This document shows, piece after piece, positions 1-35,085 of a stretch of 35,085 nt of DNA. The first letter of the stretch is position 1; each line of letters opens with the position of its first letter. The position numbers were made by a program, and so were the translations under genes. A model generated the notes under the pieces. It saw only the letters and a list, made by a program, of their open reading frames with translations. It had not been told where the DNA came from and made no database searches. Source of the stretch: Desulfosporosinus sp. (GTDB lineage Bacteria > Bacillota > Desulfitobacteriia > Desulfitobacteriales > Desulfitobacteriaceae). The stretch is taken from positions 1 through 35,085 of the forward strand of contig JAIMKP010000033.1 of assembly GCA_020692355.1 (NCBI GenBank), read 5' to 3'.

Positions 1-26
1 CTGTCCTTTTGAAATAGCATAGGCTA

Positions 27-1580
27 TTATTTGGCATAATCAATGGCTCGTGTTTCACGGATAACAACCACTTTGATCTGTCCTGGATATTCAAGTTCCT
101 CTTCGATCCGCTTGCTGATCTCACGGGCAATCCGTGGAGCCAAGACATCATCCACTTTATCGGGCTTCACGATAATCCGAACTTCTCGACCGGCTTGGAT
201 CGCGAAAGACTTCTCGACGCCGTCGAACGTCTCAGCGATCTCCTCTAGTTTCTGGAGACGTTTGATATACGATTCTAAGGTTTCCCTTCGCGCTCCCGGT
301 CTCGCTGCTGATACCGCATCTGCAGCTGCAACCAGGACAGCGACAACCGTCTTCGGTTCTACATCCCCATGATGGGCTTCTATCGCATGAATAACATCCC
401 AAGATTCCTTGTATTTCTTCGCGAGTTCAACCCCGATTTGGACGTGTGTTCCTTCCGTATCGTGATCAACCGCCTTGCCGATATCATGCAGCAACCCGGC
501 GCGTTTGGCCAGCGGGACATCCACTCCCAGTTCAGCTGCCATCAATCCCGCTAAATGCGATACTTCAATGGAATGTTTCAGAACATTTTGCCCATAGCTC
601 GTGCGGAACTTTTGCCGCCCCAGAAGACGAACCAGCTCAGGGTGCAGACCGTGCACACCCGTGTCAAAGGTGGCCTGTTCCCCTTCTTCCCGGATTTTTT
701 GGTCAACTTCCTTCTGAGCTTTCTCCACCATCTCTTCAATACGAGCAGGATGAATCCGGCCATCTAAAATCAGTTTTTCCAACGCTATCCGAGCAACCTC
801 ACGGCGAATCGGATCAAAACCGGAGAGGATCACCGCTTCCGGCGTATCATCAATGATAAGATCAATCCCGGTCAAGGTTTCCAGGGTACGGATATTACGG
901 CCTTCCCTGCCAATAATCCGGCCTTTCATTTCATCATTTGGCAATGCCACAACGGAGACCGTTGTTTCAGCCACGTGGTCGGCCGCACAGCGCTGGATAG
1001 CCAAAGCGATAATATTCTTCGCCCGTTTCTCCGCTTCTTCTTTGGCCTTTGACTCGATGTCTTTGATCATAATCGCGGATTCGTAGCGAACCTCTTCCTC
1101 AACACTCTTCAGCAACAGCTGTTTCGCCTCATCCGAGGTTAACCCGGATAAACGCTCCAACTCCGCATGCTCCTTCATGACCAACTGGTTGAGTTCGTCC
1201 TTTTGGCGATCAACTTCCCCTTCTTTGCGGTGCAAGTTTTCCTCCTTGCGCTCAAGGGATTCCATCTTTCGATCGAGGGTCTCTTCCTTTTGCATAATCC
1301 GTCGTTCGAGGCGTTGAACGTCGTTGCGCCGTTCCCGAGTTTCTTTCTCCACCTCGTTGCGGATATGCATAACCTCTTCTTTGGCTGCGACAACCGCTTC
1401 CCGCTTCTTGGCCTCGGCAGCGCTTTTGGCGTTTTCAACAATCTTACGCGCTTCTTCCTCAGCCGAGCCGAGCGTCTTTTCAGCCGTTGTCCTGCGAACA
1501 ATCCAACCAGCCGTGCCGCCAGCCCCCAGTCCAACGATCAGGAGCACACCTGCTATAATAACCCCTGTTAAATCCAACAA
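27..1580 (-). CDS. rny: Ribonuclease Y
   Basis: Membrane-anchored endoribonuclease that starts mRNA decay in many Firmicutes. The 517-residue protein has the full family layout: one N-terminal membrane segment (about residues 5-28), a long charged coiled coil (about 30-160), a KH RNA-binding domain with the [10 protein letters not shown] loop near residue 220, and an HD phosphohydrolase domain with [12 protein letters not shown] near residue 365. Length is normal for the family. The start is TTG; a GGGAGGTGA ribosome site (1584-1592) lies a few bases upstream and no better start is visible. It lies downstream of recA-recX, as in many Clostridia, separated by about 250 bp with two hairpins. 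A short inverted repeat (13-28) overlaps the stop codon and could be a weak terminator. Confidence 0.97.
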
Positions 1581-1634
1581 ATCTCACCTCCCTACGTTTA
1601 AAAATTTAACTCAAGCATTCTTACCATAGGAAAC

Positions 1635-1658
1635 AAAAAAACTGGTTCCTCGACCAGT
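1635..1658 (-). terminator. Possible terminator or attenuator upstream of rny
   Basis: On the minus strand a 6-bp perfect stem (ACTGGT/ACCAGT, 6-nt loop) is followed directly by a run of T. It lies after recX and about 55 nt before the rny start, so it could end recX transcription or attenuate rny. Confidence 0.45.
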
Positions 1659-1774
1659 CTCTTGTGCGATTCTAACCTTTTTAAGCAGGGAAAAAGCCCT
1701 GAATTTTCCTACAAACTTACGCTCGCTAGTCAAAACCCTCCAGTATATACCAGCCTAACTAGGATGAAATCTAT

Positions 1775-1796
1775 AAGAAAAACCTTCAAAAAGGTT
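1775..1796 (-). terminator. Candidate recX terminator
   Basis: A 6-bp stem (AACCTT/AAGGTT, 4-nt loop) followed on the minus strand by TTTCTT, 36 nt after the recX stop codon. The stem is AT-rich, so strength is uncertain; the hairpin at 1641-1658 may act with it. Confidence 0.4.
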
Positions 1797-1831
1797 AACA
1801 ACGGACAGAGACAGATCCACTAGTATACATA

Positions 1832-2299
1832 TTAATCACTTTTGTAAAAATTGTCAAGAACCATGAGCACCATGTCCCGTTGATAACCCTGCTTAAGCAG
1901 TTTAGCTCCTACCCTCTGGCGTGCCGAAACCCAGCCGGGTTTTCCCGTTTGGGCACGCCTCCCTTCTTGTGAGACCAGCTTTTCTGCAGCCTGCAGGCAC
2001 TGCCGCAGTTCTTCCTCTTCTGAAATCCCCCGAACAGCCTCCTCAGCCAGGGATCGCTCCACACCGCGCCTGAGCAAATCCACACGAATGCGCTGACGCG
2101 AATAGCGAGCGGAGCGGTTCTTGGCATAAGCCACAGCTAAGCGCTGATCGTCCAAGTATCCCCATTCGCTTAACCGCGTCAGAGTCTCTTCAATGTCTTC
2201 CCTGCCAAATCCCTTACGTTCGAGACGCTGCCGTAGTTCCGAGACGGTAAGTGCTCGGCGCGACAGAGCCCCCAAGGCGGATTCAAGACTTTTTCCCAT
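1832..2299 (-). CDS. recX: Regulatory protein RecX
   Basis: Modulator of RecA filaments. The 155-residue protein shows the three-helix RecX repeats: an N-terminal ALSRRALTVSELRQRL module, a central WGYLDDQRLAVAYAKNR motif that is typical of the family, and a C-terminal repeat ending GYQRDMVLMVLDNF. Length matches the short RecX form. It begins 6 nt after recA ends, so the two are almost certainly co-transcribed from the LexA-controlled recA promoter. The upstream ribosome site is poor, which suggests translational coupling to recA. Confidence 0.93.
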   Translation of the reverse strand: MGKSLESALGALSRRALTVSELRQRLERKGFGREDIEETLTRLSEWGYLDDQRLAVAYAKNRSARYSRQRIRVDLLRRGVERSLAEEAVRGISEEEELRQCLQAAEKLVSQEGRRAQTGKPGWVSARQRVGAKLLKQGYQRDMVLMVLDNFYKSD

Positions 2300-2305
2300 C
2301 GCCGG

Positions 2306-3346
2306 TTACACTTCTTCAGTTTCAATGGCATCCTCGTCCACTGGCGCAACCACAGCTGTACTCATATTGCTACGGATTTTCTCTTCAATTTCGTTCGCCA
2401 CCTCAGGGTGCAGACGCAGGTATTCCTTCACATTTTCTTTCCCTTGACCCATTCTTTCCCCTTGATAGGAGTACCAGGCCCCTGATTTATTGATAATCTC
2501 CATATCCGAACCGACATCAATAATGCTGCCTTCCCGCGAGATTCCTTGGCCGTAGATAATATCAAATTCCGCTTGTTTAAACGGAGGAGCCACTTTGTTC
2601 TTGACAACCTTGACCCGGGTACGGCTGCCAATCATCTCTTGGCCCTGTTTTAAGGTTTCCTGCCGCCGTACATCCAGGCGAATCGTGGCGTAAAACTTCA
2701 AGGCCCGACCACCCGTCGTCGTCTCTGGGTTGCCAAACATCACCCCGACTTTTTCCCGGATCTGATTGATAAAGACGACACAGGTACGGCTCTTGCTGAT
2801 CGCTCCGGTCAGCTTGCGCAGAGCCTGGGACATCAAGCGCGCGTGCAGCCCGACATGCGCATCTCCCATTTCCCCTTCGATCTCCGCCCGTGGAACCAAA
2901 GCCGCGACCGAGTCCACGATCACAATGTCGACCGCTCCGCTGCGAACGAGTGCCTCGCAGATTTCTAAAGCCTGCTCCCCAGTGTCAGGCTGAGATATCA
3001 ACAAATCATCAATATTTAAGCCCAAAGCTCGGGCATAAAGCGGATCGAGAGCATGTTCAGCATCAATAAAGGCGGCGACCCCGCCCAATTTCTGCGCCTC
3101 TGCGGCAATGTGCAGGGCTACCGTTGTCTTTCCTGAGGATTCAGGACCATAAATCTCGATCACCCGCCCGCGAGGAACGCCGCCCACCCCTAGGGCAATA
3201 TCCAAAGCTAAGGCCCCGGTTGGAATCGTTTCCACGGACATTTTCGCTGAAGCCTCACCCAGCCTCATGATCGAGCCTTTGCCGAATTGCTTCTCAATTT
3301 GGCTCAGGGCTGTATCGAGAGCCTTTAACTTGTCTATACCCGCCAT
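2306..3346 (-). CDS. recA: Recombinase RecA
   Basis: DNA strand-exchange protein and SOS co-protease. Walker A GPESSGKT lies near residue 67, followed by the conserved [10 protein letters not shown] segment, the Walker [11 protein letters not shown] segment, the L1/L2 loop region and FINQIREK. Length (346) is normal, with an acidic C-terminus. Two in-frame ATGs lie 6 nt apart. The upstream one (3352) is only about 1 nt from the GGGAGGA ribosome site, while the one at 3346 has about 7 nt spacing, so I chose 3346 (protein starts [11 protein letters not shown]). Expression should be DNA-damage inducible: a consensus promoter and LexA box lie directly upstream. Confidence 0.98.
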
Positions 3347-3375
3347 ATCCATTCCTCCCTCTCAGAAAACCGCAC

Positions 3376-3389
3376 AAAACACTTGTTCG
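3376..3389 (-). promoter_or_regulatory. LexA (SOS) box of recA
   Basis: On the minus strand the 14-mer CGAACAAGTGTTTT matches the Gram-positive LexA/DinR consensus CGAACRNRYGTTYC at 13 of 14 positions. It lies just downstream of the -10 element, over the expected transcription start, which is a good position for repression. Confidence 0.85.
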
Positions 3390-3393
3390 ATTT

Positions 3394-3422
3394 ATTATAT
3401 GCGAGTAGCGTAAGCTTGTCAA
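3394..3422 (-). promoter_or_regulatory. Sigma-A promoter of recA
   Basis: Perfect TTGACA (3417-3422) and TATAAT (3394-3399) with a 17-nt spacer on the minus strand, about 50 nt upstream of the recA start and adjoining the LexA box. Confidence 0.9.
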
Positions 3423-3513
3423 TGGGGAGTCGGCGGCTTTTCCAGGTGAATTCATCGGCCATGCTGACTCCTTTCGCAAAGTTTACCTACCTCGCATGCT
3501 CTCACCACAACCA

Positions 3514-3602
3514 TTATAAGCTACGGAGACCTTGACCACCATCCCTGCCTTTCACCTCAAGCGGTAGTCTTACAGCAAATTTCGTGCCCTGACCCAAAAT
3601 TC
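3514..3602 (-). pseudogene. 3' relic of a sensor histidine kinase
   Basis: A minus-strand frame reads GILGQGTKFAVRLPLEV before a short tail and stop. This is the C-terminal end of an HATPase_c domain. The DNA at 3552-3597 matches the end of the intact kinase at 5728-5773 at 42 of 46 bases. Nothing kinase-like can be read upstream, so only the last strand of the ATPase domain remains. It probably comes from a decayed paralogue or a partial duplication of the nearby two-component locus. Confidence 0.6.
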
Positions 3603-3609
3603 CTGGCAT

Positions 3610-3725
3610 GGTGGCCAGCCTGCAGGAGGCGCGGATTCTGACCAAACACCTTAGCGTATGTGTACTCCGTGGTCATGACCCGTCGGAACTGGGTGGGGGT
3701 CATACTCTGGGAAAACACACGTTAA
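3610..3725 (-). pseudogene. Possible C-terminal relic of an AraC-type regulator
   Basis: A minus-strand frame that opens just after a stop reads RVFSQSMTPTQFRRVM, which resembles the conserved end of the second helix-turn-helix of AraC/XylS regulators. It has no start codon with a ribosome site and no N-terminal part, and it runs on into the histidine-kinase relic in another frame. I read this 250-bp stretch as decayed coding DNA. The AraC assignment rests on one short motif and is tentative. Confidence 0.3.
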
Positions 3726-3751
3726 GAGACGTGCCACGTTGGGCACGTCTC
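3726..3751 (-). terminator. Terminator hairpin downstream of cstA
   Basis: A perfect 10-bp GC-rich stem (GAGACGTGCC/GGCACGTCTC, 6-nt loop) 57 nt after the cstA stop. The downstream tract on the minus strand (TTAACGTGTGTTTT) is only moderately T-rich. Confidence 0.65.
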
Positions 3752-3807
3752 TCCGGCAGGATCGAGTTGAGATTTAGTTAAGATTGATCATCTTAAAAAC
3801 GATTTGC

Positions 3808-5553
3808 CTACTTAGCCGCAACCGTCCCAGTTTTGTTTTTGCTGGTAAATTTTTGTGCCGAAACAATAATGACCCCGATACTTAAGGCCAGCAAAACAAG
3901 ATCCGCAGCAACCAACGGCCAGTTGCCTTTCGGCAAATAGGTCTTGAAAAGAAGAATCAAAAGTGAAGTCAAAGTTGTGACCATCATGAAGATCGCCGGA
4001 ATAATGGTATACCAATACTTCTTGCTCTTATTAGCCAACCAAACACTGACCACAATCAGGCTTAGCGCTGCCAAGAGCTGGTTCGCCGAGCCAAAGATCG
4101 GCCAAATCACTTTCCAGCCGTTGTTCCAAGCCAGATAGAGCATGATGACAACCGATAGGCCGGAATTAAAATAGTAGGATTTCATAAAAGCAGGCGGATT
4201 CTTAAACAGGTTGCTCCACAGCTCTTCAAATAAGAAGCGGTTCAAGCGCACTGCAGTATCCAGCGTGGTGACGATGAATCCCTCCAGCATCAGAATACCC
4301 AGAACCGTGCCAAAGGACATTGGCAAACCTAAACCTTTGTGCAACAGCCCACCCATGCCGAGGGAAAAACCTAAGATCGGATTGCCTGCCGCTCCAGTTG
4401 GCCAGACCACAGCGGTATAAGTCTTAAAATCAATACCGGAAGACACCGCTGCGATAACCAAAATCGATAGTGTCGATTCCAAAATCATGCCTTTGTAACC
4501 AATGCCGCGCGCAGACGATTCTTTCGTCACTTGCTTGGAGACCGTGCCACCGGCCACCAGAACGTGGAAACCAGATATTGCCCCACAGGCAATAGTGATA
4601 AAGAGGAATGGCCAAATCAGGCCGTTCGTGACCGAACCCGCCGCGACATTGGTAGCAGGTGCTGCAGCCTGTACCCCGGCTACTCCAGCCCCGATGACCC
4701 CGATGACCAGGGCCGCCATACCACCAAACAGAACGAAGGAGTTGGTGAAATCACGTGGCTGCAAGACAATCCAGACCGGAATCCCGGCGGCAATAAAAGT
4801 GTAGATACTGAGAATGATCATCCAAGTGTGGGTATCCATGGTAACCGGAAAATAAATACCTGTAATTATTGAAACAAAAGCCACGATGGCAGCCAAGATG
4901 GAACCATAAAGAACCTTAATTTTGCGTATATAAAGAAGATAACCGATCAAGGGAGCAAAGAAAGTCATCACAAAGACGGAAGTCGAAGCGATCCCGCCGA
5001 TCCTGGCATTGGCCACTCCTTTAATATCCACCGTTTGCAGGATGGTTTTACCCGCTTCCACTTTCAAAGCCGACACGGGAACCAGCGAAGTCAAAGCCTG
5101 GGCCGTAAGCCCCAAGAAAGCCGAAGTAACCAAAACAATCATGGCGAGGGTAAAACCGATAAAGAGCAGGAAGCCTGTCTTACCCATTGTGGAGTTGGAA
5201 ACCTCTGCCATCGATTTTCCTTTTTCCCGCATACTTACAAAAAGCCCTGTGTAATCATGGACAGCCCCAAAATAGATCCCGCCTATGACTACCCAGAGCC
5301 AGGCCGGCATCCAGCCGTAAATCATGGCAATCGTCGGACCCAAGATCGGGCCGGCTCCGGCGATGGAAGCAAAATGGTGGGTGAATACAACCCAGGGATT
5401 GGACGGGACATAGTCCACCCCGTCCTGGAGTTCGACAGCCGGAGTCACGCGGCTGTCATCAACGCCTAAAGATTTACTGATGTACCGGGAATAATACTCT
5501 CCAACAAACCAAAGCAAGGGAATACCAACAGCAACTAGAATAAGAACATTCAC
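3808..5553 (-). CDS. cstA: CstA-family carbon starvation / peptide or pyruvate transporter
   Basis: Large polytopic membrane protein of the CstA family; members import peptides or pyruvate when carbon is limiting. Visible family motifs include VVFTHHFASIAGAGPILGP and IYFGAVHDYTGLF near the N-terminus, with many hydrophobic segments along the length. The 581 residues from the chosen start suit the shorter CstA/BtsT-like members. An upstream in-frame TTG at 5589 is unlikely, because it lies at the expected transcription start of the promoter at 5595-5623. GTG at 5553 has an AAGGGGA ribosome site at 7 nt spacing. The gene has its own promoter and terminator and lies just downstream of the two-component genes. 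Whether that kinase controls it, as BtsSR controls a CstA protein in E. coli, is not shown; the regulator here is a different (OmpR) type. The substrate cannot be decided from sequence. Confidence 0.92.
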   Translation of the reverse strand: MNVLILVAVGIPLLWFVGEYYSRYISKSLGVDDSRVTPAVELQDGVDYVPSNPWVVFTHHFASIAGAGPILGPTIAMIYGWMPAWLWVVIGGIYFGAVHDYTGLFVSMREKGKSMAEVSNSTMGKTGFLLFIGFTLAMIVLVTSAFLGLTAQALTSLVPVSALKVEAGKTILQTVDIKGVANARIGGIASTSVFVMTFFAPLIGYLLYIRKIKVLYGSILAAIVAFVSIITGIYFPVTMDTHTWMIILSIYTFIAAGIPVWIVLQPRDFTNSFVLFGGMAALVIGVIGAGVAGVQAAAPATNVAAGSVTNGLIWPFLFITIACGAISGFHVLVAGGTVSKQVTKESSARGIGYKGMILESTLSILVIAAVSSGIDFKTYTAVVWPTGAAGNPILGFSLGMGGLLHKGLGLPMSFGTVLGILMLEGFIVTTLDTAVRLNRFLFEELWSNLFKNPPAFMKSYYFNSGLSVVIMLYLAWNNGWKVIWPIFGSANQLLAALSLIVVSVWLANKSKKYWYTIIPAIFMMVTTLTSLLILLFKTYLPKGNWPLVAADLVLLALSIGVIIVSAQKFTSKNKTGTVAAK

Positions 5554-5594
5554 AAAGCCATCCCCTTTCACTCTCGACTCGCCCTGCAATTATT

Positions 5595-5623
5595 ATTCTA
5601 GGCTTGATAACAAGATAAGTCAA
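5595..5623 (-). promoter_or_regulatory. Sigma-A promoter of cstA
   Basis: TTGACT (5618-5623), a 17-nt spacer and TAGAAT (5595-5600) on the minus strand, about 42 nt from the GTG start. It lies between the kinase gene and cstA, so cstA can be transcribed alone. Confidence 0.75.
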
Positions 5624-5716
5624 TTATAATTTCCAATTAGTCCATCTTTTCTGATTTTTTTTACTGTCCTGAAGTTTAATCCTATATATTTTTCTTGCAT
5701 TTTTCACATAACGTTT

Positions 5717-7120
5717 TTACATTTTTCTCACCTCAAGCGGTACTCTTACCGAAAATTTCGTACCCTGACCCAAGGTGCTTTCGACAGACACCTCACCTCG
5801 GTGCAGCCGGGCTATTTGTTGAACCAGGGCCAGGCCGATCCCGCTCCCCCCCGTTTCGCGTGCCCTTGACTTATCCGTCCGAAAAAAACGCTCAAACACG
5901 TACGGCAGCTCCACCGGCGCGATGCCAATCCCTGTATCTGCAACCGTAACGAAAGCTTCCTCTCCACGAGTTTCAATGTTTATCGCAATTCTGCCGCTGG
6001 GCTCCGTGTACTTATAGGCATTATGCACAAGATTGTAAAAAAGTCGGGTCAAGAGCCGTTCATCCCCTGCCACTTCGATGTCCCGTGCCTCGGGTTCCCA
6101 GCTTAGACTTAGGTTTTTCTGTTGCAGGAGTGGTGACACATTGTGTACAACTTTATCGATAAGGCCAACCAAATTAACCGGCATGGGATTTACCTGTAGC
6201 GCCCCCATTTCCGCAATGTTTAAGTCCTTTAAATCACTGGCTAGAAACACGAGCCGGTCGATCTCTGCATTGATAGCCGACAGATTTTCTGTATTCGCCG
6301 GTAAGACCCCATCCTGGAACGCTTCAATAAAACTGCGGATAGACGTTAACGGGGTACGCAGTTCGTGCGCAATGTCGGCTGTAAATTGTTTGCGCAGCTC
6401 CTCGTGCCGTTTGAGATTATCGGCCATCACATTGAACGCTGTGGCAAGCTCTCCGAGTTCATCTTTGGACAAAGCCGCTACTCGTTCTTCCAGGTATCCC
6501 TGTCCAATGCGGTCGGCCGCTTGGGTCAGACGCCTTAGGGGCTTGGCCAAATGCCTGCTAATAAAATAGCTTAGGATCACTCCCAACACCAGGGCTAATC
6601 CACTGGCCATTAGTAGGGAATGGAAAATTGAACTGCTGAAAGAGATATCTTGGGGATTAAGCATCCGCGCGGTGGTCGGATAACGAACCGTGGCTACTGC
6701 AAGGGTTTCGTTCACCTTTTTGACCTCGATCGATTGTGTTTTCCAACCCTGGGCTGTATAAGGGACATTCATTCCCATCATATTACCCATGGTCATTCCC
6801 TGACCACCGAAGGTTCCGAAGGAGTGCATCTCATCACTCGGATGGGTTAAGGTGGCAATGATGCTGCCATCCGTTCCCTTCAGCGTCACTTCGGTTCCGG
6901 TTGGAAGGGTATTCGCCACATTGGCCAAGACGTTATCATCCCAACGCCCATTCATGTAAGCCGCAGCCAATTGCTCTGGCAGCTGTTCGAGTGCGGCTTC
7001 GGTCGTTTGGGTCAGATAATTGCCGAATTGCTGACGAAAGACCAGATTAACAGAAAATACACTCAGGCCCAGGGTGATGAGCACAATCACCAAAGTGGAG
7101 ATAAACAATTTCTTGACCAT
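5717..7120 (-). CDS. Sensor histidine kinase with Met-rich extracytoplasmic loop
   Basis: Transmembrane sensor kinase of 467 residues, paired with the response regulator just upstream. Order: membrane segment (about 7-28); extracytoplasmic sensor region (about 30-160); second membrane segment (about 167-188); HAMP linker; H box with FTADIAHELRTPLTSIRSF; N box LVHNAYKYTE; G1 DTGIGI; F box YVFERFFR; G2 GGSGIGLALV. All catalytic boxes are intact. The sensor region contains an unusual Met/Gly-rich run, GMTMGNMMGMN, preceded by EMHSFGTF, which could ligate a soft metal such as Cu(I) or Ag(I); that is inference. The ATG overlaps the regulator's TAA by 1 nt and has a GGAGGG ribosome site, so the two are coupled. 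General layout is BaeS/CssS-like. Confidence 0.93.
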   Translation of the reverse strand: MVKKLFISTLVIVLITLGLSVFSVNLVFRQQFGNYLTQTTEAALEQLPEQLAAAYMNGRWDDNVLANVANTLPTGTEVTLKGTDGSIIATLTHPSDEMHSFGTFGGQGMTMGNMMGMNVPYTAQGWKTQSIEVKKVNETLAVATVRYPTTARMLNPQDISFSSSIFHSLLMASGLALVLGVILSYFISRHLAKPLRRLTQAADRIGQGYLEERVAALSKDELGELATAFNVMADNLKRHEELRKQFTADIAHELRTPLTSIRSFIEAFQDGVLPANTENLSAINAEIDRLVFLASDLKDLNIAEMGALQVNPMPVNLVGLIDKVVHNVSPLLQQKNLSLSWEPEARDIEVAGDERLLTRLFYNLVHNAYKYTEPSGRIAINIETRGEEAFVTVADTGIGIAPVELPYVFERFFRTDKSRARETGGSGIGLALVQQIARLHRGEVSVESTLGQGTKFSVRVPLEVRKM

Positions 7121-7812
7121 TATCCCTCCTGATTCGGGTTGAACTTATATCCCACCCCATAGACAGTCAGGATAATGGTTGGCTCAGAAGGGACATCTTC
7201 AAGCTTCTGCCTAATCTTCTTGATATGGGCATCAATCACCCGCTCATCACCACTAAACTCGTATCCCTGTACAATCTCAACCAACTGGGTACGGGAAAAA
7301 ACCCGCCCAGGATGTTTAGCTAATACTCCCAGAAGTTTAAACTCTGTGGGAGTGAGCGGGATCACCTCGCCATGGCGTTTTACTTCATACATGACATTGT
7401 CAACGGATAACCCATTATCAAAGGTTACCACATCAGCTAAAGGCCCGAGCACCGCTTGGGTTCGTCGCAAAACCGCCCGTACCCTGGCTACCACCTCACG
7501 AGGGCTGAAAGGCTTAATGATATAATCATCTGCCCCTAGTTCCAGCCCAGCTATACGCTCCTCTTCTTCGACTTTGGCGGTAAGCATCAAGATCGGGACA
7601 GCCGAGATCTTCCGGATTTCCTGACAGATTTCCTCACCGGAGAGCCCTGGAAGCATTAAGTCAAGAATCACTAAGTCGAATGGATTTTCCTTAAATAGAG
7701 TGAGCGCTATCAACCCATTGGTCGCGGTCGTTACGCTATACCCTTCTTGTTGAAGATAGGCCTTAAGCACGGTCAAAATATTTCTTTCATCATCGACTAG
7801 GAGAACTCTCAT
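7120..7812 (-). CDS. OmpR/PhoB-family response regulator
   Basis: DNA-binding response regulator of 230 residues. The receiver domain (about 1-118) has the acidic pair LVDDE, the phosphoacceptor aspartate in DLVILDLMLPG (about residue 52), a conserved Thr in LTAK and Lys in IIKPFSPREV. The winged-helix effector (about 130-228) ends with the VIDAHIKKIRQKLE recognition helix and a TVYGVGYKF wing. ATG with GGGGAG at 7 nt spacing. It is translationally coupled to the downstream kinase. The first gene of the likely operon is the SHOCT-type gene at 7952-8155, with a long hairpin in between. Targets are unknown; paired repeats upstream of the operon suggest autoregulation. Confidence 0.96.
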   Translation of the reverse strand: MRVLLVDDERNILTVLKAYLQQEGYSVTTATNGLIALTLFKENPFDLVILDLMLPGLSGEEICQEIRKISAVPILMLTAKVEEEERIAGLELGADDYIIKPFSPREVVARVRAVLRRTQAVLGPLADVVTFDNGLSVDNVMYEVKRHGEVIPLTPTEFKLLGVLAKHPGRVFSRTQLVEIVQGYEFSGDERVIDAHIKKIRQKLEDVPSEPTIILTVYGVGYKFNPNQEG

Positions 7813-7852
7813 AATTAATCTCCCCTCAAATTACGAGATTCAACATGAAGAG

Positions 7853-7890
7853 TCCAACCCCATACCAACATGATCTGGCATGGGGTTGGA
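7853..7890 (-). repeat. Long inverted repeat between SHOCT gene and response regulator
   Basis: Perfect 11-bp arms (TCCAACCCCAT/ATGGGGTTGGA) continue inward through one mismatch to 3 more pairs, with an 8-nt loop. The minus-strand sequence after it (CTCTTCATG) lacks a T run, so it is a poor intrinsic terminator. It may stabilise the upstream message end or set different levels for the two parts of the operon. Confidence 0.6.
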
Positions 7891-7951
7891 TTGGGACTGG
7901 AAGGGACTTCTATGTTAGCGTGTTCCAAAACCTTCAACTTATTCACCTTAC

Positions 7952-8155
7952 TTACCGCACCAGTTCCTCCCGAACCCGTTGAAACTCTTCACTGTCAATT
8001 TCTCCCCGCGCATAGCGTTCCCGCAAGACTTCTAGCGGATCACGACGCACGGCTGCGGGAGCATACGCCGGATAACCCGGATAACCACGCTGAGCCTCCC
8101 GATTCCATGGTAAAAAGAACAGTGCGAACAAGATGATGAGCACTAAAAACATCAT
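7952..8155 (-). CDS. Small SHOCT-domain membrane protein
   Basis: A 67-residue protein: an N-terminal membrane helix (MMFLVLIILFALFFLPW), a Pro/Tyr/Gly-rich linker, and a C-terminal short helical segment DPLEVLRERYARGEIDSEEF, the signature of the SHOCT family (short C-terminal domain, often at the end of membrane or stress proteins). Function is not known; SHOCT proteins often neighbour two-component or metal-stress genes. The start has AAAGGAG about 10 nt upstream; a second ATG follows directly. It appears to be the first gene of an operon with the response regulator and kinase. Confidence 0.85.
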   Translation of the reverse strand: MMFLVLIILFALFFLPWNREAQRGYPGYPAYAPAAVRRDPLEVLRERYARGEIDSEEFQRVREELVR

Positions 8156-8208
8156 GATAAAATTTCTCCTTTCTTTATATCGTAATAAGTCTTACCTTTA
8201 CATTACTT

Positions 8209-8217
8209 AGTATAACA
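8209..8217 (-). promoter_or_regulatory. Extended -10 promoter of the SHOCT/two-component operon
   Basis: On the minus strand TGTTATACT gives an extended -10 (TG-N-TATACT) about 54 nt before the ATG. No good -35 is present. In the -35 region, GAAGA repeats (8227-8231 and 8238-8242, 11 nt apart) could be a binding site for the operon's own OmpR-type regulator. Confidence 0.5.
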
Positions 8218-8298
8218 ATTGCTTTTGAAGATTTGATGAAGAAGACGTGAACAATTTAAGGATATGATCTTTGGGTCAGCCCACACTACGCGCATTCG

Positions 8299-10770
8299 TC
8301 AATTCAACCCCGCCTTCTCAGGCCGGTAAATGCGTTCAACTTCCTCAAATAAAGCTCTATAGCGTTTGGGATCCTGGAGGACCTTCTGAGCAAAGCGGTA
8401 GGCCTTTTCTACGAGCAGTGCGTCTTGAGAGAGGTCGGCGAGGCGCAGTTCGGGGAGTCCGTGTTGGCGGGTTCCGAGGAGTTCGCCGGGGCCTCTGAGT
8501 TTTAGGTCTTCTTCGGCGATCTTGAACCCGTCCTGAGTTTCACAGAGAACCTCCAGCCGCCGGGAACTGCGCGCTTCGGACATGAGAATACAGAAGGACT
8601 GTTCCGTGCCCCGGCCGACCCGACCGCGCAGTTGGTGGAGCTGGGCAAGGCCAAAGCGCTCCGCTCCTTCGATCACCATGACGGTCGCGTTCGGAACATT
8701 CACTCCGACTTCGACCACGGTCGTAGAGACGAGGATGTTGATCTCCCCGGCTTGGAAGCGGTGCATGATGTCTTCTTTTTCAGCACCTTTCATACGCCCG
8801 TGCAAAAGCATCACGGTTCGGTGGGGAAAGCGCTTCTGGAGGGATTCGGCCCGCTGTTCTGCTGAGACCAAGTCCAAGGCTTCCGATTCCTGCACCAAGG
8901 GGCAGACCACATAGATCTGCCTTCCCCGTGTTATTTGCTCTTCCATGAATTTTTCCAAGGAAGGCCGCCCACGCTCCGACAGCCGTTTCGTGACGATCGG
9001 CTTACGCCCGGCCGGGAGTTCATCGATCACAGATAACTGCAGATCCCCATAAAGGGTGAGGGCGAGGGTCCGCGGGATCGGAGTCGCGGTCAAAACCAGC
9101 ACATGTGGGCTTCCTCCCTTTCCCTGCAATAGGGAACGCTGGCGTACGCCAAAACGATGCTGCTCATCTGTAATGGCCAAACCCAACGCCCGAAAATTCA
9201 CATCCTCTTGGATCAGGGCATGGGTGCCGACCACCACATCAGCCCTGCCGTCGGCGATTCGGGCTAGGATGTCTTCCCGCTCCTGTTTACCCTGGCTTCC
9301 GAGGAGGAGGACGACGTCAACGTCCAACGAGTCAAAGGCCTTCTTTAATGATTCCGCATGCTGCAGGGCGAGGATCTCGGTCGGGGCCATCATCGCGCCT
9401 TGGTAACCGGAAGCCACTGCTTTCAGTAGGGCGGCCATGGCCACCGCAGTCTTACCCGAACCCACATCCCCTTGCACCAGCCGGGCCATACCCTTCTCCC
9501 GGGCCATATCCTGATAAATCTCCTCGATCACCCGCTGTTGAGCCTTGGTCAAGCCAAACGGAAGGGAACGAAAGAACTGTTCTAAAAGCTTCCCACCCCC
9601 GACGAGGACTGGGCTCGGCTCTTTTTTCCCCTGATGGCTCTTGAGTTTCGCTATGGCTAGCTGGAGCAGCAGGATTTCCTCCCAAACGAGGCGTTCGCGT
9701 GCTCTGGCCAGAACCGGGTAGGACGGAGGAAAATGGATGTGGCGGTAGGCCTCTGAGCGGGGCATCCAGTCCCCTTGTTCCTCGGACGCAAGGAATTCGG
9801 GGAACAACTCTGCAACATGAGGAATGGCCTGCTGCATGATAGTTCGAATCACTTTCGTCGATAACCGTGCCGTTTCCGAATAGACGGGGACAATGCCTCC
9901 AGCCCCCATCGGGCTACTAAGGTTGCTCAATTTCTCAATATCCGCAGCCAGGATTTCAATATACTGGCGCTGACGGCGAAGCTTCCCTGTAACCGCCACA
10001 TGGGTACCGATCGGATACTGTTTGAGGATAAAGGGCTGATTAAACCATACGGCCTGAATCACGCGGCCCTCCTGCTCCAACCCTAGCTTTACAACCTTCA
10101 CCCGGCCCTGGGAAAGCTGGCCTGAGACCACTGTACCCGTAATGCTTGCCATTTCCCCATCCTGAATTTCCCCAATAGGACGAAAACGACGATCCTCATA
10201 GCGTCGGGGAAAATAAAGGATCAGATCCATCATGCGCTCAATCCCGAGCCCTTGCAGCTGTTTACAGCGCTCCGGCCCCACACCTTTTAGGTACTGCAGA
10301 GAGAGGCTTCGTCGTACTGTTTCTGGTCGCGAACTCCCAGTTTCAGCCCGTGGAAACGTTTGGGATTCTGCATATAGGGTCGACTTCTCTCCACTCTCTG
10401 CATTGAGCTTTATATCCGTAGCATCCCCGAGGTTACTATCACGACCATCGTCTCCAATGTTGCCGCCAGTTCCGCCGTTTCCAACGTTGTTCTCCTCCAC
10501 AGCCCTCCGCAAGCGCGCAAATTCCGCTTGCAGGGCGACAAATCCTTCCCTACGTTTGAGTGGGCTTAACGTCGGATAGCGTCCTGCAATCTCCCGGATT
10601 AAGGAAAGTTCGGCTCCGGGCACTAACTGTCCAAGCCGGGGGACTACTCCGGACAAAAAGGTACTGAATCCACCCAAAGCTCCTGTATTAGCAAACCCTT
10701 GCTTCTCTTCGGCCACCAAGGCCCGCTCGATGTTGTTGAGAACGATGGTCACACTGCTAAATGCTTTCAT
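8299..10770 (-). CDS. recG: ATP-dependent DNA helicase RecG
   Basis: Branch-migration and fork-reversal helicase. The 823-residue protein has an oligonucleotide-binding wedge domain (begins about 160 with YLKGVGPERCKQLQGLGI), then helicase motifs: Walker A GDVGSGKT, DEQHRFG (motif II), LTATPIPRTL (III), and GRVGRG in motif VI, followed by the C-terminal TRQHGLPELRLADL segment. It is about 140 residues longer than the usual 680. The extra N-terminal part (about 1-155) has a helical region (1-90) and a Gly/Asn/Asp-rich linker (about 95-125). Longer N-termini are known in Thermotoga and some clostridial RecG. The ATG overlaps the sdaAA stop as ATGA, so translation is coupled; its own ribosome site is weak. 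Confidence 0.95.
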   Translation of the reverse strand: MKAFSSVTIVLNNIERALVAEEKQGFANTGALGGFSTFLSGVVPRLGQLVPGAELSLIREIAGRYPTLSPLKRREGFVALQAEFARLRRAVEENNVGNGGTGGNIGDDGRDSNLGDATDIKLNAESGEKSTLYAESQTFPRAETGSSRPETVRRSLSLQYLKGVGPERCKQLQGLGIERMMDLILYFPRRYEDRRFRPIGEIQDGEMASITGTVVSGQLSQGRVKVVKLGLEQEGRVIQAVWFNQPFILKQYPIGTHVAVTGKLRRQRQYIEILAADIEKLSNLSSPMGAGGIVPVYSETARLSTKVIRTIMQQAIPHVAELFPEFLASEEQGDWMPRSEAYRHIHFPPSYPVLARARERLVWEEILLLQLAIAKLKSHQGKKEPSPVLVGGGKLLEQFFRSLPFGLTKAQQRVIEEIYQDMAREKGMARLVQGDVGSGKTAVAMAALLKAVASGYQGAMMAPTEILALQHAESLKKAFDSLDVDVVLLLGSQGKQEREDILARIADGRADVVVGTHALIQEDVNFRALGLAITDEQHRFGVRQRSLLQGKGGSPHVLVLTATPIPRTLALTLYGDLQLSVIDELPAGRKPIVTKRLSERGRPSLEKFMEEQITRGRQIYVVCPLVQESEALDLVSAEQRAESLQKRFPHRTVMLLHGRMKGAEKEDIMHRFQAGEINILVSTTVVEVGVNVPNATVMVIEGAERFGLAQLHQLRGRVGRGTEQSFCILMSEARSSRRLEVLCETQDGFKIAEEDLKLRGPGELLGTRQHGLPELRLADLSQDALLVEKAYRFAQKVLQDPKRYRALFEEVERIYRPEKAGLN

Positions 10771-11627
10771 ATTGTCAACTGAATCCTTCTGCCGGTCGGG
10801 GTGGCAGCCAGCCCTCCCTGAGCGGTTTCCCTGAGGGAACAGGGAAGCTGTCGTCCGATATCAGCCATGGTGTCGATCACTTCATCCACCGGGATCGCGC
10901 TTTTGATGCCTGCTAAAACCATCTCCGCCGCAGCCAAGGCTATCGTAGCCGCCGTCGCATTGCGTTTAATGCATGGGACTTCCACCAGCCCGGCCACCGG
11001 ATCGCAGACCAAGCCTAAGAAGGATTTCATCGCAATCGCTGCAGCCTGGGCCGTCGCCTCAGGAGAGCCTCCTGCCATCTCCACAGCTGCTGCTGCTGCC
11101 ATCCCGGCTGCGGAGCCGATTTCTGCCTGACAGCCGCCTTCCGCTCCGGACACGGTCGCCCGTTCGGCGATCACCATGCCGAGCCCAGCAGCGGTAAAAA
11201 GCCCCAGAAGAGAAGCTTCTTCAGGGAGGCCGAGCGCTTCTTCCACGGTCAGGATGACAGCTGGAAGCACGCCGCAAGAACCGGCGGTCGGAGCGGCTAC
11301 GATCTTGCCCATGGAGGCGTTCACTTCGGCAACTGCTAAAGCTTTGGCAATCGCGCCGCTGAGCCGCTCGCCAGTCAGGCTCTCCCCGCGTAGACGCCGA
11401 GCCTCCACCTTCGCCGCTTCTCCCCCAGAGAGCCCGGAAAACGAGCGCAAATTCCCCTTAAGCCCCTTCTGCACGGATTCCCGCATCACCTGCAGGTTTT
11501 CCCGCATGCGCTTAAGAAGCATCTCTTGAGCCGTCTCAAGTTCCAACTCCTGCTCCCTAAGCACTACCTCCCCAATCTTTAGCCCCTCCGCCTCCGCCTG
11601 CCGCACAAAATCCATATAAGTTCGCAC
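10767..11627 (-). CDS. sdaAA: L-serine dehydratase, iron-sulfur-dependent, alpha subunit
   Basis: Alpha subunit of the two-subunit [4Fe-4S] enzyme that deaminates L-serine to pyruvate and ammonia. It has family cysteines in GSCGVLPAV, GGCQAEIGSAAGMAAAAAVE, and CDPVAGLVEVPCIKRNA, the last two sets supplying cluster ligands in known members. Length (286) is normal. Start is GTG with GGGAGGT and about 7 nt spacing, better than the internal ATG at 11615. It follows sdaAB by 19 nt and overlaps recG by 4 nt. The sdaAB-sdaAA-recG order is the conserved Bacillus/Clostridia arrangement. Confidence 0.95.
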   Translation of the reverse strand: MRTYMDFVRQAEAEGLKIGEVVLREQELELETAQEMLLKRMRENLQVMRESVQKGLKGNLRSFSGLSGGEAAKVEARRLRGESLTGERLSGAIAKALAVAEVNASMGKIVAAPTAGSCGVLPAVILTVEEALGLPEEASLLGLFTAAGLGMVIAERATVSGAEGGCQAEIGSAAGMAAAAAVEMAGGSPEATAQAAAIAMKSFLGLVCDPVAGLVEVPCIKRNATAATIALAAAEMVLAGIKSAIPVDEVIDTMADIGRQLPCSLRETAQGGLAATPTGRRIQLTI

Positions 11628-11646
11628 AGTCCTGACCTCCCTGTCC

Positions 11647-12321
11647 CTAGCCCAACTCCACAGCCATCGCCTGCACCACCGCCGGGAGCTTCCGCAATAG
11701 CAGCATCACCGAAGAGTCCAGGGGTTGGTCTGTTTCCACGATGGTCAGGGCCTGCGCTCCCCTTTTTTCCCGTGAAACCCGCATCTGGGCAATATTCACC
11801 TGAGCGGTGGCTAACAAAGACGTGACCTGAGCCACGACTCCCGGAAGATCCCGGTGCAAGATGACTAAAGTCGGATAATCCCCGCTGATCTCGACAGGAA
11901 AACCGTTGATCGCCACGATTTTAATCTGCCCCCCGCCAATGGAGGAGCCTAAAACCACTGCGCTGCGGCCGTCTTGGGCGCGCAGGTGAAACTCCGCCGT
12001 ATTCGGATGCACATCACCTAAATCAGCCGATGTAAACTGAATGTCGAGCCCTTTTTCCTTCGCCAGGGCTAGCGCCTGAGGAATGCGTTCATCATCGGTT
12101 CCCATGCCCATGAGTCCGGCCGCGAATGCCAAATTCGTGCCATGTCCTTTACCCGTCTCGGCAAAGGATCCGTGCAGGCGAATCTCTGCTTTATCTGGCT
12201 CCACTCCGAGGATTTTCCGGGCCATGATGCCCAACCGGACTGCACCTGCCGTGTGTGAACTCGACGGTCCGACCATGATTGGACCTAAAATATCGAATAC
12301 ATTTGCTCTTGCCAAATTCAT
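11647..12321 (-). CDS. sdaAB: L-serine dehydratase, iron-sulfur-dependent, beta subunit
   Basis: Beta subunit partner of sdaAA. The N-terminal catalytic-core part opens with NVFDILGPIMVGPSSSHTAGAVRLG, the family signature. The C-terminal third (about 145-224) is an ACT regulatory domain (LVILHRDLPGVVAQVTSLLA). Length 224 is normal. The start has only a GAGG three bases away, so initiation may be modest. A perfect GC hairpin lies 17 nt upstream of the start codon and separates the gene from fakA. Confidence 0.94.
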   Translation of the reverse strand: MNLARANVFDILGPIMVGPSSSHTAGAVRLGIMARKILGVEPDKAEIRLHGSFAETGKGHGTNLAFAAGLMGMGTDDERIPQALALAKEKGLDIQFTSADLGDVHPNTAEFHLRAQDGRSAVVLGSSIGGGQIKIVAINGFPVEISGDYPTLVILHRDLPGVVAQVTSLLATAQVNIAQMRVSREKRGAQALTIVETDQPLDSSVMLLLRKLPAVVQAMAVELG

Positions 12322-12337
12322 CGCCTCAATGCCTAAA

Positions 12338-12355
12338 CCCCCGGATGTCCGGGGG
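12338..12355 (-). terminator. GC hairpin between fakA and sdaAB
   Basis: An 8-bp palindrome (CCCCCGGA/TCCGGGGG) 28 nt after the fakA stop and 17 nt before the sdaAB start. Only TTTAGG follows on the minus strand, so termination is probably partial. It could instead affect sdaAB translation. Confidence 0.45.
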
Positions 12356-12382
12356 GGTGATCTTTTTATTGAACGAGTTCAC

Positions 12383-14080
12383 TCACTCCACACCTAAAAT
12401 ATAATAGTATAAAGGCTGTCCGCCGGGATAAACCTCAACTTCCACATCTCTGTTTTCCGCATGCAACCATTCTTCCAACGTCTTCGCTTCCTCAGGTACG
12501 ACATCCTGGCCCAGGAAGATGGTCACCAGATCATAATCCCGCCAGTTCATGTGTTCCAACGTTGCTTTTGCTACATCCAAGCGATCCTTGCCCGTTACAG
12601 TGAGCTTGTCCTCAACGAGCCCGAGGATGTCCCCTTCTTCAATACTGAAACCATCATACTGCGAATCCCTGACCGCATAGGTCACTTCCCCTGAACCAAC
12701 CCGAGACAGAGCCCCTTCCATCGTACTGAGATTTTTTTCTGTTCCCTCATCCGGCAGGAAATTCATGAGTGCAGAAATCCCTTGCGGAATGGATTTGCTC
12801 GGAATGACATAGACCTTTCGATCCTTTAAGATCTCCTGAACCTGCCGGGCAGCTAAGATGATGTTAGCGTTGTTAGGCAGGATATAGATGTTGCGGGCTG
12901 CGGTCTTGCGCGCCGCTTCCACCAAATCCTCTGTACTGGGATTCATGGTTTGCCCACCGAAGACCACTTGATCGACTCCTAAACTCGTAAAGACCCGGGC
13001 TATGCCCTCACCCATCACGACCGCAACCACACCGTATTCTTTCGTTACTTCTGGCGCCTTCGCCAGCTGTTCTGTGTCCGTGGCTTCTGAACCTGCTTCC
13101 GGCTTTTCCCCTTTTAGAGCATGCGCCATCGCCTCGTTTTGAGCGAGCATATTATGAATTGCTACCTCGTGCAGAGCACCCCACTGAATGGCATACTCCA
13201 ACACCCGGCCCGGATTTTTGGTATGAATGTGGATCTTAACCACTTCGGGCGTGCCGACGACGAGCATGCTGTCTCCCCAGCCTGATATATCCGTCTTAAT
13301 CTGTTCGAGCGGGATCCGTTCCCCTTTGACCAGAAATTCTGTACAGTACGGGTATTCCAGGTCTTTAATTGGGAAAAATCCGCCCTGGGAGGATTCAGCC
13401 ACACCCTCTTGCTGATAGCCATCCAGGGATTCGCTTTCCTCAAGGGAAAGCCCTTCAATCGCCCTGATCCAGCCACTGAGGATAACCAGAAATCCTTTCC
13501 CACCTGCATCGACCACGCCGGCTTGCTTGAGAACGGGCAACAGTTCCGGAGTCCGGATGAGAGCAGCCTGGCCTTTTTGGTAGGCCTCTTTTAACGTATC
13601 CAAAGGGGCTGCGCCTGCCTTAGCTTTGCTCAAGGCCCCGCGCGCCGCCTCTTTCGACACGGTAAGAATAGTCCCTTCGACCGGCTTCATCACGGCTTTA
13701 TAGGCTGTATCAACTCCGGTTTGGAGTGCCTGGGCGATCTGCTGGGCATTGGCCGTCGCTAGACCTTCTAACCCTTTAGCAATCCCACGCATAAGTTGGG
13801 AAAGAATCACTCCTGAATTCCCCCGTGCCCCCATTAGTGAACCCATGGACGCAGCGGTCGCCACATCAGTCAATGCTTCCCCTGGAACCTTCGCTGCTTC
13901 TTTCGCTGCCGATTGGATCGTCAGATGCATGTTCGTGCCTGTATCTCCATCCGGGACAGGGAAAACGTTGAGTGCATCCACTTCACGCTTTTTTGCTTCT
14001 AAAACCTGGGCCCCGGCTATCATCATATCTTTCCACGTTTGTCCTGTAATCATGTTTCCCAAGTCCGTACCTGGTTTCAA
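12383..14080 (-). CDS. fakA: Fatty acid kinase FakA-type protein (DAK2/DegV-associated, YloV)
   Basis: Catalytic subunit of fatty acid kinase, which phosphorylates fatty acids held by FakB (DegV-family) proteins for entry into phospholipid synthesis. The N-terminal DhaL/DAK2 kinase domain (about 10-200) carries the Mg-ATP aspartate motif DALNVFPVPDGDTGTNM and GARGNSGVILSQLMRG. The rest is the FakA middle and C-terminal domains with VVMGEGIARVFTSLGVDQVV and ILPNNANIILAA. The frame opens farther upstream at 14146, but only TTG at 14080 has a good site (AGGAGG, 7 nt spacing). The resulting 565 residues fit the family. It follows the Asp23-like gene as in Bacillus yloU-yloV. No fakB is in the window. 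Confidence 0.93.
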   Translation of the reverse strand: MKPGTDLGNMITGQTWKDMMIAGAQVLEAKKREVDALNVFPVPDGDTGTNMHLTIQSAAKEAAKVPGEALTDVATAASMGSLMGARGNSGVILSQLMRGIAKGLEGLATANAQQIAQALQTGVDTAYKAVMKPVEGTILTVSKEAARGALSKAKAGAAPLDTLKEAYQKGQAALIRTPELLPVLKQAGVVDAGGKGFLVILSGWIRAIEGLSLEESESLDGYQQEGVAESSQGGFFPIKDLEYPYCTEFLVKGERIPLEQIKTDISGWGDSMLVVGTPEVVKIHIHTKNPGRVLEYAIQWGALHEVAIHNMLAQNEAMAHALKGEKPEAGSEATDTEQLAKAPEVTKEYGVVAVVMGEGIARVFTSLGVDQVVFGGQTMNPSTEDLVEAARKTAARNIYILPNNANIILAARQVQEILKDRKVYVIPSKSIPQGISALMNFLPDEGTEKNLSTMEGALSRVGSGEVTYAVRDSQYDGFSIEEGDILGLVEDKLTVTGKDRLDVAKATLEHMNWRDYDLVTIFLGQDVVPEEAKTLEEWLHAENRDVEVEVYPGGQPLYYYILGVE

Positions 14081-14222
14081 AACTTCTCCTCCTACTCCCT
14101 GAAACTCGGGTGCGAATCCAAAAATCTCGCATTTCAACCCTAACAACCGGAATCTTCAAACCCCGTATTCAGCACGCCATCCAAAATCAAGGCTTGCCGG
14201 ATCGAGGTATTCACCGAGATAG

Positions 14223-14582
14223 CTAGTCCAAAACCCGGACACCCTGGATGTTGACATTCACCTGGCTCACTTTAAGCCCGGTCAAGTTCTCCGTCGTATA
14301 GCGCACCCGCTCCATAACATTGGCCGCCACTTCCGAGATGCGTACGCCATATCCTACAATAATGTACAGATCAATCACGACTTCGTTTTCCTGGAGGGAA
14401 ACAACAACCCCCCGCGCTAAGTTTTCCCGACCGAGAATTTCAGCCACTCCATCGGTAATCCTTCGCGTGGATGCCATTCCGACCAAGCCATAGCATTCTA
14501 CAGCGACCGCCCCAGCGATCGTCGCGATAACCTCTTCGGAAATATCGATCAAGCCTAAGCTATTCGCGATCTCCTTGCCCAT
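14223..14582 (-). CDS. Asp23/Gls24-family envelope stress protein (YloU-like)
   Basis: Small Asp23/Gls24-family protein of 119 residues. It shows the family pattern: ISEEVIATIAGAVAVECYGLVGM, then a second half with VVIDLYIIVGYGVRISEVAANV and a closing VSQVNVNIQGVRV strand. Members are cytosolic, some membrane-associated through partners, and linked to alkaline or envelope stress; the YloU branch always accompanies yloV/fakA. The chosen ATG has AAAGGGG with 7 nt spacing; the longer frame from 14606 has no site. A sigma-A promoter lies just upstream, making this the first gene of yloU-fakA-sda-recG. Confidence 0.92.
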   Translation of the reverse strand: MGKEIANSLGLIDISEEVIATIAGAVAVECYGLVGMASTRRITDGVAEILGRENLARGVVVSLQENEVVIDLYIIVGYGVRISEVAANVMERVRYTTENLTGLKVSQVNVNIQGVRVLD

Positions 14583-14615
14583 CCCAAATCCCCTTTCACT
14601 GCGCATTTCACCATC

Positions 14616-14644
14616 ATTCTATCAAGTAAACGAAAAATATTCAA
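14616..14644 (-). promoter_or_regulatory. Sigma-A promoter of the YloU-fakA operon
   Basis: TTGAAT (14639-14644), a 17-nt spacer and TAGAAT (14616-14621) on the minus strand, about 34 nt upstream of the ATG. The interval to the rpmB promoter holds two divergent promoters and little else. Confidence 0.65.
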
Positions 14645-14746
14645 AGTTTCCCGCAAAAAGAATTTAGAAATTGTCCTTAATGCATCCTCAAACCCATGAG
14701 AACCCATAAAATCATCTGAAAGCCCCTAAATAAAGCTGGAAAAACC

Positions 14747-14775
14747 TTGCCAATCCTCAAAGCGTTTGATAATAT
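14747..14775 (+). promoter_or_regulatory. Sigma-A promoter of rpmB
   Basis: TTGCCA (14747-14752), a 17-nt spacer and TAATAT (14770-14775), 38 nt before the rpmB ATG. Confidence 0.7.
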
Positions 14776-14812
14776 ATATGAGTGTCATTTCGGTGCAAAG
14801 GAGGTTTTAAGC

Positions 14813-15004
14813 ATGGCGAATGTCTGTGCAATATGCGGCAAAGGAATTGCCTCGGGAATGCAAGTCAGCCACTCTCATATTCGCACCAAGCGGACCTGGA
14901 AACCCAACCTGCAGAGGGTTCGGGCACTTGTAAACGGCACTCCCACCCGGATCAATGTTTGCACCAGATGCTTACGTTCCGGTAAAGTACAGCGTGCGGT
15001 ATAA
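14813..15004 (+). CDS. rpmB: 50S ribosomal protein L28 (bL28)
   Basis: Large-subunit ribosomal protein of 63 residues, beginning MANVCAICGKGIASG and containing the conserved HIRTKRTWKPNLQRV and ending CTRCLRSGKVQRAV. Two CxxC pairs (CAIC and CTRC) make it the zinc-binding C+ form; genomes often pair this with a zinc-free paralogue, not seen here. The frame is open upstream to 14747, but ATG 14813 has a full AAAGGAGG site at 8 nt spacing. It is transcribed alone on the plus strand between two minus-strand operons, as in Bacillus. Confidence 0.97.
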   Translation: MANVCAICGKGIASGMQVSHSHIRTKRTWKPNLQRVRALVNGTPTRINVCTRCLRSGKVQRAV

Positions 15005-15010
15005 CCCGTT

Positions 15011-15029
15011 GGCCCGACTCAGTCGGGCC
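15011..15029 (+). terminator. rpmB terminator, possibly shared with thiN
   Basis: An 8-bp GC stem (GGCCCGAC/GTCGGGCC, 3-nt loop) 6 nt after the rpmB stop. T richness afterwards is weak (TGACTATTTC). It lies between the converging ends of rpmB and thiN and may serve both. Confidence 0.6.
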
Positions 15030-15032
15030 TGA

Positions 15033-15710
15033 CTATTTCAGCAGCACGACTAAGACCCAGCCTGAATGCACCTCGATTACCGCATCTTCTTCAATGAATA
15101 TATTACTGACGGAACGTGGCGAATGCTGTACGAGTGTTGCCTGATCCAGTGGATAATAAAGTCCTTGCGTTGTGACCACAGCTGTCTCTGATAAAACAAT
15201 CAGAGACAGCTCTTTATTTTGTTCTCCATGAATGCTTTCCCGACCTTGGAGCACCCACATCTCATGCTGCGGATCTTTCAGGCGAAGGCGGCGGCCTTGG
15301 CGGGCATATCCCAAGAGCAGCGCCAGGTTGCCAAGAAAATGGTCAATGCGTCCGCCCGTCCCACCATAAAGCAGAATATCTTCTCCTGGCTGAGCGATGT
15401 CTGCCGCCCGTGCGAGAGCCAACTCCAAATCCGTCTCATCTTTCTGGCGGGGATACCTTAGAACCTCGATTCCAGCCTGCTCACATATCGCCAAGCTTTC
15501 CTGAGTGATAGAATCCAAATCTCCAACGAGGGCATCCGGGAGTCGCCCGGACTGGATCGCTGCATTGGCGCCTCCGTCGGCACATACCAGATAATCCACA
15601 AGGGCAAGCTCGGCTCTCCCCCAGTCCACATCCCACTCACCATTAGCGAGCACCGCAACCCGTACCCCTACTCCCCCTTCGACACCCTGATCGCTGGCCG
15701 CTGCCCTCAC
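15033..15710 (-). CDS. thiN: Thiamine diphosphokinase
   Basis: Transfers pyrophosphate from ATP to thiamine to give thiamine diphosphate. Motifs: VCADGGANAA, PDALVGDLDSI (metal-binding aspartates), YPRQKDETDLELAL and LLYGGTGGRIDHFLGNLALL, all diagnostic, with the thiamine-binding beta domain at the C-terminus. The 225 residues include about 15 extra at the N-terminus; the GTG start overlaps the rpe stop as GTGA with GGGGGAG 5 nt upstream, and no usable start lies closer to the conserved RVAVLANG. Position after rsgA-rpe is the conserved Bacillus order. Confidence 0.95.
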   Translation of the reverse strand: MRAAASDQGVEGGVGVRVAVLANGEWDVDWGRAELALVDYLVCADGGANAAIQSGRLPDALVGDLDSITQESLAICEQAGIEVLRYPRQKDETDLELALARAADIAQPGEDILLYGGTGGRIDHFLGNLALLLGYARQGRRLRLKDPQHEMWVLQGRESIHGEQNKELSLIVLSETAVVTTQGLYYPLDQATLVQHSPRSVSNIFIEEDAVIEVHSGWVLVVLLK

Positions 15711-16375
15711 TCCAACTCCCCCTCTGACACGGCCTGGCGAATCCGTTTGAGCGCTTGAGCAGGCTCAGGATTCGCAAAAACGGCCGCCCCTGCCACTAAA
15801 ACTTGGGCTCCCGCCTGAACACAGGCTTTGGCCGTCTCAGAGTTGATGCCTCCATCAACCTCGATGAGGCAACGGCTCTTAATGCGGGCGAGTTCCGCCT
15901 TCAACTCTACAATTTTCGGCAGAACTCCGGGAATAAAGGCCTGCCCACCGAAGCCGGGGTTTACCGTCATAATCAATACCAAATCCAGGTCACCCAGCAC
16001 ATAACGCAACCCCTCCCAGGGCGTTGCCGGGTTCAAGGCTACACCCGCCTTGAGCCCGAGGGATTTTATCATCTGCACCGCTCGATGAATATGAGGTGTC
16101 GCCTCCCCATGCACCGTAAGATAATCCGCACCGGCCTGTGCGAACAACGAAATATAGCGTTCCGGTTCTTCGATCATCAAATGCACATCGAACTTCAGCC
16201 GGGAATGCGGACGCAAGGCTTTCACCACCAGCGGACCCAAGGTCAAATTGGGCACAAAATGCCCATCCATCACATCAATATGTAAGAATTCTGCCCCAGC
16301 GTCCTCGACCCGCTTCACCTCAGCCGCCAAGCAGGAAAAGTCCGCCGCTAAAATAGAGGGTGCTAAATAAACCAA
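15707..16375 (-). CDS. rpe: Ribulose-phosphate 3-epimerase
   Basis: Interconverts ribulose 5-phosphate and xylulose 5-phosphate in the pentose phosphate pathway. A TIM barrel with APSILAADF, the metal-binding HIDVMDGHFVPN, KFDVHLMIEEP, VNPGFGGQAFIPG and EVDGGINSETA motifs, all intact. Two in-frame TTG codons are possible. The one at 16381 is only 3 nt from AAAGGAG, while 16375 is 9 nt away and gives the usual short leader before APSIL, so I chose 16375. It starts 2 nt after the rsgA stop, and its stop overlaps thiN by 4 nt. Confidence 0.95.
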   Translation of the reverse strand: MVYLAPSILAADFSCLAAEVKRVEDAGAEFLHIDVMDGHFVPNLTLGPLVVKALRPHSRLKFDVHLMIEEPERYISLFAQAGADYLTVHGEATPHIHRAVQMIKSLGLKAGVALNPATPWEGLRYVLGDLDLVLIMTVNPGFGGQAFIPGVLPKIVELKAELARIKSRCLIEVDGGINSETAKACVQAGAQVLVAGAAVFANPEPAQALKRIRQAVSEGELE

Positions 16376-16377
16376 AA

Positions 16378-17292
16378 TCAATATCTCCTTTCAGCCGCAA
16401 TGACTTCTTGTAAAAACATCTGGTAATGTTCATAGCGCAGCGGGTGAATATCCCCTTTTTTGACTCCCTCCTTGACCGCACAGTCCGGCTCCTTGTCATG
16501 CAGGCAGCTTTTGAAGCGGCATGACCCCAGGAAAGGCGTCATTTCCGGGAAGAAAGAAGAGAGTTCTTCGCGTTTCATTTTCGGCAAGTCCAAAGCAGAG
16601 AACCCCGGCGTATCAGCAACCACCCCCCCGGCACACTGGAACAATTCCGTGTGTCGAGTCGTGTGCCTCCCCCGTTTTTTCCGGCTCACATCCCCGGTTT
16701 TCAATTTTGCCCCGGGGGCCAGGGCGTTGACCAAGCTGGATTTCCCCGCCCCTGACGGCCCGGCCAAAACCGTAATTTTCCCTGCTAAGGCCGGGCGCAC
16801 CCATTCGAGGCCTTCTCCTGTCTTGCTGGAAACCATAGCCAGCAGATACCCGAGCTTTCCGTAAGCCTGCCAAAGGGTTTCCTCCCCGGAGTCCCCCAGC
16901 CAGCAATCCTTTTTGGTCAACACGAGAAACGGCTGTATACCTGCACCTAAGATTTGAATAATGAGCCGATCCAAGAGATTTAAATCCGGCTGGGGCGCAG
17001 TGAGCGCAAAAACGAGCAAAGCCTGATCCACATTGGCGATACTCGGACGAATCAGAACGCTTCTACGAGGCAAAACTCTTTCGATCGTTGCTTTTTTATT
17101 CATGTCCTTCGTTGTCGCGGCCTTTTCGGTCGTTTCCTGCTCTCCGTTTGGCTCAATCTCCACCCGATCCCCAGGCAGGAATTCCTGGTCACGGATACGA
17201 AAGCGACCGCGCAGGGAGCATTCCCATACCCGGTCTTCCGCCAGCACATAGTAAAATCCGCCATATCCTTTGAGCAAAATACCCTCGCTCAT
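16378..17292 (-). CDS. rsgA: Small-subunit biogenesis GTPase RsgA (CpgA)
   Basis: Circularly permuted GTPase acting late in 30S subunit maturation. Order: N-terminal OB fold (about 1-85), the permuted G domain with TKKD (G4) before the P-loop GPSGAGKSSLVNAL (G1), TRHTELF (G2) and DTPGF (G3), then the zinc-binding region CRFKSCLHDKEPDC. The OB fold has an unusual hydrophilic insert of about 20 residues (EQETTEKAATTKDMNKKA). ATG at 17292 has AAGGAG 5 nt upstream; the GTG two codons earlier overlaps that site and is rejected. It follows prkC, whose kinase phosphorylates RsgA in Bacillus. Confidence 0.95.
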   Translation of the reverse strand: MSEGILLKGYGGFYYVLAEDRVWECSLRGRFRIRDQEFLPGDRVEIEPNGEQETTEKAATTKDMNKKATIERVLPRRSVLIRPSIANVDQALLVFALTAPQPDLNLLDRLIIQILGAGIQPFLVLTKKDCWLGDSGEETLWQAYGKLGYLLAMVSSKTGEGLEWVRPALAGKITVLAGPSGAGKSSLVNALAPGAKLKTGDVSRKKRGRHTTRHTELFQCAGGVVADTPGFSALDLPKMKREELSSFFPEMTPFLGSCRFKSCLHDKEPDCAVKEGVKKGDIHPLRYEHYQMFLQEVIAAERRY

Positions 17293-17301
17293 ACGCACTC
17301 C

Positions 17302-19218
17302 TTAAGTATATCGATTCTCATACTGCAGCGCGCCATCAACCAGAATCTGCAGTGTCGCCGGGGGATAATACCGAATGTCTGGCGGCATCCCGATCGCTGT
17401 TCCAGCCCGGTAGGGGCTATGCCAAACCTCCGTCTTCCCGCGGGTATCATTAATACGCACAGAAACATCATGTTCTTTGCCATCATTGGGAACGACACGC
17501 TGCAAACTCCCCACGATCACTTGCTTATCCATCTGTTTGGCCAGCGGCCCCGGCCCGTCAGAAATAATGACCGTCACTTTCGAGCCCTGCTGAATCGGCT
17601 GATTGGGCTTAGGATTAGTATCTATCACCATGTCAGGCGGATAAAGCCCAGAGTTCTGCCTCTCCACCAGCATGATGAGTTTATTCTGGGTCTCCAAAAT
17701 ATTATGGGCTTCCCCGATAGGTTTCCCAATCACATCGGGCATGTTAATAATCTGGAATTGCGGTCCAGTACTGATGGTCAAGTGACTGGCACCACTTTTG
17801 GGCCATTGCGCCCCAGGGGCCGGGGTTTGATCCATAACATAGCCATTGGGAACCGTCGCACTCGGAGCGTTATCCACTGTCACTTTGCCTGTAAACCCCT
17901 GGTTCGTGATCACATTCCGGGCAGCTTCTTCCGTGAGCGGCGGATTGGCACCTTTTAGATCCGGGAAATTCGCCACATCCGGCCCTTTGCTGACCACGAC
18001 CGTCACTTCCCGCCCAATCTTAACTGGCGAATTGGGTTTCGGCGTTTGGCTGATGATCTTATCCTTTGGCACCGTATCGCTAAAATCCGAACTGTTGCCG
18101 GCACCCCAATTCAATTTTGCCTTCTGCAGGGACACCGTGGCATCCATCACCGTCATCCCGCTTAAATCCGGAACCGTCGTCATCCCCACGGTTAAAAAGC
18201 TCTTGAGCCATAATCCCCCTCCTCCCAAGAGAAGCAGGGCAGCCAAGGCAATACCTAGCCAAAGCCAGCGCTTTTTATTGGCCCCGGCCTTCACTTTTTC
18301 GCTCCCTTCTCCTTTCACTTCTGCAGCGGATGCTGTGGCCGCGCGCAGCGCCTTGTGCACCTGGGTCGCTTCCATGTCAAGAGGGACTTCTGCGCTCACC
18401 GGCTGTCCTGAACGCACTTTCGCCAAGTCTTCCAGGAACTCCTTCGCTGAGGCATATCGGTGCTCGGCAGACTTAGCTATCGCCTTGATGACGACATTTT
18501 CCAAATCTCGGCTTACCCGCGGATTGAGCTTACTCGGAAGCGGCGCTTCTTCCTGCAAATGCTTCAAAGCGATGGCAATCGGAGTCTCCCCGTCATATGG
18601 GACTTGGCCTGTGAGAAGTTCATAGAGAATGATGCCCAAAGAATATAAATCAGAACGCTCATCACTCTGCAGTCCTTTCGCCTGCTCGGGGGAAAGGTAA
18701 TGAACGGAACCCACAATATCCCCGGTATGGGTCACGGTTGCCGAGGAAACCGCGCGGGCAATCCCGAAATCCGTGACTTTGGCCCGACCATCCGCCGTGA
18801 CCAAGACATTATGCGGTTTAATATCCCGATGAATGATGTGATGCTCATGGGCATGGCGAATCGCTTCCCCAATTTGAGCCGCGAGGTTAAGCGCCTGCTC
18901 CGGAGACAATGGCGCATACTCCCGAATGATCTCTTTCAGGTTTCGCCCCTCCACATATTCCATCACAATGTATTCAATTTCCCCATCCTTACCAACATCA
19001 TAGATCGAGACAATGTTCGGGTGGGACAAGCTAGCCGCAGCCTGCGCTTCGCGGCGAAAACGCCGAACAAACTCTTCATCCGACAGAAACTGCTCCCGTA
19101 AAACCTTAACCGTGACGATCCGGTTTAAGAGAACATCCTTAGCTTTATAAACGATCGCCATGCCTCCGGCTCCAATGCGATCGAGCACTTCATAGCGCCC
19201 GCCAAAAACTTTGTTCAC
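17302..19218 (-). CDS. prkC: Serine/threonine protein kinase with PASTA domains
   Basis: Membrane Ser/Thr kinase of the PrkC/PknB family, which senses muropeptides or lipid II outside and phosphorylates growth and translation factors inside. Kinase domain (about 10-270): glycine loop GAGGMAIVY, catalytic Lys in TVKVL, HRDIKPHN, DFGIA and GSVHYLSPEQ, all intact. A linker and one membrane helix (about 322-345) follow, then three PASTA repeats, each ending in a VVVSKGP-, TISTGP- or IISDGP-like strand. A C-terminal tail of about 75 residues follows the last PASTA and is not a PASTA. GTG at 19218 has AGGTGAG with 4-5 nt spacing; GTG at 19227 touches the preceding stop codon and has no site. Its phosphatase, FHA partners and cell-wall enzymes lie just upstream. 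Confidence 0.95.
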   Translation of the reverse strand: MNKVFGGRYEVLDRIGAGGMAIVYKAKDVLLNRIVTVKVLREQFLSDEEFVRRFRREAQAAASLSHPNIVSIYDVGKDGEIEYIVMEYVEGRNLKEIIREYAPLSPEQALNLAAQIGEAIRHAHEHHIIHRDIKPHNVLVTADGRAKVTDFGIARAVSSATVTHTGDIVGSVHYLSPEQAKGLQSDERSDLYSLGIILYELLTGQVPYDGETPIAIALKHLQEEAPLPSKLNPRVSRDLENVVIKAIAKSAEHRYASAKEFLEDLAKVRSGQPVSAEVPLDMEATQVHKALRAATASAAEVKGEGSEKVKAGANKKRWLWLGIALAALLLLGGGGLWLKSFLTVGMTTVPDLSGMTVMDATVSLQKAKLNWGAGNSSDFSDTVPKDKIISQTPKPNSPVKIGREVTVVVSKGPDVANFPDLKGANPPLTEEAARNVITNQGFTGKVTVDNAPSATVPNGYVMDQTPAPGAQWPKSGASHLTISTGPQFQIINMPDVIGKPIGEAHNILETQNKLIMLVERQNSGLYPPDMVIDTNPKPNQPIQQGSKVTVIISDGPGPLAKQMDKQVIVGSLQRVVPNDGKEHDVSVRINDTRGKTEVWHSPYRAGTAIGMPPDIRYYPPATLQILVDGALQYENRYT

Positions 19219-19227
19219 AGGTCTCAC

Positions 19228-20631
19228 CTACTTTCTCGATAGTGCAGATTGGATCATTTGGCGGGCAATTGGAGCCGCTGCCCCGCCGCCGGTTCCCCCG
19301 TTCTCAACGAGCACAGCCACAGCGATCCGGGGAGCCTCCGCCGGGGCAAACGCGATATACCAAGCATGTGTAGGCACATCCCCCCCCGGTTCAGCCGAAC
19401 CGGTTTTGGCCGCCACCTGGGCATCCGGTAAAGCCCCAGGGGACGCCGTTCCCTCATTAACCGCCGTGATCATGCCACTCGTAATCTTCGCCGCTTCATC
19501 CTTCGACATCGCGGTGAGCCAAGGCTCAACCGGACTGGTGTAGACCGGCTTGCCATCTTCACCTAAGACCCGTTCCACGACATGCGGCTGCATGATCACG
19601 CCCTGATTGGCAATTCCCGCCGCAATCAAGGCCATGTGGAAGGGGGAAACCATGACTTCCCCTTGCCCAAAGGCACTGGCAGGCAAAAGAGTCGCATCGA
19701 GTTTCGCCGGAAGAGCTTCTGTTTTGGTAAGCGAACTTTGGGGAACGCTCAGCTCCAACGGAATGCTCTGCCCAAAACCGAAGGCCTTGGCCGCTGCCAA
19801 AAATTTATCCGTTCCGGCCTTTTCCGCATAGGTTGCAAAATAGGTGTTGCAGGAGTCCGCAAGGGCCAAATTATAATTCACCCAGCCGTGAGCTTTATCG
19901 TTTTGCTCATGAATAGCCTGTCCACGGACGATGGTTGAACCCTCGCAATCATAGAGTTCTGTGGTATTGATTCCGGCCCTAAACAAGGCCAGGGAGGTCA
20001 CCACTTTCATGGTGGAACCCGGAGGGAAGAGAGAAAAAGCGTGGTTGCGGAAGGGACTTCCCGCCTGGGTACTGATCGTTTTCCAGTTTTGATCCAGTCC
20101 ATCTGGATTGAAACCCGGCTCGCTCACCAAGGCGAGAACATCCCCATTGCGCGGATCGATCGCCACTGCTGCTCCCTGCTTCCCTTTTAAGGCAGCAGAG
20201 GCGGCCAGCTGGATGCGAGCATCAATGGTCAACACCGCATCATTTCCCTGGCGTGGAAGGTTAAAAACCTGCTGCAGCTGCTGGGTGAAGGTCGCATCTT
20301 TCACCCCTAGGAGCCAATCTCCTAAAGCCCCTTCCAGCCCAGCTGAGCCATGCTGCAGTGTCGCATATCCGACCATGGGTTCAAATGCTTCCCCTTTCGG
20401 ATAAACCCTCGTTTTTTTCCCGCCTGTCACTTGAGTTTGCGCTAAGATTTCGCCATTTCTGTCGAAAATCCCTCCCCTTTTTACCCTGTCTTCCAAAAGG
20501 ATCAGACGACGGTTGGCAGGATGGTTTTGCAGTGCCTCCGCACGCCAAACCTGCCAATAAACAAGCCCCAGACCCAGGATTAGAAAACTAAACGCCAGGC
20601 CTAACGCCACCCGCCTCAGGCCTTGCATCAT
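19228..20631 (-). CDS. Penicillin-binding protein, transpeptidase only (PbpA-like)
   Basis: Peptidoglycan transpeptidase of 467 residues, short for a class B PBP. One N-terminal membrane helix (about 8-28), a small region with GGIFDRNGEILAQT, then the transpeptidase domain with all catalytic motifs: SxxK in FPPGSTMKVV, SxN in LADSCNTYFA and KTG in VAAKTGSAEPGG. The large dimerisation domain of FtsI-type PBPs is reduced. It overlaps the FtsW/RodA gene by 4 nt (ATGA), the pairing expected of a synthase-transpeptidase couple, and it is followed directly by prkC, as in the actinobacterial pbpA-pknB locus. Confidence 0.93.
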   Translation of the reverse strand: MMQGLRRVALGLAFSFLILGLGLVYWQVWRAEALQNHPANRRLILLEDRVKRGGIFDRNGEILAQTQVTGGKKTRVYPKGEAFEPMVGYATLQHGSAGLEGALGDWLLGVKDATFTQQLQQVFNLPRQGNDAVLTIDARIQLAASAALKGKQGAAVAIDPRNGDVLALVSEPGFNPDGLDQNWKTISTQAGSPFRNHAFSLFPPGSTMKVVTSLALFRAGINTTELYDCEGSTIVRGQAIHEQNDKAHGWVNYNLALADSCNTYFATYAEKAGTDKFLAAAKAFGFGQSIPLELSVPQSSLTKTEALPAKLDATLLPASAFGQGEVMVSPFHMALIAAGIANQGVIMQPHVVERVLGEDGKPVYTSPVEPWLTAMSKDEAAKITSGMITAVNEGTASPGALPDAQVAAKTGSAEPGGDVPTHAWYIAFAPAEAPRIAVAVLVENGGTGGGAAAPIARQMIQSALSRK

Positions 20632-21911
20632 GTGGCATACTCCCTTTCCCTGGACGTAAGCTGTGTACTCACGGTCGAATTATGGGAAACATTCGCTAAA
20701 AACCCCAAAAGCATAAAATGCACCAGCATCGAACTCCCGCCATAACTCACCCAAGGAAGTGGCAGGCCTGTCAGCGGGAGAAGTTTGGTTACCCCGGTGA
20801 GAATAACCAAGGCTTCCGTCCCGATCAAAATACCGATCCCGGCGGTCAAGATCTGTCCGAAGCGATCAACGGTCTTCATGCTGACTGCAAAAGCCCGAAA
20901 CACAACGATCAAGAATAAACAGAGAACCGCCATCGCCCCCGCGAAACCGAGTTCTTCCGCGATCACGGCAAAGATAAAGTCCGTGCTGGCTTCGGGTACC
21001 TGGAATGCCCCAATCCCGTTGCCCAGGCCGGTCCCCAGGATCCCACCTCCGCTAATCGCAAAGAGGGACTGGGCTATCTGGTAACCCCCATGGGCAATAT
21101 CTTTCCAAGGGTTAAGCCAAGCCGCCACCCGTACCTGTACATGACCGAAGAGTAAATAACCAACCCAGCCTGTCGCGAGAAACACAGGAACCGCCACTCC
21201 AAGGTACAATAGCCGGTTCGTAACGGCATAAAGCAAGAGGACAAATAAGGAATAAAAGACCAAGGCTGTGCCCAGGCTCTTCTGCGCCGCTAAGAGCCCC
21301 AGTGAAACGGCGGCCATGAGCAGAAACGGCCCCAAGGTACGAAAATCCGGGAGCGACAGTCTGCCCCACTGCACGGTCCCCACCCGCAACAATTCCTCAT
21401 GTTCGCTGAGATAGGAAGCCAGAAACAGAAGGAGAGCAACTTTGACCAATTCTTCCGGTTCCACTGTAAACGGACCCACCCGAATCCAACTCGTGGCCCC
21501 GTGCGAAGCAAAACCAAAGATCAGGGTCACAACCAGCAGGATAAGGGCAGCCAAACCCCAAAGGTATTGAAACCTTCCTAGGCGGCGGTAATCACGAATC
21601 CCCCAGAGCAAGAGGTAGAAAACAGCAAGCCCCAGGCTCGCCCACCAAAACTGACGCCAGGCTAGATCCGACCGAATGCGCACCAGAAATACCAGTCCTA
21701 CAGTCACAATAGCCTGAACCGTTGGCAGGAGGAAGGGATCCCCCTGATAATGCAGGAGGTGTTCCAGCACAACCCCGACAACCATGATAAGTGTCAAGAG
21801 AACAGCTGGTGCAACCAACGTCTCATTAAATTTCCCAACACCTTTCAAAATGCCAAGGCCGAGCCACAATATAGCCACAATAAGCAGACGCAAGATTATT
21901 TTCGTTCCCAT
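20628..21911 (-). CDS. FtsW/RodA/SpoVE-family peptidoglycan glycosyltransferase
   Basis: SEDS-family membrane enzyme that polymerises lipid II. It has about ten hydrophobic segments and family motifs LLFLASYLSEHEE, AQSLFAISGGGILGTGLGNG, FAVIAEELGFAGA and the closing GLPLPWVSYGGSSM. The frame opens at 21935, but ATG at 21911 has GTGAGGG just upstream and gives a normal length of 427; the longer start has no ribosome site. Either start lies at or inside the end of the phosphatase gene (stop at 21917). The adjacent transpeptidase is its likely partner; from locus order it resembles RodA of the actinobacterial cluster. Whether it serves division, elongation or sporulation cannot be told from sequence. 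Confidence 0.93.
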   Translation of the reverse strand: MGTKIILRLLIVAILWLGLGILKGVGKFNETLVAPAVLLTLIMVVGVVLEHLLHYQGDPFLLPTVQAIVTVGLVFLVRIRSDLAWRQFWWASLGLAVFYLLLWGIRDYRRLGRFQYLWGLAALILLVVTLIFGFASHGATSWIRVGPFTVEPEELVKVALLLFLASYLSEHEELLRVGTVQWGRLSLPDFRTLGPFLLMAAVSLGLLAAQKSLGTALVFYSLFVLLLYAVTNRLLYLGVAVPVFLATGWVGYLLFGHVQVRVAAWLNPWKDIAHGGYQIAQSLFAISGGGILGTGLGNGIGAFQVPEASTDFIFAVIAEELGFAGAMAVLCLFLIVVFRAFAVSMKTVDRFGQILTAGIGILIGTEALVILTGVTKLLPLTGLPLPWVSYGGSSMLVHFMLLGFLANVSHNSTVSTQLTSREREYAT

Positions 21912-21916
21912 AGCCC

Positions 21917-22636
21917 TCACTCTAAAATACAGCATAAAAGGGTAAAGTTATCTGGGGCTCCCCGCTCGATCACGAGCTGCTTCAGGTTTTTCAAGTGTGC
22001 TTCCCAGCTTCCCCCGCTCATCAATTCTGCGGTGAGTTCCCCTATGCTCACCATATTGGAAAACCCGTCTGTACATAGGAGAAAAACATCGTCTCTTTCC
22101 GTCTCTAGCCTGTGAACATCCACTTCCACTTCTTCCGCCGCTCCGACAGCCCGTGTCAGCATATGTCGCTTCGGATGCTTCTCTGCCTCTTCCTCAGAAA
22201 TCTCGCCAAGTCGCAAAAGTTCCCCGACCAAAGAATGATCATTCGTGAGCGTCTCCAGGCTGCCTTGGCGCCAAAGGTAGGCGCGACTGTCCCCCACATG
22301 CCCGATCAGGGCCTCTCGTGGGCGAATGATGAGTGCCGTCAAAGTGGTACCCATGCCTTGCATCTCTGGATGAGCGTTCGAAGATTCATAGACGGAACGA
22401 TTCGCTCGCTCCAACACCTGAAGAAGCCACGCTTCCAAGTCTTCCGAACTGACCGTATCCAAAGCTGCCGCCGCTTGGGAAATCTCATTCAAGGCTGTGC
22501 GTGAGGCCACTTCTCCGGCTAAATGTCCTCCCATTCCATCTGCGACCGCCAAAAGGCCCTGTTCTTTTAACACGAGATAGGCATCCTCATTGTTTCTGCG
22601 AACCAAACCCGTCTCACTATAACTTAGAATTTTCAT
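21917..22636 (-). CDS. prpC: PP2C-type serine/threonine phosphatase (PrpC/Stp)
   Basis: Metal-dependent phosphatase that reverses PrkC phosphorylation. Motifs in order: RRNNEDAY, VADGMGGHLAGEVAS, IGHVGDSRAYLW, NDHSLVGELL, LCTDGFSNMV and APDNFTLLCC, giving the full set of metal-binding aspartates. The ATG at 22636 (239 residues, MKILSYSETG) has a GAGGTGG site and overlaps the end of the preceding FHA gene by 20 nt; the longer frame to 22672 uses a TTG without a site. It sits upstream of the kinase gene in the same operon. Confidence 0.95.
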   Translation of the reverse strand: MKILSYSETGLVRRNNEDAYLVLKEQGLLAVADGMGGHLAGEVASRTALNEISQAAAALDTVSSEDLEAWLLQVLERANRSVYESSNAHPEMQGMGTTLTALIIRPREALIGHVGDSRAYLWRQGSLETLTNDHSLVGELLRLGEISEEEAEKHPKRHMLTRAVGAAEEVEVDVHRLETERDDVFLLCTDGFSNMVSIGELTAELMSGGSWEAHLKNLKQLVIERGAPDNFTLLCCILE

Positions 22637-23066
22637 TTTGCCACCTCGTATATTGGAAAGTAATACTTCCAATTTTCACATAGTCCCCAATAACGAGTTG
22701 CACAGGGGAATCGATCCGTTCACCATTTACCCACGTTCCATTAGTGCTCCCCATGTCCTCGACTAAGGTAACTCCTTTATGCCTGCGAAAGAGCGCATGC
22801 TCAATCGAAACAAAATGGTCCGGCACAATCACATCATTATTCTTGCCCCTACCCATCTTTAAACCTTTATCGTCAATGCGAAAACGCCGCCCCTTCGGCA
22901 GAGTATCTGTCCCGCTCAGGACTTCAAGCTGCCCCGATTCCAGATCGCGGCGATGAAAAACTCCCTTCGCCTGTAGATCCCCCAAGAGGGCCGTCAACAC
23001 ACGCAGGAGAAAAAGATAAATTAAGGCTACGAACATTAGCCTTCCTAAAACCAGGAGAATTTGCAT
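22617..23066 (-). CDS. FHA-domain membrane protein (FhaB-like)
   Basis: A 149-residue protein with an N-terminal membrane helix (about 4-26), a basic linker, and a C-terminal FHA phosphothreonine-binding domain (about 70-140) with the GRGKNNDVIV, VSIEHALF and DMGSTNGTWVNG signatures. In Mycobacterium the similar FhaB (FipA) links kinase signalling to division and wall synthesis; the same role here is inferred from locus order. GGAGG lies 6 nt before the ATG. It begins 2 nt after the FhaA-like stop. Confidence 0.9.
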   Translation of the reverse strand: MQILLVLGRLMFVALIYLFLLRVLTALLGDLQAKGVFHRRDLESGQLEVLSGTDTLPKGRRFRIDDKGLKMGRGKNNDVIVPDHFVSIEHALFRRHKGVTLVEDMGSTNGTWVNGERIDSPVQLVIGDYVKIGSITFQYTRWQNENSKL

Positions 23067-23068
23067 AC

Positions 23069-23866
23069 TTAACCTCCGGCTTGGCGGATCATGGCCATCG
23101 TCTGCCCCAGCTGGATTTTATCGCCGGGGGCGACAAATTGGCGGGTAATCCGCTGACCATTGACCCAAGTGCCATTCGTGCTCCCTAAGTCATCCAGCAA
23201 CCAGCCCTGCTCCTGCCGGCTGATCTTCACATGCCGTCGGGAAATCTCGGGGTCATGCAGGACGATTTCACATTGGGAATGCCGTCCAATATGGAAGGTA
23301 TCGCTCAACAGAGGAAAAGACTGGTGCACATCCGGCCCTTCAAGTATTTCGAGATAATAAGCCAGATTCCTGCTAATCTCCGGCTCCATAAAATTTGTTT
23401 TTACATCCCCGGTGAAAATACCCGTCTGCTCCCGCCAATCGAGTTCCTCAGAAACCTCGTTTTCCTCTTCCCCCCAATCAACCAGGATAGAATCATCAAA
23501 ATCAACTTCGATAAACATCTCCCTCGGGTTGACCGTATCATCAGCATGGAGTTCGATGGCCGGCTTGCTCAGAAACGTATACTGATAACGTTCTCCCTCA
23601 GCATAAAGAAACTTGGACAGCTCTTTCAAGAGCGCGTCCCCGAAGCTCGCCAGCGGCCCCCAGTCGGCCGAATGGAGAAAGACGCGGTAAACATTGGGAA
23701 CATAAACCATCGAAATACTAACTTGTTTATGCTTATGCATCGCTTTGGCCAGCTCTTTGGCGATTTCCACAGGCTGCAAGCGGCCAGGATTTTTTTTAAA
23801 TGCCCCCGTAAAAAGCTGTTCAGCCATCGCTTCAAACCGGGCCAGTAAACTCATTCCCATTTCCAT
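23069..23866 (-). CDS. DUF3662 and FHA-domain protein (FhaA-like)
   Basis: A 265-residue cytosolic protein with two parts: an N-terminal DUF3662 domain (about 5-125; begins LLARFEAMAEQLFTGAFKK) and a C-terminal FHA domain (about 185-262) with FHIGRHSQCEIVLHDPEISRR and DLGSTNGTWVNGQ. This is the architecture of mycobacterial FhaA, which binds phosphorylated MviN and regulates peptidoglycan precursor flux. The start is ambiguous: ATG 23866 abuts the rlmN stop and is 3 nt from GGGGAG, while ATG 23860 is 9 nt away. It heads the FHA-phosphatase-RodA-PBP-kinase block. Confidence 0.92.
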   Translation of the reverse strand: MEMGMSLLARFEAMAEQLFTGAFKKNPGRLQPVEIAKELAKAMHKHKQVSISMVYVPNVYRVFLHSADWGPLASFGDALLKELSKFLYAEGERYQYTFLSKPAIELHADDTVNPREMFIEVDFDDSILVDWGEEENEVSEELDWREQTGIFTGDVKTNFMEPEISRNLAYYLEILEGPDVHQSFPLLSDTFHIGRHSQCEIVLHDPEISRRHVKISRQEQGWLLDDLGSTNGTWVNGQRITRQFVAPGDKIQLGQTMAMIRQAGG

Positions 23867-24934
23867 TCACTCCCCATAGCGCCGCCTAAGCTGCCCACAA
23901 GCTGCATCAATGTCTGTCCCCCGTTCCTCTCTTAGCGTTACAGTGATACCTGCCCCCTCTAAAATTCGGGAAAATTCCAAGAGTTTCTCCCGCTGCGGCC
24001 GCTTCATCCCAGTTTCCGCGACCGGATTCACCGGAATCAGATTCACATGGGCCAGCAACCCCTTGAGGAGTTCGGCCATTCGTCTCGCCTCGTCTGCGGT
24101 AGCAGTGCCTTCTGCGAGCGCCACTTCAAACGTGATCCTGCGGCCTGTTATTGCAGAATAGTCTCGGCAGGCAGCGATTAACTCCACCAGTGGGTATTTC
24201 CGGTTCATCGGCACCAATTGATCCCGCACCGCATCTTGGGCAGAATGCAAGGACACCGCCAGCCCCACCTGGGGATTATCCCGTGCCAACTCCCGGATGC
24301 GAAAGACCTCCCCACTCGTGGAAATGGTCATGCGCCTCATGCCGATATTTTGACCTTTAGAACTATTTAGTAAGTTAATCCCTTTCAGCACCGACTCATA
24401 ATTGAGGAGCGGCTCACCCATCCCCATAAAAACCACATTGGTCACATGAAACTCTGGGTCTTCTTGGCGCACCAGCCACGTGATTTCGAGAACCTGGCCC
24501 ACGATTTCCCCTGGACTTAGATTGCGCCGAAATCCCCCTAAGCCAGTGGCACAGAATGCACAGCCTACCGCACAGCCCACTTGCGTGGATACGCACACCG
24601 TATGTCGATCGCGAGCCTGTACGCGCTCATAATCCATGAGCACACATTCAAGAGTTTCTCCATCCGGAAGCCGAAAAAGATATTTGCGGGTTCCATCTGC
24701 TGCCCGTTGTTCCTGCACCAGCTCCAAAAGTGGAAACACAAAATGCCGGGCGAGAACCTCCCGATCCTTAACCCCGATATTCGCCATTTCCTTCCAGGTA
24801 CGCACACTCTTATCCTGCACCCACTGGAAAATCTGGCTCCCACGAAAACGTTTAAGTCCCAACTTCAAGCACGCTTTTGCAAGTTCCGTTTCGGACAGGC
24901 CACGTAATTCTAAGCTTTCCATAGTATTATTCAC
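23867..24934 (-). CDS. rlmN: Dual-specificity 23S rRNA/tRNA adenine-C2 methyltransferase RlmN
   Basis: Radical-SAM enzyme that methylates C2 of A2503 in 23S rRNA and A37 in some tRNAs. The cluster motif CAVGCAFCATG (CxxxCxxC) is present near residue 120, followed by NVVFMGMGEPLLNY and the late SLHSAQDAVRDQLVP segment; catalytic cysteines near the C-terminus include DIDAACGQL. Length 355 is normal. GTG at 24934 has AGGA 5 nt upstream; ATG at 24922 is an alternative. It lies 26 nt after rsmB and its stop codon abuts the FhaA-like ATG. Confidence 0.95.
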   Translation of the reverse strand: MNNTMESLELRGLSETELAKACLKLGLKRFRGSQIFQWVQDKSVRTWKEMANIGVKDREVLARHFVFPLLELVQEQRAADGTRKYLFRLPDGETLECVLMDYERVQARDRHTVCVSTQVGCAVGCAFCATGLGGFRRNLSPGEIVGQVLEITWLVRQEDPEFHVTNVVFMGMGEPLLNYESVLKGINLLNSSKGQNIGMRRMTISTSGEVFRIRELARDNPQVGLAVSLHSAQDAVRDQLVPMNRKYPLVELIAACRDYSAITGRRITFEVALAEGTATADEARRMAELLKGLLAHVNLIPVNPVAETGMKRPQREKLLEFSRILEGAGITVTLREERGTDIDAACGQLRRRYGE

Positions 24935-24960
24935 CCAAATCCTGTCAGATAAACTTCACG

Positions 24961-26361
24961 CTAAACGATACGTTTAAATTTTGCTAAAAAAAAGCCATCT
25001 GTGCCATGTCGATGCGGCAAAAGCTGCAGCATCCCTTTTTCAGCCTGTTTACGATCTCCGTCATCAGTCAGATGGAATGGCAGCCTTTCCGTCAGATCCA
25101 CCGGGATAAACTCCGGATGGCGGTTGCGGAAAGCTTTTGCCACTTCAAAATTTTCCTCTGGCTCAATGGTACAGGTCGAATACACCAATTCTCCCCCAAT
25201 TTTAACCGTTTCAGCCGCTCTTTCAAGGATGGCAAGCTGTAAGGGCGGAAATACCTGAAGTTCCTCTTCCTGCTTATGCCAGCGCAGGTCCGATTTGCGC
25301 CGGAGCACTCCAAGCCCTGAACAAGGGGCATCCACCAAAACCCTATCCTGAGATTTAGCTTCAACATCTGGCAGTTCGCGCGCATCCCCCTGGTGGGTTT
25401 GGATGATATGAATCCCCAGCCGCTCGGCTAACGCAGCGACGAAGGGGAGTTTATGTTCATGCACATCAAAGGCGAGGATCCGACCCTGATCGGCCATGAG
25501 TTGAGCTAAGTGTGTCGTCTTACCACCCGGTGCACTGCAGACATCCAGAACCTGCTCCCCCGGCAGTGGAGCCAACAGGTGAGCGACCAATTGCGAACTT
25601 TCATCTTGCACGGTAAAGAGCCCTTCCTGAAAACCGGATAAGCGCTCCAGCGCGCCAAACCCCGCCATCCGCAGGGATTCCGGAACCCGTTCGCCGTGCT
25701 CAGCTTCTATCCCTGCGGCTTGTAGCCGCGCTAAGAGTTCCTCCGGGGAGTTCTTCAGGGTATTCGCCCGAATCCAGGTCGGGGCGGGCTCATTATTCGC
25801 CTGACACAATTTTTCTGTCTCAGCCAGACCCCAACGCTTCCACCAGCGGCGAACCATCCATTCGGGATGGGAATAGCGCACAGAGAGGTAGCGCACAGGC
25901 TCCCGTCTGGCATCCGGCCAAGAGATTTCCCAGCCCTGGCGCTCAACCTGCCGTAGCACCCCATTAACCAAGGAAGCAAACTTCGCCGCCTCCCGTTTCG
26001 CCAGCTCAACACTCTCACTAACCGCTGCAGCTGCCGGAATCCTGTCCAGGTAGAGAAGCTGAAAGGCACCTAAACGCAGAATTCCTCTCACCACAATATC
26101 AAAATTCGACATCGGACCCCGCAAATGCTGGCGCAGAGCGTAATCCAAGGTAAGGCGGTGTTTCAGTACCCCATTAACGAGTGCTGTCACCAACTGGCGA
26201 TCCCGCGGGTCGGGAAGCAAGCCGGCTTGATGCTGTAAGAGGATATTCGCATACGCCCCTTCTTTCTCCACCCGCGTCAAGATGTCGAGGGCCAAATCAC
26301 GCGCAGTACGGGTTCGGACACCGGGGACGGTTCTCTTTGTCTCACTCTTTGTCTCAGACAC
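24961..26361 (-). CDS. rsmB: 16S rRNA cytosine-967 C5-methyltransferase RsmB
   Basis: Methylates C967 of 16S rRNA. An N-terminal NusB-like domain (about 18-150; RDLALDILTRVEKEGAYANI) is joined to a SAM methyltransferase domain with LDVCSAPGGKTTHLAQL (SAM loop), VDAPCSGLGVLRR (general-acid cysteine) and LVYSTCTIEPEEN (catalytic cysteine). Length 466 is normal. GTG start with AAGGGGG at 8 nt. The first codons contain a 12-nt near-tandem duplication that encodes SETKSETK, perhaps a recent slippage. It lies 5' to rlmN in the same operon. Confidence 0.96.
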   Translation of the reverse strand: MSETKSETKRTVPGVRTRTARDLALDILTRVEKEGAYANILLQHQAGLLPDPRDRQLVTALVNGVLKHRLTLDYALRQHLRGPMSNFDIVVRGILRLGAFQLLYLDRIPAAAAVSESVELAKREAAKFASLVNGVLRQVERQGWEISWPDARREPVRYLSVRYSHPEWMVRRWWKRWGLAETEKLCQANNEPAPTWIRANTLKNSPEELLARLQAAGIEAEHGERVPESLRMAGFGALERLSGFQEGLFTVQDESSQLVAHLLAPLPGEQVLDVCSAPGGKTTHLAQLMADQGRILAFDVHEHKLPFVAALAERLGIHIIQTHQGDARELPDVEAKSQDRVLVDAPCSGLGVLRRKSDLRWHKQEEELQVFPPLQLAILERAAETVKIGGELVYSTCTIEPEENFEVAKAFRNRHPEFIPVDLTERLPFHLTDDGDRKQAEKGMLQLLPHRHGTDGFFLAKFKRIV

Positions 26362-26492
26362 GGCGAAGGCCCCCTTTGCTTATAGTTATCTTTATGGTTA
26401 GACAACGGAGTCATCCCCACGTCCGTCTTTTCGAAGTCGGAAGTCAGAGGCTAAAAACAGGCTTAAAAGTGTTTAAAAATTTCTCCAGAGCA

Positions 26493-26715
26493 GGGAATGC
26501 TCCGCGAGCACCAAAGTGAACCCTAAAGCGAGCAGGAACCAAACTCTGAGAAAGGCGAGCGTTCAAGAGCCAGGGGCGCCGCGCCGGATGCGCGGCGTTG
26601 CCAACTGAGCCAAGGATGGCGAATTTAGCAATTTACCCCTTCCCAAGACCGAGCCTTGAGCCGCCAGTTTGGTCTGCAAGCGCCACGGGTGAGCGTGGTG
26701 CCGTGGGGCATTCCC
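26493..26715. repeat. MITE/REP-like element with imperfect terminal inverted repeats
   Basis: The 370-bp gap between fmt and rsmB has no gene. Its core is bounded by inverted copies of one sequence: plus strand from 26493 (GGGAATGCTCCGCGAGCACC) and minus strand from 26715 (GGGAATGCCCCACGGCACCA), matching at about 18 of 21 aligned positions with one gap. Inside lie palindromes: 8-bp GC arms at 26577-26597 (loop CGGAT), GCCA/TGGC at 26609-26620 (loop AGGA), and GCCACG/CGTGGT at 26682-26699. Hairpins at 26488-26502 and 26703-26717 sit over the ends. This resembles a non-autonomous repeat or a structured RNA; copy number elsewhere is unknown. Confidence 0.5.
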
Positions 26716-26729
26716 ACCCCAGAACCCTA

Positions 26730-27662
26730 CTACTCGAACCCCTGACCCACGCCCCCATGCCGTCCCCGGAAAAAGTCCGACGCGGCCATGCGGCGTTTGC
26801 CGGCCGGCTGTACTTCTAATAGTTTGACGAGTCCTCCACCCGTTGCAACGGTAATCCCGTCATCCTCAATCCGCAAAACTTGACCTGGGGTTCCCGTGTC
26901 AGCGGTATTCGATTCCAGGAACCGCGTCTTCCAAATCTTAATGGTTTCTCCCTTAAACGTAGTATAAGCTCCAGGCCAAGGATTGAGTCCTCGCACCTGG
27001 TTGTGAATTGCATCTGCCTCTTTCTCCCACTGAATCCGCTCGTGCTCCCGAGTCAAGAGAGATGCATAACTCGTAGCCCCTGCTTGGGGCACAGGTTTCA
27101 CTTCCCCTTTTTCTAAACCCGCCAGCGTCTCAACGAGCAGTCGGGCACCCAAAGCGGCTAAGGCATCATGCACTTCCCCGGTCGTTTCATCCGCACCAAT
27201 GGGATATTCTGCTTTAAGTAACATAGCACCGGTATCGAGCCCGGCATCCATCTGCATTGTGGTCACACCGGTCACCGGCTCACCCTGCATGACCGCCCAG
27301 TGAATCGGGGCCGCACCCCGGTAAGCGGGCAGGAGCGAGGCATGGACATTAATACAGCCCCAGTGGGGAAGGTAAAGGATCTCCTGGGATAAAATCTGGC
27401 CATAAGCAACCACCACGATGCACTCGGGCTTCAATGCCCGTAACGCCTGCACCGCGTCAACTGCCTTCACCCGCTCCGGTTGCAGAACCTTGAGGTTTAA
27501 GGACTGGGCCGTCTCTTTTACTGGGCTCGGGCGCAATTCCTTTCCCCGCCCAGCTGGACGGTCCGGCTGTGTGAATACCGCCGCCACATCATTTCCGGCT
27601 TCAACCAAAGTTTTTAAGGAAGGGACGGCAAAATCCGGCGTCCCCATAAAAATGACACGCAT
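26730..27662 (-). CDS. fmt: Methionyl-tRNA formyltransferase
   Basis: Formylates initiator Met-tRNA with 10-formyltetrahydrofolate. The protein begins MRVIFMGTPDFAVPSL; the catalytic region reads INVHASLLPAYRGAAPIHWAV with MDAGLDTGAML after it (active-site Asn, His and Asp present), and the C-terminal tRNA-binding OB domain carries RGLNPWPGAYTTF. ATG at 27662 has GGAGG 9 nt upstream; the open frame extends to 27713 without a site. Length 310 is normal. It follows def by about 105 nt. In many related genomes a protease and DUF116 gene follow fmt; here the repeat-like gap is found instead. Confidence 0.96.
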   Translation of the reverse strand: MRVIFMGTPDFAVPSLKTLVEAGNDVAAVFTQPDRPAGRGKELRPSPVKETAQSLNLKVLQPERVKAVDAVQALRALKPECIVVVAYGQILSQEILYLPHWGCINVHASLLPAYRGAAPIHWAVMQGEPVTGVTTMQMDAGLDTGAMLLKAEYPIGADETTGEVHDALAALGARLLVETLAGLEKGEVKPVPQAGATSYASLLTREHERIQWEKEADAIHNQVRGLNPWPGAYTTFKGETIKIWKTRFLESNTADTGTPGQVLRIEDDGITVATGGGLVKLLEVQPAGKRRMAASDFFRGRHGGVGQGFE

Positions 27663-27768
27663 AAACCCAATCCTCCAAGACTTCAAACTTCTGCAGCACC
27701 TTCGCAGCCGCACCAGCGCATTGGTAGTTAGTGCTTAGTCGCTGAACCTGCCTTATTGCTTTGACAAC

Positions 27769-28224
27769 TTACTTACGATACGTCTTCCTCGCCTTATCCA
27801 CGAAGAGAACTCCGGCCAAATGATCGATCTCATGCTGGAGAGCACGGGCAAAGAGCCCCTCTGCCTGAATATCCACCGCTTCTCCCTGACGGTTGAGTCC
27901 TTGAACTCGAACCCGTGCCGCCCGGACAACATCCCCGGTCACCCCCGGAATGCTGAGGCAACCTTCGGTTTCCACATCCTGATCCTCGCTTTGTTCCACA
28001 ACCGCTGGATTAATAAGTTCTACTAACCCTTCACCCACATTTACCACGATAACCTGTTTGGAAATCCCGATCTGGGGAGCCGCCAAGCCAATTCCCTCTG
28101 CAGCATACATCGTATCCGCCATATTTTCCAACAACTTCTCTATATTCGGAGTGATTTCACTCACTATTTTCGCCTTTTCTCTTAAAACGTCCGCGCCGAT
28201 TTCCACGATTTGATAAATTGCCAA
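27769..28224 (-). CDS. def: Peptide deformylase
   Basis: Metalloenzyme that removes the N-formyl group from nascent proteins. All three family motifs are present: [18 protein letters not shown] (metal-binding Cys) and [12 protein letters not shown] (HExxH). Length 151 is typical of the shorter form. The start is TTG with a strong AAGGAGG 8 nt upstream. It lies 47 nt after priA and just before fmt, the usual pairing. Confidence 0.97.
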
Positions 28225-28271
28225 TGTTGAGCCCTCCTTCTATACAAACGCCACATCCCAAGTATTATATT

Positions 28272-30608
28272 CTACGGATTTAAGGGATTCACCTCAATAT
28301 TTAAGACGATACCACTGCTGGCTGGGCCTTGGAAAAATTCGCCTACGGAAACGTGCAAAACGCTTCTCATGATGCCAATATCCTTCCCCTTGAGGGAAAC
28401 CTGCCAACGAAACTGTTTTTTCAAACGCGGCAAAACCGCTGGCGCTGGGCCCAACACATTCAGTTCAGTATGCCCATCGTCGGGCTTAAGCATACGCTGG
28501 CGCAGTATTGCCGAGAGTTCCTGTGCCCCTTTGATGACCCGCTCTTCTTGTTCGTGCTGCAAAATCACCCGAATCACATTTGTAAACGGAGGATAAAGCC
28601 GCTCCTTGCGATAGCGGATTTCTTCCCAGAAAAAGCCCTGAAAATCATGAAGGGACGCCCTGAGGATGGCCCGATCCTCAGGCGCATAGGTTTGAATCAC
28701 CACTGCGCCAGGCTTAAAGCTACGGCCTGCCCGCCCCGCCACTTGGGTAAGAAGTTGAAAGGTTCGCTCCCGGGCCCGGAAATCCGGCATCTGCAAGGAC
28801 TGATCAGCTGCGATCACCCCAACCAGAGTAACATTAGGGAAATCCAGCCCCTTCGCCATCATCTGGGTCCCGATCAGCACCAGAGCTTCTTGTCGCCGAA
28901 ACCGTTCTAAAATCTCCTGGTGCCCGTTTAAACGGGTAGTGTCATAATCCAGTCTCAGCAGGGGAATCTCCGGAAACATGGCCCTCAGTTCTTCCTCCAC
29001 TCGTTCCGTCCCTAAGCCGAAGAAGCGGATATAGCGGCTGCCACAAGATGGGCACTGATGCGGCGGTTTCTCCATATGGCTACAGTAGTGGCAGCGCATT
29101 TCCTCCGCATGGGTATGATAGGTGAGCGCCACATCACAGTCCGGACAACGAATCACATACCCACATTCCCGGCAGACCACGAACGTAGAATATCCCCTCC
29201 GGTTCAAAAAAAGCATACTCTGTTCGCCGCGCTGCAGCCGCTCCCTCAGCTTAGCCTGTAAACTCAAGGAAAAGATGCTACGGTTCCCCGCTGCGAGTTC
29301 CTCCCGCATGTCGATGATTTCCACGGGTGGAAGCACTTGCTTCTTGACCCTTTCCTTAAGTGTTACAAGCTGGATCTTTCCGGTCTGAGCAGCAGCATAA
29401 GCCTCTAAAGAAGGAGTCGCACTCCCTAAAAGCACCACCCCACCCCGCTGTTCCATTCGCCAACGGGCGACATCCCGCGCATGGTACTTAGGATTCTCAT
29501 CCTGTTTATATGCCGAATCGTGTTCTTCATCCAAAATGATGAGCCGCAAATTCGGTAGCGGGGCAAAAACCGCTGAACGGGCCCCGATGACCAGGCACTT
29601 CCCTCCCGTCAGCATCTGAGTCCAAGCCGCCGCCTTCTCCTTTGGCTTCAACCCCGAATGGAGAATCAGCGTGTACGAGCCGAATTCTTCCTCAAGATAA
29701 TGGTAAAGCTGCTCCGTCAGGGAAATCTCAGGCACCAGGAGAATCACATCCCCCCCATCCTGAAACACTTGACGGATAGCCCGGCGATAAACTTCTGTCT
29801 TGCCGCTCCCCGTAATGCCATGGAGAAGAAGCGTATGAAATTCCTGAGTTTTGAGTGCTTCTCCGATATCTTCAACCGCCTGATACTGCTCCAGAGTGAG
29901 CACCGGGTTCGACCCCAACACTGACCCCGACCCCGGATCTTGGTTCAAACTGCTCGTTAACTCCGCTGCACGACCCGCTCCTGAGGATTCCTCTCGTTGA
30001 ACTTTCTGACTGGCAAGTGCCCCTTGTCCAGAAACGGAAGTCTTGCCCTGCCACTGGGAAGCAAAGCGCGCCTCCAGTTTCACCCACCCCTGAGCCACGA
30101 ATTGTTCCAACTCGCTCTTCCCAGCTCCGGCTCTTGCCAAAAACACCGGAACGGCTAAGGCCTTGCGTCGGGAACGGAAAAGAACCTGAAGCCGGGCATA
30201 GGCCTCCGGATCCAGCCACTTCAAGGCCTGCACATCCGGATCCTCTGGGGAAGCGAGCGGGAGCACCCAATCTTCCACTTTTCCTTTTAAAAGGGGCCAC
30301 ACTGTATGTAAACTTTGAGCCACCGAGCAAATCGTTGTTTCTGAGAGCCAACGGGCCAGTTTCACAATCTCTTGAGGGATCGCGCCTTTGTCCAGGATCT
30401 GCAACACCGTGCGTATCCGTTTGTCCCCCACTTCCTCGGGCAAAGCCGCGCTGACGGCGACTACCAGAGCCTGAACCTGCCGTCCTTGCAGGGGAACGAG
30501 CACCCGCATCCCCTGCCTAATATCCAGCCCCTCTGGGATGAGGTAATGATAGGTTCGATCCAGACGCCGATTGGTGATATCCAGAATGACTTCAGCATAG
30601 TTTTCCAA
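28272..30608 (-). CDS. priA: Primosomal protein N' (replication restart helicase PriA)
   Basis: Restarts collapsed replication forks. N-terminal 3'-DNA-binding domain (about 1-100), winged-helix region, then helicase domain with Walker A GITGSGKTEVYRRA, DEEH (ILDEEHDSAYKQDENP), GSATPSLE and motif VI VAGRAGR. The zinc-binding insert has four CxxC pairs between about 485 and 535 (CREC, CPDC, CHYC and CPSC). Length 778 is somewhat above the usual 730, with a Ser/Gly/Gln-rich linker (about 190-235) before the helicase core. Start is TTG with AGGGGG at 7 nt. It appears to be the first gene of the block, just downstream of a regulator terminator. Confidence 0.96.
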   Translation of the reverse strand: MENYAEVILDITNRRLDRTYHYLIPEGLDIRQGMRVLVPLQGRQVQALVVAVSAALPEEVGDKRIRTVLQILDKGAIPQEIVKLARWLSETTICSVAQSLHTVWPLLKGKVEDWVLPLASPEDPDVQALKWLDPEAYARLQVLFRSRRKALAVPVFLARAGAGKSELEQFVAQGWVKLEARFASQWQGKTSVSGQGALASQKVQREESSGAGRAAELTSSLNQDPGSGSVLGSNPVLTLEQYQAVEDIGEALKTQEFHTLLLHGITGSGKTEVYRRAIRQVFQDGGDVILLVPEISLTEQLYHYLEEEFGSYTLILHSGLKPKEKAAAWTQMLTGGKCLVIGARSAVFAPLPNLRLIILDEEHDSAYKQDENPKYHARDVARWRMEQRGGVVLLGSATPSLEAYAAAQTGKIQLVTLKERVKKQVLPPVEIIDMREELAAGNRSIFSLSLQAKLRERLQRGEQSMLFLNRRGYSTFVVCRECGYVIRCPDCDVALTYHTHAEEMRCHYCSHMEKPPHQCPSCGSRYIRFFGLGTERVEEELRAMFPEIPLLRLDYDTTRLNGHQEILERFRRQEALVLIGTQMMAKGLDFPNVTLVGVIAADQSLQMPDFRARERTFQLLTQVAGRAGRSFKPGAVVIQTYAPEDRAILRASLHDFQGFFWEEIRYRKERLYPPFTNVIRVILQHEQEERVIKGAQELSAILRQRMLKPDDGHTELNVLGPAPAVLPRLKKQFRWQVSLKGKDIGIMRSVLHVSVGEFFQGPASSGIVLNIEVNPLNP

Positions 30609-30635
30609 ACCAGCGCCCCCTTAGAATAACGATAA

Positions 30636-30666
30636 GAGGTGCAAATTGTGTTGGCACTTGCACCTC
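30636..30666 (-). terminator. Terminator of the HTH-regulator gene
   Basis: A 9-bp perfect stem (GAGGTGCAA/TTGCACCTC) with an inner GTG/CAC pairing, followed on the minus strand by TTATCGTTATTC. It lies about 85 nt after the regulator stop and 28 nt before priA. Confidence 0.65.
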
Positions 30667-30751
30667 AGCTCAGCGTCCCATCGCTTCTTTCTCACCATCT
30701 TATTACAAACCAAAGCGTTTGAGAAGGGTGCGCAGAGCGTTTTCTTGCCTG

Positions 30752-31699
30752 TTAGATCTCAGCGAGCTGTTTCCCCATATCAGCAACGTCATAGCCGCCA
30801 ATCCCCACGACCTCATTGCGGAAAGCAGGTGAACGCAGGATTTCCAGCAGAGCTTGAAAGTGCGGTTTACCCATATCCTCTTCCCGCATGACGAGATCAT
30901 AGCGTTCCTTTTGCATGGGGATGAATTCCACGGCTTGCACCTGCATGGCGGCTTTTTCGATTCCCAGTCCCACATCGGCTTCCCCTCGGGCTACCCGGCT
31001 GGCTACTGCCACATGGCTGGTTTCCTCCTGCTCATAGCCGTTGATCCGGCTGTGAGGGATGCCGAGTTGGCGCAAATGCTCATCCAGCAAAACCCGGGCA
31101 CCAGAACCTCGTTCCCGATTGACAAAACGCAGGCCTGGTTGCCTCAAATCAGCCCAGGTATGAATGTTCTTAGGGTTTTTCGCGGCGACATAAAATCCTT
31201 CCATTCGGTAGAATAAATTAAAAACGACGGTTTTATGTCCGGGCACCAGGTGGCGGATATAGGGAAGATTGTATTCATTCGTATCGCCGTCCCAGAGGTG
31301 GGCCGTGACGACATTGGCCTGTCCGTGATACAGAGCCGATAGGCCATCCATACTGCCTACATAATTGCGCAAAAAGCGGACATGGGGAAATCTCTTTTCC
31401 AAATGCCGCGTTAAAATATCCAGAACCAGGTCTTGGCCACAGATGATCAACCCTTCGTCGATAGATGAGGAGTTGGGGTTGATGTCTCGCTCTGTCTCAG
31501 TCTGGACATAAGCTGGGCTTACCGGCAATCGTTTGGCCTTTTGCTTATAATTCTCCAAGTCGGGAGCTTCAACCCGTACCTTGCGACCGATCCGGTAAGC
31601 CGTTAAATCCCCGCGTTTGATCAATTCGTAAACCGTAAAGCGTGATATTTTTAGGATATTGGCGACTTCTTCCGGCGTGTATGAGATCTCTGTGGACAA
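30752..31699 (-). CDS. Excisionase-type HTH regulator with substrate-binding domain (putative molybdate/tungstate-responsive)
   Basis: A 315-residue one-component regulator. N-terminal helix-turn-helix of the excisionase/MerR-like type (about 6-52: YTPEEVANILKISRFTVYELIKRG), a linker (55-80), then a periplasmic-binding-protein-like domain (about 85-300) with YVGSMDGLSALYHGQANVV, FVNRERGSGARVLLDEHL and GEADVGLGIEKAA, as in the COG1910-type domain linked to molybdate sensing. There is no signal peptide, so it acts in the cytosol. Start is TTG with GGGAG about 9 nt upstream. It is divergent from modABC, which strongly suggests that it controls that operon. Ligand (molybdate, tungstate or other) is inferred from context only. 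Confidence 0.88.
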   Translation of the reverse strand: MSTEISYTPEEVANILKISRFTVYELIKRGDLTAYRIGRKVRVEAPDLENYKQKAKRLPVSPAYVQTETERDINPNSSSIDEGLIICGQDLVLDILTRHLEKRFPHVRFLRNYVGSMDGLSALYHGQANVVTAHLWDGDTNEYNLPYIRHLVPGHKTVVFNLFYRMEGFYVAAKNPKNIHTWADLRQPGLRFVNRERGSGARVLLDEHLRQLGIPHSRINGYEQEETSHVAVASRVARGEADVGLGIEKAAMQVQAVEFIPMQKERYDLVMREEDMGKPHFQALLEILRSPAFRNEVVGIGGYDVADMGKQLAEI

Positions 31700-31778
31700 A
31701 CCGACTCACTCCCATAAAACACGCTCACTTCGCCAGAGTTTTAACTCCGTTTAAAGTTCGCGATTTCAAAAGTTCCTC

Positions 31779-31807
31779 TTGTAACTCATTATAACATATC
31801 GTATAAT
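31779..31807 (+). promoter_or_regulatory. Sigma-A promoter of modABC
   Basis: TTGTAA (31779-31784), a 17-nt spacer and perfect TATAAT (31802-31807). Transcription would start near 31814, about 80 nt before the structured leader. A divergent minus-strand -10 (TATAAT, 31788-31793) lies inside the spacer and probably serves the regulator gene. Confidence 0.65.
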
Positions 31808-31812
31808 AATCC

Positions 31813-31855
31813 GTAAGTTCAGTTATGTTTGCTTATATGTGTTTATGTAAGTTCA
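31813..31855. promoter_or_regulatory. Direct repeat, candidate regulator operator
   Basis: GTAAGTTCA occurs exactly twice (31813-31821 and 31847-31855, 34 nt apart, about three helical turns), with TTATGT-like steps between. It lies just downstream of the modABC -10 and upstream of the regulator promoter, a fitting place for the divergent regulator to bind. Confidence 0.4.
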
Positions 31856-31886
31856 TGTTCATTCATCTAACCCTGAAAATTAAATA

Positions 31887-32008
31887 TCTCGATCTCCGAG
31901 CCGGATTGTCCTAATGAGAAATCGATGGCAATCGGCCTGAGCGTTTTCGCTCACGGGGTATGCCCGGAAACAGGCATGCCTTCACGTTTTGAGAAGGAGG
32001 TGGCAAGC
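31887..32008 (+). ncRNA. Candidate molybdenum cofactor (Moco) riboswitch
   Basis: Structured leader of modA. Stems that can be drawn: P1 31892-31896 with 31997-32001; P2 31900-31908 with 31929-31936 (one bulged G); a UUUU-capped 5-bp hairpin 31939-31952; AUGCC/GGCAU at 31960-31977 enclosing a GGAAAC loop; and CUUC/GAAG 31980-31996. The arrangement (CUCCGAGCC at the 5' side, the GGAAAC loop, GAAGGAGG closing) resembles the Moco RNA motif as I remember it, and the gene context fits. A consensus terminator follows within 25 nt. The closing GGAGG is not a ribosome site, as no gene starts after it. No covariance search was possible. Confidence 0.65.
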
Positions 32009-32031
32009 TAACCCGTTATCTTTATTTTAGT

Positions 32032-32061
32032 TGCTCCGCTTTCTTTAGCGGAGCATTTTTA
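32032..32061 (+). terminator. Intrinsic terminator in the modA leader
   Basis: Perfect 9-bp stem (TGCTCCGCT/AGCGGAGCA, 6-nt loop) followed by TTTTT. It lies after the riboswitch-like structure and 40 nt before modA, so it most likely acts as the attenuator. Its 5' arm (CTCC) could pair with the GGAG that closes P1, giving an antiterminated form when ligand is absent. Confidence 0.85.
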
Positions 32062-32100
32062 TGTGCATTGTAAAAGTAAAAGAGAGGAAGGAAGTTGATC

Positions 32101-32898
32101 ATGGGTAGAAAAGTGTTAACTAGGGTGCTTGTTATGGGTTTATTGGTTTTATTGACAGGGTGTGGTACGACAAATAAGGATTCGGCAGCGAATCCCCCCC
32201 AAACCAGTTCCAAAATCAGTGTGGCTGCGGCAGCCGATCTGGCGCTTGCCTTTCAGGAGATCGCTACTCAGTTTGCGAAAGAAACTGGAATTACCGCGGA
32301 AATCACTTATGGTTCGACGGGTACTGCCGCTTTGCAGATTGAAAACGGCGCACCCTATGATGTTTTTGCCGCCGCAGATACTTCCTTTATTGAGCAATTA
32401 AGCAAAAAGGGATTGATTCTCCCGGATAGCCAACAGCTTTATGCTCAAGGGAGGATAGGAATCGCGACGCTCAAAAATAAGCCGCCCATTCAAAGTTTGC
32501 AAGCGCTGGCCGCTGATCCGTCGATCCGGAAAATCGCCATCGCGGACCCTGCGCACGCTCCCTATGGACGAGCGGCCAAAGAAGCGTTCGAGAACAGCAA
32601 AGTTTGGGAACAAGTTAAGAATAAATTGGTTTATGGGAAGAATATTCAGGATACGTTGGCGACTTTGCAATCGGGAAATGTCGATGCCGCCATTATTGCC
32701 TTATCGATCGTTAAGCCTGAAGAAGTGAACTTTTCTCTGATTGCTCCGTCTCTCCACTTGCCTCTAAATCAGGCTCTCGCAATTTTAAAGTCAACGAAGC
32801 AGGAAGAGAGCGCTCGCCGGTTTATTGCTTATGTGAATGGCGAACAGGGAAGAAAGATCATGAAGAAGTACGGTTTTCGTTTGCCGGGTGAATGGTGA
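32101..32898 (+). CDS. modA: Molybdate ABC transporter substrate-binding lipoprotein
   Basis: Extracytoplasmic binding protein for molybdate (and probably tungstate). A signal peptide with lipobox LLTGC (about residues 17-21) marks it as a lipoprotein. The mature part has the ModA pattern ISVAAAADLALAFQEIA, ITYGSTGTAALQIENGAPYDVFAAAD and IAIADPAHAPYGRAAKEA, which line the anion pocket, and ends with GRKIMKKYGFRLP. Length 265 is normal. ATG at 32101 has AGGAAGGAAG 6 nt upstream; the TTG two codons earlier lies inside that spacing. Confidence 0.96.
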   Translation: MGRKVLTRVLVMGLLVLLTGCGTTNKDSAANPPQTSSKISVAAAADLALAFQEIATQFAKETGITAEITYGSTGTAALQIENGAPYDVFAAADTSFIEQLSKKGLILPDSQQLYAQGRIGIATLKNKPPIQSLQALAADPSIRKIAIADPAHAPYGRAAKEAFENSKVWEQVKNKLVYGKNIQDTLATLQSGNVDAAIIALSIVKPEEVNFSLIAPSLHLPLNQALAILKSTKQEESARRFIAYVNGEQGRKIMKKYGFRLPGEW

Positions 32899-32983
32899 GA
32901 TGAGTGAAGTCAATTTTTCAGAGAGTTGCTGAGAGATTCGTCCGTGAGATTAAGTATTACGAGATTTGGGCGGGGGTTGATTG

Positions 32984-33688
32984 ATGAAAATGATCCTGGG
33001 AACGGATTTATTTCCGCTTTTTCTGTCACTGCGCTTGGCGAGCACGGCTTCGATGATCGGTTTTTTTGTTGGGCTCCCGGTTTCCTGGCTTCTCGGACAT
33101 TCAAAAGGTAAATGGGTAGAGGCGCTGGATTCGTTGCTAACGCTTCCGATGGTGTTACCCCCAACGGTCTTGGGCTATTATTTACTACTTGTCCTAGGAC
33201 GGAACAGTGTTGTGGGGCGCATAGCGGAAAGCTTGGGAGTTCCATTGGTGTTTACCACCCGGGGGGCCGTGATGGCCGCGCTGACCGTTTCCCTGCCCTT
33301 TTTTATTAAGACTTCCCGCTCAGCGATCGAAAGTGTCCCGTCTAACCTCTTGGACGCGGCCCGTATGTTGGGAAGAAATGAGGTTGAAGTATTTTTGGAA
33401 ATCGTGATCCCGAATGCCTGGCAAGGAATTGCATCCGGATTCGTGCTGATGTTTGCCAGAGCGCTGGGAGATTTTGGCACCACACTGATGGTTGCGGGAA
33501 GCATACCCGGTGAAACCCTGACCATGCCGATTGCTATTTACAATGCAATGTTGGCAGGAGAACGGTCAACAGCGAATATCCTTGTAGCCATCATGACAGG
33601 CACTGCATTTTTGGTCCTTTTGCTTCTCAATGGACTGAACCGGCGCATCGGAAGGAGGGGGAGGAAAGATGCTCAAGGCCCAATTTAA
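32984..33688 (+). CDS. modB: Molybdate ABC transporter permease
   Basis: Inner-membrane channel of the molybdate importer, a BPD_transp_1 permease of 234 residues with about five to six membrane helices. The EAA loop that docks with ModC is visible (LLDAARMLGRNEVEVFLEIVIPNAWQG), with TLPMVLPPTVLGYYLLL typical of ModB. ATG at 32984 has GGGGG at 7 nt; TTG 32981 and ATG 32990 are alternatives. An 85-nt gap with no clear structure separates it from modA, and it overlaps modC by 20 nt. Confidence 0.95.
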   Translation: MKMILGTDLFPLFLSLRLASTASMIGFFVGLPVSWLLGHSKGKWVEALDSLLTLPMVLPPTVLGYYLLLVLGRNSVVGRIAESLGVPLVFTTRGAVMAALTVSLPFFIKTSRSAIESVPSNLLDAARMLGRNEVEVFLEIVIPNAWQGIASGFVLMFARALGDFGTTLMVAGSIPGETLTMPIAIYNAMLAGERSTANILVAIMTGTAFLVLLLLNGLNRRIGRRGRKDAQGPI

Positions 33689-34772
33689 ATTGCGCTTGGA
33701 ATCTTTTCCCCTGGAGATTGGGTTCGAATTGCCTGCGGGTTCAGTGCTGGCCTTATTTGGCCCCTCGGGATGCGGTAAAAGTATGACTTTGCGGAGTCTG
33801 GCCGGGCTGGTGCGCCCGCATGAAGGGTTTATTACAATTGATGAAGAGATTTTTTATGATTCCTCACAAAAGCGCTTTATTCCAGCACGGAGGCGCAGGA
33901 TTGGCTTTCTTTTTCAAGACTACGCGCTCTTTCCCCATTTGACGGTGGAAAAAAATATTGGATTTGGACTCAAGCATTTAACCAAAAACGCAAAGGCCCA
34001 CAAGGTTCATTCCATCATGGAACGGATGCGATTAAAAGGTTTGGAAAACCGTTATCCTGACCAGCTTTCAGGCGGGCAAAGACAGAGGGTGGCATTAGCC
34101 AGAACTCTCGTGACGGATCCCGGACTGCTCCTGTTAGATGAGCCATTTTCCGCCCTGGATCGTCAGGTGCAGAAAAAGCTGGAAAAAGAAGTGTTGGATA
34201 TTCGAGATGCGTTTTCCGGAACGATCATCTTGGTGACTCATAGTTTGGATGAGGCCTATCGCCTGTGTTCACATATTGCGATTATGGAGAATGGGAGAAT
34301 TCTGCAGTTGGGCAGCCGGGATGATATATTGCACAAGCCGTTAAACCGTACTGTCGCGCGTTTGACAGGGACGGAGAATATCTTTGACGCTGTCGTGGTA
34401 GAACGGGAAGGTCAGAAAGCCGTTGTTTACGTGAAAGAATTGGAGTGCCGTTTATCCGTTCCTAATGAGCTTGGCAGTGAGAACATTTCCCTGGGAATTC
34501 GTCCGTCGCAGATTAAAGTGTTCGCTTCGGATGAGTTTTCTCTGGAGTTAGGAGAAAACCTGCTTTCGGGCAGGGTCGTTCAGAGTATTCCTGGTCCGGA
34601 TGGGCAGACGCTTTATATTAAATTGGAACATCCGGTGCAGAGGAAAGAGCGGGACTATGATATGCAAGCTCAGGTTCCAATTCGCCGGGAGAGTGTCCAT
34701 CCGAGTTTGTTTCAAACGGGAGCCCCTTGTCAGGTTTATCTTCCACCTTCTGCTTTTTCATTTTGGACATAA
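33669..34772 (+). CDS. modC: Molybdate ABC transporter ATP-binding protein
   Basis: ATPase of the molybdate importer, 367 residues. ABC domain: Walker A GPSGCGKS, Q-loop FLFQDYALFPHLTV, signature LSGGQRQRVALARTL, Walker B LLLLDEPFSALD, H-loop VTHSLDEA. The C-terminal third (about 235-367) carries TOBE-type regulatory segments (LGIRPSQIKVF onward), where ModC proteins bind oxyanion for feedback control. The start overlaps modB and has a strong GGAGGGGGAGG site. No convincing terminator follows the stop. Confidence 0.95.
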   Translation: MLKAQFKLRLESFPLEIGFELPAGSVLALFGPSGCGKSMTLRSLAGLVRPHEGFITIDEEIFYDSSQKRFIPARRRRIGFLFQDYALFPHLTVEKNIGFGLKHLTKNAKAHKVHSIMERMRLKGLENRYPDQLSGGQRQRVALARTLVTDPGLLLLDEPFSALDRQVQKKLEKEVLDIRDAFSGTIILVTHSLDEAYRLCSHIAIMENGRILQLGSRDDILHKPLNRTVARLTGTENIFDAVVVEREGQKAVVYVKELECRLSVPNELGSENISLGIRPSQIKVFASDEFSLELGENLLSGRVVQSIPGPDGQTLYIKLEHPVQRKERDYDMQAQVPIRRESVHPSLFQTGAPCQVYLPPSAFSFWT

Positions 34773-34852
34773 ATGGTTTTGAAATAGGCTGAGAATCTGG
34801 TGTAGTCCCTAAATAACATTGAGAGAGAAACTCTGAACCCCTACTGTGTCTA

Positions 34853-35029
34853 TTGATGGAGGAATTTCCAGCGTGAAACCCTTGGCTCCCCGATCCCTTC
34901 ATCCCTTCCGGCAAGTATAGGAAGCTCCTGCTAGGCAATCGGTATCTGTTAATCTATCAGATAAAAAGTGGCATCGTATATGTTGACTTTGTGGTCGATT
35001 ATAGGCAAGACTATGCCTGGCTGTTGTAG
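34853..35029 (+). pseudogene. Broken RelE/ParE-family toxin gene (3' part)
   Basis: The plus-strand frame reads LMEEFPA, a TGA stop (34874-34876), then NPWLPDPFIPSGKYRKLLLG and continues NRYLLIYQIKSGIVYVDFVV with DYRQDYAWLL and a final TAG. The second part matches the C-terminal half of RelE/ParE-type toxins (core strand pair, then the D/R-x-D-Y-x-x-LL end). A CGA-to-TGA change would explain the internal stop, since family members often have FPARNP here. The N-terminal half and an antitoxin gene are not visible. Confidence 0.55.
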
Positions 35030-35040
35030 ATGGTGAACTA

Positions 35041-35060
35041 CTCTCCATTGAAATGGAGAG
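35041..35060. repeat. Small palindrome after the toxin relic
   Basis: CTCTCCAT/ATGGAGAG with a TGAA loop, 11 nt after the relic's last stop. No T run follows. It may be an old terminator or only the end of another decayed frame (one frame across it reads VVDGELLSIEMESFKILGDK and stops at the last base of the window). Confidence 0.35.
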
Positions 35061-35085
35061 CTTCAAGATTCTAGGCGACAAATGA

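Follow-up and report, generated by a model that had tools for sequence, protein, structure and literature searches.

The modABC operon that lies towards the end of a 35,085-nucleotide stretch of Desulfosporosinus sp. DNA (contig JAIMKP010000033.1, positions 1 to 35,085; hereafter the window) is preceded by a structured leader. This raises the question of whether, and in which direction, an RNA element controls molybdate import, and how that element came to stand before this particular transporter. The initial annotation had placed the leader between a modABC promoter and modA, and the elements that frame it are as follows.

31779-31807, plus strand: sigma-70-type promoter, TTGTAA-17-TATAAT (consensus scan, 10/12).
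32032-32060, plus strand: intrinsic terminator with a 9-bp stem, loop UUCUUU and T5 (terminator scan; -16.2 kcal/mol).
32101-32898, plus strand: modA, molybdate-binding lipoprotein of the type A lineage (NCBIfam TIGR01256, E 1e-54; tree).
32984-33688, plus strand: modB permease (NCBIfam TIGR02141, 222 bits, cut-off 183).
33669-34772, plus strand: modC ATPase (ABC_tran, E 3.5e-35; operon position).

The genes of the operon are borne out, modA and modB by their family matches and modC, which scores 222 bits against TIGR02142 and so falls under the cut-off of 285, because of its ABC ATPase match and its position in the operon. The promoter-like site taken alone is at chance level, with 1 found and 0.8 expected. 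The perfect 9-bp terminator with T5 that had been claimed before modA was recovered exactly, with nine perfect pairs between TGCTCCGCT (32032-32040) and AGCGGAGCA (32047-32055) around a loop at 32041-32046, followed by TTTTT at 32056-32060; two terminator-like sites were found against 0.5 expected in shuffles. Just past modC, the contig end (34861-35085) is lower in GC (0.44) and, judged by eye, could code for the last part of a small protein resembling a toxin.

To identify the structured part of the leader, the window was searched with Rfam covariance models. The only match above cut-off in the 35 kb was to RF01055 (Moco RNA, the molybdenum/tungsten riboswitch aptamer), which covers model positions 1-135 of 135 at 68.2 bits (E 1.5e-14 for the whole window), against a gathering cut-off of 36 bits. 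The resemblance of this multi-stem structure to the Moco RNA motif, for which a covariance search had been proposed as the check, is thereby confirmed. The element itself also stands, with both ends of the original span (31887-32061) revised: the model begins at 31882 and P1 at 31892, and 32061 is one base past the T run. A GcvB RNA candidate at 31932-32062 scored 25.5 bits where 42 are required, and was taken as a chance match, its only good stretch being the terminator. The aptamer has the following parts.

31882-32015, plus strand: Moco RNA aptamer, RF01055 (covariance model, full length).
31892-31897, plus strand: 5' strand of P1, AUCUCC (covariance-model alignment, folding).
31996-32001, plus strand: 3' strand of P1, GGAGGU (covariance-model alignment, folding).
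31938-31953, plus strand: P3 stem-loop, UGAGCG-UUUU-CGCUCA, of the Moco type and not the P3-lacking Tuco type (alignment, folding).
31957-31980, plus strand: P4, with a GAAA tetraloop at 31967-31970 (alignment).

P2 is likewise visible in the covariance-model alignment, which displays the P1-P5 architecture together with the conserved CUCCGAGCC / AAGGAG junction. In the tetraloop receptor within P2, the CCUAA side is present and the other side reads GAUGG, compared with uAuGg in the Rfam consensus. The aptamer stands upstream of the molybdenum-uptake genes modABC, as expected of an RF01055 target, and the leader is a Moco riboswitch aptamer of a kind already known and mostly previously described.

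The route from aptamer to terminator was examined by folding transcripts of successive lengths, and two further strands were defined.

31993-32003, plus strand: 5' strand of the candidate antiterminator, GAAGGAGGUGG, which includes the entire P1 3' strand (minimum free energy fold of the transcript to 32046; pairing kept in relatives).
32036-32046, plus strand: 3' strand of the candidate antiterminator, CCGCUUUCUUU, comprising the inner terminator 5' arm and loop (folding).

When the transcript ends at 32046, the end of the terminator loop, its best fold contains an 11-bp antiterminator formed by these two strands, alongside an inner helix (32006-32011/32027-32032). The best fold of the full transcript is P1 plus the terminator, which is favoured even without ligand. 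The antiterminator takes up the P1 3' strand whole, together with the loop of the terminator and the inner half of its 5' arm, and thus excludes P1 and the terminator alike. When the P1 3' strand is withheld, as it is in a bound aptamer, the terminator folds (-17.4). The initial annotation had instead paired GGAG (31996-31999) with CTCC (32034-32037); these segments are present and complementary, and a competing helix between them is possible, but in forced folds, computed without ligand or kinetics, it reaches -6.8 kcal/mol as compared to -15.3 kcal/mol for the 31993-32003/32036-32046 register.

For the window by itself, the antiterminator outperforms shuffled terminator arms by only 1.5 standard deviations, and its support comes from a comparison of leaders across the family. 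At least one RF01055 match is present in 42 of 45 genomes of the same family; these matches were taken with 2-3 kb flanks, and terminators were then located. In each leader the extended P1 3' strand was paired with the 5' arm and loop of the terminator, taken either from that leader or from swapped ones. Across 75 terminator-bearing leaders outside the moaA group (62 distinct), own pairings averaged -10.1 kcal/mol and swapped pairings -8.8 kcal/mol (z -6.3; 0 of 5000 permutations). Because relatives share sequence, the comparison was repeated with one leader per P1-extension class, and the 23 classes, all drawn from related members of one family and with an anchor on the P1 strand chosen by the analyst, gave -8.9 kcal/mol for own and -7.5 kcal/mol for swapped pairings (mean z -3.8; a fraction of 0.0002 of permutations as good). 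The covariation in related leaders that had been named beforehand as a check is seen as pairing maintained through matching changes, among them GGUGG/CCAC, GGUGA/UCAC, GUGAA/UUCAC, AUGCA/UGCAU and AAGCA/UGCUU. In 30 of the 62 distinct leaders, the window's included, no stretch of the aptamer pairs better than the P1 strand. A few leaders (L012, L034, L025, L051) pair weakly.

Taken with the intrinsic terminator behind the aptamer, an antiterminator that shares the P1 strand and is kept in relatives has the anatomy of a termination-type OFF switch. Since the terminator folds once the shared strand is withheld, the predicted direction runs from ligand to P1 to terminator to OFF. With little Moco, P1 would open, and the antiterminator would form as polymerase reaches the terminator loop, allowing modABC to be transcribed. 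With Moco bound, P1 (31892-31897/31996-32001) would be held, its 3' strand would be unavailable, the terminator would fold and molybdate import would be shut off. The leader is thus, with high confidence, predicted to be a Moco-sensing riboswitch of the termination type that turns modABC off, which supports the OFF-switch model first put forward (cofactor bound, P1 formed, terminator free to fold) with a corrected helix.

Three further RF01055 copies are found in this genome, making four with the mod leader. One precedes moaA (L004) and also bears a terminator-like hairpin, and another (L001) has a start codon shortly downstream of its P1 GGAGG. The last (L003, 1501-1613) precedes a gene resembling an iron-sulphur protein; it shares with L113 and L138 a short RF01055 match, a P1 strand reading AAGGCGG or AAGGTGG and a position before a 4Fe-4S protein gene, a type kept between genera g1 and g5 that is possibly a variant aptamer. 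The moaA leaders (L004, L101, L106 and others) carry a different platform, in which the P1 extension, GUCUGU, is the complement of ACAGAC and not of the 5' arm: among 37 such leaders it pairs with the terminator loop and 3' arm at -8.9, versus -3.7 with the 5' arm. In genome G021 (L016, 1501-1632), two Moco aptamers occur in tandem, the second 203 bases further and identical at 132 of 132 bases, each with its own near-identical terminator. No RF01055 match at cut-off was found before the distant ModA relatives of Thermincola, Heliorestis, Anoxybacillus, Chloroflexus and Sulfurimonas.

Upstream of the aptamer, a divergent gene and a conserved motif point to additional control at the promoter.

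30752-31699, minus strand: divergent one-component regulator with HTH_17 and PBP_like (molybdate-binding-type) domains (Pfam PF12727, E 8.9e-76; PF12728, E 1e-12).
31791-31807, plus strand: conserved 17-mer ATAACATATCGTATAAT, overlapping the -10 box, candidate operator (motif search in family genomes).

The regulator is 99% identical in the sister species (G039) and 88% identical in G042. Allowing at most one mismatch, the 17-mer turned up in 8 of the 10 family genomes searched, once in each except for three occurrences in G022, and a reversed-pattern control gave a single match in all. Eight of the ten places adjoin a homologue of the divergent regulator; the ninth (L170) is followed by a mod leader of type A that contains a Moco aptamer, and the tenth (L176) has neither regulator nor mod leader beside it. 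The motif is also conserved across genera upstream of mod genes. It is likely the operator of the divergent regulator, which suggests a second layer of control, at the promoter, by a molybdate-binding-type protein.

Comparison with the sister species revealed a sharp discontinuity at the downstream edge of the aptamer.

32004/32005: junction; sequence to the left is 98% identical to the sister species, and sequence to the right is unrelated, with another terminator and another mod operon (sequence comparison).

Over 2 kb covering the regulator, promoter and aptamer, the two species are 98% identical up to base 32004, after which identity drops to about 40%, the level of unrelated sequence. At the sister locus (L146), identity stops at the final base of the aptamer GGAGGTGGC, and each species then has its own terminator and ModA lineage. 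The two ModA proteins are 25-27% identical. In the ModA tree, the window protein groups with genus g5 (type A), and that of the sister species with g8, g2 and another g5 copy (type B), the split between the types having 100/100 support. The window ModA is 61-66% identical to g5 type A proteins in the tree input and up to 70% in a separate comparison. The window's genome (G000) holds type A ModA only, and the sister genome, which is 83% complete, type B only. The arrangement of regulator, aptamer and type B operon recurs in g1 (G039), g8 and g2, and type B is therefore probably ancestral and the window's type A operon the newcomer. The mod operon of the window is also lower in GC than the rest (0.488 versus 0.526), and g5 loci are lower still; one g5 genome (G022) has a type A operon preceded by the operator and an aptamer, and a locus of this kind could plausibly have been the donor. 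The observed join would result if recombination took place inside the conserved 3' half of the aptamer, and replacement of the transporter operon at the edge of the aptamer is probable. Somewhat more tentatively, the comparison favours the broader reading that the aptamer serves as a joint for exchanging whole transporter operons, whereby an ancestral importer, kept in the sister species and two other genera, would have given way to a different modABC lineage with its own terminator, joined at the aptamer 3' end. A literature search on riboswitches at recombination breakpoints found nothing.

The apparent replacement, as distinct from the riboswitch, could instead be an assembly chimera in which a contaminant mod operon was joined at the conserved aptamer. 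Short-read assemblies can be misjoined at conserved RNA elements, and the lower GC of the mod genes would fit such an error, but the genome is rated 100% complete with 1.84% contamination, it contains no ModA of the sister's lineage elsewhere, and the same order of operator, aptamer and type A operon occurs in G022. A chimera is accordingly unlikely, and replacement of the operon in the organism is the preferred reading.

Moco RNAs before modABC, including in Clostridia, were already described by Regulski et al. 2008 (PMC2408646), who report eight in Desulfitobacterium hafniense, terminators behind some Moco RNAs, and a single organism using both kinds of expression platform. The window leader agrees with that motif in aptamer sequence and structure, P3, GAAA tetraloop, modABC target and terminator, and its genome agrees in having several copies with both kinds of platform. 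The available portions of that study describe no antiterminator, whereas here one is defined that varies in step across one family. What is new here is this antiterminator register, supported by comparison, along with the candidate operator and the apparent operon exchange at the aptamer edge.

The same study associates P3-containing RNAs with Moco and those lacking P3 with the tungsten cofactor; the latter have the junction core in common with the window aptamer, which differs in possessing P3. A sensor of the tungsten cofactor, or of both, would make the switch follow tungsten as well as molybdenum, and molybdate transporters can carry tungstate; with P3 present, however, this is improbable. 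Of the two end products first proposed to control import, Moco is thus the likelier ligand and its tungsten analogue the less likely one.

The E. coli moaA element belongs to the same aptamer family and is repressed by Moco (PMC2408646), with termination traces in RNA-seq (PMC12121620) and Rho-dependent 3' ends (PMC7815308); it overlaps the ribosome-binding site, whereas the window leader places an intrinsic terminator on a transporter operon. That the aptamer here hides a ribosome-binding site while the terminator attenuates constitutively is highly improbable: the P1 GGAGG is a good Shine-Dalgarno sequence and is apparently so used in other copies such as L001, but it is followed by no suitably spaced start codon, modA is served by a site of its own (GAGGAAGGAAG, 32082-32092, about 80 bases past P1), which makes hiding GGAGG unlikely as the control step, and throughout the family the terminator arm matches the P1 3' strand.

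The termination-type reading of the leader supports the idea that a known class of riboswitch lets an end product control metal import. It also supplies a concrete and testable candidate antiterminator for riboswitches of the Moco class, with backing from the comparison across one bacterial family. If the operon exchange is real, the newcomer modABC would have been placed immediately under the control of the sensor, promoter and regulator already there. The exchange would then be a small but clean case of modular evolution, with a conserved sensor allowing another transporter to be fitted into regulation that was already in place.
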